Source of the DNA: Bacillota bacterium
Lineage (GTDB): Bacteria; Bacillota; Proteinivoracia; UBA4975
DNA: 62,839 nucleotides
Assembly: GCA_012523545.1 (NCBI GenBank)
Contig: JAAYIH010000040.1
Coordinates: forward strand, 1 to 62,839
Direction: 5' to 3'
A program made the translations under genes and the position numbers. Under the pieces are notes generated by a model, which had not been told where the DNA came from, searched no databases, and saw nothing but the letters and a program-made list of their open reading frames with translations. Below are positions 1 through 62,839 of the stretch, in pieces; position 1 is the stretch's first letter, and each line of letters begins with the position of its first letter.

Positions 1-1224
1 ACCATCGAGGCGCTTAATCACGCCAAGGCTGCAAATGTGCCTGTCATCGTCGCTTTGAACAAGATGGATAAACCGGCGGCCAATCCCCAGCGCGTTCAGC
101 AACAACTGGCCAATCACGGCCTGATGCCTGAAGAATGGGGCGGCGACACTATATACGTCGAAGTATCGGCCCTTACTGGCCAGGGCATAGACGATCTCCT
201 GGAAATGATTCTGCTCAGTGCCGATATGCTGGAACTCGCAGCTCCAGTGGACATTCCGGCCACAGGCACAGTTATCGAAGCGAAACTGGACAGGGGGCGC
301 GGCCCCGTGGCCACCGTTCTCATTCAGGAAGGTACCCTGGCGGTGGGCGACGCCGTGGTTTGCGGTTCTGCGTACGGAAAGGTCAGGGCGATGTTCAACG
401 ACCGGGGGCAGAGAATTGAAAAATCGGGCCCGTCTGTTCCCGTGGAAATCCTCGGGTTGTCTGATGTCCCGCCGGCAGGAGAACTGTTGCAGGTGGTGGA
501 GGACGACAAAACGGCCAGACAAATGGCCCAGGATTACAGCGAAAAGCAAAGAGCTGCCGCTGTTTCCCGGACCCGGGTCACCCTGGAAGACGTCTTTAAG
601 CAGCTGGAGGATGCCCAGAACAAGGAGCTCAGGCTGCTCTTGAAGAGCGACGTTCAGGGCACCACTGAAGCCATAAAGCATTCTCTGGGCAAACTGGCTG
701 TCAAGGACATTAAGGTTAACATCATTCACGACGGCGTAGGCGCCATCAACCAGTCAGATGTCATGCTGGCTTCAGCTTCCGACGCCATTATCATCGGATT
801 CAATGTTCGTCCCGACGCCCAGGCTGCAAAGCTGGCGGAAGAAGAAAAAGTGGACATTCGCCTGTATACGGTGATCTACGAATTGCTGGACGATGTTAAG
901 CTGGCCCTGGAAGGATTGCTGGAGCCGGAGTATACCGAATCGGTAATTGGACGGGTGGAGGTCCGCAATACCTTCCGTCATTCCAAACTGGGCACCATTG
1001 CCGGGTGTTATGTCATTGACGGAAAGGTGACCAACAAGGCCATGGCGCGTTTGTTGCGCAACGGCGTAATCATTTTTGACGGCAGGATCGCCTCTCTGAA
1101 GCGCTTTAAAGACGATGTCAAGGAGGTCAGCAGCGGCTACGAATGCGGCATGATGCTGGAAAACTTCAATGACATCAAAGAGGGAGATCAAATTGAGGTT
1201 TATGTTATGGTGGAGGAAAAATAA
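1..1224 (+). CDS. infB: Translation initiation factor IF-2, C-terminal part (5' end outside window)
   Basis: Reading is open from base 1, so the start lies upstream. IF-2 is the GTPase that brings initiator tRNA to the 30S subunit and promotes subunit joining. The visible 407 residues begin inside the G domain: the G4 motif NKMDK is at about residues 20-24 and a G5-like SALTG at about 56-60. The beta-barrel domain II, domain III and the fMet-tRNA-binding C-terminal domain follow, ending at TAA 1222-1224. The next gene, rbfA, starts at the following base, as expected for the nusA-infB-rbfA operon of Firmicutes. The small ylxP gene found between infB and rbfA in B. subtilis is absent here. Family assignment is very secure. 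Confidence 0.97.
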
Positions 1225-1584
1225 ATGAACAGGGCCCGGTTCGCAAAAAAGGCTGAGGAAGTCAAGGAAATAGTCAGTTCCATAATCGCTTCCAGGCTCA
1301 AGGATCCCCGGGTGGGCTTCACCACCGTTACTGCCGTTGAACCCAGCAAGGATTTTCGTTACTGTACCATACGCGTCAGCATTATGGGTACGGAAGAGGA
1401 GCAGAAGGAAACCATGAAGACTCTGGTCAACGCCGCCGGATTTATCAGAACAGAACTGGGTTCCCGTATTCGCATCCGCCATGTGCCTGAATTGCGGTTT
1501 GTCCAGGACAAGTCGTTGGACCATCATGCGGAGATTGACAAGCTGCTGAAGGAAATCAAGGAAGGAAAGTCTCATGGTGAATAG
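1225..1584 (+). CDS. rbfA: Ribosome-binding factor A
   Basis: 119 aa, usual length for RbfA, a small KH-fold protein that binds the 30S subunit and helps mature the 5' end of 16S rRNA. The N-terminus has the typical basic helix, and the conserved stretch around DPRVGFTTVT and the C-terminal PELRF(V)QD region are present. The ATG follows the infB stop with no gap, with GGAGG about ten bases upstream, so the two are co-translated. It overlaps the downstream DHH phosphoesterase by 11 bases. Confidence 0.96.
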   Translation: MNRARFAKKAEEVKEIVSSIIASRLKDPRVGFTTVTAVEPSKDFRYCTIRVSIMGTEEEQKETMKTLVNAAGFIRTELGSRIRIRHVPELRFVQDKSLDHHAEIDKLLKEIKEGKSHGE

Positions 1585-2545
1585 GGCGGACGCGGTCAAG
1601 GCCAAGGAAGTCCTGCTCAATTCTTCCCGGCCTGTTGTCATCCTGTCCCATCCCAATCCCGACGGCGACAGCGTGGGTTCTACCATGGGCCTTTACTACC
1701 TGTTGCGGGATGCGGGCAAACAGGCAACGCCGGTATTGCCTGCGCCTGTGCCGGGTATTTATAAGTTTCTCCTGGGCGATGTCGCCGTCGTCAATCCGCC
1801 GGCGGATGTCACGGGTAAAATAGCTGTTGTCCTGGACTGCAGCGATGTAAGGAGACTGGCTGAGAGCGGCCAGCACCTGCAGGGCGCCGGTTGCGTAATC
1901 AACATCGACCATCACCTGCACAATGAGTTGTTTGGTGACATCAACCTGGTGGACTCTTCGGCGGCGGCAGTGGGCCAGATTCTGTTTGATTTGTTTTACC
2001 CGGAACCCATTCCCCCGCCAGCCGCACTTGCTTTGTATACTGCTTTGTATTCCGATACCGGGCGTTTCAGTTACAGCAATACCCAGGCCAAGACCCTGGC
2101 CACGGCAGCCAAGCTGGTGGAATTGGGCGCCGACCCGCATTTGGTTTACAGCCACATCCACGGGACGCGCTCGGAAGCCTATATTCGCTTTTTGGCCCGG
2201 GTGCTGGGCGATGTGCAGCTTATGTGCAACGGCCGCGTTGCCTACCTGGAAATCAGCAGAGAATTGCTGGCTGAATATGCGTTGCAGGAATGGGAACTGG
2301 AGGAACTAAACGACTATCCCCGCAGCCTGGCGGGGGTGGCGGTCTCGGTGGTGGCCAGACAGGGTCAGGGGGACAGCGTAAAGGTTTCCCTGCGTTCCAA
2401 AGGCCGGTGGAATGTAGCCCAACTGGCCAGGGACCTGGGCGGCGGCGGCCATCAAAATGCCGCCGGAGTGACGCTGAATATGCCTTTGCCTCAGGCCAGG
2501 GCCCTGCTCCGGAAACGCCTGGAGGAGGTATTTGCCCTGTGCTGA
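1574..2545 (+). CDS. nrnA: DHH/DHHA1 phosphoesterase, NrnA-like (nanoRNase / pAp phosphatase)
   Basis: 323 aa with both halves of the DHH family: N-terminal metal motifs HPNPDGDS (about residue 26-33), the VVLDCSD strand and NIDHH, then a C-terminal DHHA1 domain ending in GGGGHQNAAG. In Firmicutes this family degrades 2-5 nt RNAs and dephosphorylates 3'-phosphoadenosine 5'-phosphate. Encoded in the infB-rbfA-truB operon as in many Clostridia; overlaps rbfA by 11 bases and truB by 7. RecJ-like nuclease activity is unlikely because the protein is short and lacks the OB fold. The symbol rests on family resemblance and context. Confidence 0.9.
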   Translation: MVNRADAVKAKEVLLNSSRPVVILSHPNPDGDSVGSTMGLYYLLRDAGKQATPVLPAPVPGIYKFLLGDVAVVNPPADVTGKIAVVLDCSDVRRLAESGQHLQGAGCVINIDHHLHNELFGDINLVDSSAAAVGQILFDLFYPEPIPPPAALALYTALYSDTGRFSYSNTQAKTLATAAKLVELGADPHLVYSHIHGTRSEAYIRFLARVLGDVQLMCNGRVAYLEISRELLAEYALQEWELEELNDYPRSLAGVAVSVVARQGQGDSVKVSLRSKGRWNVAQLARDLGGGGHQNAAGVTLNMPLPQARALLRKRLEEVFALC

Positions 2546-3420
2546 GCGGATTTATTCCCCTTAATAAACCCCCGGGCATTACTTCCCAGCAGGCAGTGGC
2601 CAGGATACGGCGGTTGCCCGGCGTCAAAAAGGCAGGGCATACCGGTACTCTGGATCCAGCCGCCCAGGGGTTGTTGCTGGTAGCAATTAATCGCGCCACC
2701 AGGCTCAGCGAATATTTCCTGCGCAGCGACAAAGGCTACCGGGCGGAGATTTTCTTCGGCGTTGCAACTGACACCGGGGACCGGGAGGGAAACGAGGTCG
2801 CTCGTCAGGATGATTTTTTCCTCAGTACCGACGCCGTTGCCGCTGTCCTGAAGCGCTTTCAGGGCACAATTACCCAGGTCCCGCCGGCTGCTTCGGCGGT
2901 AAAAATAGCCGGAAAAAGAGCTTACCAGCTGTTCCGGCAGGGCAAAAAGCCTAATTTGCCGCCCCGGCAGGTACATATTAAGTCCATAGTTCCGGTGCAT
3001 TTGTCTGCACTCACCCCCGCCGCCCCCCTGCTGACGGTGGACATCGTGTGCAGCAGCGGTACCTATATACGCAGCCTGGCCGCGGATATCGGCAATGCCC
3101 TGGGGGTTCCCGCTCACCTGGCAGCATTGACCCGCACCCGCATCGCTGACATCACCCTCGGCCAGGCGGCTACCTTTGCCGATCTGGAGGAAGACATTGC
3201 CCCCTGGCTGTTGGAGATGGAAACGGCGGTGGCTTCCCTGCCGCAACTGAGGCTTTCCGGCGACCAGGCAACACGGTTTGTGCACGGAGGCCAGCTGCGG
3301 GCGCCCGGTTTCCAGGGGGAAGTGGCTGTGTTTTGGGGGACAAAACTGCTGGGCATAGCCCTGGCGCAGGGTGAAATTATCAAACCCATCAAGGTTTTGA
3401 CACAGGAGAAATGCCAGTGA
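2539..3420 (+). CDS. truB: tRNA pseudouridine(55) synthase TruB
   Basis: Makes pseudouridine 55 in the T-loop of tRNAs. The GTG at 2539 is chosen because GGAGGAGGT lies 10-18 bases upstream and it overlaps the preceding stop; the open frame extends further upstream but that part is the shadow of the DHH gene. The resulting 293 aa matches the family. N-terminal PLNKPPGITS, the catalytic aspartate in GHTGTLDP (D39) and the CSSGTYIRSLA motif are all visible. The C-terminal part is a PUA-like domain. Overlaps ribF by 10 bases. Confidence 0.96.
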   Translation: MLSGFIPLNKPPGITSQQAVARIRRLPGVKKAGHTGTLDPAAQGLLLVAINRATRLSEYFLRSDKGYRAEIFFGVATDTGDREGNEVARQDDFFLSTDAVAAVLKRFQGTITQVPPAASAVKIAGKRAYQLFRQGKKPNLPPRQVHIKSIVPVHLSALTPAAPLLTVDIVCSSGTYIRSLAADIGNALGVPAHLAALTRTRIADITLGQAATFADLEEDIAPWLLEMETAVASLPQLRLSGDQATRFVHGGQLRAPGFQGEVAVFWGTKLLGIALAQGEIIKPIKVLTQEKCQ

Positions 3421-4361
3421 AGATCTACTTTGACTACAATAAAATACCGTCCCAGGCGGGGACGGTGGTCACCCTGGGCAACTTTGACGGTTTTCATTTG
3501 GGGCACCAGAAAATTGTGCGGCAGACCATTGCCATGGCCCGCACATTGCGATTGCCTGCCCTGGTGATTACCTTTCATCCCCATCCCCGCCAGCTCTTGT
3601 CGCAACAGATTTCTGTGCTGACTCCCCTGGAACGCAAGGTGGAACTTTTTCGTGCTGCCGGCGCGGACATGGTCCTGGTTCAGCCTTTTACCCGCGCGTT
3701 TGCAGGGACTGATCCCCGGGAGTTTATCCGGGATGTGTTGTTTTATGCCCTGAACTGCCGGCACGTCGTCGTCGGGTACGACTATTCCTTCGGCAGGGGC
3801 GGGGCAGGGGACACAAACTTAATGAAGGCCATGGCCGCCCAGCTGGGAATTGGCTGCGAAATTGTCCCGCCGGTGACCAACGGCGGAGAGGTTATAAGCA
3901 GCACTGCGGTGCGCAAATACTTAAACCAGGGCGATGTGGAAACTGCGGCCCGGTACATGGGCCGTTACTATGCCCTGTCCGGCCGGGTGGAAGCCGGTGA
4001 AGGCCGGGGGAAGCAGCTGGGCTTTCCCACTGCCAACCTGTATCCGGCCAGAGCTGTTGCCCTGCCGGCCTTTGGCGTCTATGCAGTTAAGGTGGAAATT
4101 GCGGGTCGGGAATACCGGGGAGTTGCCAATATCGGCCTCCGCCCCACCTTTCCGGCACAACGCCCGGCCCTGGAGATCCATATCCTGGAGTTTTCCGGCA
4201 ACCTGTACGGCCATTGCCTGACAGTGCACTTCCTCAAAAAACTGCGCGATGAAATAAAGTTCCCCGACGTCGACAGTTTTAAACGGCAGGTAAAAGAGGA
4301 TATCCGGCAGGTTGTCGCTTTACTTGGCAATTCCGATATGCTAAAATGGCAAAGGATTTAA
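3411..4361 (+). CDS. ribF: Bifunctional riboflavin kinase / FAD synthetase
   Basis: 316 aa. The N-terminal half is a nucleotidyltransferase with [13 protein letters not shown] (HxGH-type adenylylation motif) and a later [10 protein letters not shown] motif (canonical ISSTxIR); the C-terminal half is the flavokinase barrel with [13 protein letters not shown]. It converts riboflavin to FMN and FAD. ATG overlaps the truB stop, so translation is probably coupled. Position between truB and rpsO matches B. subtilis ribC. No FMN riboswitch precedes it, as expected for the housekeeping copy. Confidence 0.96.
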
Positions 4362-4438
4362 AACCATTTGCTCTGATAGCCGGTGACTCCGACGGCTTTC
4401 TGGGCATATGGCGTTTTACCAACGAGGAGGTGATAGTC

Positions 4439-4708
4439 ATGACCATGTCCCGGGAGGAAAAGACCAGGATCATTAAACAGTTTCAGGTTAATGAAAATGA
4501 CACTGGTTCGCCGGAAGTGCAAATTGCTCTTCTGACCAGCCGCATTAACCATCTTACCGAGCACCTCAAGGTGCACAAGAAGGATCACCATTCCCGGCGC
4601 GGGCTCATGAAAATGGTTGGCCGAAGGCGCAAGTTGCTGGATTACCTGATGAAGGTAGATATCAACCGCTATCGGGCTATCATTGAACAACTCAATCTGC
4701 GTAAATAA
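4439..4708 (+). CDS. rpsO: 30S ribosomal protein S15
   Basis: 89 aa from the ATG at 4439, preceded by a strong GAGGAGGTGAT (4424-4434). The frame is open further upstream to 4346, but that extension does not resemble S15 and lacks a ribosome-binding site. The core motifs [24 protein letters not shown] and RRRKLLDYL are diagnostic. S15 binds helix 22 of 16S rRNA and is a primary assembly protein; in several bacteria it represses its own mRNA. A hairpin sits just after the stop, before pnp. Confidence 0.97.
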
Positions 4709-4732
4709 AAGCGGGGAAGCCCGCTTTTATTT
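4707..4732 (+). terminator. rpsO-pnp intergenic hairpin
   Basis: Perfect 9-bp stem AAAAGCGGG / CCCGCTTTT with a 4-base loop, starting in the rpsO stop codon. The T run is part of the stem, so it may act as a partial terminator or as an RNase III/PNPase processing site between rpsO and pnp, as known in other bacteria. Confidence 0.7.
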
Positions 4733-4763
4733 AAGCGAGTTTTGCTTGGAAAGGAGGATTTTT

Positions 4764-6881
4764 TTGGACTTTACCTACAACATGTCGGGCCGACAACTGG
4801 TCATTGAAACGAACAAGTACGCCAGACAGGCCAACGGCGCCGTTATGGTGCGTTATGGAGATACAGTGTTGCTGGTTACCGCCACTGCCTCCAAAGAGCC
4901 CCGGGAAGGAATCGATTTTTTCCCGCTGACGGTGGATTATGAGGAAAGGATGTATTCCGTGGGCAAAATTCCCGGCGGATTTATCAAACGGGAAGGCAGA
5001 CCCACCGAAAAGGCGATTCTGGCTGCGCGTTTGACCGACCGGCCCCTGCGGCCCCTGTTTCCCAAAGGCTTTCGCAATGCTGTGCACGTGGTGGCCACTG
5101 TAATGTCCATGGATCAGGACAATCCGCCGGAAATCGCCGCCATCAACGGTGCTTCCATCGCCTTGTCCATTTCCGACATCCCCTTTGACGGACCGGTGGG
5201 CGCCGTAATGGTGGGTTATGTCGACGGCCAACTGGTGCTCAACCCGGATATGCAACAGCGGGACAAAAGCCTGCTCCAACTGGTGGTGGCGGGGACTGAG
5301 GACGCGCTGATGATGGTGGAATCGGAGTCCAATGAGGTCAGCCAGGAAGTAATCCTCGACGCCCTGATGCTGGCCCACGAAGAAATCAAGAACCTGGTTG
5401 CTTTTCAGAAGGAAATTGTCGCCGCAATAGGCAAGGAGAAAATGAAGGTCAACCTGGTCAGCGTGCCACCGGAAATGGAAGAGGCCGTCGCAGCTTTTGC
5501 CACCGGGAAGATTCTCGACGCGCTTAATGTTACCGAAAAGCTGGCCCGGGAGGACCGCATAGAGGAAATCCGGGCAGAATGGTTGGCTCAGTTTGAGGAA
5601 GATTCGGAAGAATACAGTCTGGCTAAAGAAGCCTTTTCCAGCGTGTTGCGCCAGGTGGTGCGCAAGCGCATTCTCGAGGAGGGCATTCGCCCCGACGGGC
5701 GCAAGCCCGATGAAATCAGACCGGTCTATTGCAAAGCCGGGCTGATGCCAAGGTTGCACGGTTCTGCCCTTTTTACCCGCGGGCAGACGCAAATATTCAA
5801 TGCCTGCACCCTGGGGGTTCCCGGCGATGTCCAGATCCTGGACGGTTTGACCCTGGAAGAATCCAAGCGCTTTATGCACCATTACAACTTCCCGCCATAC
5901 TGTGTCGGTGAGCCCGGTTTTATGCGCGGGCCAGGGCGCAGGGAAATTGGTCACGGGGCCTTGGCAGAACGGGCGTTGAAGCCGATGATTCCCGACGAAG
6001 AGGAATTCCCTTACACCATCCGGCTGGTTTCGGAGGTATTGGAATCCAACGGTTCATCTTCCATGGGCAGCGTCTGTGCCGCTTCCATGGCCTTGATGGA
6101 TGCCGGCGTGCCCGTGCGCGCTGCCGTTGGCGGCATTGCCATGGGGCTGATTAAGGAAGGTGACAAATACGTCATTCTCACGGACATTCAGGGCATGGAA
6201 GATTTTCTCGGCGACATGGATTTCAAGGTTGCCGGCACCCGCAAGGGCATTACCGCCCTCCAGATGGACATTAAGGTACACGGCCTCAACCGGGAAATCC
6301 TCCGCCAGGCTTTGGCCAGGGCGGTGGAAGGCTATAATTACATTTTAGACAAGATGGACGCCGAAATCTCCAAGCCCAGACCGGAGCTGTCCCCCTATGC
6401 TCCGCGCATCCTGGTCATGAAAATTGACGTGGACAAAATCCGTGAAGTCATTGGCCCCGGCGGCAAGATGGTCAATAAGATCATTGCCGAGACTGGCGTT
6501 ACCATTGACATCGAAGCCGACGGCACCATTTACATCGCTTCTCCCGATGAGCAAGCAGCCGCCAAAGCCAGGGGCATGATCGAGGATTTGGTCCGGGATG
6601 TAGAAATCGGCGACGTGTACATGGGCACTGTGGTCAGGGTGGAAAGTTACGGCGCCTTCGTCGAACTGCTCCCCGGCAAGGACGGCTTGGTCCACATTTC
6701 CCAGTTGTCCCGAAACCGGGTGGCAAAGACCGAGGACGTCGTCAAGGTGGGCGACAAAATCCAGGTCAAGGTCATCGATATCGATGACAAAGGCAGGGTT
6801 AAGTTATCCCACAAAGCCTTGCTGCCGCCCTTGCCCGAGGAAGAAGAAAAGAAAACACAAAGGCCGCGGCGCCGGCGCTAA
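4764..6881 (+). CDS. pnp: Polyribonucleotide nucleotidyltransferase (PNPase)
   Basis: 3'-5' phosphorolytic exoribonuclease of mRNA decay. The TTG at 4764 is chosen because AAGGAGG (4751-4757) is 6 bases upstream; a frame opening further upstream runs through the terminator hairpin and is not credible. 705 aa: first RNase PH domain ([20 protein letters not shown]), alpha-helical linker, second RNase PH domain ([21 protein letters not shown]), then KH ([12 protein letters not shown]) and S1 ([15 protein letters not shown]) RNA-binding domains, ending in a basic tail. Followed by a rho-independent terminator. Confidence 0.97.
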
Positions 6882-6909
6882 AAAAGCATCTTTCCGGGAT
6901 GCTTTTTTT
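6881..6909 (+). terminator. Rho-independent terminator after pnp
   Basis: AAAAAGCATC / GATGCTTTTT, 10-bp stem with a 7-base loop and a run of T at 6903-6909, directly after the pnp stop codon. Confidence 0.85.
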
Positions 6910-6965
6910 ATTGCCGTGACATATCCCGCTCCTTTTCCCTGTAATTATTAAGGGGAGGGTGGCTT

Positions 6966-7985
6966 ATGAAGATCTTTTGGGTTGTTAAGGCGCGTAAATT
7001 GTTGCTAATGCTGCTGGCCTGCTTTGCGGCAGCGGTGCTGATTTACTCCTGGCAGTTTGCAGCCGGGGCTTTCCTGCCCTGGGGAAAAAAGGAAGTGCTG
7101 TTCATGGGGCATGTCCTCGACCCCAAATCTCCCCGGCTGGAAGAAGAGGTGGCCAGGCTGACGCAAAATCTCTGTCAGCAACCGGTGGATGCCCAATATG
7201 ATCCCGTCAACAAAAGTATCATCCCGGATCTCAACGGGTTTGAAATCGATGTGGCCAAAACCGCAGAAGTAATCCGGTCGGCCCGCAGGGGAGCATATAT
7301 TACGCCGGTGTGGAGAGAGACCAGGGCGGAAAAGACCCTGGAGCAAAGCAAAGAACTGCCGGTTTACCAGGGCAATCCGGCCAAAAGTCAAGTTGCCTTG
7401 GTGTTTAATGTTTCCTGGGGCAACGAGTACCTGGAAGAAATCCTGCGCATCCTGAGCGAGGAGCGGGTTACGGCCAGTTTCTTCTTGGTGGGGCGTTGGG
7501 CTGCTGAAAACGGCGAACTGGCAAAAAAAATCCATGATTTGGGCCATGACTTGGGCAATCACGGGTATTCTGACGCCCACCTGCAGGAACTGGACCCCGA
7601 AGAAATCCGGGAGGAAATTGATAAGACCAATAAAGTGGTGCATGAACTCACCGGCGTGGAATTGCGCTGGTTCAGCCCGCCGTACGGCGAAAAAGCGGAA
7701 AAAATTTTTACTGCCGCCGCACAACAGGGGATGCACACAATACTGTGGTCGCTGGATACCGTTGACTGGACTCTGCCCGGTGAGGAAGCCATAGTGAATC
7801 GGATTGTGCCCAATTTGCACAACGGCACCATCATTCTCATGCATCCTACGGCGCAAACTCCCGGGGCCCTGCGCACAATACTTGCGGCCTTGCGGGAACG
7901 AGGCTTGCAGCCGGTTTCAGTAACGGAACTGCTTAACCCCAGTTACTGGCCGCAGAAGTACAGCAATCTTTGGTTGGGGAATTAA
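6966..7985 (+). CDS. ylxY: Polysaccharide deacetylase family protein, YlxY-like
   Basis: 339 aa with an N-terminal membrane anchor or signal segment (residues about 10-30), a linker of about 100 residues, and a C-terminal NodB-type domain. B. subtilis has ylxY in the same place after pnp. Metal and catalytic motifs look partly degraded: motif 1 (normally TFDD) reads VFNVSWGN, motif 2 reads GNHGYSDAH, motif 3 RWFSPPYG is good, and the last motif is LMHPT rather than LxHD. De-N-acetylase activity is therefore doubtful; a structural or sporulation role is possible. Strong AGGGGAGGGTG ribosome-binding site. Confidence 0.85.
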   Translation: MKIFWVVKARKLLLMLLACFAAAVLIYSWQFAAGAFLPWGKKEVLFMGHVLDPKSPRLEEEVARLTQNLCQQPVDAQYDPVNKSIIPDLNGFEIDVAKTAEVIRSARRGAYITPVWRETRAEKTLEQSKELPVYQGNPAKSQVALVFNVSWGNEYLEEILRILSEERVTASFFLVGRWAAENGELAKKIHDLGHDLGNHGYSDAHLQELDPEEIREEIDKTNKVVHELTGVELRWFSPPYGEKAEKIFTAAAQQGMHTILWSLDTVDWTLPGEEAIVNRIVPNLHNGTIILMHPTAQTPGALRTILAALRERGLQPVSVTELLNPSYWPQKYSNLWLGN

Positions 7986-7986
7986 A

Positions 7987-8250
7987 ATGCAAGTGGTGCG
8001 GTTTTCTGATTTGGCAGCCAAGGAAGTGATAAATTTCGGCACCGGGCGTTGCCTGGGAACCTTCGCCGATTGTGACATGCGCATCGATCCCGACACCGGG
8101 AAAATACTGGAAGTCATATTGGCCGGCCGCAGCGGTCTGCTTGCGATGTTTTTTAACCAGGTCCCGGTTCACGTTATTCCCTGGGAAGCCATTATGCGCA
8201 TCGGCCTCGACGCCATCATAATTTCCCTGGAGGGTGAAAAAAAGTCATAA
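7987..8250 (+). CDS. ymxH: YlmC/YmxH family PRC-barrel sporulation protein
   Basis: 87 aa, one PRC-barrel-like domain with the family pattern FSDLAAKEVIN, G-x-CLG, and a C-terminal IPWEAIMRIGLDAI. In Clostridia and Bacilli this small protein is encoded next to the dipicolinate synthase genes and is usually annotated as sporulation protein YlmC/YmxH of unknown biochemical role. The M16 peptidase gene mlpA that lies between ylxY and ymxH in B. subtilis is missing here. Start ATG one base after the ylxY stop. Confidence 0.88.
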   Translation: MQVVRFSDLAAKEVINFGTGRCLGTFADCDMRIDPDTGKILEVILAGRSGLLAMFFNQVPVHVIPWEAIMRIGLDAIIISLEGEKKS

Positions 8251-8273
8251 CCCCAACGTCCGGGGGCATAATA
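8244..8273 (+). promoter_or_regulatory. Candidate forespore-type (sigma-F/G) promoter
   Basis: CATAATA at 8267-8273 fits the sigma-G -10 pattern CATWMTA, and GTCATA lies 17 bases upstream (4 of 6 matches to TGMATA). It would start transcription just before the Gly-rich protein gene at 8302. Pattern match by eye only. Confidence 0.3.
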
Positions 8274-8301
8274 AGCGTAGTCTTGTAAGGAGGTTGAGCG
8301 A

Positions 8302-8790
8302 GTGGAAAAAACTGTGGTAGCTTTTTACGATTCCCGCGACGAAGCGGAGCGGAGCATCCGGGCGTTGCGTGAGAGAGGTTTTGGCGACAATGAAATTTCC
8401 ATCCTGGCCCGGGAAGAGGAGCGGGACAGAGGGCATTCCTCGGGTGAACAGATGAGCTATGCCGACCAAAACCTCAGCGACGGGACAATGGCCGGCGGCG
8501 CCTTGGGCGGGCTGGCCGGACTGGCCATGGGTGCCGGCGCCCTGCTCATTCCCGGTTTCGGTCCCCTTGTGGCGGCAGGCCCGCTGGCCGGCGTGCTCAC
8601 CGGCGCGATTACCGGCGGGGTGGCGGGAGGCCTGATCGATTACGGCATCCCCGAAGAGAAAAGCCGCCATTATGAACGGCGCCTGGAAGAGGGCAGGGTA
8701 ATGGCAGTGATAAAAACCGACGAAAGCCGGGCCATAGAGGCCATGAAAATCATGGATCAGACCGGCGGCAAAGAAATAGAAATGCATTGA
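8302..8790 (+). CDS. General stress protein 17M-like / glycine-zipper protein
   Basis: 162 aa. GTG start with AAGGAGGTTGAG upstream. The N-terminal 40 residues (VVAFYDSRDEAERSIRALRE) resemble the general stress protein 17M (YflT) fold, a short beta-alpha domain; the middle (about 65-115) is a glycine/alanine-rich hydrophobic stretch of the glycine-zipper type that could insert in a membrane; the C-terminus repeats an alpha-beta segment (GRVMAVIKTDESRAIEAMK). It interrupts the conserved ymxH-dpaA junction and has its own terminator, so it is a separate unit. A sigma-F/G-like sequence upstream suggests spore expression. Biochemical function unknown. Confidence 0.75.
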   Translation: MEKTVVAFYDSRDEAERSIRALRERGFGDNEISILAREEERDRGHSSGEQMSYADQNLSDGTMAGGALGGLAGLAMGAGALLIPGFGPLVAAGPLAGVLTGAITGGVAGGLIDYGIPEEKSRHYERRLEEGRVMAVIKTDESRAIEAMKIMDQTGGKEIEMH

Positions 8791-8796
8791 ATCATA

Positions 8797-8834
8797 CAGG
8801 GCAGCGGAAAACAGGACCGCTGCCCTGTTGTTTT
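8797..8834 (+). terminator. Rho-independent terminator
   Basis: Perfect 11-bp stem CAGGGCAGCGG / CCGCTGCCCTG (8797-8807 and 8817-8827) followed by TTGTTTTG. Confidence 0.88.
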
Positions 8835-8874
8835 GCATATTGTGGTATGGAGAGGGTTAAAGGAGGAGATGCAA

Positions 8875-9765
8875 ATGGGTCAGAAGCTGCTGGCATTACT
8901 GGGAGGCGACGGCAGAGAAATAATCCTGGCCAAATTCCTGGTTGACCAAGGGTTTGCAGTTCATCTCTGTGGGTTTGAAAATTATCGGCCTCTCCCGGCT
9001 CCCAATTTCACCAATCCCGTCGAAGCAGTTCAGGGGACCGCGGCGGTCATCCTCCCCATGGCAGGCATAAGGGAGGATTTGACGCCGCCCAGCCCCTACA
9101 GCGCCAATCCGCCCAGGATAACTGAAGCTGTTTTTGCCGCCTTGCCCCCGGGCGTTCCTGTTTTCGTGGGCCGGGCCAACGCAGCGCTGAAAAGAATGGC
9201 CCGCTCGGTAAATCTAATTGAAATTGCCGACGACGATGAACTGGCAATACTCAATTCCATTCCCACTGCGGAAGGGGCGCTGGAGCTGGCCATGGCGCAT
9301 ACCGATTTCACTCTCCACGGCAGCCGGGTGCTGGTAGCGGGCTTGGGCCGGTGCGGGCTGACCCTGGCGCGAATGCTCCGGGGCATAGGCGCAGAAGTGA
9401 CGGCGGCAGCGAGGAATCCCGCCGACCTGGCCCGGGCGTATGAGATGGGCTTGACGATATGTCCGTTTACCAGGCTGCGGGACTGTGTCGCCGACGTTGA
9501 CCTGATCTTTAACACCGTTCCGGCACCGGTTATCACCGGCAGTATTCTGGAAGCGGCCAAAAGGTGCAGGTTGGTTGTGGATATCGCCTCGGGGCGGGGC
9601 GGTACGGATTTTGCCCGGGCTGAAGAGTTGGGGATCAAGGCAATTCTGGCCCCGGGTCTGCCGGGCAAGGCGGCGCCGGCGACGGCGGGAAAAGTGTTGA
9701 CCCAGGTTTATCCCCGGCTCCTCCGGCAATACGGTCTCATGGAGGATGAGAAAAATGAGAAATAA
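8875..9765 (+). CDS. dpaA: Dipicolinate synthase subunit A
   Basis: 296 aa (B. subtilis SpoVFA: 297). With DpaB it oxidises a dihydrodipicolinate-derived intermediate to dipicolinic acid in the mother cell, for import into the spore core. The ATG at 8875 is preferred: AGGAGG is 8 bases upstream, while the ATG at 8869 is too close. A central Rossmann motif is seen in VAGLGRCGLTLARML. A CATATTGTG sequence at 8836 resembles a sigma-K -10 (CATANNNTA) with one mismatch, consistent with the mother-cell control known for spoVF, but no clear -35 is seen. Overlaps dpaB by 11 bases. Confidence 0.95.
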   Translation: MGQKLLALLGGDGREIILAKFLVDQGFAVHLCGFENYRPLPAPNFTNPVEAVQGTAAVILPMAGIREDLTPPSPYSANPPRITEAVFAALPPGVPVFVGRANAALKRMARSVNLIEIADDDELAILNSIPTAEGALELAMAHTDFTLHGSRVLVAGLGRCGLTLARMLRGIGAEVTAAARNPADLARAYEMGLTICPFTRLRDCVADVDLIFNTVPAPVITGSILEAAKRCRLVVDIASGRGGTDFARAEELGIKAILAPGLPGKAAPATAGKVLTQVYPRLLRQYGLMEDEKNEK

Positions 9766-10330
9766 ACGCATAGGTTTTGGCATAACAGGTTCCCATTGCA
9801 ATCTGGACAAAATTGTCCAGCCCCTGACAAGACTGACGGAACAGGGCAATACAGTGTTCCCCATTTTATCTCCCAGCGTCCTGACCAGCGATACCAGGTT
9901 TGGTCGGGCCAGGGAGTGGGTGCAAAAGATTGAGGAAATCTGCGGCCGCAAGGCGATTACCGATATAGTCGCTGCAGAGCCAATTGGTCCCGAGTTGAAT
10001 CTCGATGTAGTGGTGGTGGCGCCGTGCACAGGGAACACACTGGCCAAACTGGCTCATGCCATTTCCGATACTGCAGTAACCATGGCCGTCAAAGCTCAGT
10101 TGCGCAACGAACGGCCGGTGGTGCTGGCGGTGGCTACCAATGACGGGTTGGCCGGCAATGCGGTCAATCTTGGCATTTTGCTGGTCAGGAAGCACGTGTA
10201 CTTCGTTCCCTTCGGTCAAGACAATCCCTTTGAGAAACCCAGGTCGCTGGTCTGCGCCATGGACCTGATTCCCGAGACCATTGAAGCTGCGCTGCGCGGC
10301 GAGCAAATCCAACCCATCCTGTTAAGGTAG
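9755..10330 (+). CDS. dpaB: Dipicolinate synthase subunit B (flavoprotein)
   Basis: 191 aa from the ATG at 9755, which has GGAGG 9 bases upstream; the ATG at 9746 touches the ribosome-binding site. Flavoprotein-like fold: RIGFGITGSHCNLDK at the N-terminus, VVVAPCTGNTLAKLA in the middle. Partner of DpaA in making dipicolinate. The order dpaA-dpaB-asd-dapG-dapA groups synthesis of the precursor with its use, as in Bacillus. Confidence 0.95.
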   Translation: MRNKRIGFGITGSHCNLDKIVQPLTRLTEQGNTVFPILSPSVLTSDTRFGRAREWVQKIEEICGRKAITDIVAAEPIGPELNLDVVVVAPCTGNTLAKLAHAISDTAVTMAVKAQLRNERPVVLAVATNDGLAGNAVNLGILLVRKHVYFVPFGQDNPFEKPRSLVCAMDLIPETIEAALRGEQIQPILLR

Positions 10331-10331
10331 G

Positions 10332-11306
10332 TTGAAAGAGGTGCGGGTAGGAATAGTCGGCGCAACGGGCATTGTCGGCCGGGAACTATTGGAGCTCCTG
10401 GCCGCCGGTACGAGTATTCGCATTTCTGAGCTGAGACTTTCCGCATCTCCCCGCTCGGCAGGGAAAAAGCTTATGACCGCCTGGGGCGAACTGACGATAC
10501 GCAGCCTGGACGAGGAGTTTTTTTGCGGGCTTGACCTGTGTTTTTTCTGTACCGGGAAGACCATCAGCGCCAGATGGGTGCCGGCCGCCGTGGCCCGAGG
10601 CGTCAGGTGCCTGGACAACAGCAGCGCTTTCAGGATGCAGGAAGGTGTCCCGGTCATCGTCCCAGAGGTAAACGGAAACTTGCTGAGCGCAGATCTCCGC
10701 CTGGTGGCCAATCCCAATTGCTGTGTAGCACAACTGACCCCAGTCCTGCATCCTGTCAAGGTGCACTTTGGGCTGGAGGAAGTGACGGTTAGCACTTACC
10801 AGGCAGTATCCGGGGCCGGGCAGGACGCTATGGAGCAAATGGCCCGGGAGCTGGCGCAACATCCCCGGAGTGTCGGCGCCGGGCAGTTATTGTTTAACTT
10901 AATCCCGTATATTGGCCGGCGCAATAATGCGGGCCACAGCGAAGAAGAAGAAAAGATTGTCCGGGAAACCCGCAAAATCCTGGAGTTGCCCACTTTGCCC
11001 ATGGCGGTCACAGCCGTCAGGGTGCCGGTTATGCGCGGCCATGCCCTGGCGGTGACCTTTAAAACCAGAAAAGAAGCCGTCCCCGAAGAAATTGGGCAAT
11101 TGCTCAGTTCTGCACCCAACCTGCGCGTTGTCGACGCACCTCAACCCATCGTTGCCCAACACACCAATGCGGTCTATGTCGGCCGAATCCGCAGCAACAG
11201 CGCCTTTGCCCATCGGTCTTTTTCCTTGTGGATTGTCGCCGACAATCTGCGCACCGGGGCAGCGCACAATGCACTGAAAACAGCGGAAGCATGGTGTCGG
11301 GCATGA
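10332..11306 (+). CDS. asd: Aspartate-semialdehyde dehydrogenase
   Basis: 324 aa. Reduces aspartyl phosphate to aspartate semialdehyde. NADP motif GIVGATGIVGRELLELL at the N-terminus; active-site cysteine in NPNCCVAQL (about residue 129); substrate-binding region VSTYQAVSGAGQ. The start is uncertain between TTG 10332 and GTG 10341: AAGG lies 4 bases before the first, a weak AGG 9 bases before the second. Overlaps dapG by ATGA. Supplies lysine, diaminopimelate and dipicolinate synthesis. Confidence 0.95.
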   Translation: MKEVRVGIVGATGIVGRELLELLAAGTSIRISELRLSASPRSAGKKLMTAWGELTIRSLDEEFFCGLDLCFFCTGKTISARWVPAAVARGVRCLDNSSAFRMQEGVPVIVPEVNGNLLSADLRLVANPNCCVAQLTPVLHPVKVHFGLEEVTVSTYQAVSGAGQDAMEQMARELAQHPRSVGAGQLLFNLIPYIGRRNNAGHSEEEEKIVRETRKILELPTLPMAVTAVRVPVMRGHALAVTFKTRKEAVPEEIGQLLSSAPNLRVVDAPQPIVAQHTNAVYVGRIRSNSAFAHRSFSLWIVADNLRTGAAHNALKTAEAWCRA

Positions 11307-12508
11307 AGGACATTGTGGTACACAAATACGGCGGCGCATCGCTGAAGGACCCTCGTCAGCTGCGCAATTGTGCCGAAAATATACGCAAGGTGTACTGCCA
11401 GGGTTTTCGTCCCGTTGTGGTTGTGTCGGCCATGGGACGCAGAGGCGATCCATACGCCACAGATACTTTCCTGGACTTGGCGGCAGCCATATCATCCCGC
11501 CCGGCTTTGCGGGAGCTGGACTTGCTGATGGCCTGCGGCGAATTGGTTTCGGCAACCCTGTTGGCGGTGCAGTTGCAGGAGTTGGGGTGCAGGGCCATGA
11601 CTCTCACCGGCAGTCAGGCCGGTATAATTACCGATAACAACCACGGCAATGCCGAAATCCTGGCCGTGGAAATCAAAAGGATAAAACACGTGGTGGATTC
11701 CGGCATTATCCCGGTTATTTGCGGTTTCCAGGGCGTTTCGGAGAGCGGCGAGCTGACCACCCTGGGCAGGGGCGGCAGCGACATCACTGCCGTGGCGGTG
11801 GCGGCGGCTCTAAAACTGGAATCGGCCACCATCTATACCGATGTCCCGGGCGTAAAAACGGCGGACCCCAAGATAGTGGCCAATGCCCTGCCCATTTACC
11901 GCTTAAATTATCAGGAAATCCTGGAAATGGCCGTGGAGGGAGCCAAGATTATTCACCCCCGCGCAGTGGAGAGGGCCATGGCCGACGATATTCGCCTGAT
12001 TATCACTTCCCTGGCCAATAACAGCCCTCCCACCGAAATTGGGCCCCGCCACGGCATTCCGAGAAAAGAAGGAGATACCATTCGGGCCATCACCCACAGG
12101 CTGGGAATTACGCAATTCCAGGTCCGGCTGGAGCCGGAAAAACTGTCGGTGTTGTTGGAGGATATATCGGCCCGGGGAATCAGCACCGACCTGATCTTTT
12201 TGTCTGATTCCACCCACAGTTTTACAGTGTCGGAGCAGGCAGCAGACGAGGTGGAAAAAATCCTGCGCGCCAATAATATAGAACCCACCAGGAGGAACAG
12301 CTGCTGCAGGGTATCGCTGATTGGAACAGGCATCAGGGGCATCCCCGGTGTCATGACCAAAATCTACAAGCCTTTAACGGAAAAAAAGATTCCCGTTTAC
12401 CATACCTCCGACTCGTATACGCAAATCGCCCTTTTGATTCCCGAACAGCATTTGGTGGAAGCCCTGAACTGCCTGCACCAGGTTTTCTTTGGGGAGGTGA
12501 AAGCATAA
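11303..12508 (+). CDS. dapG: Aspartokinase, DapG-type
   Basis: 401 aa (B. subtilis DapG: 404). Phosphorylates aspartate, first step of the diaminopimelate route. The ATG at 11303 overlaps the asd stop (ATGA), typical of coupled translation; the frame opens earlier but inside asd. Kinase motif KYGGASLK near the N-terminus (usual KFGGTSV), ATP/aspartate region TLGRGGSDITAVAVA, and two C-terminal ACT domains that bind diaminopimelate in this isoform. The GGAS in place of GGTS is a mild variant. Confidence 0.93.
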   Translation: MKDIVVHKYGGASLKDPRQLRNCAENIRKVYCQGFRPVVVVSAMGRRGDPYATDTFLDLAAAISSRPALRELDLLMACGELVSATLLAVQLQELGCRAMTLTGSQAGIITDNNHGNAEILAVEIKRIKHVVDSGIIPVICGFQGVSESGELTTLGRGGSDITAVAVAAALKLESATIYTDVPGVKTADPKIVANALPIYRLNYQEILEMAVEGAKIIHPRAVERAMADDIRLIITSLANNSPPTEIGPRHGIPRKEGDTIRAITHRLGITQFQVRLEPEKLSVLLEDISARGISTDLIFLSDSTHSFTVSEQAADEVEKILRANNIEPTRRNSCCRVSLIGTGIRGIPGVMTKIYKPLTEKKIPVYHTSDSYTQIALLIPEQHLVEALNCLHQVFFGEVKA

Positions 12509-13398
12509 TGGCTTTTAAATGGGGAAAGGTTCTGGCCGCGGTTGTAACGCCGATGAAACCGGACGGCGCCGTCGATTTCGAGCTGGCAGCCCGGTTGTGC
12601 CGTGATATCGTTGACAATGGCTGCGATGGGGTGGTGGTGAGCGGAACCACCGGCGAAGCGGCCACCCTGACCCAGGGGGAAAAAACAGAACTCTTTGCCC
12701 GGGTAAAAGAAGCAGTGGGACAGCGGGGCATGGTTATTGCCGGTGTAGGGTCCAATTGCACCAGGGACACGGTGGAATTGCTGCGCCGGGCTGAAGAGAC
12801 ACCGGTGGACGGCTACATGGTAATAACCCCGTATTACAATAAGCCCAATCTGTCCGGTTTGATTAAGCACTTCAGCGCCGTAAATGCCGCCAGTTCCAGG
12901 CCCATAATGCTGTATAATGTGCCGTCGCGCACCGGCCTGGACTTGACGTTGGAGAGTTATCGGGAAATTTTGGCCCGCTGCCCGCGCATCACCGCCGTCA
13001 AAGAAGCTGGTACTGGTTTGGAGAAAGCCGGTCAGTTGGCTGGCGAATTTGCCGGGGTAGACTTTTTCAGCGGTAATGACAGCCTCACCCTTCCCCTGCT
13101 GGCCCTGGGTTTTAAAGGCGTAGTCAGCGTTGCGGCCAATGTCGTCCCCGGTTCCGTTGCCCGGCTGGTGCAGTTGGCCGCGGCGGGGCAATGGGAGGAG
13201 GCCAGGGCTTTGCATTGTCGTTTATTGCCGCTGTTTAAGGCGCTGTTTGTGGAGACCAATCCGGTACCTGTCAAGGCCGCCCTGGTTGCCCAGGGTTGGC
13301 CGGTGGGGGAAACCAGGCTGCCCCTGGGGTCCATTTCACCCGAGCACCGCGTCATGGTGGAGAATCTGGTCGGGAAATATACGCGGGAAGGGCGCTAG
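12508..13398 (+). CDS. dapA: 4-hydroxy-tetrahydrodipicolinate synthase
   Basis: 296 aa. Condenses pyruvate with aspartate semialdehyde; the product feeds both diaminopimelate and DpaAB. Class I aldolase barrel with GTTGEAATLT, PYYNKP, VPSRTG and the Schiff-base lysine in AVKEAG (about residue 165). The start overlaps the dapG stop (TAATG) with GGGGAGGTGA just upstream. The stop codon lies inside the terminator hairpin. Confidence 0.96.
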   Translation: MAFKWGKVLAAVVTPMKPDGAVDFELAARLCRDIVDNGCDGVVVSGTTGEAATLTQGEKTELFARVKEAVGQRGMVIAGVGSNCTRDTVELLRRAEETPVDGYMVITPYYNKPNLSGLIKHFSAVNAASSRPIMLYNVPSRTGLDLTLESYREILARCPRITAVKEAGTGLEKAGQLAGEFAGVDFFSGNDSLTLPLLALGFKGVVSVAANVVPGSVARLVQLAAAGQWEEARALHCRLLPLFKALFVETNPVPVKAALVAQGWPVGETRLPLGSISPEHRVMVENLVGKYTREGR

Positions 13399-13410
13399 CC
13401 CTTCCCTTTT
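13385..13410 (+). terminator. Rho-independent terminator of the dpa-dap operon
   Basis: Perfect 9-bp stem GGGAAGGGC / GCCCTTCCC (13385-13393 and 13398-13406), 4-base loop holding the dapA stop, then TTTT. Confidence 0.85.
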
Positions 13411-13413
13411 CAC

Positions 13414-13442
13414 TTGTTTAACTGACGATAATGGGATATAAT
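13414..13442 (+). promoter_or_regulatory. Candidate sigma-A promoter for rnjB
   Basis: TTGTTT (13414-13419), 17-base spacer, TATAAT (13437-13442), directly after the dapA terminator and 50 bases before the rnjB start. Confidence 0.6.
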
Positions 13443-13493
13443 TGCCGTAATTACTGCGGTCGGGTAAAATACTATTGGAGGTGTTAAAATAGT

Positions 13494-15197
13494 TTGGCTA
13501 GCAGCAGTACCCGAAAAAGGACACGGAAAAAAGCCCCGGCAAATAATGCAAAAGTAAGGCTGGTTTCCCTGGGCGGCGTGGGGGAAATCGGCAAAAACAT
13601 GTTTGCCGTTGAGTACGAGCAAGAAATTGTCGTTATCGACGGGGGCTTGAAGTTTCCTGAAGAAGATATGCTCGGCGTGGACATAGTCATTCCTGACATC
13701 AGCTATCTTCTGGAAAACAAGGACAAGGTCTCAGCCATCCTTTTAACTCATGGCCACGAAGATCACATCGGCGCTTTGCCGTATATCTTAAAGCAATTGC
13801 CCAAACCGGTTTACGGAACCAAGCTGACTTTGGGTCTTTTGGAAGGCAAGTTACGGGAAAAGGGCATGCTGGCAGATTGTGAGCTCCATCAAATCCGTCC
13901 CGGCATGAAATTGCGCGTCAGCAAAAATATCGAAGCGGATTTTTTTACCGTCAACCACAGTATTCCCGATGCAGTGGGCATTTGTCTGCGCACCCCGGCC
14001 GGGCTGGTGGTCCATTCCGGAGATTTTAAAATCGACCACACGCCTGTGGACGGACAGGTTATGGACTTTGCGCGGCTTGCCAGGTACGGGGAAGAGGGAG
14101 TGCTGGTCGCTCTCATCGATTCCACCAATGCCGAACGGCCCGGCTATACCCAGTCAGAAACCAAGGTGGGCGAGACTATTTCCGAAGTGTTGCGCCTGTC
14201 CGACAGCCGCGTAATCCTGGCGACCTTTGCTTCCAATGTGCACCGAATTCAACAGGTCATTAATGCGGCCGCCAGGCACAACCGCAAGGTGGCGGTCAAC
14301 GGCCGCAGCATGGTCAATGTCGTCAATGTCGCCCTTGAACTGGGCTACTTGACTGATCCTCACCACGTTTTGACCAGTCTCGAAGAAATCACCAAGCTGC
14401 CGCCCCACAAGGTGGTCCTCCTGACCACCGGCAGTCAGGGCGAGCCCATGTCGGGATTGAGCAGGATGGCTAAGTGCGAGCACCGGCAGGTGGAAATAAT
14501 GCCCGGCGACACAGTAATCTTTGCCGCCAATCCCATTCCCGGCAACGAAATCTTTGTCTCGCGCACGGTGGACAATTTGTTCCGCCTTGGCGCCGATGTC
14601 ATCTACGAATCGGTTTCCGGCACTCATGTATCAGGCCACGGCAGCCAGGAAGACATTAAGATGATGCTCAATTTGCTCAAACCGACGTATGCGTTGCCTG
14701 TCCATGGAGAGTACAGGATGTGCATACATTTTCAAAAATTGGCTGCAGCAGTGGGCATTCCCCGCAACAATGTTCCCATTATTAAGATCGGCGAACTCTG
14801 GGAGTTCTCTGCCGAGGGTGCCCGCCATATTGGCTCCGTCCCGTCGGGCCAGGTCATGGTGGACGGACTGGGTATCGGCGATGTTGGCAACATCGTGCTG
14901 CGCGACCGCAAGCAGCTCTCTCAGGACGGCATCCTCGTAGTAGTGCTGGCTTTGGAAAAAGGCCAGGGCACGCTCTTGGCGGGGCCTGACATCGTATCCC
15001 GGGGTTTTGTCTATGTGCGGGAATCCGAGGACCTCATGGCTGAAGCCAAGACAATCATTCAACAATACCTTTCTGAGAAAGGCACCCGGCATGAATGGGC
15101 TGTGCTCAAAGCCGGGATTCGGGATGTCCTGGGCAAATTTTTATACGACAAAACCCGCCGCAGTCCCATGATCATCCCCATTATTATGGAAATATAG
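13494..15197 (+). CDS. rnjB: Ribonuclease J
   Basis: 567 aa. Metallo-beta-lactamase/beta-CASP nuclease with 5'-3' exo- and endonuclease activity in mRNA decay. The basic N-terminal tail (RKRTRKKAP) precedes the catalytic motif THGHEDHIGALPY (about residue 85). TTG start with TTGGAGGTG 11 bases upstream. Position after dapA and before tepA matches B. subtilis rnjB (ymfA). If the genome carries only one RNase J this would be the sole copy; that cannot be judged here. Confidence 0.94.
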   Translation: MASSSTRKRTRKKAPANNAKVRLVSLGGVGEIGKNMFAVEYEQEIVVIDGGLKFPEEDMLGVDIVIPDISYLLENKDKVSAILLTHGHEDHIGALPYILKQLPKPVYGTKLTLGLLEGKLREKGMLADCELHQIRPGMKLRVSKNIEADFFTVNHSIPDAVGICLRTPAGLVVHSGDFKIDHTPVDGQVMDFARLARYGEEGVLVALIDSTNAERPGYTQSETKVGETISEVLRLSDSRVILATFASNVHRIQQVINAAARHNRKVAVNGRSMVNVVNVALELGYLTDPHHVLTSLEEITKLPPHKVVLLTTGSQGEPMSGLSRMAKCEHRQVEIMPGDTVIFAANPIPGNEIFVSRTVDNLFRLGADVIYESVSGTHVSGHGSQEDIKMMLNLLKPTYALPVHGEYRMCIHFQKLAAAVGIPRNNVPIIKIGELWEFSAEGARHIGSVPSGQVMVDGLGIGDVGNIVLRDRKQLSQDGILVVVLALEKGQGTLLAGPDIVSRGFVYVRESEDLMAEAKTIIQQYLSEKGTRHEWAVLKAGIRDVLGKFLYDKTRRSPMIIPIIMEI

Positions 15198-15200
15198 CCG

Positions 15201-15229
15201 ACAACCCTGCCAGCGGGCAGGGTTGTTGC
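15201..15229 (+). terminator. Rho-independent terminator after rnjB
   Basis: Perfect 11-bp stem ACAACCCTGCC / GGCAGGGTTGT with AGCG loop, then TTGCTT; weak T run. Confidence 0.75.
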
Positions 15230-15230
15230 T

Positions 15231-15260
15231 TACATAAACCAATATCTCCGGGGCATACTA
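15231..15260 (+). promoter_or_regulatory. Candidate sigma-G (forespore) promoter for tepA
   Basis: TACATA (15231-15236), 17-base spacer, CATACTA (15254-15260). The sigma-G consensus is about TGMATA-N17-CATWMTA; the -10 is a perfect match and the -35 matches 5 of 6. It lies between the rnjB terminator and tepA. Confidence 0.5.
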
Positions 15261-15289
15261 TGGCAAACTGAAGGAGATGTGATAACGCA

Positions 15290-15955
15290 TTGACACAAAA
15301 TCAAGGACTCAAAACCATTCAGCAATTGGGACAAACGGTTTTGCCGGAACCGGAACCGTCCAATATTCATGTTTTAAACATCATCGGGCAAATTGAAGGC
15401 CATGTGGTCCTGCCGCCTCAAAACAAGACCACCAAGTACGAACACATCATCCCCCAACTGGCAGCCGTAGAGCAGAATGATTCCATAAAAGGCCTGTTGG
15501 TGATTCTCAATACCGTAGGGGGCGACGTAGAGGCGGGGCTGGCCATTGCTGAGATGATCAAGTCCCTCAGCAAACCAACGGTTTCCCTGGTCCTGGGCGG
15601 AGGGCACAGTATCGGCGTTCCCATCGCCGTGGCGGCAGATTATTCCATTATAGCCGAAACGGCGACCATGACCATCCATCCCATTCGCCTGACGGGGTTG
15701 GTTATCGGCGTTCCCCAAACCTATGAGTACCTGGACAAAATGCAGGACCGCGTAGTGGAATTTGTCTGCCGCAACGCCAAAATAAGCAGAGAATCGTTTC
15801 GGGAACTAATGTTCAAAACGGGAGAGCTGGCCCGCGACATCGGAACGGTTCTGGTGGGGCAGGATGCCGTCAAGTGCGGGTTAATTGACGCCGTGGGGGG
15901 GATGGCCCTGGCGATTGAAAAACTTAACTCCATGATTCAGGGAAGGGTCAACTGA
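15290..15955 (+). CDS. tepA: ClpP-family serine protease TepA (YmfB)
   Basis: 221 aa. SDH/ClpP-class protease fold: [18 protein letters not shown], nucleophile region GGGHSIG (S about 106) and TIHPIR with the catalytic histidine. B. subtilis TepA is linked to degradation of small acid-soluble spore proteins in spore germination and is forespore expressed. TTG start with AAGGAGATGTGAT upstream. ylzJ follows directly, as in Bacillus. The sigma-G-like promoter upstream supports spore expression. Confidence 0.9.
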
Positions 15956-16165
15956 ATGGTGTTGTATACTCCCTGTGACATCCAGGCGGTTATGAGCGAC
16001 CCGTCCGGCGAGCCGGCGCTCAGAGAGGTTGCCCTGAGCAATGGCCTTATTCTTTTGGGACGGGATGTGGAAGAAGGATTCATGATTGAAAGGGTTATCT
16101 CCGGCAATGCCAATGCATATCTGCTTGCTTGTTATCAGCCCGGAAAGGTGGTAAAGCTCCCTTAG
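15956..16165 (+). CDS. ylzJ: YlzJ-like small protein
   Basis: 69 aa. Starts at the base after the tepA stop. The pattern MVLYTPCDIQAVM at the N-terminus and placement after tepA match the YlzJ family of spore formers, whose function is unknown. The terminator begins inside its coding end. Confidence 0.8.
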   Translation: MVLYTPCDIQAVMSDPSGEPALREVALSNGLILLGRDVEEGFMIERVISGNANAYLLACYQPGKVVKLP

Positions 16166-16180
16166 CCGGGCTGTTTTTTT
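16136..16180 (+). terminator. Terminator overlapping the end of ylzJ
   Basis: CAGCCCGG (16136-16143) pairs with CCGGGCTG (16166-16173) followed by seven T. The 22-base loop contains the ylzJ stop codon. An alternative hairpin AGCCGGG / CCCGGCT (16164-16189) competes with it. Confidence 0.65.
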
Positions 16181-16221
16181 GACCCGGCTTGTGATATTAT
16201 CAGACAGAAGGAGGTTGCGCG

Positions 16222-17037
16222 GTGCTGGACTACATATATGCTTTATTAATTGGCATCATTCAGGGTTTAACGGAATTTCTTCCCGTCAGCAGCTCGGGTC
16301 ATCTGGTTTTGTCTCAGCATTTGTTGGGTCTGAAATTGCCGGGGTTGACCTTCGAAATTTTGCTGCACTTTGGCACTCTTATTTCGGTGCTGTGGGTTTT
16401 TCGCCGGCGCCTGGCCGGAATCTTCAGCAGCTTTTGGGCTCTGCTCAAGCGGGATGAGTGGGCACGCTTTAAGACCAGTCCCAACCGCTGGTTTGGCCTG
16501 CTTTTAATTCTGGGCAGCATCCCCACAGCTGCCATTGCCTTTGTATTCAAGGAATATGTTGAACAGGCCTTTACCAGTCCCAAATTTGTCGGCATCGCCT
16601 TGTTTTTCACGGGACTGTTGCTTTGGGTCGCCGACATATTGCCCAGCGGCCATAAGGACATCAGCAAAACCGGCGTTTGGGACGCCCTGCTCGTAGGCGT
16701 CTTTCAAGGGCTGGCTGTTTTTCCGGGGGTGTCCCGTTCCGGTTCCACCATAAGCGGCGCCTTGTGGCGCGGGCTGGACAGAAAAACAGCAGCGGAGTTC
16801 TCCTTTTTGCTTTCAATCCCGGCAATCCTGGGCGCCACTTTGCTGGGAGTGGTGGAAGCGCTTAAGAGCGGCGCCTGGGAAGATTACTGGCAGATATATT
16901 TAATAGGCACTGTTGCCGCTGCGGCGGCGGGGATTTTGGCCATCAAAGTCTTCCTCAAGCTGCTGGCCAACAACCGGCTGCGCTATTTCTCCCTGTACTG
17001 CTGGCTGGTTGGAGTACTGGTAATCATCTTACTGTAG
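16222..17037 (+). CDS. uppP: Undecaprenyl-diphosphatase (BacA/UppP)
   Basis: 271 aa, integral membrane protein with about eight hydrophobic segments. Recycles undecaprenyl diphosphate to the lipid carrier of cell wall synthesis; confers bacitracin tolerance. Family motifs GLTEFLPVSSSGH (residues 14-26) and FPGVSRSGST (second half) are both present. GTG start with AAGGAGG (8 bases upstream). Not usually found at this place in Bacillus. Confidence 0.96.
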   Translation: MLDYIYALLIGIIQGLTEFLPVSSSGHLVLSQHLLGLKLPGLTFEILLHFGTLISVLWVFRRRLAGIFSSFWALLKRDEWARFKTSPNRWFGLLLILGSIPTAAIAFVFKEYVEQAFTSPKFVGIALFFTGLLLWVADILPSGHKDISKTGVWDALLVGVFQGLAVFPGVSRSGSTISGALWRGLDRKTAAEFSFLLSIPAILGATLLGVVEALKSGAWEDYWQIYLIGTVAAAAAGILAIKVFLKLLANNRLRYFSLYCWLVGVLVIILL

Positions 17038-17048
17038 GGGGTGTCGGC

Positions 17049-19283
17049 ATGGCCAAAAAGCGCAGACACCGGCGCAAAGACAGACAGCCCCATAGCGAGA
17101 TTTCCGGTCTGATCATTATAGCTGCGGCAATCTTGGCCGGAGCCAGCCTTTTGTTTACCGAAAATACGGGCTATATCGGGGGGTTGCTGAACCGCCTGCA
17201 ACAAACCATAGCCGGAGAGTATGCGCTGTTTGTGCCCTTTATTCTCATCCTGTGGGGCTTGCGGGTGATGTTCTTTCCCAATTCATCTTTGTTTGCGCGC
17301 CGCAGCGTCGGGGTCATCCTCATTGTTCTGTGCGTGCTGACGGCAGTGCACATTTTGGCTGCGCCGGAAGGGGATTATTCACCGCAAACCCTGTGGGCAA
17401 TGACCCGGCATGAAAATGTCCGCGGCGGCGGAGTGCTGGGCGCCCTGGGGGCCATGGGGCTGTACCAGGCCTTTGGTCTGGTGGGAGGCGTTGTTGTCCT
17501 GAGCTCCTTGACTTTTATCGGCCTTTTTTTGCTGATGAATATTTCTTTGCGGCAGTTTCTGCACTGGTGTGTCCGTTCTGCCAAGGCCGGCAGTGCAGCC
17601 ATCGTCAGGACGCTGGCGAAAATTAACGCCGGCATCGCCCGGCTGGTGCGCCGGCCCAAGCCGGCAGCCGAGCCGCAAATTCCCGTAGTGATTCACGATT
17701 ACCAGGCACCTGCCGCGGCGGAAGAAAAAGAGGACGGTGCACTTCTCATTCAGCCTGAGGGGGAACAACAGGCCGTTTTCCCGCGGGAAACGCAACCCGC
17801 ACCGGCCCCGGCACCCGAACTGTTCATTGAAGACGAAGAAGCCCAGGAACTTGCAGAATACCAACTGCCCCCCCTGCACCTGTTGCAAAAGACCGTCAGG
17901 CTCAAGGATCCCCAGGGGCGGCGGGAACTGGTTTCTCAGGCGGATATCCTGGAAGAAACTTTGGCCAGTTTTGGCATCGAAGCCAAAGTTATCAATGTCC
18001 ATCGCGGTCCTACCATTACCCGTTTCGAAATCCAGCCTGCCGCCGGCGTTAAGGTGAGCAGAATCGTGAATCTGGCCGATGACCTGGCCCTCAGCCTGGC
18101 TGCCACAGGGGTAAGGATTGAGGCACCGATTCCAGGCAAATCCGCCATTGGTCTTGAAATAGCCAACAAAGCCAAATCCACAGTGTACTTGCGGGAAGTT
18201 CTGGAAAGCGAGGCCTTTGTGCATAATGATTCCAAACTGGCCATTGCTCTGGGTAAGGACATTGCCGGCGAGCCTGTGGTTGCCGATTTGATGGAAATCC
18301 CGCACCTGCTCATCGCCGGCGCCACCGGTTCGGGAAAATCGGTGTGTCTTAACTCTATAATTATTAGCCTGCTTTACAAAGCCAAGCCCAATGAATTGAA
18401 ATTCTTGCTCATTGATCCCAAGGTGGTGGAATTCAACGTCTACAACGGACTGCCGCACTTGCTCTGTCCTGTAGTCACCGACCCGCGCATGGCGGCTCAG
18501 GGCCTCAAAAACATCGTCAGGGAAATGGAACACCGTTACCAGCTTTTTGCCGCCAAATCTGCCCGTGACATCATCCGGTACAACGAACTGGCTGTGCAAA
18601 ACGGCGAAAAACCGTTGCCTTACATCATCGTAGTTATCGATGAACTGGCGGATTTAATGATGACAGCAGCAGCCGAGGTGGAAGACACCATCTGCAGGAT
18701 TGCCCAAAAGTCCCGGGCGGCGGGAATCCACCTCATTGTCGCCACCCAGCGCCCTTCGGTGGATGTCATCACCGGGGTGATCAAGGCCAATATTACTTCT
18801 CGCATTGCTTTTGCCGTCTCGTCCCAGGCCGATTCCCGTACGATTTTGGACATGGCCGGGGCGGAGAAGCTGTTGGGCAGGGGAGACATGCTCTATTATC
18901 CGGTAGGAGCTGCCAAGCCCCGGCGGGTGCAGAGCGCCTACATCTCCGAGGACGAAGTGGAAAAAGTGGTCGCTTATATTTTGGGTCAGGCCTTGCCCCT
19001 GCACGGTTCCGATTTCTTGGATGCCAGCGCCCTGGAAGACGAAGGCCAACTGTCGGATGTGGACGAACTGCTGCCCGAAGCTGCCCGTTTGTTGGTGGAA
19101 AGCGGACAAGCCTCAATATCCATGTTGCAACGGCGCCTGCGCATAGGTTACACCCGGGCGGCCCGCCTCATTGACGATATGGAGCAGTTGGGCATCGTCG
19201 GCGGCTACGAAGGCAGCAAGGCCAGGAAAATCCTGGTCAACATGGCGCAACTGGAGGAGATTTTATCCGGTCTGGAAAAATAA
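17049..19283 (+). CDS. ftsK: DNA translocase FtsK/SpoIIIE
   Basis: 744 aa. Pumps chromosomal DNA through the division or sporulation septum. Four hydrophobic segments in residues 15-180, an acidic/proline linker, the RecA-like motor with Walker A GATGSGKS (about 424-431) and Walker B IVVIDELADLM, and a C-terminal winged-helix gamma domain (RRLRIGYTRAARLIDDME) that reads orienting DNA motifs. In the spoIIIE position after tepA/ylzJ. ATG with GGGGGTG upstream. Confidence 0.95.
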   Translation: MAKKRRHRRKDRQPHSEISGLIIIAAAILAGASLLFTENTGYIGGLLNRLQQTIAGEYALFVPFILILWGLRVMFFPNSSLFARRSVGVILIVLCVLTAVHILAAPEGDYSPQTLWAMTRHENVRGGGVLGALGAMGLYQAFGLVGGVVVLSSLTFIGLFLLMNISLRQFLHWCVRSAKAGSAAIVRTLAKINAGIARLVRRPKPAAEPQIPVVIHDYQAPAAAEEKEDGALLIQPEGEQQAVFPRETQPAPAPAPELFIEDEEAQELAEYQLPPLHLLQKTVRLKDPQGRRELVSQADILEETLASFGIEAKVINVHRGPTITRFEIQPAAGVKVSRIVNLADDLALSLAATGVRIEAPIPGKSAIGLEIANKAKSTVYLREVLESEAFVHNDSKLAIALGKDIAGEPVVADLMEIPHLLIAGATGSGKSVCLNSIIISLLYKAKPNELKFLLIDPKVVEFNVYNGLPHLLCPVVTDPRMAAQGLKNIVREMEHRYQLFAAKSARDIIRYNELAVQNGEKPLPYIIVVIDELADLMMTAAAEVEDTICRIAQKSRAAGIHLIVATQRPSVDVITGVIKANITSRIAFAVSSQADSRTILDMAGAEKLLGRGDMLYYPVGAAKPRRVQSAYISEDEVEKVVAYILGQALPLHGSDFLDASALEDEGQLSDVDELLPEAARLLVESGQASISMLQRRLRIGYTRAARLIDDMEQLGIVGGYEGSKARKILVNMAQLEEILSGLEK

Positions 19284-19306
19284 AACCCGGGTTACCGGGT
19301 TTTTTC
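19282..19306. terminator. Bidirectional terminator between convergent genes
   Basis: AAAACCCGG / CCGGGTTTT stem (19282-19290 and 19295-19303) containing the stops of both ftsK (+) and the ATPase gene (-), with T or A runs on both sides. Confidence 0.8.
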
Positions 19307-20323
19307 CATTTCCAAAATGCGTTCCAGTATTTGTTGCCGGAGCATGTTGGCACAGTCAAAATCCATGTGGGGGGTGTACAGCGCCTCCAGCTCGAAGTGC
19401 CTTTGCCGGGCCTGAAACAGCGCCGCTGTAGCCTGTTGCAGACTGGATTTTATCTGGGCGGCAAGAGCGGAGTTGTCGGGTTCAGGCGGACCAAAGACTT
19501 CTCCTTGTATTTCCAGGTCGTGGAGAGAATGCACAGTAATGACGGCTATGGCGCCGGGGATAAAAATGTGCTCCAGGTATTCCGGTTGCAAGGCGCAATA
19601 CAGATAAAGGGCGGAAATTCTTCTCTTCTCCAGGACTTGGGCAATTGCTTTCAGCACGTAATCGTTGTATGCTCGGTTATCGCCCTGCAGGTAAACCCGT
19701 ACCGGCGCCTTTTCCTGCAGTTGGTGCAGAAAACTGACCAGGCCGGTCCCGGTTATGGCAGAAGCAAAGGCTTTGCGCCTGCCGCCGGTCCCCTGGGAAG
19801 GCAAGCGGTCAATTATTGCCGCCGCATCGGTTGCAGCCTGGCTGTAAATGATGCCGGGGCGTTCCGTGGCTTGCATCAGTTCCTTTTGCCGGGCGGCCAG
19901 GGCCAGCCATTGGTAAGCTATCTGATAATGGGCAGTGATTTCCTTTTTGAGGGTCTGTATTTCTTTGCGGTGCCGGTGCAGGGCACGGTCATCCCAGCAG
20001 GCGCCCAAGTCCACGATTTGGTGCACGGCGCCGGGCAGTCGCGGTTCCAGGACGTGAGGCGCCGTGCCGTCGACCACGGCAATGTTCAGCCGGTGGATGA
20101 AGATTCCGTCCAGGGAGTTTTCATCTGCCGAACAAAAGTACCTGTCCACAGGATGGCGGGTCTCCACCTGGCGGGCGAGTTCCCTCAGCAATGTGGATTT
20201 TCCCGTTCCCGGGCCGCCTTTGAGGATGAAGACCTTTTGATAATCATCCCTGTTTAGAAAGCGGTAAAAAGAATAAAAGCCCTTGGCGGAGTTTGCGCCG
20301 GCAAAAAGCGATATCCCAACCAT
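19292..20323 (-). CDS. P-loop ATPase of unknown role (PRK06851-like)
   Basis: 343 aa. One clear Walker A, GGPGTGKST, at residues 36-44 after an N-terminal FAGANSAKGFYSFY that looks family specific. Charged helical regions occur around 120-155 and at the C-terminus. The general pattern matches a family of uncharacterised ATPases common in spore-forming Firmicutes; a role is not known to me. It runs against its neighbours and has its own GGAGGAATAAG ribosome-binding site. A CATAAAATA sequence upstream fits a mother-cell (sigma-E/K) -10. I infer, but cannot show, a sporulation link. Confidence 0.75.
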   Translation of the reverse strand: MVGISLFAGANSAKGFYSFYRFLNRDDYQKVFILKGGPGTGKSTLLRELARQVETRHPVDRYFCSADENSLDGIFIHRLNIAVVDGTAPHVLEPRLPGAVHQIVDLGACWDDRALHRHRKEIQTLKKEITAHYQIAYQWLALAARQKELMQATERPGIIYSQAATDAAAIIDRLPSQGTGGRRKAFASAITGTGLVSFLHQLQEKAPVRVYLQGDNRAYNDYVLKAIAQVLEKRRISALYLYCALQPEYLEHIFIPGAIAVITVHSLHDLEIQGEVFGPPEPDNSALAAQIKSSLQQATAALFQARQRHFELEALYTPHMDFDCANMLRQQILERILEMEKTR

Positions 20324-20343
20324 CTTATTCCTCCTCCCGATAT

Positions 20344-20352
20344 TATTTTATG
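20344..20352 (-). promoter_or_regulatory. Candidate mother-cell (sigma-E/K) -10 element for the ATPase gene
   Basis: Read on the minus strand: CATAAAATA, a full match to the sigma-K -10 pattern CATANNNTA; an AC dinucleotide lies 15 bases upstream (16 is usual). About 20 bases before the start codon. Confidence 0.3.
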
Positions 20353-20387
20353 CCCCCGGTGCACACGGTGCATTTGCCCTGAAAATT

Positions 20388-20396
20388 TGATATAAT
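20388..20396 (+). promoter_or_regulatory. Extended -10 promoter for ymfK
   Basis: TGATATAAT matches the extended -10 TGNTATAAT exactly; 17 bases upstream is GTGCAT, a poor -35, as is common for extended -10 promoters. Confidence 0.5.
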
Positions 20397-20417
20397 TATT
20401 TGCATGGGGTGAAGGCG

Positions 20418-21179
20418 ATGGAATGGTACATGGAGTACGTCATTCATCAGGACCGGCCGGGCTTGCTGGGAGATGTGGCGACATTTTTGGGGCTTATGGG
20501 CGTGAATATTACCATGATTAACGGTATTGCCAGCCATAAGCGCGGCCTGTTGCTGACCTGCAACGATCCGGCGCGCATGGTGGCACTAAAAAATACTTTG
20601 TTGCGGGCTTCCAATATAAAGCTCACTGCTTTTCGCAAGCCTAATTTCGTCGACCGAATCAATCTCAAGCACGGAAAAGTCATCCAGCAAGATCCGGAGA
20701 ACCCCAATACTTTCCGTTTCGTCCGTGAGGAACTGGGAATTCTGGTGGATTTTATCGGCGAGGTTCTCTCCAGGCAAAAGCCCGTCATCGGCATGCGCGG
20801 CATGCCGCGGGTGGGGAAGACAGAGGCGGCAATCGCAGCCTGTGTCCACGCCAACAAAAAATGGGTGGTGCTCTCCTCCACCCTGATGCGCCTCATCATG
20901 CGCACAGGACTGACGGAGGATGAAAGGAGTCCTGATTGTGTATATTTAATCGATGGAATTGTTTCGGGGGTGCGGGGAAACAGGGAGCACAAACAGCTGG
21001 TTGCCGAAATCCTGGAGCATCCGGCGCCCAAGATTATCGAGCACCCCGATATATTTTTGCGCGAATTTGAATTGGACAAGGGGTTATTTGACTATATCCT
21101 GGAATTGCGCCGCACCCCTGACGAAGTAATCGATTATCAACTGGTGGCCCAGTCCTTTTCTGCATTTGACATTAGTTGA
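20418..21179 (+). CDS. ymfK: YmfK-like protein (DUF3388): ACT domain plus P-loop-like domain
   Basis: 253 aa from the ATG at 20418, which follows GGGGTGAAGG; the upstream TTG lacks a ribosome-binding site. The N-terminal 75 residues form an ACT-like domain (DRPGLLGDVATFLGLMGVNIT), usually a small-molecule sensor. It is followed by GMRGMPRVGKTEAAI, which has the form of a Walker A loop (G128-T135), and a C-terminal domain with YLIDGIVSG that could be Walker B-like. B. subtilis ymfK sits in the same order before ymfM and pgsA. Function unknown; a ligand-sensing NTPase is an inference from these motifs. Confidence 0.8.
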   Translation: MEWYMEYVIHQDRPGLLGDVATFLGLMGVNITMINGIASHKRGLLLTCNDPARMVALKNTLLRASNIKLTAFRKPNFVDRINLKHGKVIQQDPENPNTFRFVREELGILVDFIGEVLSRQKPVIGMRGMPRVGKTEAAIAACVHANKKWVVLSSTLMRLIMRTGLTEDERSPDCVYLIDGIVSGVRGNREHKQLVAEILEHPAPKIIEHPDIFLREFELDKGLFDYILELRRTPDEVIDYQLVAQSFSAFDIS

Positions 21180-21190
21180 GGTGAACCCGG

Positions 21191-21958
21191 ATGGAAGAAA
21201 TAATGAAGCGGTTAATTGAAGCGCGACACAAAGCAAACCTCAGCCTCCAGGATATTCATGAACGCACACGGATTTCCCTGAAACAACTGGAGCACCTCGA
21301 AGCATTGCAGTTCGACAAGATCGGCCCTGCCGTTTATGTCCGGGGCTTTATGCGCCGATATGCCCAGGAAGTGGGTATTGATCCCGATACTTTGTGGGAA
21401 CCGGAAGACAGTCAGGTGGTGGTTGCTCCCGCCAGAGTGCCCCGGCATCACCTTACCCGCCGCAAGTTTGAATGGGGCCCCCTGGTGCGTGTCATTGTTA
21501 TTGTGGCGATTCTGGCCCTGGCCGGGGTCCTTATCCGTGCAGCCATCTTGAACTTCCTGCAGCCTGCGCCTCCTGCTCCCCCGGCACCTCCGGAACAGCA
21601 GGAGCAAGAAGATCCCAATTTGGAAGAGCCTCAACCCGAACCAATACTCAGTGAGATAGCCGCAAATGATTCCGAAGCTGTGTATGCAGTGCAAAATGTC
21701 GACGCTTTGGAGATTGTCATCACTTATTCCGGCAATTGCTGGACCCGTATTTTTGTCGACGGCGAAAAGACCAGGGAAGGCACCTTTGGCGCCGGTCACA
21801 GCGAGGAAATCGGGCCTGCTCAGGTGGTGCGAATCAGATTTGGCGCGCCCAAATATGTCAACGTCGAGGTCAACGGCATGGCCATTGAAACCCCCGACAT
21901 AACCAGGGGATTTAACCTGGAAATAAGGCTGGAGGAGGATGGGCAGGTTACTGACTGA
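21191..21958 (+). CDS. rodZ: RodZ-like membrane HTH protein (YmfM)
   Basis: 255 aa: N-terminal Cro/C1-type helix-turn-helix (residues about 8-70, SLQDIHERTRISLKQLEHLEA), basic linker, one transmembrane helix at about 98-118, a Pro/Glu-rich spacer, and an external DUF4115 beta domain. RodZ binds MreB in the cytoplasm and links it to cell wall elongation. GAGGTGAA precedes the ATG. Matches B. subtilis ymfM in position. Confidence 0.88.
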   Translation: MEEIMKRLIEARHKANLSLQDIHERTRISLKQLEHLEALQFDKIGPAVYVRGFMRRYAQEVGIDPDTLWEPEDSQVVVAPARVPRHHLTRRKFEWGPLVRVIVIVAILALAGVLIRAAILNFLQPAPPAPPAPPEQQEQEDPNLEEPQPEPILSEIAANDSEAVYAVQNVDALEIVITYSGNCWTRIFVDGEKTREGTFGAGHSEEIGPAQVVRIRFGAPKYVNVEVNGMAIETPDITRGFNLEIRLEEDGQVTD

Positions 21959-21962
21959 AAAC

Positions 21963-23267
21963 ATGATGCACACAGTAGCAGTGGTTAGTCTGGGTTGTCC
22001 CAAGAATCAGATTGACGCCGAGACCATGCTGGGTCTGCTGGCGGAAAAAGGATACAGTTTGCTCAACCGGCCCGAAAAGGCGGAGGTCATCATCGTCAAC
22101 ACCTGCGGTTTTATCGACAAGGCCCGGGAAGAATCGGTGCAGCAAATTCTGGCCATGGCTGAATACAAGCGCGCCGGCACGTGCCGGCAGCTCATAGTCA
22201 CCGGTTGTCTTGCCCAACGCTACAGCGCGGAATTGGCCCGTGAGCTGCCCGAAGTTGACGCTTTTGTGGGCACGGGGCAGGTGGACAAAATTGCCGAAGT
22301 TATAACCGCCAACCAATCCTGCCTGGGGTCGCCGGATCGCTATGACGGCGTTGCCGAAACCAGGCGCATTTTTTCCACCTTCCCTTACGGATATTTGAAA
22401 ATCGCCGAAGGATGCAATAATTGGTGTTCCTATTGCGTCATTCCCCGCCTCAGAGGGAAACTGCGCAGCAAACCGCAGGAACAAATAATTGCCGAGGCCC
22501 GGCGCATGGTGGACAGCGGCATACGGGAAATTGTACTCATCGCGCAGGACACTGCTCAATATGGACTGGATTGGGGCGGCCGCAGCCAACTGCCGGAATT
22601 GTTGCGTCGCCTGGAAGCGGCGGTTGGAAATGCATGGCTCCGCGTGATGTACTGTTACCCCGACCGCATCAGCCCGGAGTTGCTGGATGTGGTGGCCGGT
22701 TCCGATGTAATCTGCAAGTATCTGGATATCCCCCTGCAACACAGCCATCCCGATATCCTTGCCAGCATGGGACGCAACCGCAGGGGAGCGGATTTGCTGA
22801 AGCTTATCGAGACTGTGCGCCGCCATGTCCCCGGAATTGCACTGCGGACAACCTTTATTGTCGGTTATCCCGGCGAAACCGAGGAACATTTTCAGCATTT
22901 GCTCGATTTCGTACGCTGGGCGGAATTTGATCATCTTGGGGCCTTTATGTATTCCCGGGAGGAAGGAACTCCTGCGGCCAGACTCAAACCCCAGGTTTCT
23001 GCCGGGGTTAAAGCAAGGCGGTACAGGGAGCTGATGGAGACTCAGCAGAAAATCGTTCTTCAGCGCAACGCCCGGCAGGCGGGCAAGGAGTTTACTGCTC
23101 TGGTCGATGACGTCCGGGGCGCCAAGGCTACAGCTCGTTCGCAATGGCAAGCTCCGGAAGTGGACAGCGCCGTCATTCTTCCTGCCGGCAGTCTTAAACC
23201 GGGCGATATGGTTAACGTCCGTTGCACCGGCTTCGACGGCTACGATTTGGTGGGGGTGAAGATATAA
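21963..23267 (+). CDS. rimO: Ribosomal protein S12 methylthiotransferase RimO
   Basis: 434 aa from the ATG at 21963. Radical SAM enzyme adding a methylthio group to Asp of S12. N-terminal UPF0004 cysteines (SLGCPKN, NTCGF, TGCLAQ), radical SAM CNNWCSYC (about residue 151), and a C-terminal TRAM domain. The frame is open from ATG 21939, which abuts GGAGGAGG and overlaps rodZ; the extra eight residues are not conserved-looking, but neither start has an ideal site. The paralogue miaB is at 49 kb; the SLGCPKN motif separates RimO from MiaB. Confidence 0.93.
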   Translation: MMHTVAVVSLGCPKNQIDAETMLGLLAEKGYSLLNRPEKAEVIIVNTCGFIDKAREESVQQILAMAEYKRAGTCRQLIVTGCLAQRYSAELARELPEVDAFVGTGQVDKIAEVITANQSCLGSPDRYDGVAETRRIFSTFPYGYLKIAEGCNNWCSYCVIPRLRGKLRSKPQEQIIAEARRMVDSGIREIVLIAQDTAQYGLDWGGRSQLPELLRRLEAAVGNAWLRVMYCYPDRISPELLDVVAGSDVICKYLDIPLQHSHPDILASMGRNRRGADLLKLIETVRRHVPGIALRTTFIVGYPGETEEHFQHLLDFVRWAEFDHLGAFMYSREEGTPAARLKPQVSAGVKARRYRELMETQQKIVLQRNARQAGKEFTALVDDVRGAKATARSQWQAPEVDSAVILPAGSLKPGDMVNVRCTGFDGYDLVGVKI

Positions 23268-23268
23268 A

Positions 23269-23853
23269 ATGGAGAATGCTGCCAACAGGATTACGCTGGC
23301 CAGAATTTTTTTGGCGCCGCTTTTTATAGTTATTATTTTAACTAAAATTCCCAACGGCGAGTTCTGGGCTGCTCTGGTTTTTGTGCTGGCCGCCATTACC
23401 GACGGCCTGGACGGATATATTGCCCGCAAAAACAAAATTGTCAGTACTGTGGGGAAGTTCCTCGATCCCCTGGCCGACAAGCTTATGGTGTCAGCGGCGC
23501 TGATAACTTTGGCCTGGATGGGGCAAATAGGCCCTCTGGAAGTGTTCATTATTATCAGCAGGGAGTTTGCCGTCACCGGTCTGCGGGTGATTGCGGCGGG
23601 AGAAGGCCACGTCATTGCGGCAAGCAAGCTGGGCAAAGCCAAGACCTTTTCCCAAATTATCGCCATTACCGCCGTCACCCTGAATGCGGGCCTGGAAAAG
23701 GGTTACCCGTTGTTGCAGAAACTGTTGGGTTTCTTGCCGGTGGAAATTATCTCCCGGGTCAGCATGTTTGTTGCAGTAATATTGACTGTAGTTTCCGGCG
23801 TCGATTACTTTATAAAAAATAAAAATGTAATTTTCCAAAAGGATGGCCGCTAG
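23269..23853 (+). CDS. pgsA: CDP-diacylglycerol-glycerol-3-phosphate 3-phosphatidyltransferase
   Basis: 194 aa membrane enzyme of phosphatidylglycerol synthesis. The CDP-alcohol phosphatidyltransferase signature DG-x2-AR-x8-G-x3-D-x3-D is exact (from DGYIAR to DPLAD). Several hydrophobic helices. ATG two bases after the rimO stop. The stop codon lies in the terminator loop. Confidence 0.95.
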   Translation: MENAANRITLARIFLAPLFIVIILTKIPNGEFWAALVFVLAAITDGLDGYIARKNKIVSTVGKFLDPLADKLMVSAALITLAWMGQIGPLEVFIIISREFAVTGLRVIAAGEGHVIAASKLGKAKTFSQIIAITAVTLNAGLEKGYPLLQKLLGFLPVEIISRVSMFVAVILTVVSGVDYFIKNKNVIFQKDGR

Positions 23854-23866
23854 CCATCCTTTTTTT
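23837..23866 (+). terminator. Rho-independent terminator after pgsA
   Basis: AAAAGGATGGC / GCCATCCTTTT (23837-23847 and 23853-23863), 5-base loop with the stop codon, then more T. Confidence 0.88.
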
Positions 23867-23891
23867 GTCATGTCCGGCCGCAGTGCGCCTG

Positions 23892-23900
23892 TGGTATAAT
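23892..23900 (+). promoter_or_regulatory. Extended -10 promoter of the FtsH-like unit
   Basis: TGGTATAAT matches TGNTATAAT exactly, 34 bases before the start at 23934. No convincing -35 at the right distance. Confidence 0.5.
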
Positions 23901-23933
23901 CGATTATGTAAACAGAGGGAGGAGGTTGTTTCG

Positions 23934-24425
23934 ATGCGCTGGAACTTATTCGTACCACTGGCCGTACTCTGCACTGTTCTGGGATTACTGGGCAATTATT
24001 ATTGGCACGTTTCCGCCTCCACCCGCTATCTGGCCAACGTCAAAGAACAAGCTGACGCTGACATAAGTATGGTTGGCGATACCCTTTTAATCAGCATTTC
24101 AGCGGGACAAGCCCTGAGTGAGTTTTTGCCCCGATTGGAAGGCGACAAACTGGGAAAACTGCTGGCGCGGAATAAAATTGACCTGTGCAGGAAGGATTCA
24201 TTGCCGGTGGACGGCGGTCTGAAAAATCAAGTGGATTTGGTTGTCGCTCAGGCACTGGCCACCGAGGAATTCTATAACGCGGAGCGCATATTGAGGCAAC
24301 TGGCCGAAGAGCATGGCATGACGGCGGAATTAACCATCTGGCAGGGATTGCTGGTTGCCGAGGTCAGGGATGCCGGGCACAGCTATATAGCCCACGGCCG
24401 CTTAAAGGAAGGGATCCGGCCATGA
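23934..24425 (+). CDS. Membrane-anchored protein of unknown function, partner of the FtsH-like protease
   Basis: 163 aa from the ATG at 23934, preceded by GAGGGAGGAGG. One N-terminal hydrophobic segment (residues 5-22) followed by about 140 residues predicted outside or inside the membrane, with no motif I recognise. The stop overlaps the start of the FtsH-like gene (ATGA), so the two are translated together and probably act together. It may be a substrate adaptor or the missing extra-membrane module of the protease; this is inference from coupling alone. Confidence 0.7.
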   Translation: MRWNLFVPLAVLCTVLGLLGNYYWHVSASTRYLANVKEQADADISMVGDTLLISISAGQALSEFLPRLEGDKLGKLLARNKIDLCRKDSLPVDGGLKNQVDLVVAQALATEEFYNAERILRQLAEEHGMTAELTIWQGLLVAEVRDAGHSYIAHGRLKEGIRP

Positions 24426-25888
24426 TGGAACTGGCAGCTGCCCTGATGGTCGCCGTCCTTGCGGTACTGGCTTATAATGGCGTAAAAATAATGCCTTTGC
24501 TGTTGGCATTGACTCTTGCCTATATCCTGTTGAAGCGTTTTGAGATTCTGGACAAACTGGGCAGTTTTGGGCCGGTTCCCGGCGGAAAGACGCATATATC
24601 GGAAATCTGCTTTGATTGCATCGGCGGCCAGGCTGAAGCCAAGCAGGAGCTAATGGAGGCCCTGGACCTGCTGCAAAAATCCCATGCCAACTCCCTTGGT
24701 GTCCGGGCTTTGGGCGGGATTATGTTGCAGGGTCCTCCGGGGACGGGGAAAACCCTGATGGCCCGCGCGGCGGCCAATTACACCGATTCTGTGTTTGTTT
24801 CCGCAGCCGGCAGCGAATTCATTGAGATGTATGCCGGCGTAGGGGCAAAACGGGTGCGGGAGTTGTTTGCCAAAGCGAGGCGGTTGGCCCGCAGGCAGAA
24901 AAAAGCTTCAGCGGTGATTTTTATCGACGAGCTGGATGTGGTGGGCGCCAAGCGGGGCAAGGTCGAAAGCCACATGGAATACGACCAGACCCTTAACCAG
25001 CTCCTGGTGGAACTGGATGGAATCGAAGACCAGCAGGATGTCAGCCTGTTCGTGCTGGGAGCCACCAACAGGATTGACCTGCTGGATGAAGCCCTGCTCC
25101 GCCCCGGCAGGTTTGACCGCATTGTGGAAATGAACCTGCCCGATTACGAAGGGCGTCTGGAGATACTGAAAATCCACGCTGCCGACAAGCCGCTGGCCCC
25201 GGATGTGGATTTGGGGGAAATTGCTCAACAGACCTTTGGCTTTTCCGGCGCTCATCTTGCCAACTTAGTCAATGAAGCGGCCATTCAGGCCATGCGTCGC
25301 GATGATGACTGCTTGCGGCAAAGGGATTTCCTCGATTCTATTGACAAGGTCCAGTTGGGGACGGCGCGGGAGGGGCTCCTCAGCTCCGAAGAAAAATACA
25401 GGGTTGCCGTCCACGAGTGCGGGCACGCCCTGATCAGCGAAACCTATTTCCCCGGCTCGGTATCAACTGTGACGGTAGTCCCGCGTTCCAAAACCCTTGG
25501 GTTTATTCGCCAAAAGGAGACTTCCAGCCCCGTTTTGCAAACCGAATCATATTTGCACAAGCAATTGGGGGTGCTTTTGGCTGGCGGGACGGCGGAGCAA
25601 CTGATTCTGGGCGAGAGAAGCACCGGCGCCGCCAACGATTATCAGCGGGCTGTGGAGCTCAGCGAGTTAATTATTTCCCACGGCTTATCGCGTTTGGGCA
25701 TTGTCAATATACGCAATCTGGACAAAGATGTATTAACGAAAGTAACCGGAGAAATCATTTCCGAACGCGGCAAAGAGGTGGAGCAAATTCTGGAGCAGCA
25801 ACGGTCGGCCTTGCTGGCCGGCGCCGATGTCCTGATGCGGCAGGAAAGGATTTCAGGAGAGGAATTCAGAAAGCTGATGTGCAACTGA
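24422..25888 (+). CDS. FtsH-like AAA+ zinc metalloprotease, short form
   Basis: 488 aa, shorter than FtsH (about 600-650). Two hydrophobic segments at 4-18 and 22-38 with almost no loop between them, so the extracytoplasmic domain of FtsH is missing. AAA module: Walker A GPPGTGKT (104-111), Walker B VIFIDELD (165-172), arginine finger region RPGRFDR (227-233). The pore motif is MYAGVG where FtsH usually has MFVGVG. Protease module intact: HECGH (331-335) and the third zinc ligand in GAANDYQRA (D406). Likely a second, specialised FtsH-type protease; the housekeeping ftsH is not in this window. Coupled to the upstream membrane protein. Confidence 0.87.
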   Translation: MMELAAALMVAVLAVLAYNGVKIMPLLLALTLAYILLKRFEILDKLGSFGPVPGGKTHISEICFDCIGGQAEAKQELMEALDLLQKSHANSLGVRALGGIMLQGPPGTGKTLMARAAANYTDSVFVSAAGSEFIEMYAGVGAKRVRELFAKARRLARRQKKASAVIFIDELDVVGAKRGKVESHMEYDQTLNQLLVELDGIEDQQDVSLFVLGATNRIDLLDEALLRPGRFDRIVEMNLPDYEGRLEILKIHAADKPLAPDVDLGEIAQQTFGFSGAHLANLVNEAAIQAMRRDDDCLRQRDFLDSIDKVQLGTAREGLLSSEEKYRVAVHECGHALISETYFPGSVSTVTVVPRSKTLGFIRQKETSSPVLQTESYLHKQLGVLLAGGTAEQLILGERSTGAANDYQRAVELSELIISHGLSRLGIVNIRNLDKDVLTKVTGEIISERGKEVEQILEQQRSALLAGADVLMRQERISGEEFRKLMCN

Positions 25889-25908
25889 TAAACCCGCCGG
25901 GTTTATCA
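25886..25908 (+). terminator. Hairpin after the FtsH-like gene
   Basis: Perfect 10-bp stem TGATAAACCC / GGGTTTATCA beginning in the stop codon, loop of 3; no T run, so termination is uncertain. Confidence 0.45.
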
Positions 25909-25931
25909 GGTACATAAAAGAGGTGAGTGAA

Positions 25932-26585
25932 TTGCCTGTGTTGATGGGCCTTGGTCCTCGGGATGTCATTTGCCGGACGGGCGTGGAGTTTCATTCCCAT
26001 CCCCTGGGTGTGCGCTTGTCATTTCAGGAGCGCAGCCTGGTCCGTGAATACTGGAAGCGCTATTATCCGCACTGGCAAATACGGTGCCCCTGTCCCGCCG
26101 CTCGCCTGGTTGGCCTGTTGCAACGGAAAAATCTTTCTTTGGCCGTTGCCGAATCCTGCAGCGGGGGCGGAATTTCCAGCGCCATTACCGATGTTCCCGG
26201 CGCCAGCTCGGTGTTTTGGGGCGGGGCAGTGGCCTATTCGGCTGAGGCCAAGGTCAGCCTTCTGGGTGTGGACCGGACGAAATTGCCCTCCGGCTGTGTT
26301 GGGGCGGACCTTAGCTCCGGAATGGCAGAGTTACTCCGGCAACGATATAAGGTTGATTTGGGGCTGGCGGTGACAGGCGCCCTGGGTCCGGACACTCCTG
26401 CGCCGCAAATTTCGGTGGGAGAAGTATACATAGCTGTAGCCGGCCGCGGGCATACTGCCGTGCGGAGGTTTAATTTCTGCGGAGACAGGCAGACTATTAA
26501 GAAGGCCGTCATTGCTGCGGGGATTAATTTTTTGCTGACTTATTGTGCGAGGTGGTATGTTGCCGGACCTGTCCAGATGGATTAA
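25932..26585 (+). CDS. CinA C-terminal-domain protein (PncC-like nicotinamide-nucleotide amidase) with a short unusual N-terminus
   Basis: 217 aa from TTG 25932 (GAGGTGA five bases upstream; GTG 25923 lies in that site). Residues about 70-215 are a CinA-C/PncC domain with AESCSGGGISSAI (catalytic Ser), a GGAVAYS strand and VTGALGPD. PncC deamidates NMN. The N-terminal MoaB-like domain of full CinA is absent; in its place are about 65 residues with an HSHPLGVRLSF segment I do not recognise. In B. subtilis cinA lies before recA, and here two genes intervene. Overlaps the metallophosphoesterase gene by 29 bases. Confidence 0.8.
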   Translation: MPVLMGLGPRDVICRTGVEFHSHPLGVRLSFQERSLVREYWKRYYPHWQIRCPCPAARLVGLLQRKNLSLAVAESCSGGGISSAITDVPGASSVFWGGAVAYSAEAKVSLLGVDRTKLPSGCVGADLSSGMAELLRQRYKVDLGLAVTGALGPDTPAPQISVGEVYIAVAGRGHTAVRRFNFCGDRQTIKKAVIAAGINFLLTYCARWYVAGPVQMD

Positions 26586-28020
26586 GACTGTTCTGGCGGG
26601 AATTCTGGGCGCCCTTTTGCTGGTTTCGCTGTTGGCCAGGGAGGACATAACCGTTAACGCCATGGATTTTACTTTGGGTTTGCAGGTATTTGAGCACGGC
26701 TATACCGTCATCGACATCCCACCCCTGGGCACTGTACGCGCCCGTACTCACCAGTTTCCCTTGCTTTTCCGCGTCACGCTCCGTAATATCAACCTCGAGC
26801 GTTTGAGCGCACTGGTCCATTCTGAACAGCCCAGGGCGCTGTTCGCCGGCATGCGGGATGACCTGCGCAGACAGGTGGTTCGGTTTTTGTTGCGGGCGCT
26901 GGCCTTGGCTTTTGTGGGCGGGTTGGGCGCCGGCTTTGCCTTGTACCGGCGGGGCCGGGATGCTGCAGTGGCAGGTTTTGCCGGCTTGCTGTTTTTTGCC
27001 CTGTTGTTTGGCATTGCCTATTACACCTATGACGAGGCCGCCTTCAGGGAGCCGGAATTCCACGGCATCGTCGAGGCAGCCCCATGGCTGATTGGTGTTG
27101 CCGAGGAGGCGCTGGCTGCTGTTCAGGATTTGGACGCCAAACTGAAAATTGTCGCCGACAACCTCCTGGTTCTGTTTGATTCTTTGAGCGACCTGGGCCG
27201 GGAGGGTGGCGCCGCCGAAGGCGAATTAAAGGTACTGCACATTTCCGATATACACAACAACCCCATCGGCGTTTCCCTGGCCAAACAGATCGCTGTTTCG
27301 TTCAGAGCAGATATAATCGTTGACACCGGCGACATTACTGATTACGGCACCCGGCTGGAAGCCGAGCTGTTACGTGGAATAGAAGAGATTGGCCTGCCCT
27401 GGATATTTGTCTCGGGGAACCACGATTCTCCTGCTGTCATTGAAACGCTCAGGAATCTGGAAAATGTCTGGGTGCTGGAGGATGACGTGGCCATTTTTCC
27501 CGATCTGGATTTCGCAGTAGCTGGGGCGGCAGATCCCTCTTCCCAAGGCGCCGCCATCCAGATTCCGTCCCGGGAACAGTACAAGGAAGTTGCCCAAAAG
27601 CTGCGCCTGAAGATTGACCAGGCTGAGGTTGCGCCGCCAATAATTGCGGGACATCACGTTTACCTGGTCGAGGAATTCGCCGGGCGCTACGCTGTCTTGC
27701 TTTACGGCCACAGTCATCGTGCAGATATCCGGGTGCGGGACAACGCCCTGATGGTCAATGCCGGAACCACCGGCGGAGCCGGCATACGCGGACTGATGGC
27801 ACAGGGAGAGCTTCCTTACACCATGGTGCTGTTGCACTTTAACCGCGATGGTCATGGATGGTATGCGTCCGTTGCTGATGTCATCACCGTCAACAAGCTG
27901 GATTCCGGCTTTGTACTGGAACGGCAATTGCTGCACCAGCCCCGGCCGCCGCTGCCCTTGCAGCAACAAGAAGGAGAATTTCCGCGCAATGGAGAAGAAA
28001 AAGAAGAGGAGGGCAGCTAA
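26557..28020 (+). CDS. Membrane-bound metallophosphoesterase
   Basis: About 487 aa. N-terminal hydrophobic segment (8-25), an extracytoplasmic region of about 80 residues, two more hydrophobic helices (about 108-150), a spacer, then a calcineurin-like phosphoesterase domain from about 225 with the full metal set: SDIHNN, DTGDITD, GNHD, GHH and GHSHR. Ends in a Gln/Glu-rich tail. Substrate unknown. The start is uncertain: GTG 26545 has no ribosome-binding site, ATG 26557 has GAGGTGG very close. Coupled to thpR by TAATG. Confidence 0.83.
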   Translation: MLPDLSRWIKTVLAGILGALLLVSLLAREDITVNAMDFTLGLQVFEHGYTVIDIPPLGTVRARTHQFPLLFRVTLRNINLERLSALVHSEQPRALFAGMRDDLRRQVVRFLLRALALAFVGGLGAGFALYRRGRDAAVAGFAGLLFFALLFGIAYYTYDEAAFREPEFHGIVEAAPWLIGVAEEALAAVQDLDAKLKIVADNLLVLFDSLSDLGREGGAAEGELKVLHISDIHNNPIGVSLAKQIAVSFRADIIVDTGDITDYGTRLEAELLRGIEEIGLPWIFVSGNHDSPAVIETLRNLENVWVLEDDVAIFPDLDFAVAGAADPSSQGAAIQIPSREQYKEVAQKLRLKIDQAEVAPPIIAGHHVYLVEEFAGRYAVLLYGHSHRADIRVRDNALMVNAGTTGGAGIRGLMAQGELPYTMVLLHFNRDGHGWYASVADVITVNKLDSGFVLERQLLHQPRPPLPLQQQEGEFPRNGEEKEEEGS

Positions 28021-28562
28021 TGTCGGGAAGATATTTTTTTGCCATTGACCTGGAAGATAATGCCAGAGCCCGGGTCAGCTCGGTGGCCGGCAGTCTCAAA
28101 GGAATTGACGGCGCCAGGTGGGTGAAACCGGAAAACTACCATCTTACCCTGCTTTTTTTAGGAGACAGGGCGGCCGATGACCTGGCTAAATTATGTCACC
28201 ACGCCAGGGCAATTGCCGCTGAAACATCTCCCTTTACCCTGGACTTGCAGGGGGTGGGCTTTTTCCCCGATCAGCGCAGGCCCAGGGTGCTGTATATGGA
28301 TGTCTGCCGTGGCCGCGAAGCAGTAATCAGGCTGGCCGGGGCGTTACACATGGCAGACGGGCAACAGGCGGCCAAATTCAGACCTCACCTCACTTTGGCG
28401 CGCTTGCGGACGGCCGGGCCGGTCCGGATTTCTGCACATACGCAGCCCATTGCCGTCACGGTGCGGGAATTTATCCTGTTTTCCAGTACGTTAACACCCT
28501 CCGGTCCTATTTACCGGCCGGTGCAGACCTTTTCTCTGGCAGGTGTTGTCACAGGCGAATAA
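28020..28562 (+). CDS. thpR: RNA 2',3'-cyclic phosphodiesterase
   Basis: 180 aa of the 2H phosphoesterase superfamily with the two defining motifs HLTLLFLG (about residue 41) and HLTLAR (about 122). Opens 2',3'-cyclic phosphate ends of RNA to 2'-phosphate. The start overlaps the previous stop (TAATG). The recA promoter begins in its last codons. Confidence 0.92.
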   Translation: MSGRYFFAIDLEDNARARVSSVAGSLKGIDGARWVKPENYHLTLLFLGDRAADDLAKLCHHARAIAAETSPFTLDLQGVGFFPDQRRPRVLYMDVCRGREAVIRLAGALHMADGQQAAKFRPHLTLARLRTAGPVRISAHTQPIAVTVREFILFSSTLTPSGPIYRPVQTFSLAGVVTGE

Positions 28563-28574
28563 ATGTTCTATAAT
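28546..28574 (+). promoter_or_regulatory. recA promoter with LexA (SOS) box
   Basis: TTGTCA (28546-28551), 17-base spacer, TATAAT (28569-28574). The spacer holds CGAATAAATGTTCT (28556-28569), which matches the Firmicutes LexA consensus CGAACRNRYGTTYG at 12 of 14 positions. LexA binding here would block RNA polymerase directly. lexA itself is at 60.1 kb. Confidence 0.85.
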
Positions 28575-28609
28575 TGACTGGAACAGAGAATGAATAGGGG
28601 GTAGCAGAG

Positions 28610-29623
28610 GTGGAAAGACAAAAGGCTCTTGAGCTCGCCATACAACAGATAGAGCGGCAATTTGGCAAAGGCTCGATTATGAAGTTGGGCGAAAGTGCGG
28701 CGTTAAACATCTCGGTAATTCCCAGCGGCTGCCTGGAGTTGGACATTGCGTTGGGCACCGGCGGCTTCCCCAGGGGCCGGGTAGTGGAGATTTATGGACC
28801 CGAATCTTCAGGGAAAACCACTGTCGCCCTGCATGCTGTGGCCGAGGCGCAGAAACGCGGGGGTACAGCCGCCTTTATCGATGCCGAGCACGCCCTGGAC
28901 CCTGCGTATGCCAAGAATCTCGGCGTAAATTTGGACGAGCTCTACGTCTCCCAGCCGGATACCGGCGAACAGGCCCTGGAAATTGCTGAAGCTTTGGTCC
29001 GCAGCGGTGCTGTGGACGTGGTGGTCATCGATTCGGTGGCGGCTTTGGTTCCCAAGGCGGAAATCGAGGGCGAAATGGGAGACTCCCATGTGGGACTGCA
29101 GGCTCGCCTCATGTCTCAGGCTTTGCGCAAACTGTCCGGCGCCATCAGCAAATCCAAGACAGTGGCTATTTTCATTAACCAGATTCGGGAAAAAGTCGGA
29201 GTTATGTTTGGCAACCCAGAAGTAACCCCCGGCGGCAGGGCACTAAAGTTTTACGCCTCGGTGCGCCTGGATGTGCGCAGGGTTGAAACTCTCAAGCAGG
29301 GTAACGACGTCATTGGCAGCCGGACGCGCATCAAGGTGGTAAAGAACAAGGTTGCGCCCCCCTTTAAGCAAGCAGAATTTGACATAATGTATGGCGAGGG
29401 AATCTCCCGGGAGGGTTCTCTTCTGGACTGCGCCGTGGAAATCGGCCTTGTCGCCAAGAGCGGAGCGTGGTACTCTCTGGATTCCGAGCGCCTGGGTCAG
29501 GGCAGGGAAAACGCCAAGCAATACCTCAGAGAAAATCCGGAAATTGCCGCCATGATTGAGGAAAAAATTCGCGCCCATTACAACCTCCCCGGTGCCGGCG
29601 ATGTTGCGGAGTCTGGTGAATAA
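28610..29623 (+). CDS. recA: Recombinase A
   Basis: 337 aa. Strand-exchange protein and co-protease for LexA. Walker A GPESSGKT at 63-70, [10 protein letters not shown], and the L2-adjacent [15 protein letters not shown] region present. GTG start with GGGGGT upstream. Own SOS promoter; recX follows without a gap, so RecX-mediated control of RecA filaments is co-expressed. Confidence 0.98.
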
Positions 29624-30067
29624 ATGTCCAATGCCTATTCCGCAGCGCTGAACTACCTTGCTGCCCGCAGCCGCACCGTTAAAGAAACCAGAGATTATTT
29701 GCGCCGCAAGGGCTATTCTGCCTCCGACATAGAGGAGGCTATTGGGCGCCTGCAACATTCAGGCCTGTTGGATGACCGGCGCACGGCTCAACAATGGGTG
29801 GACTATTGCCTTGCCTGCAAGCCCCGGGGCAGGGAACGGCTGCGTCATGACCTTTTAAAGCGCGGCATCGACCGGGGCATTGTCAGTGCTGTTTTGGAAA
29901 GCGTGGACGACGACTGCGAATACGCCCTGGCCCTTCAATTATTGGCTTCCCGCCCCGTTTCCAGCTGGTCCAGGGCGAAACTGTTCCGGTTTTTGCTCTA
30001 CCGCGGCTTTTCTTTTTCAGTCATCGAGCGCATTTGCCTGGCCAACGAAAACTTGACAGAGGATTAG
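29624..30067 (+). CDS. recX: Regulatory protein RecX
   Basis: 147 aa. Start codon directly after the recA stop. Triple three-helix repeats typical of RecX: RTVKETRDYLRRKGYS..., GRERLRHDLLKRGID..., and a third repeat SWSRAKLFRFLLYRGFS. Modulates RecA filament extension. The promoter for the downstream rny leader is within its last codons. Confidence 0.9.
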   Translation: MSNAYSAALNYLAARSRTVKETRDYLRRKGYSASDIEEAIGRLQHSGLLDDRRTAQQWVDYCLACKPRGRERLRHDLLKRGIDRGIVSAVLESVDDDCEYALALQLLASRPVSSWSRAKLFRFLLYRGFSFSVIERICLANENLTED

Positions 30068-30081
30068 TTAAGTATTACAAT
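30053..30081 (+). promoter_or_regulatory. Strong sigma-A promoter for the rny leader
   Basis: TTGACA (30053-30058), 17-base spacer, TACAAT (30076-30081): perfect -35, one mismatch in -10, ideal spacing. It lies in the 3' end of recX and would start a leader of about 145 bases before rny. Confidence 0.8.
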
Positions 30082-30104
30082 AAAGTGCGGATTTCCACAA
30101 ATTA

Positions 30105-30222
30105 CTGCCTATATGTTTCTGCCCCTGGTGGCATTTACATATAAAATAGGATAATGTTCATCAGGATCTTTTATCCTTTTTTATAGGGTTAAGCCAGGGG
30201 CACGCTGGCTTTATTTTTTGTT
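30105..30222 (+). promoter_or_regulatory. Attenuator-like structured leader upstream of rny
   Basis: Three features are visible. (1) A hairpin at 30108-30150: CCTATATGT pairs with ACATAT..ATAGG, with an inner TGCC/GGCA. (2) A weak hairpin AGGAT/ATCCT (30163-30177) followed by six T. (3) A terminator AAGCCAG / CTGGCTT (30191-30197 and 30205-30211) followed by TATTTTTTG. The loop strand TGCCCCTGG (30120-30128) is perfectly complementary to CCAGGGGCA (30194-30202) in the terminator 5' arm, so the two structures exclude each other. This is the layout of a transcription attenuator or riboswitch; no known class is recognised. Confidence 0.55.
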
Positions 30223-30227
30223 AGGAG

Positions 30228-31772
30228 GTGACGGTTATTCCCACAACTGTAATAGCAGCACTGGTCAGCGCAATCCTGGCCTTTATCGGCGGTTATATAA
30301 TCCGCAAGCTCATTGCTGAAGCCAAAATAGCATCGGCTGAAGAAGCGGCCAAGAAGATGGTGGCCGATGCCATAAAAGAAGCGGATGCCAAGAGGCGTGA
30401 AGCCATTCTCGAGGCCAAGGAAGAGATCCACCGCCTGAGGATGGAGCTGGATAATGAAATCAGGGAAAGGCGGCAAGAGCAACAAAGGATAGACAAGCGT
30501 TTGGCCCAGAAAGAGGAAGCTCTGGACCGCAAGCTGGAAAACGCAGAGAAAAAGGAAGAGATGATCCAGCAGAAGGAAGCTGAACTGGCCAAGCTGGAAG
30601 AAAAGATTAACGCGTTGTATGCGCAACAAGTCAGCGAACTGGAGCGCCTGTCCGGCTTGTCTTCGCAAGAGGCCCGGGAGCTGTTGCTAAAGAACATCGA
30701 AAAAGAGGTTCGGCATGAAGCCGCGCAGATGATTAAAGAAATTGAAACCCAGACCAAGCTGGAAGCGGAAAAGCGGGCCCGGGAAATCATCTCTCAGTCT
30801 ATTCAGCGTTATGCTGCTGACCATGTTGCGGAAACCACTGTATCTGTAGTCAACTTGCCCAACGACGAAATGAAGGGGCGTATCATAGGCCGAGAAGGGC
30901 GTAATATCAGGGCTCTGGAGACTCTGACCGGCGTCGACCTCATCATTGACGATACGCCGGAAGCTGTCATCGTTTCGGGTTTCGATCCCGTGCGCAGGGA
31001 AATTGCCCGCCTGGCCCTGGAAAAGCTGATTAACGACGGCAGAATTCACCCCGGCCGCATTGAAGAAATGGTCAGCCGGGCGCAGAAGGAAGTGGAGAAC
31101 CAAATCAGGGAAGAGGGAGAGCAGGCAACTTTTGAAAGCGGCATCCACGGCCTGCATCCCGAGTTGGTCAAAATGCTGGGCCGTTTAAAATTCCGGACCA
31201 GTTACGGCCAGAATGTCCTCAAACATTCTCTGGAAGTCTGCCACCTGGCGGGTATGATGGCTGCTGAATTGGGGGCCAATGTCAAGGTCGCCAAACGGGC
31301 AGGCTTGCTCCACGATATCGGCAAGGCCATCGACCACGAAGTGGATGGTCCCCATGTCGCCATTGGCGCCGAGTTGGCGAGAAAGTACAAGGAAAGCCCC
31401 GAAGTTGTCCATGCCATCGCGGCTCACCACGGTGACATCGAACCTGAATCCGTTGAAGCAGTTTTGGTTCAGGCTGCCGATGCCATTTCCGCCGCCAGAC
31501 CGGGCGCGCGCCGGGAAACTTTGGAGAACTATATTAAGCGCCTGGAAAAACTGGAACAGATTGCCGATTCCTTTGACGGAGTGGACAAAGCCTACGCCAT
31601 TCAGGCCGGCCGCGAAATACGCATTATCGTTAAGCCGGAGCGGGTGGACGATGCTATTGCTGTCCAGATGGCCCGGGATATTGTTAAACGCATTGAAGAA
31701 GAACTGGATTATCCGGGACAGATTAAAGTTACTGTTATCCGGGAAGTCCGTGCCGTTGAATATGCAAGGTAA
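30228..31772 (+). CDS. rny: Ribonuclease Y
   Basis: About 511-514 aa. Membrane-anchored endonuclease that starts mRNA decay. One N-terminal transmembrane helix (about 8-26), long charged coiled coil (about 30-190), KH domain ([14 protein letters not shown]), HD domain ([12 protein letters not shown]). The start is odd: AGGAGGTGA at 30223-30231 is a perfect ribosome-binding site, and the only canonical start in range, GTG 30228, lies inside it. The codon at normal spacing is ATT 30237. No other start lies upstream of the membrane helix. ymdB follows, as in B. subtilis. Confidence 0.94.
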
Positions 31773-31795
31773 AACTTTCGAGTTTTACCTTTTCT
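31766..31795 (+). terminator. Hairpin after rny
   Basis: Perfect 10-bp stem AAGGTAAAAC / GTTTTACCTT containing the rny stop, then TTCTG; weak T run. Confidence 0.55.
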
Positions 31796-31812
31796 GCTAA
31801 GGGGGTCCGAAA

Positions 31813-32574
31813 ATGCAAGTGCTGTTTATAGGCGATGTTGTCGGGCGCAGTGGACGCAATGCCCTGGCCGGCGTCCTTCCCGGTTTAAAGTCCCAGTACA
31901 GCTGGGATCTTTGCATAGCCAATGCCGAGAATGCAGCCGGCGGCAAAGGCATCACCGAAAAAGTGGCCCGGGAACTGCTGGACTTGGGGATAGATGTTCT
32001 TACTATGGGCAATCACACCTGGGACAACAAGGACATCTTCAATTTCATAGACAGCGCCGACTATCTGGTGCGCCCGGCCAATTACCCTGCGCCCGTGCCC
32101 GGACAAGGATGGACAGTTGTACGCAGGGCAGACAAATCGGTTGGCATCATCAATCTGTCCGGGCAGGTTTTTATGGGCCCCATGGAGTGTCCCTTTGCAG
32201 CCGTCGACAGGATTCTCGACGAACTGAACCATTGCCAATACATCATTATAGACTTTCATGCCGAGGCTACGGCGGAAAAACTGGCCTTTGCCCATTACGT
32301 TGACGGTCGGGTCTCTGCAGTGGTGGGAACCCATACCCACATTCAAACTGCGGATGCCGGGGTTTTGCCGCAGGGCACATTGTACATCACCGATGTAGGT
32401 GCCACGGCGCCAATTAACTCGGTTCTGGGCATGGAAATCGAGCCCGTAATCAAACGTTTTACCACGAAATTGCCCCAACGTTTTTCCGCAGCTTCCGGTC
32501 CCGCCGCGGTATGCGCCCTGTGGATGGATTTGGAGGCACGGCTTGTCAAGCCGTTAACTGTTACCAGTCCGTGA
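31813..32574 (+). CDS. ymdB: YmdB family metallophosphoesterase
   Basis: 253 aa. YmdB is a 2',3'-cyclic nucleotide phosphodiesterase that in B. subtilis affects biofilm and motility choice, encoded after rny. Motifs GDVVGRSGRNA at the N-terminus, NAENAAGG, TMGNHTWDNK, DFHAEAT and GTHTHIQTAD give a full metal-binding set. A late loop reads VGATAPINS where VGMTGP is more usual. ATG with AAGGGGGT upstream. Confidence 0.93.
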   Translation: MQVLFIGDVVGRSGRNALAGVLPGLKSQYSWDLCIANAENAAGGKGITEKVARELLDLGIDVLTMGNHTWDNKDIFNFIDSADYLVRPANYPAPVPGQGWTVVRRADKSVGIINLSGQVFMGPMECPFAAVDRILDELNHCQYIIIDFHAEATAEKLAFAHYVDGRVSAVVGTHTHIQTADAGVLPQGTLYITDVGATAPINSVLGMEIEPVIKRFTTKLPQRFSAASGPAAVCALWMDLEARLVKPLTVTSP

Positions 32575-32592
32575 CATTTTCCCGATGAAAAA

Positions 32593-32621
32593 GAAGGTAT
32601 TTTTCCCAGGATGCCGAATAT
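32593..32621 (+). promoter_or_regulatory. Candidate sigma-H promoter for spoVS
   Basis: GAAGGTATT (32593-32601), 11-base spacer, GCCGAATAT (32613-32621). Consensus is about RNAGGAWWW-N11/12-RNNGAATWW; one mismatch in total. spoVS is under sigma-H in B. subtilis. Confidence 0.65.
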
Positions 32622-32668
32622 ATCATATGTAGAACTTTAATTAATTAGAGTAGAGGGGGTTATCATTC

Positions 32669-32929
32669 GTGGACGTATTGAAGGTATCAGCAAAATCTAA
32701 TCCCAATTCTGTAGCTGGCGCTTTGGCAGGCGTCCTGCGCGAACGCGGAGGAGCCGAAATGCAGGCCATAGGCGCCGGGGCCTTAAACCAGGCGGTAAAA
32801 GCAATTGCTATTGCCAGAGGATTCGTAGCTCCCAGTGGTGTCGATCTCATTTGCATCCCCGCTTTTACTGACATTACAATTGATGGCGAAGAGCGAACAG
32901 CCATCAAGCTCATCGTTGAGCCGCGATAG
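32669..32929 (+). CDS. spoVS: Stage V sporulation protein S
   Basis: 86 aa, nearly invariant family (Alba-like nucleic-acid-binding fold). The KVSAKSNPNSVAGALAG start and IKLIVEPR end match SpoVS closely. Needed for engulfment-stage and coat functions in Bacillus. GTG start with GAGGGGGT upstream and a sigma-H-like promoter. Its own terminator follows. Confidence 0.97.
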   Translation: MDVLKVSAKSNPNSVAGALAGVLRERGGAEMQAIGAGALNQAVKAIAIARGFVAPSGVDLICIPAFTDITIDGEERTAIKLIVEPR

Positions 32930-32944
32930 CACTTATATTTCATT

Positions 32945-32975
32945 AAACCTGTTTATACTATAAACAGGTTTTCTT
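32945..32975 (+). terminator. Rho-independent terminator after spoVS
   Basis: Perfect 11-bp stem AAACCTGTTTA / TAAACAGGTTT (32945-32955, 32961-32971), 5-base loop, then TCTT. Confidence 0.78.
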
Positions 32976-32997
32976 ATGTTAAAGAAAGGTGTTGGCT

Positions 32998-33957
32998 TTG
33001 GTCAAATTTGCCGATTTTCATTGCGACACTTTACTCAATATCCATTCCCGGGGCCTGGACTTTGCTGCCGGTAATAATTTCGGTCATTTGGACCTGCCCC
33101 GGCTTAAAGAAATCAATTGCGTCTTCCAGTGCTTTGCTGTTTTCTGCGACCCCAAGTTTGGACAAGAAGCGGCCCTGCGGCGTGCACTGCGCCTGCTCAA
33201 CGTGGCCAAAGAAAAGATTTTTTCCCTGCCCGATGTGGTATGGGTCAAATCCGGTGCAGATATTGACGCAGCGCTGCAACAGGGGAAACTGGCAGGTTTG
33301 CTCAGCATCGAAGGGGCAGACTTTCTGGGCGATGACTTGTTTCTGCTGGATCTGGTGTATTCCCTGGGCGTAAGGTTGATTACCCTGACCTGGAACGGGC
33401 GCAATACCATCGCCGACGGGATCATGGTGGGCGATAACGCAGGGGGGCTGACTGCCTTCGGCGTCCGGGCCGTCCGCAAAATGCAGGAATTAAATATCAT
33501 CGTCGACGTCTCCCACCTGGCAGAGCGGGGATTTTGGGATGTGAGCAAGATTGCCGTAAAGCCCTTTGTGGCATCCCACTCCAATGCCTGGGAGATATGC
33601 CCCCATCCCCGCAACCTGAAAGATGACCAGATTCGGGAAATTGCGCGCCATAAAGGTTTAATCGGCATGAACCTGTGCCCTTCTTTTGTGGCCGAATCCC
33701 GGAAAGATCAGACTTTGACGACGCTGGTTAAACATATCAGTCACATTGCCTCGGTGGCAGGCCCGGAAGTAATCTGTTTGGGATGCGACTGGGACGGTAT
33801 CACCCGGCTGCCCGAGGGAATGAATGACGTCAGGGATATCCTTGAGATAGCGGATATTCTCGCCCGGGCCGGATTCTCTGCAAAGGAAATAGGTGCCATT
33901 TGCAGCGACAATCTCCTTAATTTCCTGCGGGAAAACCTGGGGCAGGATGCAATATGA
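32998..33957 (+). CDS. Membrane dipeptidase family (renal dipeptidase-like) zinc hydrolase
   Basis: 319 aa from TTG 32998 (AAAGG eight bases upstream). Metal ligands of the family: FHCD near the N-terminus, IEGAD (bridging Glu), SHLA, and SHSNA. Hydrolyses dipeptides; in this setting it may help use peptides or amino acids. Coupled by ATGA to the PHP gene. A housekeeping role is equally possible. Confidence 0.92.
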   Translation: MVKFADFHCDTLLNIHSRGLDFAAGNNFGHLDLPRLKEINCVFQCFAVFCDPKFGQEAALRRALRLLNVAKEKIFSLPDVVWVKSGADIDAALQQGKLAGLLSIEGADFLGDDLFLLDLVYSLGVRLITLTWNGRNTIADGIMVGDNAGGLTAFGVRAVRKMQELNIIVDVSHLAERGFWDVSKIAVKPFVASHSNAWEICPHPRNLKDDQIREIARHKGLIGMNLCPSFVAESRKDQTLTTLVKHISHIASVAGPEVICLGCDWDGITRLPEGMNDVRDILEIADILARAGFSAKEIGAICSDNLLNFLRENLGQDAI

Positions 33958-34766
33958 CGGCCGCCGACCTGCACCTGCATTCTTCTGCTTCTGATGGAGA
34001 ATTCTCACCGCGGCAGGTTGTGCAGATGGCAAAAGCCCATGGCCTGGATCTGGTTGCCCTCACCGACCATGACACCCTCGCCGGCGTTGGGGAGGCTTTG
34101 GTTGCGGGAGAAGAGCACTCCGTAACGGTAATTCCGGGAATTGAACTGAGCACCAAACTGGCAGGGGAAGAGGTGCACATTCTCGGCTACTATGTCCGGC
34201 CGGGAGGGACAGAACTGGATGCCATGCTGGCGAACATACAAAACGCCCGGGTGGAAAGAATCCAGACAATTGTCAAGCGCCTGCAAGAGCTGGGCTTTGC
34301 CCTTTCCTGGCCGGAAGTACTGGCTGCGGCAGAAGGGTCCAGCAGCATTGGCCGGCCCCATGTGGCCAAAGTGATGGTGGAAAAGGGATATGCAACGTCG
34401 ATAAAAGAAGTTTTTTCCCGCTGGATAGGCGCGGGATGCCCTGCTTATGTCCCGCGCTATAAGCTTTCTCCGACCCAGGCCATAAACCTCATTCATCTCG
34501 CCGGCGGGCTGGCTTTTCTTGCCCATCCCGGTTTGTTGCATGCGGATATGGCAGTGGCTGAGAACCTGGTACACCATGGGCTGGACGGTTTGGAGGTGTT
34601 TCATTCCGAGCACAGCCCGCTGCAAATCCGTAAGTATTTGGCCTGGGCGCAGGCAAAGGGGCTTTATGTAACTGGCGGTTCGGATTGGCATGGTCATTCC
34701 GGGGACTTAAGATTGGGTCAGGTGAGAGTACCTATTGATCTGGTCAAACCCTGGATAAAGGACTAA
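33954..34766 (+). CDS. PHP-domain phosphoesterase (RNase AM/TrpH type)
   Basis: 270 aa. PHP motifs DLHLHSSASDG, LTDHDT, PGIELS, LAHPG and GGSDWHG give the full trinuclear metal site. Enterobacterial relatives (RNase AM/YciV) hydrolyse 3',5'-pAp or trim RNA ends. Overlaps the dipeptidase gene by 4 bases. Substrate not settled. Confidence 0.88.
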   Translation: MTAADLHLHSSASDGEFSPRQVVQMAKAHGLDLVALTDHDTLAGVGEALVAGEEHSVTVIPGIELSTKLAGEEVHILGYYVRPGGTELDAMLANIQNARVERIQTIVKRLQELGFALSWPEVLAAAEGSSSIGRPHVAKVMVEKGYATSIKEVFSRWIGAGCPAYVPRYKLSPTQAINLIHLAGGLAFLAHPGLLHADMAVAENLVHHGLDGLEVFHSEHSPLQIRKYLAWAQAKGLYVTGGSDWHGHSGDLRLGQVRVPIDLVKPWIKD

Positions 34767-34786
34767 TGGCCCAATCCAATTTATTT

Positions 34787-34822
34787 AAATTTCCTGCCAA
34801 TCAGGCAGGAAATTTCTTTTTT
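34787..34822 (+). terminator. Rho-independent terminator before the metabolic cluster
   Basis: Perfect 12-bp stem AAATTTCCTGCC / GGCAGGAAATTT (34787-34798, 34804-34815), then CTTTTTT. Confidence 0.9.
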
Positions 34823-34842
34823 AAGGGCGAATATACTACAAC

Positions 34843-34880
34843 GAGGTAAAATTGGACCTCTAAATCAGGCCAAATTGGCT
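34843..34880 (+). promoter_or_regulatory. Candidate operators upstream of the GntR gene
   Basis: Two inverted repeats: GAGGT-N8-ACCTC (34843-34860) and GCCAA-A-TTGGC (34869-34879). Each contains AAATTGG (34849-34855 and 34872-34878), spaced 23 bases, about two helical turns. A TATACT (34832-34837) upstream could be the -10. Likely autoregulatory sites, not proven. Confidence 0.45.
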
Positions 34881-34894
34881 CAGGTGGTGATGTG

Positions 34895-35902
34895 ATGAAA
34901 CTGGAAGTTCAGCGCGATTCAGGCATCCCGTTGTATATTCAGGTTAAAGACATGATCAAAGAATTGATCAGGCAAAAAGTGTGGGTGCCCGGCAGCAAAC
35001 TCCCCACCGAACGCAGTTTGGCAGAGGAGTTGAAGATCAGCAGGAATACGGTGAGCATGGCATTCCGGGAGCTGGAGGCGGAAGGTATTATCGTGTGCCA
35101 GCAGGGAAGGGGGACCTTTGTCGCTGAATCTGATGAGGCGGTGCGGCGGGAAAGCCGCAGGGAGCGTTTGCTGAGGATAATCGACATCGCCATGGAAGAG
35201 GCTACCGCCCTGGGATTCAGCATCGACCAGTTCCTGGCCATCACCCACGTTCGGGCCAGGGAGAAGCAGGATATCCTTTCCCGGGCCAATATCGTCCTGA
35301 TTGAATGCAACCGCGAGCAGGTGGAATATTTTGCCCGCGAGCTGGCCCACAGCGTAGGCGTTATTATTCAGCCGATTCTGCTGGGCGAATTGGAAAACGA
35401 CCCCGACAAGTATCAGAACATTATTCGGCAGGCAGATATCGTAATTACCACCCTGTTTCACCTCCAGTCGGTGAAAGAGATTCTGGGCCCTCTGGGCACG
35501 GAAATCATTGCTTTGGCTCTGAGCCCGCTCCTGGATTCCATTGTGCGCATCGCCCGTCTGCCCGATGGCGCCCAAGTGGGCATTTTCTGCATTTCTTCCA
35601 GTTTTGCCGAGAAGATGCTGTCAGCACTGCGCAACGCCGGCATCAACCATCTCCGCTTTGCCACTTTTTTGGGGCCGGCAGCGCGGGAGACGGTGCTTAG
35701 CCAAATTAACAGTGTCGATTATATCATCGCTTCCCCCGGCCGGAAGCAGGAGCTGGTCAATCTCACCGACAAAGACGTCATCGAGTTTATCTTTTCTCCG
35801 GATCAGGCCTCCATTGACCTGCTCCGGTCTACCCTGATGGAGTTGGAGCAAAAAAATTTAAAGAGGTGGGAGAAAGAGAATGGCGAAGAAGTTTCAGGTT
35901 GA
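34895..35902 (+). CDS. GntR-family transcriptional regulator of the kor/mcm cluster
   Basis: 335 aa. N-terminal winged helix-turn-helix (residues about 8-75: PLYIQVKDMIKELI, LPTERSLAEEL, SRNTVSMAFRELE, GRGTFV). The C-terminal 220 residues look like an alpha/beta ligand-binding domain and are not the usual FadR, HutC or aminotransferase type; effector unknown. ATG 34895 with AGGTGGTG upstream. Its end overlaps korD by 23 bases, so it is co-translated with the cluster it probably controls. Two inverted repeats precede it. Confidence 0.85.
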   Translation: MKLEVQRDSGIPLYIQVKDMIKELIRQKVWVPGSKLPTERSLAEELKISRNTVSMAFRELEAEGIIVCQQGRGTFVAESDEAVRRESRRERLLRIIDIAMEEATALGFSIDQFLAITHVRAREKQDILSRANIVLIECNREQVEYFARELAHSVGVIIQPILLGELENDPDKYQNIIRQADIVITTLFHLQSVKEILGPLGTEIIALALSPLLDSIVRIARLPDGAQVGIFCISSSFAEKMLSALRNAGINHLRFATFLGPAARETVLSQINSVDYIIASPGRKQELVNLTDKDVIEFIFSPDQASIDLLRSTLMELEQKNLKRWEKENGEEVSG

Positions 35903-36098
35903 TATTATGCCTGAACGGTGCAAGGCATGCGGAATCTGTATCGATGTCTGCCCCAAGCAGGTCCTGGCGCCTGAAAAAAACGGCAAGGCCATTGTGGCAG
36001 AGCCCGAGCAGTGCATCGGCTGCATGCTCTGCGAGTACCATTGTCCGGATTTCGCAATTACTGTGAGCAAAGGCGGTGAGAAAAAAGATGGCAAATAA
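35880..36098 (+). CDS. korD: 2-oxoacid:ferredoxin oxidoreductase, delta (ferredoxin-like) subunit
   Basis: 72 aa with two [4Fe-4S] motifs: C14-x2-C17-x2-C20-x3-CP and C45-x2-C48-x2-C51-x3-CP. Passes electrons from the KorB active site to ferredoxin. Starts inside the end of the GntR gene. First of four subunits in the order delta, alpha, beta, gamma, typical of 2-oxoglutarate or branched-chain 2-oxoacid enzymes. Confidence 0.93.
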   Translation: MAKKFQVDIMPERCKACGICIDVCPKQVLAPEKNGKAIVAEPEQCIGCMLCEYHCPDFAITVSKGGEKKDGK

Positions 36099-37215
36099 GA
36101 AGTTGATCCAGGGCAACGAAGCTTGCGTTGAAGGCGCTCTGGCGGCAGGGGTGCGGTTTTTTGCCGGCTACCCCATTACGCCTTCGACAGAAATAGCCGA
36201 AGGGATGGCGGAAAGACTGCCCTTGGTGGGCGGCGCATTTATCCAGATGGAAGATGAAATTGCCAGTATTGCCGCCGCCATCGGCGCCTCCATCGCCGGT
36301 GTTAAAGCGATGACGGCCACCAGTGGTCCCGGCTTTTCTCTGATGCAGGAAAACATCGGCTTTGCTGCTATGACCGAAATCCCGGTGGTAGTGGTGGACG
36401 TGTGCAGAGGCGGTCCCAGTACCGGTACCCCTACCAAAGGCAGCCAAAGCGATTTTATGCAAACCAGGTGGGGGACCCACGGCGATCATCCCGTTATCGT
36501 GCTGACGCCCAGCAGCGTCCAGGAAGTGTATGACGAAACCATCAGGGCCTTTAACCTTGCTGAAAAGTACATGGTTCCGGTTATCCTCCTTTACGACGAG
36601 GTGGTGGGCCACATGCGGGAAGGGGTGGTGCTGACCAAGCCCGAGGAAATCATTGAGCGGAAAAAACCATCCGTTAAGCCCGAGGATTACCGGCCCTATG
36701 CCGCCGCTGAGGACATGATTCCCGCTCTGGCGCCCTTTGGCACGGGATACCGCTACCATATTACCGGTCTCAGTCATGATGAGACCGGTTTCCCCACCGG
36801 TAATCCCAAGGCCATCCAGGGCCTCCTGGAGCGGATTTGCGGCAAGATTGAAGCCAATCGCCACGATATCATTAAATACAATGCCTTCGATGTCGACGAT
36901 GCCGAAGCAGTAATTCTGGCTTTTGGCTCGCCGGTGCGCACTGCCCGCCACGTGCAAAAGGAGGCGCGCGCCCGGGGCAAAAAGGTCGGCTTGTTTCAGA
37001 TTCTAACGGCGTGGCCTTTCCCCCACGAAGCCCTGCAAGAGATTTATGCCAAAACCCAGGCCAGTTTTGTCATTCCGGAGATGACCCTGGGTCAATTGGC
37101 CGATGAAGTGTCCAAGTCTGTGCCGCGGGATAAAATATACTCCGTCCTGCGCAACGACGGTGAAATGATCACTCCCGCCCAATTGGAAGAGGCTGTAAGG
37201 AGGGTGCTTGAATGA
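36088..37215 (+). CDS. korA: 2-oxoacid:ferredoxin oxidoreductase, alpha subunit
   Basis: 375 aa from the ATG at 36088, which is 8 bases after GGCGGTGAG. Contains the pyrimidine-binding and domain II folds: GYPITPSTEIAE, EDEIASIAAAIGAS, TSGPGFSLM. Length and sequence fit KorA (2-oxoglutarate) or VorA (2-oxoisovalerate). The adjacent glutamate dehydrogenase and methylmalonyl-CoA mutase argue for 2-oxoglutarate to succinyl-CoA. Overlaps korD by 11 bases and korB by 4. Confidence 0.92.
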   Translation: MANKKLIQGNEACVEGALAAGVRFFAGYPITPSTEIAEGMAERLPLVGGAFIQMEDEIASIAAAIGASIAGVKAMTATSGPGFSLMQENIGFAAMTEIPVVVVDVCRGGPSTGTPTKGSQSDFMQTRWGTHGDHPVIVLTPSSVQEVYDETIRAFNLAEKYMVPVILLYDEVVGHMREGVVLTKPEEIIERKKPSVKPEDYRPYAAAEDMIPALAPFGTGYRYHITGLSHDETGFPTGNPKAIQGLLERICGKIEANRHDIIKYNAFDVDDAEAVILAFGSPVRTARHVQKEARARGKKVGLFQILTAWPFPHEALQEIYAKTQASFVIPEMTLGQLADEVSKSVPRDKIYSVLRNDGEMITPAQLEEAVRRVLE

Positions 37216-38009
37216 ACTACAAAGACATGCTCAGGGCCGACAAAATGCCGCACATTTGGTGTCCTGGCTGCGGCCACGGTATAATCCTTGCGGCATTTCT
37301 CCGCGCCATGGCCGCGAAAGAAGTGGATCCCGACAAAGTGGTGGTTGTTTCCGGCATCGGTTGTTCTGCCCGGGCCTCAGGGTACTTGGACTTTAATACT
37401 TTGCACACAACCCACGGCCGGGCGATAGCCTTCGCCACCGGAATAAAGCTGGCCAACCCGGAGCTTATGGTGGTAGTTCTGACCGGGGACGGCGACTGCG
37501 CCGCTATCGGCGGCAACCACCTTATTCACGGGGCCCGGCGCAACATTGACCTGACCGTCATTGTTTTCAACAACAGCATCTACGGCATGACCAGCGGCCA
37601 GTACTCTCCCCTGACACCCCACAGAAAAAAGGCGACAACAGCACCCTACGGCAACTTTGACCATCCCTTTGACCTGGTGGAACTGGCCAAGGGCGCCGGC
37701 GCCACCTTTGTGGCCCGCGGCGCCACCGCTTACCCGCGTCAGCTGGAAAAGGTTATCAGCCATGGTCTGGACCACAAAGGGTTCAGCGTCATTGAAGCTG
37801 TCAGCCAGTGCCCCACCTATTATGGACGGCGCAATAAAATGGGCTCTGCCGTCGACATGCTGCACTGGATTAAGGAAAACACTTCCCCCGGCGGCAAAGA
37901 AGAGGGCAAAATTCCTCTGGGCGTCTTTGTCCAGGTGCAACGGCCCGAATACTGCTCCAATTACTATGAGAGCATAGAATCACTGGCAAGGGGTGAGAAG
38001 GGTGAATAA
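37212..38009 (+). CDS. korB: 2-oxoacid:ferredoxin oxidoreductase, beta (thiamine diphosphate) subunit
   Basis: 265 aa. Thiamine-diphosphate motif GDGDCAAIGGNHLIHGARRN, iron-sulfur cysteines WCPGCGHG and GIGCSAR, and INNNx-type loop VFNNSIYGMT. Catalytic subunit that decarboxylates the 2-oxoacid and makes the acyl-CoA. Translation coupled to korA by ATGA. Confidence 0.93.
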   Translation: MNYKDMLRADKMPHIWCPGCGHGIILAAFLRAMAAKEVDPDKVVVVSGIGCSARASGYLDFNTLHTTHGRAIAFATGIKLANPELMVVVLTGDGDCAAIGGNHLIHGARRNIDLTVIVFNNSIYGMTSGQYSPLTPHRKKATTAPYGNFDHPFDLVELAKGAGATFVARGATAYPRQLEKVISHGLDHKGFSVIEAVSQCPTYYGRRNKMGSAVDMLHWIKENTSPGGKEEGKIPLGVFVQVQRPEYCSNYYESIESLARGEKGE

Positions 38010-38541
38010 AAATTGGGAAGTGATAATCAGCGGCTCCGGCGGTCAGGGCGCCATCCTGGCCGGTATTATCCTGGCGGAAGCTGCACTGGCAGACGGCTAC
38101 AATGTCATCCAGACCCAGAGTTACGGTCCCGAAGCCCGCGGCGGCGCCAGCAGGGCGGAAGTGCTGATTTCTTCCGAAGCCCTGGCTTATCCAAAAGTGC
38201 AAAACTGCAACTTAATGGTTGCCATGACACAGGAATCCCTGAACAAATACGGCGGCATGCTGGCGCCGGGGGCTATTTTGGTTACCGATGAGGAGATTGA
38301 CACTTCGTCTGTTCCGGACGGTGTAATCGTGCACAAAGCGCCGATTTTTGCCACCGCCGCCAGGTTGCCCCGGCCCATGGTGGCCAATATCATGGTGCTC
38401 GGCATCATGAATACCGTGGCCAATGTCGTCAGCCCCGAACACCTCCAGGCCGCCATCCAGGCCCGCGTGCCTGCAGCCACCATCCAGCTGAATATGGAAG
38501 CCCTGGCGAAGGGGATTGAAATCGGTCAACAACTGGTTTGA
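38002..38541 (+). CDS. korC: 2-oxoacid:ferredoxin oxidoreductase, gamma subunit
   Basis: 179 aa from GTG 38002; an upstream GTG at 37993 lies in the ribosome-binding region GGGGTGAGAAGG. Motif SGSGGQGAILAGIILAEAA at the N-terminus and QSYGPEARGG are standard for the gamma subunit, which binds CoA. Completes the korDABC set; a 48-base gap follows before gdhA. Confidence 0.92.
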   Translation: MNKNWEVIISGSGGQGAILAGIILAEAALADGYNVIQTQSYGPEARGGASRAEVLISSEALAYPKVQNCNLMVAMTQESLNKYGGMLAPGAILVTDEEIDTSSVPDGVIVHKAPIFATAARLPRPMVANIMVLGIMNTVANVVSPEHLQAAIQARVPAATIQLNMEALAKGIEIGQQLV

Positions 38542-38589
38542 CTTAAACCGGGTTTTCTCTATTATTAAATTGGGGAGGCTAAGAGAAAG

Positions 38590-39846
38590 ATGTCGGAAAA
38601 CATTTTTGAGACGGCCCAGCAGCAAATCAAGGATGCCTGCGACAAGCTGAAGTGCAAACCGGCAGTGTATGAAATCCTCAAGCAGCCCATGCGCGTCATC
38701 GAAGTGGCCATTCCGGTGAAAATGGATGACGGGTCAACCAAAGTGTTCATGGGCTACCGCTCCCAACATAACGATGCCCTGGGCCCCGCCAAGGGCGGCT
38801 TCAGATTCCATCCTGCAGTTACCGCCGATGAAACCAAGGCCCTGTCCATGTGGATGACCTTTAAAGGCGCCATAGTCGGCCTGCCCTACGGAGGCGGCAA
38901 GGGCGGCATCGCGTGTGACCCCAAGCAACTGTCCATGCGGGAAAAAGAGGAGCTTACCCGCGGATATATCCGGGCCATCGCTCCTTTCATCGGTCCCGAG
39001 AAGGATATACCTGCTCCCGATGTGGCCACCAACGCCCAGGTGATGGCCTGGGTTATGGATGAATTCAGCAAAATAACCGGTTATAATGCCTTTGGCGTAG
39101 TAACGGGCAAGCCCTTGATTCTGGGCGGGTCAGAGGGCAGGGAAAAGGCCACCGCCATGGGATGTTGCATCGTCATTCGCGAAGCTGCGGCCAAACTGGG
39201 CATAGACATTAAGGGCGCCAGAATTGCCATTCAGGGCTTTGGCAACGCCGGCAGCAACCTGGCTGCCATCCTGCATGACATGGGCGCCAAAATAGTCGCC
39301 ATCAGCGACCTCAGGGGCGGTCTTTACAATCCCAATGGCTTCAATCCCTACGAGGTGGAAAAGCGGGATGAAGCTGTCCAGTTTAAGGATGAGTCCTGTG
39401 CGGCCAAGTATCCCGGCACTCAGTTCATTACCAGCCAAGAGCTCATGACCCTGGATTGCGACGTGTTGGTTCCTGCTGCCATCGAAAACCAGATTACCGG
39501 GAAGAATGCCGGCAGCATCAAAGCCCGAATTGTGGCAGAAGCCGCCAACGGGCCCACCACTCCAGAAGGCAATGATATTCTCATCAACAATGGCGTCTTC
39601 ATTCTTCCGGATATTTTGGCCAGCGCCGGCGGCGTAACCGTGTCCTATTTTGAATGGGTGCAAAACCTCCAGAATTATTACTGGACCAGGGAAGAGGTCA
39701 TGGAACGCCTGGAGCGCAAGATGGTCACAGCCTTTAAGAACGTATACAACATCAGCCAGGAATATGGGGTGGATATGCGCACGGCGGCGTACATGGTCGG
39801 CGTAAAGCTGTTGGCTGAAGCTATGGAACTCAGAGGCTGGTTGTAA
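38590..39846 (+). CDS. gdhA: Glutamate dehydrogenase (Glu/Leu/Phe/Val dehydrogenase family)
   Basis: 418 aa, the short hexameric type. Substrate-binding and catalytic lysines in KGGFRFHP, MTFKGAIVGLPYGGGKGG (K92, K104); PAPDVATN; Rossmann motif GFGNAGSNLA (about 216). It links glutamate to 2-oxoglutarate, the substrate of the upstream oxidoreductase. Its place between kor and mcm suggests a catabolic role. ATG with GGGGAGG 13 bases upstream. Confidence 0.94.
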   Translation: MSENIFETAQQQIKDACDKLKCKPAVYEILKQPMRVIEVAIPVKMDDGSTKVFMGYRSQHNDALGPAKGGFRFHPAVTADETKALSMWMTFKGAIVGLPYGGGKGGIACDPKQLSMREKEELTRGYIRAIAPFIGPEKDIPAPDVATNAQVMAWVMDEFSKITGYNAFGVVTGKPLILGGSEGREKATAMGCCIVIREAAAKLGIDIKGARIAIQGFGNAGSNLAAILHDMGAKIVAISDLRGGLYNPNGFNPYEVEKRDEAVQFKDESCAAKYPGTQFITSQELMTLDCDVLVPAAIENQITGKNAGSIKARIVAEAANGPTTPEGNDILINNGVFILPDILASAGGVTVSYFEWVQNLQNYYWTREEVMERLERKMVTAFKNVYNISQEYGVDMRTAAYMVGVKLLAEAMELRGWL

Positions 39847-39849
39847 AGA

Positions 39850-39868
39850 TATCCCCCGAAGGGGGATA
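39850..39868 (+). other. Small hairpin between gdhA and mcmA
   Basis: Perfect stem TATCCCCC / GGGGGATA with a GAA loop right after the gdhA stop. No T run. It could protect or separate mRNA segments and so set different amounts of the kor-gdh and mcm-mmd parts. Confidence 0.5.
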
Positions 39869-39888
39869 AACCTTTGGAGGTGAAGATA

Positions 39889-41541
39889 TTGGCGGATAAA
39901 CAGGAGAGGCTTGCCAAGTGGCGGGCACAGCTGGAAAAGGCTCTGGAGCGATTTCCCGAGCGCAAAAAGAGTTTTACCACCAGCTCGGGCATTGAACTGA
40001 AAACGGTTTACACCGACCTGGACCTGCCTCCTGCGGTGGATGACTTCCCTTTGCCCGGTGAGTTTCCTTACACCAGGGGCGTTCAGCGCAACATGTACCG
40101 CGGCCGCCTGTGGACAATGCGGCAATACGCCGGCTTTGCCACTGCCGAGGAATCCAACGAGCGCTACAAGTACTTGCTTTCCCAGGGGCAGACTGGCCTC
40201 AGCGTTGCCTTTGACCTGCCCACTCAAATCGGTCTCGATTCGGACCATCCTCTGGCCGACGGCGAGGTGGGCAAGGTGGGGGTTGCCATCGATTCGCTGG
40301 CTGACATGGAGGTTCTGTTTAAAGACATTCCTCTGGACAAAGTCAGCACATCCATGACCATCAACGCCCCGGCCATGGTACTTCTGGCCATGTACCTGGT
40401 GGTTGCCGAGAAACAGGGCGTGGACTGGGCCTCCCTCAAGGGCACCATTCAAAACGACATTCTCAAAGAGTATGTCGCCCGGGGGACCTATATCTTCCCG
40501 CCCGAGCCCTCGCTGAAGATCATCACCGACATATTTGCCTTCTGCGCAGAAAATGTGCCCAATTGGAATACCATCAGCATCAGCGGTTACCACATCCGCG
40601 AGGCCGGGGCCACCGCGGTGCAGGAAATTGCCTATACTCTTGCCAACGCCATCTGTTATGTGGAATCGGCAATCAAAGCCGGTTTGAATGTGGATGACTT
40701 TGCACCCAGGCTGTCATTCTTTTTCAACGCCCATTCCAATTTCTTTGAGGAAATTGCCAAGTTCCGGGCGGCCAGAAAGCTGTGGGCAGAAATTATGCGC
40801 CACCGGTTCGGAGCGCAAAATCCCAAATCCATGCTGCTGCGTTTCCACACCCAGACCGGCGGCTCGACTTTGACTGCCCAGCAGCCTGACAATAACATAG
40901 TCAGGGTGGCCCTCCAGGCGCTGTCTGCCGTTTTGGGCGGAACCCAGTCCCTGCATACCAACTCCCGGGACGAGGCTTTGGCCTTGCCCAGCGAAGAATC
41001 GGTGCGCATCGCGCTAAGGACACAACAGATCATTGCCCATGAGACCGGGGTTGCCGATGTGGTTGACCCCTTGGGCGGCAGCTACTATGTTGAGAGTCTG
41101 ACCGCCGAAATTGAAAAGCGCGTGAAGGAAGAGCTGGCCAAAATCGATGCAATGGGCGGGGCAGTCACCGCCATCAATTCCGGTTATATCCAGCGCCAAA
41201 TCCAGGACAGCGCCTACCAGTTCCAGATGGCGGTGGAAACTAAGGAGCAGATTATTGTCGGCGTCAACCAGTTTACCGTCGAAGAAGAAACCCAACCCGA
41301 TTTGTTGCGGGTGGATCCTTCCGTTCAGGCGGCCCAAATCAGACGCCTGCAGGAGCTGAAGAGCCGGCGCGACAGCGCTAAAGTCCGGCAAGCCCTGGAC
41401 GCAGTGGCCGCAGCTGCCAGAGAGGGCGCCAACCTGTTCCCGCCGGTATTGGATGCAGTGCGCAGTTATGCAACCCTGGGCGAAATTTGCGGCGTTCTCC
41501 GCGAAGTATACGGAGAATATCAAGCCAAGGATTTGATCTAA
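39889..41541 (+). CDS. mcmA1: Methylmalonyl-CoA mutase, catalytic (large) subunit
   Basis: 550 aa from TTG 39889 (GGAGGTGA five bases upstream). TIM-barrel mutase domain only; the B12-binding domain is a separate protein. Recognisable signatures: [47 protein letters not shown] and [18 protein letters not shown]. Interconverts succinyl-CoA and methylmalonyl-CoA. Followed 16 bases later by the cobalamin-binding subunit. Confidence 0.95.
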
Positions 41542-41557
41542 AGGAGGTTAGGCCAAT

Positions 41558-41959
41558 ATGGTTCCCATCAGAGTTCTCGTGGCAAAACCGGGACTGGACG
41601 GCCATGACCGGGGTGCCAAGGTGGTTGCCCGGGCCCTGCGGGACGCCGGCATGGAGGTAATCTATACCGGCCTGCGCCAATCCCCGGAGCAAATTGTGCG
41701 CGCCGCCATCCAGGAGGATGTGGATATGGTGGGTTTAAGCTGTCTTTCCGGAGCCCATAATTCCCTCTTTCCCAAAGTTGTCCAGTTGCTGAAGGAGGCG
41801 GGGGCGGAGGATATCCAGGTCTTCGGCGGCGGCGTCATTCCAGAAAGCGATATCCCCGGCCTCCTGGAAGCTGGAGTGCGTGCAGTGTTTACCCCCGGAA
41901 CTCCTTTGGAGGAAATCGTCAACTTCGTCAGGGAAAGTGTGAAAAAAGGCGATGCCTGA
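41558..41959 (+). CDS. mcmA2: Methylmalonyl-CoA mutase, cobalamin-binding (small) subunit
   Basis: 133 aa B12-binding fold with the base-off signature DGHDRGAK (H16 as the cobalt ligand), SCLSGAHN and GGGVIPESD. Works with the large subunit. Strong AAAGGAGG ribosome-binding site. Overlaps meaB by 8 bases. Confidence 0.95.
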
Positions 41960-42866
41960 TTCCTGGCAGCGACAACTGGCCAAAACTATCTCCAGGATAG
42001 AAAACATGGACACCGAGGCCCTGGTCCAGCTGGCCCGGTGTCCCCTTGACAACCCCAATGTCCACGTTATTGGCGTCACCGGTCCCCCGGGGGGCGGCAA
42101 AAGCACCCTGTGCGGCCAGCTGGTACAAAACCTGGCCCGGGAACATAAGGTGGCCGCCCTGCTGGTGGATCCCTCCAGTCCGTATTCCGGAGGGGCTATC
42201 CTGGGGGACAGAATTCGCATGTCCGCTTTGTCCGCCAACCCAAACGTATATATTCGTTCCCTCAGCAATCGGGGCAACACCGGCGGAGTCAACAGCACTG
42301 TGGTCAGCATCATCAGGGCAGTTATGAATTGCGGCTTCGAATATATCATCGTGGAGACAGTGGGGGCAGGACAATCCGAGGTCAAAATAGCTTCTATCGC
42401 CGACACCACCCTGGTGGTGGCTGTTCCCAACCTGGGTGATGACATCCAGGCCTTTAAGTCCGGAATCATGGAAATTGCAGATATCTTTGTGATAAACAAA
42501 GCTGATTTGCCGGGGGCGGACGTTCTCTTTGCCGCCCTCCGGGAATCGGCAGTCAGGCACAAGGACGGGTGGCTTACTCCTGTTTGCCAGACTGTGGCCG
42601 TGGAAGGCAGGGGCATTGATTCTCTCCTGGACTACATCCGCGCACACGGGGACTGGCTGCGCCGGCAGGGTCGTTTGACCGAGAAACGCAAGCAGGCTGC
42701 CAAATTTGAAATCCTTGAGCTCAGCAGCTACTACCTGCAAAGCCACCTGGACCAAGTGCCTGCCGACGTTCTGGCGGCAAATTTGGCCAATAAAGACTTT
42801 AACATGCTGCAAAGGCTGCTGGATGCGTATCGCGAGATAGTAAATTCCTTAAGTGAGGTGAATTAG
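41952..42866 (+). CDS. meaB: MeaB/ArgK GTPase, methylmalonyl-CoA mutase chaperone
   Basis: 304 aa G3E GTPase: Walker A GPPGGGKS (44-51), [28 protein letters not shown] and NKAD. Guards the mutase against inactivation and gates cofactor loading. Overlapping the mutase gene and directly before the epimerase is its usual place. Confidence 0.95.
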
Positions 42867-43277
42867 ATGTTCAAAAAGATCGACCATCTCGGCATTGCTG
42901 TGGAAAACCTCGACGAGGCCGTGCGTTTATACCGTGATGTATTGGGGCTGAAATACGCCGGGGAAGAGACGGTGGCGGAACAAAAGGTCAGGACAGCCTT
43001 CTTCCCGGTGGGCGAAAGCTCCATCGAGCTGTTGGAGCCCACCGATCCCGAAAGCCCCATTGCCAAATTCCTGGACAAGAGAGGTCCCGGCATTCACCAC
43101 ATCGCTTTGCGGGTGGATGACGTTGCCCAGGCCATCAGCGCCTTGAAAGCCCAGGGAGTGCGCATGATAGACGAAGAACCCAGGACCGGCGCCCACGGGG
43201 CCAAAATCGCCATTATCCACCCCAAATCCACGCCGGGAGTATTAATTGAACTATGTCAACGGGATCAGGAGGTTTAA
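42867..43277 (+). CDS. mce: Methylmalonyl-CoA epimerase
   Basis: 136 aa vicinal-oxygen-chelate protein: IDHLGIAVENLDEA at the N-terminus, GIHHIALRVDD, and a C-terminal Glu in VLIELCQ. Interconverts the (2R)- and (2S)-methylmalonyl-CoA forms made by the mutase and used by the decarboxylase. Starts at the base after the meaB stop. Confidence 0.94.
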   Translation: MFKKIDHLGIAVENLDEAVRLYRDVLGLKYAGEETVAEQKVRTAFFPVGESSIELLEPTDPESPIAKFLDKRGPGIHHIALRVDDVAQAISALKAQGVRMIDEEPRTGAHGAKIAIIHPKSTPGVLIELCQRDQEV

Positions 43278-43278
43278 A

Positions 43279-44823
43279 ATGAAGGATTGGCAAGAACTGC
43301 ACCAGGAACTGGCGGAGAAACGAGCCAAAATCCACGGCGGCGGCGGACCAAAAGCTGTGGAAAAGCAACTGGCGCAAGGCAAAAACACCGCCCGGCAACG
43401 CCTGGAGATGTTGCTTGACCCCGGTTCCTTTGTTGAACTCAATACCTTTGTCAAGCATCGCTGCACCGACCTGGGCATGGACAAAAAAGAGACCCCGGGC
43501 GAAGGCGTGGTGACCGGCTACGGGACCATTGGCGGCCGTCTGGTCTACGTGTTTGCCCAGGACTTCACCGTGGTCGGCGGCAGCCTGGGCGAGATGCACG
43601 CCAGAAAGATTTGCAATGTCATGGACCTGGCTGCCAAGACCGGCGCGCCGGTTATTGGGCTTAACGATTCCGGCGGCGCCCGGATCCAGGAAGGGATCGA
43701 CGCCCTCAACGGGTACGGCGAAATTTTCCGCCGCAACACTTTGTATTCCGGCGTTCTCCCGCAGATTTCGGTCATCCTGGGTCCCTGTGCCGGCGGCGCA
43801 GTATACTCGCCGGCCATCACCGACTTTATCTTTATGACCAGGGACACCAGCCAGATGTTTATCACCGGGCCTCAGGTAATCAAAGCCGTCACCGGCGAAA
43901 CCATCAGCCCCGAAGCCCTGGGCGGCGGCCTCGCCCACAATGCCACCAGCGGCGTCGCCCATTTTTTGGCTGAAGACGAGGCCGAATGCCTCAACCAGGT
44001 GCGCAGACTGATCAGCTATCTTCCCGCCAATAACCTCGAGAAGGCGCCGGAGGTACAGCCAGTACCGCCCCGGGAGGTTGACTTTACTCAGTTGGTGCCG
44101 GTCAACCCCAACCAGGGTTACGATGTGCGCGAGGTAATCGCCGCTGTTTTCGACGGGGATTCCTTTATGGAAGTGCAAGCCATGTTTGCTCCCAACGCCG
44201 TGGTGGGCTTTGCACGGCTACAGGGCAAGACCGTCGGGGTGGTTGCCAATCAGCCTCAACACCTGGCCGGTTGTTTGGACATAAACGCTTCCGACAAAAT
44301 CGCCCGCTTTATTCGGTTCTGCGATTGCTTTAACATTCCGGTGGTGACTTTCGTGGATGTACCCGGCTATTTGCCCGGCGTCCAGCAGGAACACAACGGC
44401 ATCATCCGCCACGGGGCCAAGATACTCTTTGCCTATTCTGAAGCCAGCGTGCCCAAAGTAACTGTCATCCTGCGCAAGGCTTACGGCGGCGCGTATGTCG
44501 CCCTGGGCAGCAAGTCCCTGGGGGCTGACATTGTCCTTGCCTGGCCCACTGCCGAAGTGGCAGTGATGGGACCGGAGGGCGCTGTCAATATTATCTTCCG
44601 CAAGGAACTGGCCGACGCCGAGGATGCCAATGCCCGCCGCCAGGAACTGGTCAAGGAATATCGTGAAAACTTTGCCAATCCTTATGTGGCAGCGGGCCGG
44701 GGTTTGGTGGATGAAGTCATCGAGCCCGCCAGCACCCGAACCCACCTCATCAACGCCCTGACCATTCTGGCAGGAAAACGGGAGCAGAAGCCGGCAAAGA
44801 AGCACGGCAATATTCCCCTGTAG
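43279..44823 (+). CDS. mmdA: Methylmalonyl-CoA decarboxylase / propionyl-CoA carboxylase carboxyltransferase subunit
   Basis: 514 aa from ATG 43279 with AGGAGG upstream. Two crotonase-like halves: ARQRLEMLLDPGSF, GGSLGEMHARKI, NDSGGARIQEG in the first; VDVPGYLPGVQQE, RKAYGGAYVALGSKSLGAD in the second. With the downstream OadG-, biotin- and OadB-type genes it forms a Na+-translocating decarboxylase rather than an ATP-dependent carboxylase, since no biotin carboxylase gene is nearby. Confidence 0.94.
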   Translation: MKDWQELHQELAEKRAKIHGGGGPKAVEKQLAQGKNTARQRLEMLLDPGSFVELNTFVKHRCTDLGMDKKETPGEGVVTGYGTIGGRLVYVFAQDFTVVGGSLGEMHARKICNVMDLAAKTGAPVIGLNDSGGARIQEGIDALNGYGEIFRRNTLYSGVLPQISVILGPCAGGAVYSPAITDFIFMTRDTSQMFITGPQVIKAVTGETISPEALGGGLAHNATSGVAHFLAEDEAECLNQVRRLISYLPANNLEKAPEVQPVPPREVDFTQLVPVNPNQGYDVREVIAAVFDGDSFMEVQAMFAPNAVVGFARLQGKTVGVVANQPQHLAGCLDINASDKIARFIRFCDCFNIPVVTFVDVPGYLPGVQQEHNGIIRHGAKILFAYSEASVPKVTVILRKAYGGAYVALGSKSLGADIVLAWPTAEVAVMGPEGAVNIIFRKELADAEDANARRQELVKEYRENFANPYVAAGRGLVDEVIEPASTRTHLINALTILAGKREQKPAKKHGNIPL

Positions 44824-44836
44824 AGGAGGGTGGGAC

Positions 44837-45145
44837 ATGGATCTGCAACTGGGTTTGCGGATTACCGTGATTGGCATGGGCATTGTATTTGCCAGTCTGT
44901 TTGCCCTGGCCGAGATAATAAAAATACCCAAAGTCCTGGTGAGTCCAAAAGTATCCGGGAAGGAAGTCCATGTTGCCCAATCCGACTCCCCGTCCCGGGA
45001 AACGACGATACCGCCCCAACACATAGCCGCAATTGCGGCTGTTGTCGCCGCCCTGGATCAGCCTTACCGAATTAGGGTAATCGATGTATTGGGCAATGAG
45101 AATTGGGAGCGGAGCAGGTACACCGACATCACTTCCCTGAATTAG
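44837..45145 (+). CDS. Na+-pumping decarboxylase gamma/delta-type small subunit (OadG family)
   Basis: 102 aa. One N-terminal transmembrane helix (about 6-28: GLRITVIGMGIVFASLFALAE), which is typical of OadG, then a linker and a short C-terminal motif IAAVVAALDQPYRIRVI shared with small subunits of these enzymes. It stabilises the membrane complex. ATG with GAGGAGG upstream. Confidence 0.85.
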   Translation: MDLQLGLRITVIGMGIVFASLFALAEIIKIPKVLVSPKVSGKEVHVAQSDSPSRETTIPPQHIAAIAAVVAALDQPYRIRVIDVLGNENWERSRYTDITSLN

Positions 45146-45156
45146 GAGGTCTGGCT

Positions 45157-45546
45157 ATGAAAAAATTCAAGATAACGGTTGACGGCAAGGAATACCATGT
45201 TGAGGTGGAGGAGGTAAGGGAAGAGAGCGCTCCCCGGGTCCAACGCCCTGTTGCTCCTGAGCCGGCTCCTGCACAGGCAGCGCCAGTTCCGGCACCGACT
45301 CCGCAAGCGGGAAGGCCGCAGGCGCCGGCTGGCGGCGGCAGCCTTACTGCGCCCATGCCCGGTACTGTTCTCAAAATCCTGGTCAAAGTCGGCGACAAAG
45401 TGGAACATGGCCAACCACTGGTTGTTCTGGAAGCCATGAAGATGGAAAACAATATCAACGCTCCTGCAGCAGGCACCGTCACCAGTATTGCTGTCAGCGA
45501 GGGGCAGAGCGTGGACACCGGTCAGCTTCTGCTGACCATTGAATAG
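45157..45546 (+). CDS. mmdC: Biotin carboxyl carrier protein of the decarboxylase
   Basis: 129 aa. Short N-terminal strand domain, a Pro/Ala-rich swinging linker (about 28-58), and a C-terminal biotinyl domain with EAMKM (biotin on K95). Carries CO2 from the carboxyltransferase to the membrane subunit. ATG with TTAGGAGGT upstream; an earlier ATG in frame lacks this site. Confidence 0.93.
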
Positions 45547-45556
45547 AGGAGTTGCC

Positions 45557-46687
45557 ATGGTTGAAAAGATTGTTCAGTTCTGGCAAAGCACCGGCTTTGC
45601 CCAGGCTGATGTCTACCAGCTGGTGATGGTTGCAATTTCCCTGTTTCTCATGTACCTGGCCATTGTCCGAAAATACGAGCCGTTGCTGTTGCTGCCCATC
45701 AGTTTTGGCATGCTTCTGGCCAATATCCCCGGCGCCAATCTCATGGCCGGACCGGAAAACGGCCAGCCGGGAGGGCTGTTGTACTACCTCTACCAGGGAG
45801 TCAAATTGGGCATTTATCCCCCGTTGATCTTTCTGGGTGTGGGCGCATTTACAGACTTTGGGCCCCTGATTGCCAATCCCAGGACATTGCTGTTGGGAGC
45901 GGCAGCCCAGTTCGGCATTTTCCTGACCTTCATCGGCGCCATTCTTCTGGGCTTTCCTGTTCACCAGGCCGCTTCCATCGGCATAATCGGCGGCGCAGAC
46001 GGGCCAACTGCCATTTACCTGACATCCCGACTGGCGCCGGAACTGCTGGGGCCCATCGCAGTGGCCGCCTATTCGTACATGGCCCTGGTTCCCATCATAC
46101 AGCCCCCCATCATGCGGCTGCTGACTACCAAAAAAGAACGCCAGATTGTCATGGAACAGCTGCGTCCCGTCAGCAAGACGGAAAAGATCCTCTTTCCCAT
46201 CATCGTCACCATCTTAACGGGCTTTTTGCTGCCCTCGGCCGTACCCCTCATCGGCATGTTGATGCTGGGCAACCTCTTCCGCGAATCCGGCGTCGTGGAC
46301 AGGTTGTTTAAGGCTGCGCAGAACGAGGTGAACAACATCGTCGTCATTTTTCTGGGGACAACGGTGGGCGCCACTGCTTCGGCGGACATCTTCCTGCGCT
46401 GGGAAACCATAAAGATCATCCTCCTCGGCCTTGCCGCCTTTTCCGTCGGTACTGCTGCCGGTGTTCTCTTCGGCAAGCTGATGTGTTGGCTGACCAAGGG
46501 CAAGGTTAACCCTCTGATCGGTTCTGCAGGGGTTTCGGCGGTGCCCATGGCCGCCCGTGTTTCCCAGCTGGTCGGTCTGAAGGAAAACCCCAACAATTAC
46601 CTGCTGATGCATGCCATGGGTCCCAACGTCGCGGGGGTAATCGGCTCTGCCATTGCCGCGGGCATTCTCTTGTCGCTGCTGGGGTAG
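45557..46687 (+). CDS. mmdB: Na+-translocating decarboxylase beta subunit
   Basis: 376 aa, about nine or more hydrophobic helices. OadB-family markers [13 protein letters not shown] and [13 protein letters not shown], and [14 protein letters not shown] are present. It decarboxylates carboxybiotin and exports Na+. ATG 45557 with AGAGGAG upstream. It completes a four-part Na+ pump with MmdA, the small subunit and the biotin carrier. Confidence 0.95.
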
Positions 46688-46762
46688 TTGGACTGTGCCC
46701 CTTGCTACAACTCCCGATATATGTGAAAATATAATCGTGACCTGTATAGGAGGTAGGAGTCA

Positions 46763-47335
46763 GTGCTGAAAATACCGGTTGGAGTGTCCAACAGGCACGT
46801 CCATTTATCGGCGCAGGACCTGGAGAAGTTGTTTGGCCCGGGCTATCAGTTGACCCGGTCCAAAGACCTGGGACAACCCGGCCAGTATGCCGCCGATGAA
46901 AAAGTTGAGCTCATTGGACCGCGGGGCAGCATTGCCGGTGTGCGCGTGCTGGGTCCGTCCCGCAACCGCACCCAGGTGGAAATCTCCCGGACAGATTCCT
47001 TTAAACTGGGCATCAGCCCGCCGGTGCGGGATTCGGGGGAACTGGACGGCTCGGCGCCCATAACCATTAAGGGGCCGCTGGGGTCAATAGAGTTGCAGGA
47101 AGGGGCCATTATTGCCCACCGCCACATCCACATTACTCCCGACCTGGCAGAAGCCAACGGGCTGGAGGACAAGCAGTTGGTGTCGGTCCGTTGTGACGGC
47201 CCGCGGGCTTTGACCTTTGACAAGGTCCTGGTCAGGGTCAGCGAAAATTTCAGCCTGGAGTTCCACGTGGATGTGGATGAGGCCAATGCAGCTTTGCTCA
47301 ACAACGGCGACCTGGTGACTCTCCTGAAAGCTTAA
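46763..47335 (+). CDS. pduL: Phosphate propanoyltransferase (PduL)
   Basis: 190 aa. Converts propionyl-CoA and phosphate to propionyl phosphate for ATP formation by a kinase. The two zinc-binding halves show NRHVHLS and HRHIHIT. GTG start with AGGAGGTAGGAG. A 75-base gap separates it from mmdB and no strong terminator lies in that gap, so it may be transcribed with the cluster. No microcompartment shell genes are near, so it is a free enzyme here. Confidence 0.93.
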   Translation: MLKIPVGVSNRHVHLSAQDLEKLFGPGYQLTRSKDLGQPGQYAADEKVELIGPRGSIAGVRVLGPSRNRTQVEISRTDSFKLGISPPVRDSGELDGSAPITIKGPLGSIELQEGAIIAHRHIHITPDLAEANGLEDKQLVSVRCDGPRALTFDKVLVRVSENFSLEFHVDVDEANAALLNNGDLVTLLKA

Positions 47336-47352
47336 ATTGACCGGGCAATCAT

Positions 47353-47379
47353 AAAAAGACACAATTATTGTGTCTTTTT
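47353..47379. terminator. Bidirectional terminator after pduL
   Basis: Perfect 12-bp stem AAAAAGACACAA / TTGTGTCTTTTT with a TTA loop. Works on both strands by sequence. Confidence 0.85.
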
Positions 47380-47407
47380 GCCTTAAAGCTCGGGATTTCG
47401 ACAAAAA

Positions 47408-47466
47408 ACGGACGACAACTCGCAGAATACCCCCGGAAACATTGACTCTGCTATCGCTGCCGTCCG
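47408..47466 (-). ncRNA. Candidate structured RNA between pduL and mnmH
   Basis: Read on the minus strand: GGACGGCAGC pairs with GTTGTCGTCC over 10 bp including two G-U pairs, then an inner GCAGA/TCTGC stem, an 18-20 base loop with CCGGGGGT, and GTTTTTTG after the stem. On the plus strand the two G-U pairs become A-C mismatches, so the minus strand is the better fold. A TCATAT 17 bases after TTGTGC could be a minus-strand promoter (47490-47473 region). Could be a small RNA or a terminator. No family recognised. Confidence 0.35.
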
Positions 47467-47551
47467 CATTTATATGATGTCCACGCTCCAGTGGGCACAA
47501 ACAAACAAATTTTGCATCCGCCAGCATTTTAGGGTAAAGAAGGTTGGAGCA

Positions 47552-48586
47552 GTGCAATTGGTGAAACAAATTGAAGTGGAGGATGTCCTCGACCAGCCGG
47601 AATACCAGCTCATCGATGTCAGGACTGCTTCGGAGTTCAGCCAGGGCAAAATTCCGGACAGCATCAACATTCCGCTTTTTGATGAAGAGGAAAGGGCGCG
47701 AATCGGAGCCGTTTACAAAAAGAACGCCAAGGCGGCCCGGTTTCTGGCCATGGACATCCTCAGCCCCAATATCTCTCGCTTTGTGCGCAAAGTCCACGGC
47801 GCCAGCTGCGGCAAGGTGCCCGTAGCCGTTTGTTGGCGGGGCGGCATGCGCAGCAAGGCGGCTGTGCAACTATTGGGCATGGCGGGGATTGACGGGCTGC
47901 AGTTGCGGGGAGGCTATAAGCGCTTCCGTCAATACGTCTATCAGCAACTGCAAAGCTTTCAGCTCGAGGCGCGGGTAATTGTCCTCAAGGGCAAGAGTGG
48001 AACCGGCAAGACTGATATTCTGCGCCTGTTGGCCCAAAAGGGCTTCCCGGTGCTGGACCTGGAGGGCCTGGCCTGCCACCGGGGTTCAACTTTCGGGACC
48101 CTGGAGAATTCTCCCGCCACGCAAAAAGACTTCGACGCCCTCCTTCTCCGCAGGCTCAACAGCCTGTCCGGATGCCAATGGATCTTGGTAGAAGGGGAAA
48201 GCAAGCGCATCGGCAATATTTATCTGCCAGACTTTTTGTTCCAGGCCATGCGCAACGCTCCGGTCGTCGTGGTGGAGGGAAGCCTGCCCGTTCGCGTCCA
48301 GCGCATTTTGCGCGACTACACGCCCACTTCTCTGCAAGCCCGGCTGACGATGTACCGCGCCCTGTACCGCCTGCGGCACAGATTGTCAAGAACCAGCCTG
48401 ATTGAATTAAAACAGTGCCTGGACCGGGAGGATTACAGGCGCTTTGCAGAGCTGATTTTGCTCCGCCACTACGACAATACCTACGATTACCAAATCCCCG
48501 GCAAAGAAGTGCTGGCCACCGTCAATTCCGATGACATCGAAAAAGCGGCGGCTGAGATCATAGCTGTGCTCAATAATGTAAAATGA
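47552..48586 (+). CDS. mnmH: tRNA 2-selenouridine synthase (MnmH/SelU)
   Basis: 344 aa. Exchanges sulfur for selenium in the wobble 2-thiouridine of some tRNAs. N-terminal rhodanese domain with the active cysteine in VCWRGGMRS (C94), then a P-loop domain with GKSGTGKT (147-154) and LEGLACHRGSTFG. Start uncertain among GTG 47552 (AAGG eight bases upstream), TTG 47558 and GTG 47561; the frame opens earlier at 47474 without support. Implies the cell makes selenophosphate, though selD is not in the window. Confidence 0.92.
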   Translation: MQLVKQIEVEDVLDQPEYQLIDVRTASEFSQGKIPDSINIPLFDEEERARIGAVYKKNAKAARFLAMDILSPNISRFVRKVHGASCGKVPVAVCWRGGMRSKAAVQLLGMAGIDGLQLRGGYKRFRQYVYQQLQSFQLEARVIVLKGKSGTGKTDILRLLAQKGFPVLDLEGLACHRGSTFGTLENSPATQKDFDALLLRRLNSLSGCQWILVEGESKRIGNIYLPDFLFQAMRNAPVVVVEGSLPVRVQRILRDYTPTSLQARLTMYRALYRLRHRLSRTSLIELKQCLDREDYRRFAELILLRHYDNTYDYQIPGKEVLATVNSDDIEKAAAEIIAVLNNVK

Positions 48587-48611
48587 TGCCCCTCGAGGGC
48601 ATCATTTTTTG
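48581..48611. terminator. Bidirectional terminator between mnmH and the hemerythrin gene
   Basis: Perfect 11-bp stem AAATGATGCCC / GGGCATCATTT (48581-48591, 48597-48607), CTCGA loop, T run; includes both stop codons. Confidence 0.85.
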
Positions 48612-49024
48612 CTGACCATGGCGGCAAAGGCGTCGTGTTCACGCCTGAAATGCGCTTCAATGCAATCCAGGAGAGCGTTGCCGCAGTCGAGTATGTTGCC
48701 CGCAGCCGGGCCGTCGTCCCGGAGTTCTGCCTGGAGGCGACAACAGGCCTGCTTTATGGCTTCGTGGTCCTGGCGCAGGGCGCTGACTGTCGAGTCCAGT
48801 CCCGGATTGGTTTTGAGCAGTTTGGGATATAGTTCTTCTTCCTCCTGGACAAAATGCTGGTTTATGGCTTGGTTGACCACGCCGGCAAATTCCCGCAGTT
48901 GATCTTTGACTCCGTTTAATTCACCGCTCGCCCCGGCGCCGGCCAATTTGGCCCTTAGATTGTCGGCCATGGCCAGTACCGCCAGGTGCTCCGCCGTCAA
49001 AGTGGCCAACATTTGTTTGGACAT
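48602..49024 (-). CDS. Hemerythrin HHE-domain protein
   Basis: 140 aa. Four-helix bundle with iron ligands suggested by EHLAVL (about residue 12), NQHFVQEEEELYP (about 55-67), RQDHEAIK (about 85) and HFRREHDAF near the C-terminus. In anaerobes such proteins bind O2, NO or sense iron and may protect against oxygen. GAGGTGAT precedes the minus-strand ATG. Convergent with mnmH, divergent from miaB. Confidence 0.88.
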   Translation of the reverse strand: MSKQMLATLTAEHLAVLAMADNLRAKLAGAGASGELNGVKDQLREFAGVVNQAINQHFVQEEEELYPKLLKTNPGLDSTVSALRQDHEAIKQACCRLQAELRDDGPAAGNILDCGNALLDCIEAHFRREHDAFAAMVSKK

Positions 49025-49106
49025 AAAATCACCTCAGCACTAAGTATGTGCCAAACGAGAGCAAAGTTGTATGCCAGATTGTGGCGCACGGCTGGTTGCA
49101 GACCTT

Positions 49107-49135
49107 TTGCCCTAATCCGCGCTATCGTGTAAAAT
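49107..49135 (+). promoter_or_regulatory. Candidate sigma-A promoter for miaB-mutSL
   Basis: TTGCCC (49107-49112), 17-base spacer, TAAAAT (49130-49135), 32 bases before the miaB start. Confidence 0.55.
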
Positions 49136-49166
49136 ATAGGCAGATTTACCAGCGGAGGAATTAAAG

Positions 49167-50492
49167 TTGACCAGAACTGAACTGAAAACCTATTACATTC
49201 GCACCTTTGGCTGCCAGATGAATGAGCGCGATAGTGAGACCGTTGCCGGGATTTTCCGGGCCAGAGGCATGACAGAAGCCCCAGACATGGCTTCGGCAGA
49301 TATCATCATGATAAACACCTGCGCCGTGCGGGAAAAGGCCGAACAAAAGGTATACGGCCTGCTGGGCACGTTGCGTGAACTTAAAGAGAATAATCCCGAT
49401 GTGGTGCTGGGTATCTGCGGCTGTATGCCCCAACAGCAGGAAGTGGCCAAACGTATTAAGACCCGCTTCCCCTACATGGATATCATCATTGGCACTCATA
49501 ATCTCAATGCCCTCAACTATTACCTGGAACAAGTGCTTCAGGAGCGCCGACAGGTGCTGGAAATCTGGCAGGAGCGGGCCGAAAAGGAACTGGAATTGCC
49601 GGCCCGCCGCTCCGGCAAGTACAAGGCCTTTGTCAACATCAACTGGGGTTGCAACAACTTTTGCACATACTGCATCGTGCCCTATGTCCGGGGCAGGGAA
49701 AAGAGCAGGCCGCCGGAGACCATAATCAGGGAAATCGAGGCCCTGGCCAGAGAAGGTTTTGTGGAAGTCACCCTGCTGGGCCAGAATGTCAACAGTTACG
49801 GCAAAGATCTGCCGGGGAAGCCCGATTTCGCCGATTTGCTGCGCATGGTCAATGACATTCCCGGAATTGAAAGAATCCGCTTCATGACTTCCCATCCCCG
49901 GGATGCCGGCGACCGGCTGTTTGAGGCCATGGCCACGCTGCCCAAAGTGTGCAATCATCTGCACCTGCCCCTCCAGGCCGGCAACAACCGCATTCTGGAG
50001 CGCATGAACAGGGGCTATACCGCCGAACACTATCTGCGCATTGTCGAGAAATTGCGTGCGGCAGTGCCGGACATAGCACTCACCACCGACCTTATCGTCG
50101 GTTTTCCCGGCGAAACTGAAGCGGAGTTTCAGGACACCCTGGCCATGGTGGAAAAGGTACGCTTTGATTCCGCCTTTACCTTTATGTTTTCGCCGCGCCG
50201 GGGTACACCCGCTGCCAAAATGAAGGGGCAGCTGGATTCGGAGATAAAGAAGGAAAGGCTGCAACGCCTGATTAAGCTGCAAAACCAGATCAGCCTGGAA
50301 CGCAACCAGCAGCTGGTGGGTACGGTCCAGCAAGTCCTGGTGGAAGAGCGTACCGGCACCATCAACAAAGGGCGGACAACCAGCAACAAGCTCGTTTTCT
50401 TTGCCAGCGGCCGCGACCTTTCCGGTCACCTGGTGCCCGTAAGAATAACCAACGCAAAGACCTGGAGTCTGGAAGGAGAACTGGGGGACTGA
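49167..50492 (+). CDS. miaB: tRNA-2-methylthio-N6-dimethylallyladenosine synthase
   Basis: 441 aa. Radical SAM methylthiotransferase acting on i6A37, which is made by MiaA encoded 6 kb downstream. N-terminal cysteines in TFGCQMNERDSE, NTCAVRE, GCMPQ; radical SAM CNNFCTYC (about residue 162); C-terminal TRAM domain. TTG start with GCGGAGGAA 8 bases upstream. First gene of the miaB-mutS-mutL-miaA-hfq cluster, as in many Clostridia. Confidence 0.96.
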   Translation: MTRTELKTYYIRTFGCQMNERDSETVAGIFRARGMTEAPDMASADIIMINTCAVREKAEQKVYGLLGTLRELKENNPDVVLGICGCMPQQQEVAKRIKTRFPYMDIIIGTHNLNALNYYLEQVLQERRQVLEIWQERAEKELELPARRSGKYKAFVNINWGCNNFCTYCIVPYVRGREKSRPPETIIREIEALAREGFVEVTLLGQNVNSYGKDLPGKPDFADLLRMVNDIPGIERIRFMTSHPRDAGDRLFEAMATLPKVCNHLHLPLQAGNNRILERMNRGYTAEHYLRIVEKLRAAVPDIALTTDLIVGFPGETEAEFQDTLAMVEKVRFDSAFTFMFSPRRGTPAAKMKGQLDSEIKKERLQRLIKLQNQISLERNQQLVGTVQQVLVEERTGTINKGRTTSNKLVFFASGRDLSGHLVPVRITNAKTWSLEGELGD

Positions 50493-50496
50493 TACC

Positions 50497-53040
50497 TTGA
50501 AAATTACGCCGATGATGCGCCAGTACCGGGAAACCAAAGCCCAATATCCCGATTGCTTGCTCATGTTCCGGGTGGGGGATTTCTTCGAACTCTTTTATGA
50601 AGACGCTGTTATTGCTGCCCGGGAATTGAACATAGTGCTGACCAGCCGTGACAAAAAAGAGGGAGAAGAGGGGACCCCCATGGCAGGGGTGCCCCATCAT
50701 GCCCTGGAAACTTACCTCGGCCGCCTGGTCAAAAAAGGTTACAAAGTGGCCATTTGCGACCAGGTGGAAGACCCGCAACTGGCCAAGGGATTAGTCAAAC
50801 GAGAAGTGGTGCGGGTGGTAACCCCGGGTACCATCATCGAAGACAACCTCCTGGATCCGGCCAGGAACAATTGGTTGCTGGCGCTGGTGCGCCGGAGCGA
50901 GGAGTGGGGGGTGGCCTATGTCGATGTGTCCACTGCCCAGTTTCAGTGCACTGAGTTTGCGGGCAGCAAAGAGCAGGTGGAATCGTTTATCCTATCCCTC
51001 AATCCTTCCGAAATCATTGTGGCGGACAAAACCCATGCCCAGGGCATAAAAAGCATTATTACAGAAGTACAGGAAGACTCACAGTCACTTCACGACCTTT
51101 ACCGGCAATTGCCCCGGAACCATTTTTTGCACTCCCGGCCGCTGGCGGCCAGGGCGGTGGCTATGGTCTGCGCTTATTTAAAGGACAAGCATATCTTTTC
51201 CCCCCATTTGACCGAAATTTCCTGGCACGAGCCCCAAAATTATCTCCATCTGGATGCTGCTTCCCAGCGCAATTTGGAAGTGCTGGTCCCTCTGGACGGC
51301 AGCCCCAACGGGCCCAGCTTGTTGCGGGTGGTGGACAAGACCGTAACCGCCATGGGCAGCAGGATGTTAAAAAACATACTGGTCACACCCCTGGCTGATG
51401 TCCGGGCGATTCAGCGCCGACTGGACTGGGTTGAGTTTTTCTATCAGCGCTACATGGTGCGCACAAAACTGAGGAATATATTGCGGGATATATACGATCT
51501 GGAGCGCATTTTGACCAAGGTCAGCTACAAAACAGTCAATGCCAGGGATTTGCTCGCTATGGCTGCCTCGCTGCGGGCAGTACCCCAAATTGCCCAGCTG
51601 GTGGCCGGGCTGGACTGGGAGGCTGTGGCAACATTAACCGATTATGATGCCCTGTGCTCGTTGCTGGAAAGGGCCATCAATCCCGATCCTCCGGCGACCA
51701 TCCGCGAGGGGAATATAATCAGGGAAGGCTACTCCCCGGAATTGGACGAACTCCGCGTCCTGGCGGCTTCGGCCAGCACCTGGATCAGGCAATACGAGGC
51801 ATCCCTCCGGGAAGAAACGGGGATAAAGTCCCTGAAAATCGGTTACAACAAGGTCTTTGGCTATTATATTGAAGTGACCAGGGCCAACTTGTCACTGGTT
51901 CCCGATTACTTCATACGCAAGCAGACCCTGGTCAATTCCGAACGCTTTGTCACTCCCCAGTTGCAGGAGTGGGAGGACAAAATTCTCTCGGCTGCCGAAC
52001 GCATGCAAAACCTGGAATACCAGCTTTTTTGCCAGGTCCGGGACGAAGTCAGCCGCTGGATTCCCCGCATTCAGGCCACAGCCCGGGCTTTGGCCGGTCT
52101 GGATTGCTGGCAGAGCCTGGCTGAGGTTGCGGCAGAATACCGCTACTGCAGGCCCGAAGTGGAAGAAAGCAGCGTCCTGGCCATTGAAGAAGGCCGGCAT
52201 CCCGTGGTGGAGCGGTTCGGCGGCACTGCATTTGTGCCCAATGACTGCCACATGGACACCGGTACGCGGCAAATCATGATTATTACCGGCCCCAACATGG
52301 CCGGCAAATCGACATATATGCGTCAGGTGGCCCTCATCGCCCTGCTGGCCCATGTGGGCAGTTTCGTTCCCGCCCGCTCAGCCAGAATCGGTGTGTTGGA
52401 CGGCATCTATACCCGCATTGGGGCCAGCGACGACCTCGCTTCGGGGCGCAGTACCTTTATGGTGGAAATGTCCGAACTGGCCAGTATCCTGAGCCGGGCC
52501 ACGCCCAACAGCCTCATCCTCCTGGACGAGATAGGCCGGGGTACAGGAACTGCCGACGGGCTCAGCATAGCCCGGGCCACCCTGGAATATATCCACGAGA
52601 ACCCGGCTGTGGCCGCCAAGACCCTCTTTGCCACCCATTACCACCAGCTCATTGCCCTGGCCGATGCGTTGCCCCGGGTGGTGAATTGTTCGGTTCAGGT
52701 CGCTGAGCGCGGAGGCGAGGTAACATTTTTGCACAAAATAGTCCCCGGCGGCAGCGATCGGAGCTACGGCATTCACGTGGCCAAGCTGGCGGGCTTGCCT
52801 GCGCAGCTGGTGGAACGGGCAGAGCATTATTTGCGGCAGAACTTTGGGGAAGAAAACTTCCTGCCTGCCCGGGACCAGGCTGCTGCGGCCAAAGCGGAGC
52901 AGCTGCATCCCGTTTTGGAGCAGCTTTTGCATTTCCTGAACCAGCTGGATTTGGACGGCCTTTCTCCCCGTCAGGCCTGGCTGGCACTGGAACGCTTGCA
53001 GCAGTTGGCAACAGGGGTGGTGAGGGAAGATGAAAATTAG
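50497..53040 (+). CDS. mutS: DNA mismatch repair protein MutS
   Basis: 847 aa. N-terminal mismatch-binding motif FRVGDFFELF (F-x-E type), connector and lever domains, clamp region, then the ABC ATPase with GPNMAGKST and LLDEIGRGT and the C-terminal HTH. TTG start five bases after miaB; the site GGGGG is modest. Overlaps mutL by 11 bases. Confidence 0.97.
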   Translation: MKITPMMRQYRETKAQYPDCLLMFRVGDFFELFYEDAVIAARELNIVLTSRDKKEGEEGTPMAGVPHHALETYLGRLVKKGYKVAICDQVEDPQLAKGLVKREVVRVVTPGTIIEDNLLDPARNNWLLALVRRSEEWGVAYVDVSTAQFQCTEFAGSKEQVESFILSLNPSEIIVADKTHAQGIKSIITEVQEDSQSLHDLYRQLPRNHFLHSRPLAARAVAMVCAYLKDKHIFSPHLTEISWHEPQNYLHLDAASQRNLEVLVPLDGSPNGPSLLRVVDKTVTAMGSRMLKNILVTPLADVRAIQRRLDWVEFFYQRYMVRTKLRNILRDIYDLERILTKVSYKTVNARDLLAMAASLRAVPQIAQLVAGLDWEAVATLTDYDALCSLLERAINPDPPATIREGNIIREGYSPELDELRVLAASASTWIRQYEASLREETGIKSLKIGYNKVFGYYIEVTRANLSLVPDYFIRKQTLVNSERFVTPQLQEWEDKILSAAERMQNLEYQLFCQVRDEVSRWIPRIQATARALAGLDCWQSLAEVAAEYRYCRPEVEESSVLAIEEGRHPVVERFGGTAFVPNDCHMDTGTRQIMIITGPNMAGKSTYMRQVALIALLAHVGSFVPARSARIGVLDGIYTRIGASDDLASGRSTFMVEMSELASILSRATPNSLILLDEIGRGTGTADGLSIARATLEYIHENPAVAAKTLFATHYHQLIALADALPRVVNCSVQVAERGGEVTFLHKIVPGGSDRSYGIHVAKLAGLPAQLVERAEHYLRQNFGEENFLPARDQAAAAKAEQLHPVLEQLLHFLNQLDLDGLSPRQAWLALERLQQLATGVVREDEN

Positions 53041-54748
53041 GGTGCTGGACGCCGAAACTGTACAGAAAATAGCTGCCGGCGAAGTCATAGAACGGCCTGC
53101 CTCGGTGGTCAAAGAACTGGCGGAAAACGCCGTCGACGCCGGCGCCAGGACGATTATCATTGAGGTATTTAAGGGCGGATTGGAAAGAATAACGGTTAGC
53201 GACGACGGTCATGGCATGGAGCCGCAGGACCTGGCACTGGCGGTGGACCGGCATGCCACCAGCAAAATTTCTTCCAGTGCCGACCTGTTCGACATCAACA
53301 CCCTGGGCTTTCGCGGCGAGGCCCTGGCCAGCATCGGAGCGGTGGCGGAGCTGACTGTGGTCAGCAGAACCAGAGACCGCTGGGAAGGGAGCCGCATTGT
53401 AGTGCGCGGCGGCGAGAAGGGAGCAGTGGAACCCGTTGCCAGCCCGGGGGGCACAAAAGTTACGGTGGCTAATTTGTTTTACAACACGCCGGCGCGCATG
53501 AAGTTTTTGCGCAGTGCCGCGGCTGAGTTTGCCGCCATCACCCAGACAGTTTCCCAGCTGATTCTGGCTTGTCCCCACATTGCCTTTAAACTGTCCCACA
53601 ACGGCAAGTCTGTGCTGAATGCGCCGGGCACCGGCGACCTCAGGGACGCCGTGGCTTGCCTGGCCGGTACAGATATTGCCGACGCACTGCTGGAATGCAA
53701 CCTGTCCAGGGGCGGATATTCGTTGCACGGGTATATCGCCGACCCTAAATTTCACCGGGGCAACCGGTCCATGCAGTTTTTCACAGTCAACGGACGTCCG
53801 GTCAACGTTCCCCTCATTGCCAGCGCAGTGGAAAAAGCCTTTCACACCCTGCTTCCTGTCCGCCGTTTTCCGCTGGCTTTTCTCAACATCAGGGTGCCCA
53901 ACGACCTGGTGGATGTAAATGTCCATCCTGCCAAGCGGGAAGTGAAATTTACCGACGGCAATGCAGTTTTTCACCTGGTGTACAGCGCCTGCCTGCAGGC
54001 TCTGCAGGGCATGACCCAATGGACTTTTTCAGGTCGCGAGGGTGAACCTGTTTCAGCACCGGTGCCCCAGCGGGCAGAAGCCCAGGCGTTTGCGACCTAT
54101 TCCCGCCCGCGCCAGGAGGACGGATATATACAGGAAGCACTGGAATTGCCCAGCGTAACAGCAGCGGATGGGCTGGGAAACATGGAGATTTTGGGCCAGG
54201 TGTTTTCCACATACGTTGTGATTGCTACTGACCGGGAACTGCGCCTGCTGGATCAGCACGCCGCCCAGGAAAGGGTGTTGTATGAAAAATACCTGCAGAG
54301 CCTCCGGGAAGGGCAACGGCCCAGCCAGGTGGTGGTACCGGTGGAAACACCGGTGTCCGGCCGGATGCGCCAGTTCCTGGCCGTCCATCTTCACCGTTTG
54401 GCCGAATTGGGGTTTAAAATTGAGTTAACGGATGAAGCCATGATTATCAGGGAAGTTCCCATTTTGTTCAAAGCCGTTCTCACCCCCAGGGACGTCAACG
54501 AGATTCTCGAGACGCTGGAGGATGCCCAGGGCGCCGGCTACAATCTCAGCGATTACAGCCAGGCCGCCATGATGCTCCTGGCCTGCAAGGGGGCAGTCAA
54601 AGCCAATCAGCGCCTGTCCAGGGCAGAGGTCCGCCAGCTTCTGCTGGACCTCGACCGCTGCCAAAACAGCCGGACATGTCCCCACGGGCGCCCTATCTGG
54701 ATTGCCTTTGACCGGGCGGACCTGGAAAAAATGTTTGCCAGGAGATAA
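53030..54748 (+). CDS. mutL: DNA mismatch repair protein MutL
   Basis: 572 aa. GHKL ATPase N-terminus: VIERPASVVKELAENAVDAGA, DDGHGM, GFRGEALASI. The C-terminal domain holds the metal-binding endonuclease motif DQHAAQERVLYE (about residue 408) of the DQHA(x)2E(x)4E form, and further ACKGAVKANQ, CPHGRP; so this MutL nicks DNA itself, as expected in bacteria without MutH. Confidence 0.96.
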   Translation: MKIRVLDAETVQKIAAGEVIERPASVVKELAENAVDAGARTIIIEVFKGGLERITVSDDGHGMEPQDLALAVDRHATSKISSSADLFDINTLGFRGEALASIGAVAELTVVSRTRDRWEGSRIVVRGGEKGAVEPVASPGGTKVTVANLFYNTPARMKFLRSAAAEFAAITQTVSQLILACPHIAFKLSHNGKSVLNAPGTGDLRDAVACLAGTDIADALLECNLSRGGYSLHGYIADPKFHRGNRSMQFFTVNGRPVNVPLIASAVEKAFHTLLPVRRFPLAFLNIRVPNDLVDVNVHPAKREVKFTDGNAVFHLVYSACLQALQGMTQWTFSGREGEPVSAPVPQRAEAQAFATYSRPRQEDGYIQEALELPSVTAADGLGNMEILGQVFSTYVVIATDRELRLLDQHAAQERVLYEKYLQSLREGQRPSQVVVPVETPVSGRMRQFLAVHLHRLAELGFKIELTDEAMIIREVPILFKAVLTPRDVNEILETLEDAQGAGYNLSDYSQAAMMLLACKGAVKANQRLSRAEVRQLLLDLDRCQNSRTCPHGRPIWIAFDRADLEKMFARR

Positions 54749-54750
54749 CC

Positions 54751-55530
54751 ATGATAATCACTACATCCCGCAAGCCTGTCGCCCAGCTAGTTCAGGAGGC
54801 CATGGAAATAGGGCGCAGGTACGGAATTACATACATTGACAGGGGCAACCTCAGCCTGTCCGGGTTGCTGGACCGATACGGCGCTGTCCTGGTTTTGAGC
54901 AGGGAACGCCTTTCCTGCCATACCGCCGCCGGTGAATTGTTTTTCCATCCCAATATGGCTGCGGTGCGCATCAAGCTGATGCGGCAAGGCAAGACAGATC
55001 GCATGGTCCGGGTAATGGGGCTCAAACCCGGGGACAATGTGCTGGACTGCACTGCCGGTTTTTGCGCCGACAGCCTGGTGGCGCAAATGGCGGTGGGCCA
55101 GCAGGGAAGGGTAGTGGCGCTGGAAAAATCTCTGCCGGTGTACCTGGTGGCAGACCATGGCTTGCGGCACTATTCCGGACCGGAAAGGCTGCGGGAACTC
55201 GCCCGGGCCATTGAGCTCCGCCATGCCGACTTTCGGGAGTACCTGGAAGCGTTGCCGCCAGGGAGCTTCGACGTGGTTTATTTCGACCCCATGTTTTCCA
55301 AACCCATTCTGGAAGCAGCTGCCTTGCGGCCCCTGCGGCCGCTGGCCTTTCACCGCCCCCTGACTCGGGAGGATATTGCCCTGGCTTCCCGTGTGGCCAG
55401 GCGCAGGGTGGTGGTTAAACAGCATTCCTCCTTTGATTTTGCCGGTTTGGGGTTGAGCTTGGCGCCGGGGAGTGAGGATAAGAAAATAGCCTACGGCGTT
55501 TTGGACATAAAGGAGAGTAACGATGGCTGA
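54751..55530 (+). CDS. Class I SAM-dependent methyltransferase (RsmJ-like fold)
   Basis: 259 aa. SAM-binding motif I VLDCTAGFCADSL, and VVYFDPMFSK, a DPMF motif like that of the RsmJ 16S rRNA m2G1516 methyltransferase family. The N-terminal 90 residues are an extra domain (TTSRKPVAQLVQEA). Common between mutL and miaA in Clostridia, with target unproven. Start two bases after mutL; overlaps miaA by 8 bases. Confidence 0.8.
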   Translation: MIITTSRKPVAQLVQEAMEIGRRYGITYIDRGNLSLSGLLDRYGAVLVLSRERLSCHTAAGELFFHPNMAAVRIKLMRQGKTDRMVRVMGLKPGDNVLDCTAGFCADSLVAQMAVGQQGRVVALEKSLPVYLVADHGLRHYSGPERLRELARAIELRHADFREYLEALPPGSFDVVYFDPMFSKPILEAAALRPLRPLAFHRPLTREDIALASRVARRRVVVKQHSSFDFAGLGLSLAPGSEDKKIAYGVLDIKESNDG

Positions 55531-56461
55531 AAAAATACCCCTTTTGGTTATCGGCGGCCCTACGGCAACGGGAAAATCGGATGTGGCCGTGGAAGTTGCT
55601 TTGGCCTGCGGAGGGGAGGTCATCTCCGCCGATTCCATGCAGGTCTATAAGTTTATGGACATAGGCACAGCCAAGGTGGACCGCGCCACCCGTGCCAGGG
55701 TGCCTCACCACATGCTGGACATAGTGGAGCCCGACCAGGATTTTTCGGCGGCACTTTACAAAATCCATGCCACAGCCGCCGCCCGGGATATCTGGCGCCG
55801 CGGCCGGTTCCCCATCATGGCAGGAGGGACGGGCCTGTATATCCGCGCTGTCTGCGAAAACTTTCCACTGGAAGAAATGCCGTATGACCCCCGGTGCAGA
55901 GCTGAACTCAATGCAACCTGGGAAGCCCGCGGTCGGGAATACATGGAAGCCTGGCTGGGTAAAGTCGACCCGGAAAGCGCAGCCAGGATTAAAGACCGGC
56001 GCCGCATCATCCGCGCCCTTGAAATTTATCTTCTCACCGGGCAGCAGCCGTCAGTTATACAGCGGCATGCCGGCCAAGCCAACCCTTTTCAGCCCATTAT
56101 CTTTGCCCTCAACCTGCCCAGGCCCAAACTGTATGCAAAGATTAATGCCCGGGCGGAGTCCATGATCAGGCAGGGCCTGGTGGGAGAGTATATTGAATTG
56201 CGCAAGCGCGGTTATTCGCCCCACAGCAATGCCATGCAGGGTTTGGGTTACCGCCACTGCAACCTTTACCTGGAAGGCAAATGGACCTTGGCGGAAATGG
56301 TCGCACACCTCCAGCAGGATACCCGCCGCTACGCCAAGAGGCAATTGACCTGGTTTCGGGGGATGCAGGAGGTGACCTGGCTGGACAATTCCCACCCGCC
56401 GGCAACAGTGGAAAGGATTTTATCCATTTTGCAGGAAATACAGGCGGGAAAGGCGAAATAA
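55523..56461 (+). CDS. miaA: tRNA dimethylallyltransferase
   Basis: 312 aa. Adds dimethylallyl to A37 of tRNAs reading UNN codons; MiaB then adds methylthio. P-loop GGPTATGKSD at the N-terminus, SADSMQVYKFMDIGTAK, and AGGTGLYI are present. hfq follows, as in many bacteria. Confidence 0.96.
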   Translation: MAEKIPLLVIGGPTATGKSDVAVEVALACGGEVISADSMQVYKFMDIGTAKVDRATRARVPHHMLDIVEPDQDFSAALYKIHATAAARDIWRRGRFPIMAGGTGLYIRAVCENFPLEEMPYDPRCRAELNATWEARGREYMEAWLGKVDPESAARIKDRRRIIRALEIYLLTGQQPSVIQRHAGQANPFQPIIFALNLPRPKLYAKINARAESMIRQGLVGEYIELRKRGYSPHSNAMQGLGYRHCNLYLEGKWTLAEMVAHLQQDTRRYAKRQLTWFRGMQEVTWLDNSHPPATVERILSILQEIQAGKAK

Positions 56462-56500
56462 GGGAGTAAAAGATAAACAGAAATAAAGGCGGTGGAACCA

Positions 56501-56737
56501 TTGAGCAAAAACATCAACTTACAGGACGTTTTCCTCAATCAAATTCGTAAAGACGGCGTTCCGGTTACCATATTCCTCCTCAACGGATACCAGATTAAGG
56601 GATATGTGCGCGGGTTTGACAATTTTACCGTGGTAATGGACAGCGACGGCAAACAGCAGCTCATATACAAACACGCCATTTCCACAATTGTTCCCCTCCG
56701 TCCTGTTCAGCTGTATGTCCAGGAAGCCGAAGAGTAA
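56501..56737 (+). CDS. hfq: RNA chaperone Hfq
   Basis: 78 aa from TTG 56501, which is six bases after AAAGGCGGTGG; GTG 56492 is inside that site. Sm1 motif [27 protein letters not shown] (shown in part as [13 protein letters not shown]) and Sm2 motif YKHAISTI are standard. Hexameric RNA-binding ring for small RNA-mRNA pairing. Confidence 0.96.
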
Positions 56738-56766
56738 AAAATACACCCTGTCCGGGTGTATTTTCA
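56738..56766 (+). terminator. Rho-independent terminator after hfq
   Basis: Perfect 11-bp stem AAAATACACCC / GGGTGTATTTT (56738-56748, 56754-56764), TGTCC loop. Confidence 0.85.
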
Positions 56767-56829
56767 CAGTTCCCCCTTTCACCGCATATATATAAGCCGG
56801 GCCGGTGTGTTTGCAAAGGGGGAGAGAAG

Positions 56830-57753
56830 ATGAGACAGGTTGTCACCCCTGATGTACAAAAGACAGTGACCCAGGGGCATTTTGCCCGGCAAACCCAAGC
56901 CAAAGTAACTATAACGCGGCCGAGCTGTGCCGCCCTGGCCGAACTGGGCAACATGGTCGGGCTGGAAAAGGTCAAGGAGTTGGCCAATGAGCTGGAGGCC
57001 TTTATTTCTGTGCAAAAACAGCGGGCACACCACAACCTGCGCAATCAGCCCATGGTGCTGCACATGATTTTCAAAGGCAACCCTGGAACGGGGAAAACGA
57101 CGGTGGCGCGCCTGTTCGGCAAACTCCTGCATGAATTGGGGGTTCTCCCCAAAGGGCACATAGTGGAGGTGGAAAGAGCCGATTTGGTCGGCGAATATAT
57201 CGGACATACTGCGCAAAAGACCCGGGAAAAGGTGCAAAGGGCCATGGGCGGGGTGCTCTTCATCGACGAAGCTTATTCCCTGGCCAGGGGCGGCGAAAAG
57301 GATTTCGGCAAGGAAGCCGTGGATACCCTGGTCAAGGCCATGGAAGATTACAAAAATGAATTTATCCTGATCCTGGCCGGGTATACCGCTCCCATGGAAG
57401 AATTCCTGCGCCTCAATCCCGGTTTGCGCTCCCGCTTCCCCATTCAGCTCCATTTTCCCGATTATTCTGTGCAGGAACTCCTGGAGATAGCACAGCTGAT
57501 GCTGGAGGAACGGGAATACCGCCTGACCACCCGTGCCTACAATAAGATGAAGGAAATCATTGACCAGCACATCAGCTATTCATACAATGACTTTAGCAAT
57601 GCCAGATTGGTGCGCAACCTGCTGGAAACGGCCATCCGCCGGCACGCTGTACGCTTGCGGCATGTGGCTAATCCCACCAGGGAGCAGCTGCAGACCCTGG
57701 AATCCTGCGACTTTTTGAGCAGCGCCAGCAAAGAGTATATTCTCTACCCCTGA
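56830..57753 (+). CDS. spoVK: Stage V sporulation protein K (CbxX/CfxQ AAA ATPase)
   Basis: 307 aa. AAA module of the CbxX family: Walker [10 protein letters not shown] (about 85-93), [18 protein letters not shown], Walker [12 protein letters not shown], and RSRFP. SpoVK is required for spore maturation in Bacillus and lies after hfq and before ynbB there too. GGGGGAGAGAAG precedes the ATG. A CATATATATA sequence at about 56784 might be a sporulation-type -10, but the match is poor. Confidence 0.92.
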
Positions 57754-57767
57754 ACGAGGTGTGATAC

Positions 57768-59021
57768 ATGCATAAAATCGGACAGTACCTTGCCCGGCGT
57801 TTCCCCGCCCTGGCGCCGGCCATCGGCCGGGCTTTGGACCAGATCAGCGCCGACGACAATGACACGGCTCTCATCAATCAGGCCCGCGTGTTGGAGGCTT
57901 TTACCCGGCACCAGGTGGCCAGCCACCATCTGTGGGGTTCCACCGGCTATGGGTACAACGATGAGGGGCGGGCCAGGCTGGAAGCCATTTATGCCGATGT
58001 CTTTGGCTGCGAAGCGGCTTTGGTGCGCCCGCAAATTGCTTCGGGTACCCACGCCCTGTGGCTGGCTCTCAGCGGCAACCTCATGCCCGGCGACCAGGTG
58101 CTTTCCGTCACCGGCGTCCCATATGCCACCCTGGAGACCGTCCTCAACAGCCGGGGCCCCGGCAGTTTTTCCAGCCTGGGCATAACCTTTCAGAGTATAG
58201 ACTTGCTGGGCTCCGGTGAATTTGATTTTGCCGCAATCGATGCCGCTCTCACCGACCGAGTTAAGCTCATTTATGTCCAAAAGAGCAGGGGGTACTCCCT
58301 GCGCAGGCCTGTAAGTTGTCAGCAAATCAGGGAGCTGGTTAACTGGCTGCGGGCACGGCGGTCCAGCCCGCCCAAGGTGGTGGTGGACAACTGCTACGGC
58401 GAATTTGTCGAGGCCGAAGAACCGGGGCACGCCGGCGCCGACTTGACAGTTGGTTCTCTGATTAAAAATCCCGGCGGCGGTCTGGCTGAGACCGGCGGCT
58501 ACCTGGCGGGCAAAAAGGAATTGGTTGCCAACGCCTGTGACCGGCTGCTGGCGCCGGGGCTGGAAGGAGAAATCGGCGCCACCGGGCCGTACCTGCGCAC
58601 CATGTTCCAGGGGCTCTTTTTGGCGCCCCATTTTGTCGGACAGGCGCTGGCCAACGCCCGCTTTGCCGCCGCTCTGGCGGAAAGCCTGGGTTATGAAGCC
58701 CTGCCCCGGTGGGATGAAGAGCGGTTCGACCTGGTCCAGGCCATCAAGCTCAATTCCGCCCAGGCCATGATCCAGTTTTGCCAAACCATCCAGGCCTGGT
58801 CGCCGGTGGACAGCTTTGCAGCGCCAATTCCCGGCGCAATACCCGGTTACGCCGTTCCGGTAGTTATGGCCGCCGGCACCTTTATTCAGGGCGCCAGCCT
58901 TGAACTCAGCGCCGACGGTCCGGTGGAACCGCCTTATGCGGTGTACCTGCAAGGCGGGCTGGGGTTCGAACACGGTCTCATAGCTATTTGTAGCGCTTTC
59001 GCCGCCCTGAGAGAGGAGTAG
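57768..59021 (+). CDS. ynbB: YnbB family PLP-dependent enzyme (methionine gamma-lyase / aluminium resistance family)
   Basis: 417 aa. Fold type I PLP enzyme; PLP lysine likely in VGSLIKNPGGG, with GSTGYGYNDEGRARLE and VRPQIASGTHAL near the N-terminus. B. subtilis ynbB has the same position after spoVK. The reaction is not well established; annotation as a methionine gamma-lyase family member is by similarity. Confidence 0.88.
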   Translation: MHKIGQYLARRFPALAPAIGRALDQISADDNDTALINQARVLEAFTRHQVASHHLWGSTGYGYNDEGRARLEAIYADVFGCEAALVRPQIASGTHALWLALSGNLMPGDQVLSVTGVPYATLETVLNSRGPGSFSSLGITFQSIDLLGSGEFDFAAIDAALTDRVKLIYVQKSRGYSLRRPVSCQQIRELVNWLRARRSSPPKVVVDNCYGEFVEAEEPGHAGADLTVGSLIKNPGGGLAETGGYLAGKKELVANACDRLLAPGLEGEIGATGPYLRTMFQGLFLAPHFVGQALANARFAAALAESLGYEALPRWDEERFDLVQAIKLNSAQAMIQFCQTIQAWSPVDSFAAPIPGAIPGYAVPVVMAAGTFIQGASLELSADGPVEPPYAVYLQGGLGFEHGLIAICSAFAALREE

Positions 59022-59510
59022 GTGCGTTTGCAAACCATAATTTTGCTGGTTATTGCCCTGGCAGCTATTGCCCTGACCCTGGCCGGAATTGTTTTGCCCG
59101 GCCTGCCGGGAATTCCCGTCCTTTGGGCACTCGTTGCAGCGGATTTCTGGTTTTTCGGTTACCTGGGCATATCGGGAATGACGATGTTTTGGTTGTCTTT
59201 GCTGGCGGCCATCACCGTGGGCATCGATTATCTCGCCACAGCTTTGGGGGTAAAAAAAAGAGGCGGGAGCAAGGCCGGCGCCATTGGCTCGGCCATCGGC
59301 CTGGTGGCGGGATTGACGGTTTTCCAAATTCCGGGCATGCTGGCAGGCTGTTTCCTGGGCGCTTTGGCCGGAGAGATGCTCAGCGGCCGGGATTTCAACC
59401 AAGCGGCCAGCATCGCTGTAGGGGCATTGTTTGGCTATGCCACTGCCACTGTATTTAAGCTGGGCGTCCTGGCTGTTTATGGTTATGTCATCATAGCGCA
59501 TATTTTATAA
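59022..59510 (+). CDS. DUF456 membrane protein
   Basis: 162 aa, mostly hydrophobic with two homologous glycine-rich halves: GIVLPGLPGIPVLWA and KAGAIGSAIGLVAG...GCFLGALAGEML. Matches the DUF456 family of unknown function. GTG 59022 directly follows the ynbB stop, with GAGAGGAG four bases upstream; TTG 59028 is an alternative start. Confidence 0.82.
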   Translation: MRLQTIILLVIALAAIALTLAGIVLPGLPGIPVLWALVAADFWFFGYLGISGMTMFWLSLLAAITVGIDYLATALGVKKRGGSKAGAIGSAIGLVAGLTVFQIPGMLAGCFLGALAGEMLSGRDFNQAASIAVGALFGYATATVFKLGVLAVYGYVIIAHIL

Positions 59511-59538
59511 CCTGCCCTCTAAACCTGCCCTAAAAAGA

Positions 59539-59563
59539 GGAACTGCGCGAAAAACGCAGTCCC
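59539..59563 (-). terminator. Probable minus-strand terminator (lexA side)
   Basis: On the minus strand GGGACTGCG pairs with CGCAGTTCC (one G-U) followed by TCTTTTT. On the plus strand the G-U becomes an A-C mismatch, so the minus strand is favoured. It would stop transcripts running through lexA and antisense to the 59.7 kb gene. Confidence 0.5.
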
Positions 59564-59576
59564 GGCAAACAAAACG

Positions 59577-59595
59577 CCCTGTCGGATGGACAGGG
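59577..59595. other. Perfect hairpin in the 59.5-59.7 kb gap
   Basis: CCCTGTC / GACAGGG with a GGATG loop, between the two terminators. Role unknown; stable on either strand. Confidence 0.5.
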
Positions 59596-59600
59596 AGCAG

Positions 59601-59626
59601 GTGACCCCAATGGGGTTACTTTTTTA
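59601..59626 (+). terminator. Rho-independent terminator after the DUF456 gene
   Basis: GTGACCCC / GGGGTTAC (one G-U pair on the plus strand) with AAT loop, then TTTTTTT. Confidence 0.8.
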
Positions 59627-59701
59627 TTGCTATCCAGGCAAGAGTTGGGTTGCCCAGAAATATATATAAGAGTACATAACCTGGCAGGGAGGAAGGGAAA
59701 A

Positions 59702-60070
59702 ATGTCAGTAGTCTTACAAAAAAAACGCCGCTTTCGCATCGACCCCAGCAATCCTTACCGAACCAGATACATGGTGTACCAGTTGCTGGAGACAGAGAAA
59801 GGGAAATATTGCATAGGCGTGGAACAATACGATTTTGTTTTGCGCAGTCAGGTGGCGGAAAAAAAAGATGTCACTCCCGCAATCGAGAACGAGCGAAGTG
59901 CGCGGCAGTTAATTGAATACATGCTGGAAAGGGCAAGAAATCTTGCTGATGCCATGGAAATTTTTGCCCAGTGGCGCAAAGGCAACATAGTGCTGATAAG
60001 CGAAAACAAAAATATATTGGTCAAAGAAGCTATTCGCAAGCGCTTTGTCCGCAATCTGAGAAAATTGTAG
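59702..60070 (+). CDS. Hypothetical protein
   Basis: 122 aa from the ATG at 59702, preceded by GGGAGGAAGGG. No recognised domain. The N-terminus is basic (QKKRRFRIDPSNPYRTRY), the middle has a helical acidic stretch with MLERARNLADAMEIF, and the C-terminus is strongly basic (RKRFVRNLRKL), which suggests nucleic-acid contact. Its stop lies one base from the lexA stop on the other strand, so the two are strictly convergent with no terminator between them. Confidence 0.7.
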   Translation: MSVVLQKKRRFRIDPSNPYRTRYMVYQLLETEKGKYCIGVEQYDFVLRSQVAEKKDVTPAIENERSARQLIEYMLERARNLADAMEIFAQWRKGNIVLISENKNILVKEAIRKRFVRNLRKL

Positions 60071-60700
60071 TTACAATAACCGGAACACTGCCACAACCTT
60101 GCCCAAAATAACCGCATCCCGGGAATAAATGGGGTCGTACTTGGGATTTTCCGGTTGCAATTTAATTTGATCGTCCAGTTTATAAAAACGTTTGACCGTG
60201 GCTTCGTTGTCCAACATGGCCACTACGATTTCTCCGTTTTCTGCTGTGTTCTGTTGACGCACCAGGACGATGTCGCCATCCAGAATGCCGGCGTCGCTCA
60301 TGCTGTCCCCTTTAACTCTTAAACAAAACTGCGTGGCCCCGGGTTTGGCAAAATCGGTGGGGATGTTGATATAGTCATCGATGTTTTGTTCCGCCAGAAT
60401 GGGCATGCCGGCAGCAACCCGGCCCAAAACAGGGATAGAAATGACTTCTGCGGACTCGGCAGGGGAGGGGAGAGGAGGAGGGGAGTCTTGAACCAGAATT
60501 TCAATTGCTCTGGGTTTGGTGGGATCCCTGCGAATAAAGCCCTTTTCTTCCAGTTTGCTGAGATGAGCGTGGACGGTGGAAGAGGACCGCAAACCGACCC
60601 CTTCGCCAATCTCGCGCACCGAGGGCGGATAACCGCGTTGATGAACTGACGCCTTAATGAAGTCGAGAATAGCCTGCTGGCGAGGAGTCAGACGTTTCAC
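60071..60700 (-). CDS. lexA: LexA repressor
   Basis: 209 aa. N-terminal winged helix (PSVREIGEGVGL, STVHAHLSKLEEKG), self-cleavage site A97-G98 in VAAGMPI, catalytic S133 in GDSMSDAG and K170 in ATVKRF. Represses SOS genes until RecA-DNA triggers cleavage. GTG start after AGGAGG on the minus strand. A LexA box in its promoter indicates autoregulation. Confidence 0.97.
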   Translation of the reverse strand: MKRLTPRQQAILDFIKASVHQRGYPPSVREIGEGVGLRSSSTVHAHLSKLEEKGFIRRDPTKPRAIEILVQDSPPPLPSPAESAEVISIPVLGRVAAGMPILAEQNIDDYINIPTDFAKPGATQFCLRVKGDSMSDAGILDGDIVLVRQQNTAENGEIVVAMLDNEATVKRFYKLDDQIKLQPENPKYDPIYSRDAVILGKVVAVFRLL

Positions 60701-60732
60701 GTTAAGACCTCCTGTGCAGTGGAATTTCCTAC

Positions 60733-60772
60733 ATTATAACAAATAAAAATACAAAAAGCAAACATGAGTTCG
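60733..60772 (-). promoter_or_regulatory. lexA promoter with LexA box
   Basis: Minus strand: TATAAT (60738-60733), TTTGCT 17 bases upstream, and CGAACTCATGTTTG (60772-60759), which matches CGAACRNRYGTTYG at 13 of 14 positions and overlaps the -35. Confidence 0.85.
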
Positions 60773-60857
60773 GGAAGGTTTCCAGGTCTTGGCAGGCAAA
60801 GGGTTTGGCGCATTGCAGAGCTCATTCGCGGGAATACTGTACCGGGGTGATTGCTCG

Positions 60858-61046
60858 GTGCGTAAATTTCCCTTGGAATACTATAACAAGCTGCAGCAAC
60901 CCGCCGACTGGTTCGAGTATTGGCAGGAAGATGAATTTTGGTTTGGCCGCCTGGATCCTGAAAAGCCAGCGGAACCTTTTTCCGGCCAGGAACCGGACTG
61001 GCTGGAACAGGATTACGATTTTTATAAAGCAATGTATGAGCATTGA
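60858..61046 (+). CDS. Small hypothetical protein divergent from lexA
   Basis: 62 aa from GTG 60858, which has GGGGTGA eight bases upstream; the frame is open to TTG 60789. Rich in aromatic and acidic residues (WFEYWQEDEFWFGRLDPE, DYDFYKAMYEH); no known domain and no membrane helix. It occupies the place of the SOS division inhibitor yneA in B. subtilis, facing away from lexA across a LexA box, but it lacks the LysM domain and membrane segment of YneA. A GC-rich hairpin follows it. Confidence 0.6.
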   Translation: MRKFPLEYYNKLQQPADWFEYWQEDEFWFGRLDPEKPAEPFSGQEPDWLEQDYDFYKAMYEH

Positions 61047-61053
61047 TTTTTCA

Positions 61054-61089
61054 GCCGGGAAAGCCTGAACAAGGCTTCCCGGCAATTTA
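61054..61089 (+). terminator. Hairpin after the small ORF
   Basis: GCCGGGAAAGCCT / AGGCTTCCCGGC (61054-61066, 61072-61083), one bulged A, 5-base loop, followed by AATTTAT. Confidence 0.6.
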
Positions 61090-61109
61090 TGTCACCGGTT
61101 TATGTCACC
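61086..61109 (+). repeat. Tandem direct repeat TTTATGTCACC
   Basis: Two exact copies of an 11-base sequence at 61086-61096 and 61099-61109. The reverse complement core GTGACAT occurs at 61831-61837, so these could be the ends of a decayed insertion element. Confidence 0.7.
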
Positions 61110-61837
61110 TAACTAACTTCCGATAATATATATTATGTAAAGTAGAAAAGAATCCGGGCGCAATGCAGCCTGGTTTTTTGCCCCCTCTCTTGCTTTCCAA
61201 TTCTTTCAACCTCTTTTTTTGGGCTTGTCCACTGTAAAATTGGGTCGGCGCTGTTAATTTTGCCGCATACAGCGCTAGCTTTCGTCCCGTGATTAGTTGC
61301 CCGGTTTTTTCGGCCATTTACGATGGCCATAAAAGGCATGGCCCGTTTCGGGATACCTATGACCTTACCGCGAAATTCCAGGGGCCTAAAATCGCAAAAT
61401 ACGGCCTCGTTTTTTGGCGCCCCGGGCTAATTTTTCAACGTGTGTCCGAGTAACCCCCAAATATGTGTAATTTGTTCCGGCTTAAGCTGAGATTGAATTT
61501 TGTTTTCCAGGCGACGGCATTGCCTAGACGGCAATAAGTGGCAAAACGCGTGACCATTTGCGGCGACAGTAATCTTTCTGCATTCTCTGTAATACATTTT
61601 TCCGACAATACTGGGCAAGGACCCCACCCTCTTCTTCTCCCCTGCCCTGCTCTCATCTATTCTCTGTTGGCCGCTGCAACACCTGTTGACCCATCATTTC
61701 CGGGTTGGCATGACGACATAAAATAGGGGCCGCCATCCTCTCTTGCCCTTGCAGGAGAGTTTCGGCCCAAAGCAATACCAGGAGGGGTTATACGGAATCT
61801 GTTCCAGTGTATTCGCTCTCCGGATGGCAAGTGACAT
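61086..61837. mobile_element. Possible decayed insertion element
   Basis: About 750 bases bounded by TATGTCACC repeats on the left and the inverted core GTGACAT on the right. Inside are only short broken minus-strand frames: about 61105-61317 (70 aa, basic) and 61427-61627 (66 aa, with scattered Cys/His such as YYREC and FCHLL, and a helical KPEQITHIW segment). The composition is more AT-rich and T-rich than the flanks. I cannot assign a family; simple intergenic decay is the alternative. Confidence 0.3.
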
Positions 61838-61858
61838 TTTTATATTTAATTGTACAAT
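61831..61858 (+). promoter_or_regulatory. Orphan promoter-like sequence
   Basis: GTGACA (5 of 6 to TTGACA), 16-base spacer, TACAAT (5 of 6). It points at no plus-strand gene; downstream lies the 3' end of a minus-strand gene. Confidence 0.3.
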
Positions 61859-62014
61859 AGCCCCAGGTGCGTTTCGCGCAGTTACTCCCTCATTTTAGCC
61901 AGGCGGCGAAGTCAATGCATACCCCGGGTCGCACGATCCTCCCTCCCAGAATGTAATTGTCATGCAACCGGCACGGTACAAAAAAGTGATGAAATAATGC
62001 TTGATCCCTGCCTG

Positions 62015-62839
62015 CTAGAGAACAACTTCCACTGGTCCTGCCTCGGTATAGCTTTTTATCACGGCTGGAACCCGGATGCGGTCGTCCTCATACAACTTCC
62101 TGATTAACTCGTCATTGGTCGGGTCAGCCATGGTCGCTTGCGCCAGCTTGTCCAGGAGCTGGCAGTCATCAGGTGTAAGGTCCTCATCCCGGCAATCCGC
62201 CAGTCCCCAGCTGTCCCAGGGCAACAGTTCCATTTTGTTGAGGGCGGCGATGTCCCTGACCAGGTTGCCGCGGATAAACCACAGCCCCCGCATGTCAAAG
62301 ATGCCAAATTCCCCGGGGTCGGCCCCACCTTGCCGGCACATGAACCAGGACTTGCCGGCGACAACGAATTTGTCCCGGGGGACGTCCAGGGTATCGAAAT
62401 CGATGCTCAGTACTTGCTGTTGCAGTGCATCGATTTGAGCGTCGACAAGAATCCAGCGCCCTTCTTCTTGCCGCCAGTATTCGCAGACCCAATGGTCTTC
62501 ATATTTTTCAGGCCAGAAGTAAGTGGCAAAGCCGCACCGGGCCCGGGCGGGAACGCCCTGGCTGCGCAAAATCGAGCACAGCAAGGTGGAGAAGTCGCGG
62601 CAATTGCCCGCCAGGCGCTTTTCCAATGGCCGCGGTTCGGTCAACGGCCTGGCATCCAGTTCCAATATGCGCTGCAGCATGGGCTCAGTTTTGCGCAACT
62701 GAACTTCTGCTTTGCGCTGAGCGGATAACTTCAGGCCGTAGCGCTCGGCCCAGTGGACGTGGACCACCAGGCCCTGGATTGTCTTCACCAAAGCGGCGAT
62801 GTCGGTGGGTAAGCTTGCCAGCTGTCCGCCCCATTTTCC
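62015..62839 (-). CDS. Transglutaminase-like protein (5' end outside window)
   Basis: At least 275 codons, open to the window edge (base 62839), so the start is outside; the TTG at 62791 is not a supported start because the upstream codons read sensibly (GGQLASLPTDIAALVKTIQG). Transglutaminase/protease triad visible: Cys in GNCRDFSTLLCS, His in DHWVCEYW and Asp in WILVDAQID. Such proteins in bacteria are mostly uncharacterised proteases or amide-bond enzymes. Target unknown. Confidence 0.85.
   Translation of the reverse strand, partial: GKWGGQLASLPTDIAALVKTIQGLVVHVHWAERYGLKLSAQRKAEVQLRKTEPMLQRILELDARPLTEPRPLEKRLAGNCRDFSTLLCSILRSQGVPARARCGFATYFWPEKYEDHWVCEYWRQEEGRWILVDAQIDALQQQVLSIDFDTLDVPRDKFVVAGKSWFMCRQGGADPGEFGIFDMRGLWFIRGNLVRDIAALNKMELLPWDSWGLADCRDEDLTPDDCQLLDKLAQATMADPTNDELIRKLYEDDRIRVPAVIKSYTEAGPVEVVL

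Follow-up and report, generated by a model that had tools for sequence, protein, structure and literature searches.

Evidence for a conserved minus-strand small RNA gene between pduL and mnmH in one order of Bacillota

The DNA analysed here (referred to as the window) is a stretch of 62,839 nucleotides from a Bacillota bacterium (contig JAAYIH010000040.1), in which the element of interest lies in the gap between pduL and mnmH. The two gene names, given in an initial annotation of the window, were confirmed by a match of pduL to Pfam PTAC over the cut-off and by matches of mnmH to two NCBIfam MnmH models over the cut-off. The hairpin, the T6 run and the bidirectional terminator that this annotation had placed between the two genes were all found as described. 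By eye, mnmH likely starts at about 47553-47562, preceded by the Shine-Dalgarno-like aaggttggag. The features of the locus are as follows.

46763..47335, plus strand: pduL (phosphate propanoyltransferase), the 5' neighbour
47353..47379, both strands: terminator-like element formed by a perfect inverted repeat of 13 bp and A/T tracts, common to pduL and the small RNA
47353..47468, minus strand: putative small RNA transcript of about 115 nt, both ends predicted
47395..47408, minus strand: tail TTTTTTGTCGAAAT 3' of the hairpin
47408..47467, minus strand: hairpin of the small RNA, 60 nt, in the pduL-mnmH gap
47456-47467 with 47408-47419, minus strand: lower stem, 12 bp here and 13 in most relatives
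47452-47455 with 47420-47421, minus strand: 4x2 internal loop, GAUA facing GA
47446-47451 with 47422-47427, minus strand: upper stem of 6 bp, closing a variable apical loop
47450..47457, minus strand: GCGATAGC, the GAUA side of the internal loop plus the pairs that flank it, invariant in 7/7 genomes
47473..47502, minus strand: promoter candidate, GTTT (47499-47502), N16 and GGACATCATA (47473-47482), proposed from conservation only
47502..47515, minus strand: conserved A/T-rich block GCAAAATTTGTTTG, abutting the -35 candidate on its upstream side
47474..48586, plus strand: mnmH/selU frame, the 3' neighbour

When 81 nt of the minus strand were folded, an energy of -30.1 kcal/mol was obtained (z -3.97) and none of 200 shuffles was as good, whereas the plus strand of the hairpin region gave -14.3 kcal/mol (z -1.32), with 17 of 200 shuffles as good. 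A DNA search of 61 genomes located the gap in all five other genomes of the family that were examined (G001-G005), and in each of them the hairpin was observed between the same two genes. In the alignment of these six sequences, standard pairs occupied 95.6% of 114 pair cells, and both sides had changed at 8 of the 19 pairs (shuffle mean 2.4; 0 of 500 as high); when the partners were slid by 1 to 3 columns, at most two both-side changes were observed. The covariance model R1, built from the six family sequences without G006, then found the element in G006, a member of another family of the same order, in the same gap and orientation (50.5 bits, E 1e-10). With G006 included, in an alignment fitted to the covariance model, both-side changes were counted at 9 of 19 pairs (shuffle mean 2.6; 0 of 500). 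Hence the stem, for which the initial annotation had asked whether it is conserved outside this genome, is conserved in seven sequences.

The same annotation had held that the hairpin folds better on the minus strand through G-U pairs that become A-C mismatches on the plus strand, and the comparison bore this out. Four pairs in this genome are of this kind, and 18 of 19 pairs are formed on the minus strand versus 14 of 19 on the plus strand. On the minus strand, the 133 pair cells of the seven genomes divide into 109 Watson-Crick pairs, 17 G-U pairs and 7 mismatches of other kinds, with no A-C at all. The 17 G-U cells are spread over 7 of the 19 columns, with one G-U kept in all seven genomes, and because a minus-strand G-U is a plus-strand A-C, all of them are broken on the plus strand. 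Every single core (7/7) folded better on the minus strand. Furthermore, the RNAalifold consensus of the seven sequences was -32.7 kcal/mol on the minus strand versus -16.6 on the plus strand; it recovered both helices, with the lower one extended by two pairs. The plus-strand consensus fold also kept 15 pairs, 8 of them with both-side changes, since the reverse complement of a covarying stem must show covariation. The internal loop is GAUA on its 5' side and RA on its 3' side across the genomes. These results show that the hairpin with its invariant GAUA/RA internal loop, which has a conserved secondary structure and covaries on the minus strand, is under selection as a minus-strand RNA, and the evidence for reading the hairpin in this way is strong. 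A protein-coding reading was rejected: the apical loop varies in length and no common open frame was seen in the seven genomes. The internal loop did not fit a kink-turn; its invariant letters suggest a binding function beyond termination.

The distribution of the element was narrow. When 398 genomes of the phylum, drawn evenly from a larger group, were searched with model R2 under strict filters, the element was present in seven, all in this order. In 13 genomes of the class, the same seven carriers were recovered, together with a 20.4-bit match in G010. A pattern for the core hairpin, run over a collection of genome contigs, picked 25 stretches that were then scored with R1; four of them exceeded 50 bits (UBA5509, UBA5496, UBA5286 and UBA4975), all family genomes. 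The best of the other 21, from Sulfuricurvum, reached 24.7 bits and, being picked by the pattern, they were taken as chance. None of five viral stretches scored above 14.9 bits with R1. Weak R1 matches elsewhere were dropped, both the one in G010 and those of at most 25.1 bits (best in G034, E 0.003), and plus-strand matches in G003 (25.6 bits), G002 and G001 were the same element read backwards. The strong R1 match occurred once per genome. Taken together, these findings make it very probable that the minus strand of the locus carries a real, conserved small RNA gene that is restricted to one lineage. The palindromic sequence might instead point to an element acting as DNA, that is, a cruciform, a protein site or a mobile-element relic, as might the string TTTGTCGAA, which resembles the Spo0A box. 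Such an element gives no reason for the preference of G-T over A-C, 17 to 0, the finding of one strong match per genome also speaks against it, and we regard it as extremely improbable. The Spo0A-box reading itself was set aside: the window has one TTTGTCGAA, close to the 0.56 expected by chance, and the string is changed in G004 and G006.

The element precedes mnmH in 7/7 genomes and the letters of its internal loop are invariant, as they would be in a plus-strand 5' leader of mnmH, namely a regulatory element or riboswitch; since mnmH modifies tRNA with selenium, the initial annotation had suggested a selenium-linked signal. However, all wobbles favour the opposite strand, folding the consensus on the plus strand yields half the energy of the minus-strand fold, and in all seven genomes the RNA runs opposite to mnmH. 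An mnmH match with E < 1e-30 was found in 27 relatives (G001-G060), of which six had a strong match to the RNA; the other 21 gave no R1 match above 25.1 bits (R1 search with strict filters). Moreover, G007, a genome of the same order, retains pduL, the terminator and mnmH, with mnmH directly 3' of the pduL terminator and the RNA absent between them. A leader of mnmH is thus very unlikely, and the selenium-linked signal found no support. Among the open-access papers listed for mnmH with small-RNA, antisense, riboswitch or selenium themes, none pointed to this element.

We also considered whether the hairpin is only a large intrinsic terminator or a barrier between opposing transcription units. 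The T6 run 3' of the hairpin in this genome and the U-rich runs of G001 and G006 are in line with this, but the length of the U-run differs between genomes: at most three consecutive U directly follow the hairpin in 4/7 tails, and the runs are short in G002-G005. Six genomes have another, terminator-like hairpin after it, and conservation is higher in the letters of the internal loop than in most of the stem, a pattern that termination would not call for. A mere terminator or barrier is accordingly hard to believe in. Instead, transcription of the small RNA would start at about 47468, just 5' of the hairpin, and would end at the terminator that also ends pduL. A transcript of this extent agrees with the minus-strand RNA of about 110 bases that the initial annotation had thought possible. 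The TTTGTCGAAAT part of the tail is kept in 4/7 genomes and varied in G001, G004 and G006. The terminator-like repeat is kept in the six family genomes, and no clear repeat of this kind was seen in the pduL-mnmH gap of G006; this and the short U-runs in 4/7 tails are points against the reading as a stand-alone small RNA gene.

No known RNA accounted for the element. Rfam gave no match at the gathering level over 40000-55000; three rows obtained at up to E 10 over 47300-47620 had E of 2.3 or more and were taken as chance, and the six relative loci had no match. These results agree with the earlier opinion that the element is unrelated to known RNA families, in that no Rfam family searched matches it. 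6S RNA (RF00013), likewise a hairpin-shaped small RNA, had no match in the stretch of the window searched and is a separate gene elsewhere in 8/8 genomes searched. The nearest likeness is to CsfG of Bacillus subtilis, a small RNA opposite a gene leader that was first annotated, on the wrong strand, as the ylbH leader, and that is described as carrying conserved CU-rich stretches in its loops (PMC3574147); control of CsfG by a forespore sigma factor is described elsewhere (PMC9147052). Here, too, the small RNA lies opposite the leader region of a neighbouring gene. In contrast to CsfG, it has no CU-rich loops but a GAUA/RA internal loop and a variable apical loop, and the ylbH leader model RF00516, built on the other strand, gave no row at this locus (E 10, 47300-47620). 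Bvs196/S357 of Bacillus velezensis and B. subtilis, described as an independent sporulation small RNA with a sigma-F/G promoter, 294 nt long and located between hinT and ecsA (PMC9147052), is also intergenic; judged from the descriptions, it is set apart from this RNA by its length and neighbours.

Away from this locus, RF00516 gave sub-threshold matches of 20-26 bits (gathering 50) in 7/8 genomes, scores that alone mean little, as 5 of 14 control genomes also matched sub-threshold and only B. subtilis passed. Five of these matches lie directly 3' of tandem SASP genes (G000, G001, G002, G003 and G006), and their alignment showed 40 identical bases in 5/5 genomes, with CU-rich stretches. The sites of this CsfG-like RNA are L177 1501-1623 (own contig C24:87648-87770), L176, L180, L181 and L182, and a sigma-G-like promoter, TGAATA-N17-CAAACTA, was seen by eye in four family sequences. 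Since the CsfG-like RNA, conserved and adjacent to SASP genes, appears to be separate, the RNA between pduL and mnmH probably represents another family, distinct from it.

In the region upstream of the hairpin, all seven sequences agree at AAA, at two single positions, at TTGTTT and at GGnnA. These columns include GTTT-N16-GGnnA, which was found in 7/7 with a single spacing, 25-28 nt 5' of GCGATAGC. The consensus of the sigma-F/sigma-B class is GYWTA, about 15 nt, GGNRANANTW, and also GTTTAA, 12-15 nt, GGGWAW. The conserved motif thus bears a partial resemblance to promoters of the sigma-F/sigma-B type (forespore/general-stress); the seventh base of the -10 candidate is C in the six family genomes, off the sigma-F consensus. 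The TTGTGC/TCATAT promoter proposed in the initial annotation did not hold up: both strings exist, the sigma-70 scan, which reported no site upstream of the hairpin, did not pick them, and TTGTGC is not common to the relatives.

Promoters of other genes in these genomes were compared. Upstream of the SigG-type genes of the same seven genomes, GTTTA-N16-GGCAATACTA occurred by pattern in 2/7 (own genome and G006), and the -10 GGCAATACTA was seen by eye in 6/7, with varying -35 boxes. The CsfG-like RNA and some SASP genes have, by eye, the sigma-G-like TGAATA-N17 promoter given above or AGTATA-N16-CAATAATA; a sigma-G promoter for the present RNA was rejected, as its promoter candidate is unlike these. 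The promoter regular expressions gave no match in 26 SASP upstreams; 27 loci had been found, and six rows were unusable, namely L120, L126, L132 and L134 (wrong offset, contig ends) and L131 and L138 (N runs). The gpr upstreams appear to be operon-internal and hence uninformative for promoter type.

Genes for sporulation were found in the own genome. Contig C47 carries a spoIIA-like operon with SpoIIAB (anti-sigma-F) over the cut-off, a SpoIIAA-like gene of 100 bits (cut-off 114.75) and a sigma factor of the SigF/G family that reaches none of the curated cut-offs for the group. A SigG gene over the cut-off lies on contig C12, where it overlaps the next gene, spoIIR-like (141.5 bits versus a cut-off of 151.9; L090 3141-4477); it has a sigma-F-like promoter, the -10 of which is kept in 6/7 genomes. 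Two more sigma genes stand in tandem on contig C24 (L091 2735-4321) and were taken for sigE-like followed by sigG-like, as judged from sigF-model matches and gene order.

G007 is the sole RNA-less genome among the eight same-order genomes examined. Its best sigF-model match was 8.5e-37, whereas the other 20 genomes reached 7e-90 or better, the curated sigF cut-off being passed by only 4 of the 21. SASP matches numbered 0 in G007 versus 2-5 in the seven carriers, and Gpr matches were 0 in G007 and also in the carrier G004. Spo0A was kept in 21/21 genomes searched. With a genome of 1.5 Mb that has Spo0A and no sigF/sigG-grade sigma factors, SASP or Gpr matches, G007 shows an apparent loss of sporulation inside the order. 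The joint absence of the RNA and of these genes is one loss in a genome listed as 94% complete, and is suggestive, not proof. The same-class genomes G008-G012 have sigma-F-family genes and no strong RNA match (20.4 bits at most); sporulation therefore does not require the RNA.

If these observations are put together, a forespore or stress sigma factor of the sigma-F/sigma-B group would read the promoter, and the RNA would be produced during stress or in the developing forespore, this expression being the most likely because the promoter looks like that of the group. Such control is our best current guess, on which we stand evenly divided. The RNA may act in trans, either base-pairing via the unpaired tail and loop or offering its internal loop to a protein. 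On balance, we lean towards the whole reading, a stand-alone minus-strand small RNA acting in trans, likely under a forespore or stress sigma factor. Alternatively, the same small RNA might serve in housekeeping or stress, transcribed with the main sigma factor or a different one, and be unrelated to sporulation. The partial nature of the sigma-F resemblance, the upstream A/T-rich block, which would suit a strong vegetative promoter, and the same-class genomes that have sporulation genes without the RNA speak for this. Against it stand the absence of any site at this position in the sigma-70 scan, the lack, by eye, of a good, normally spaced -10 hexamer in G006, and the fact that the only RNA-less same-order genome examined is also the one without sigF/sigG-grade matches. 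We hold it to be the less likely reading. Returning to a forespore RNA, a bolder proposal, which is tentative and open to considerable doubt, is that this is a new forespore RNA family of one Bacillota order, separate from CsfG, in which GAUA/RA is a docking site for a protein or RNA in spore formation, and that it was lost with sporulation. The partial sigma-F match, the single loss in G007, the genomes G008-G012 and the carrier G004 without a Gpr match are points against a link to sporulation.

With this element, a lineage that has sporulation genes and has been little studied gains an RNA family backed by structural evidence. It also illustrates that an element wrongly assigned to a neighbouring gene, as CsfG was to ylbH, can be reassigned from the strand bias of its wobble pairs. 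If the link to sporulation is true, this would be a further conserved forespore RNA, far from Bacillus, for which a target could be sought.

G006, in which the terminator hairpin itself was not seen, also has the string CCGGG(C/T)AATCATAA; it lies directly 3' of the pduL stop (47341-47354 in the window) and is kept in 7/7 genomes.
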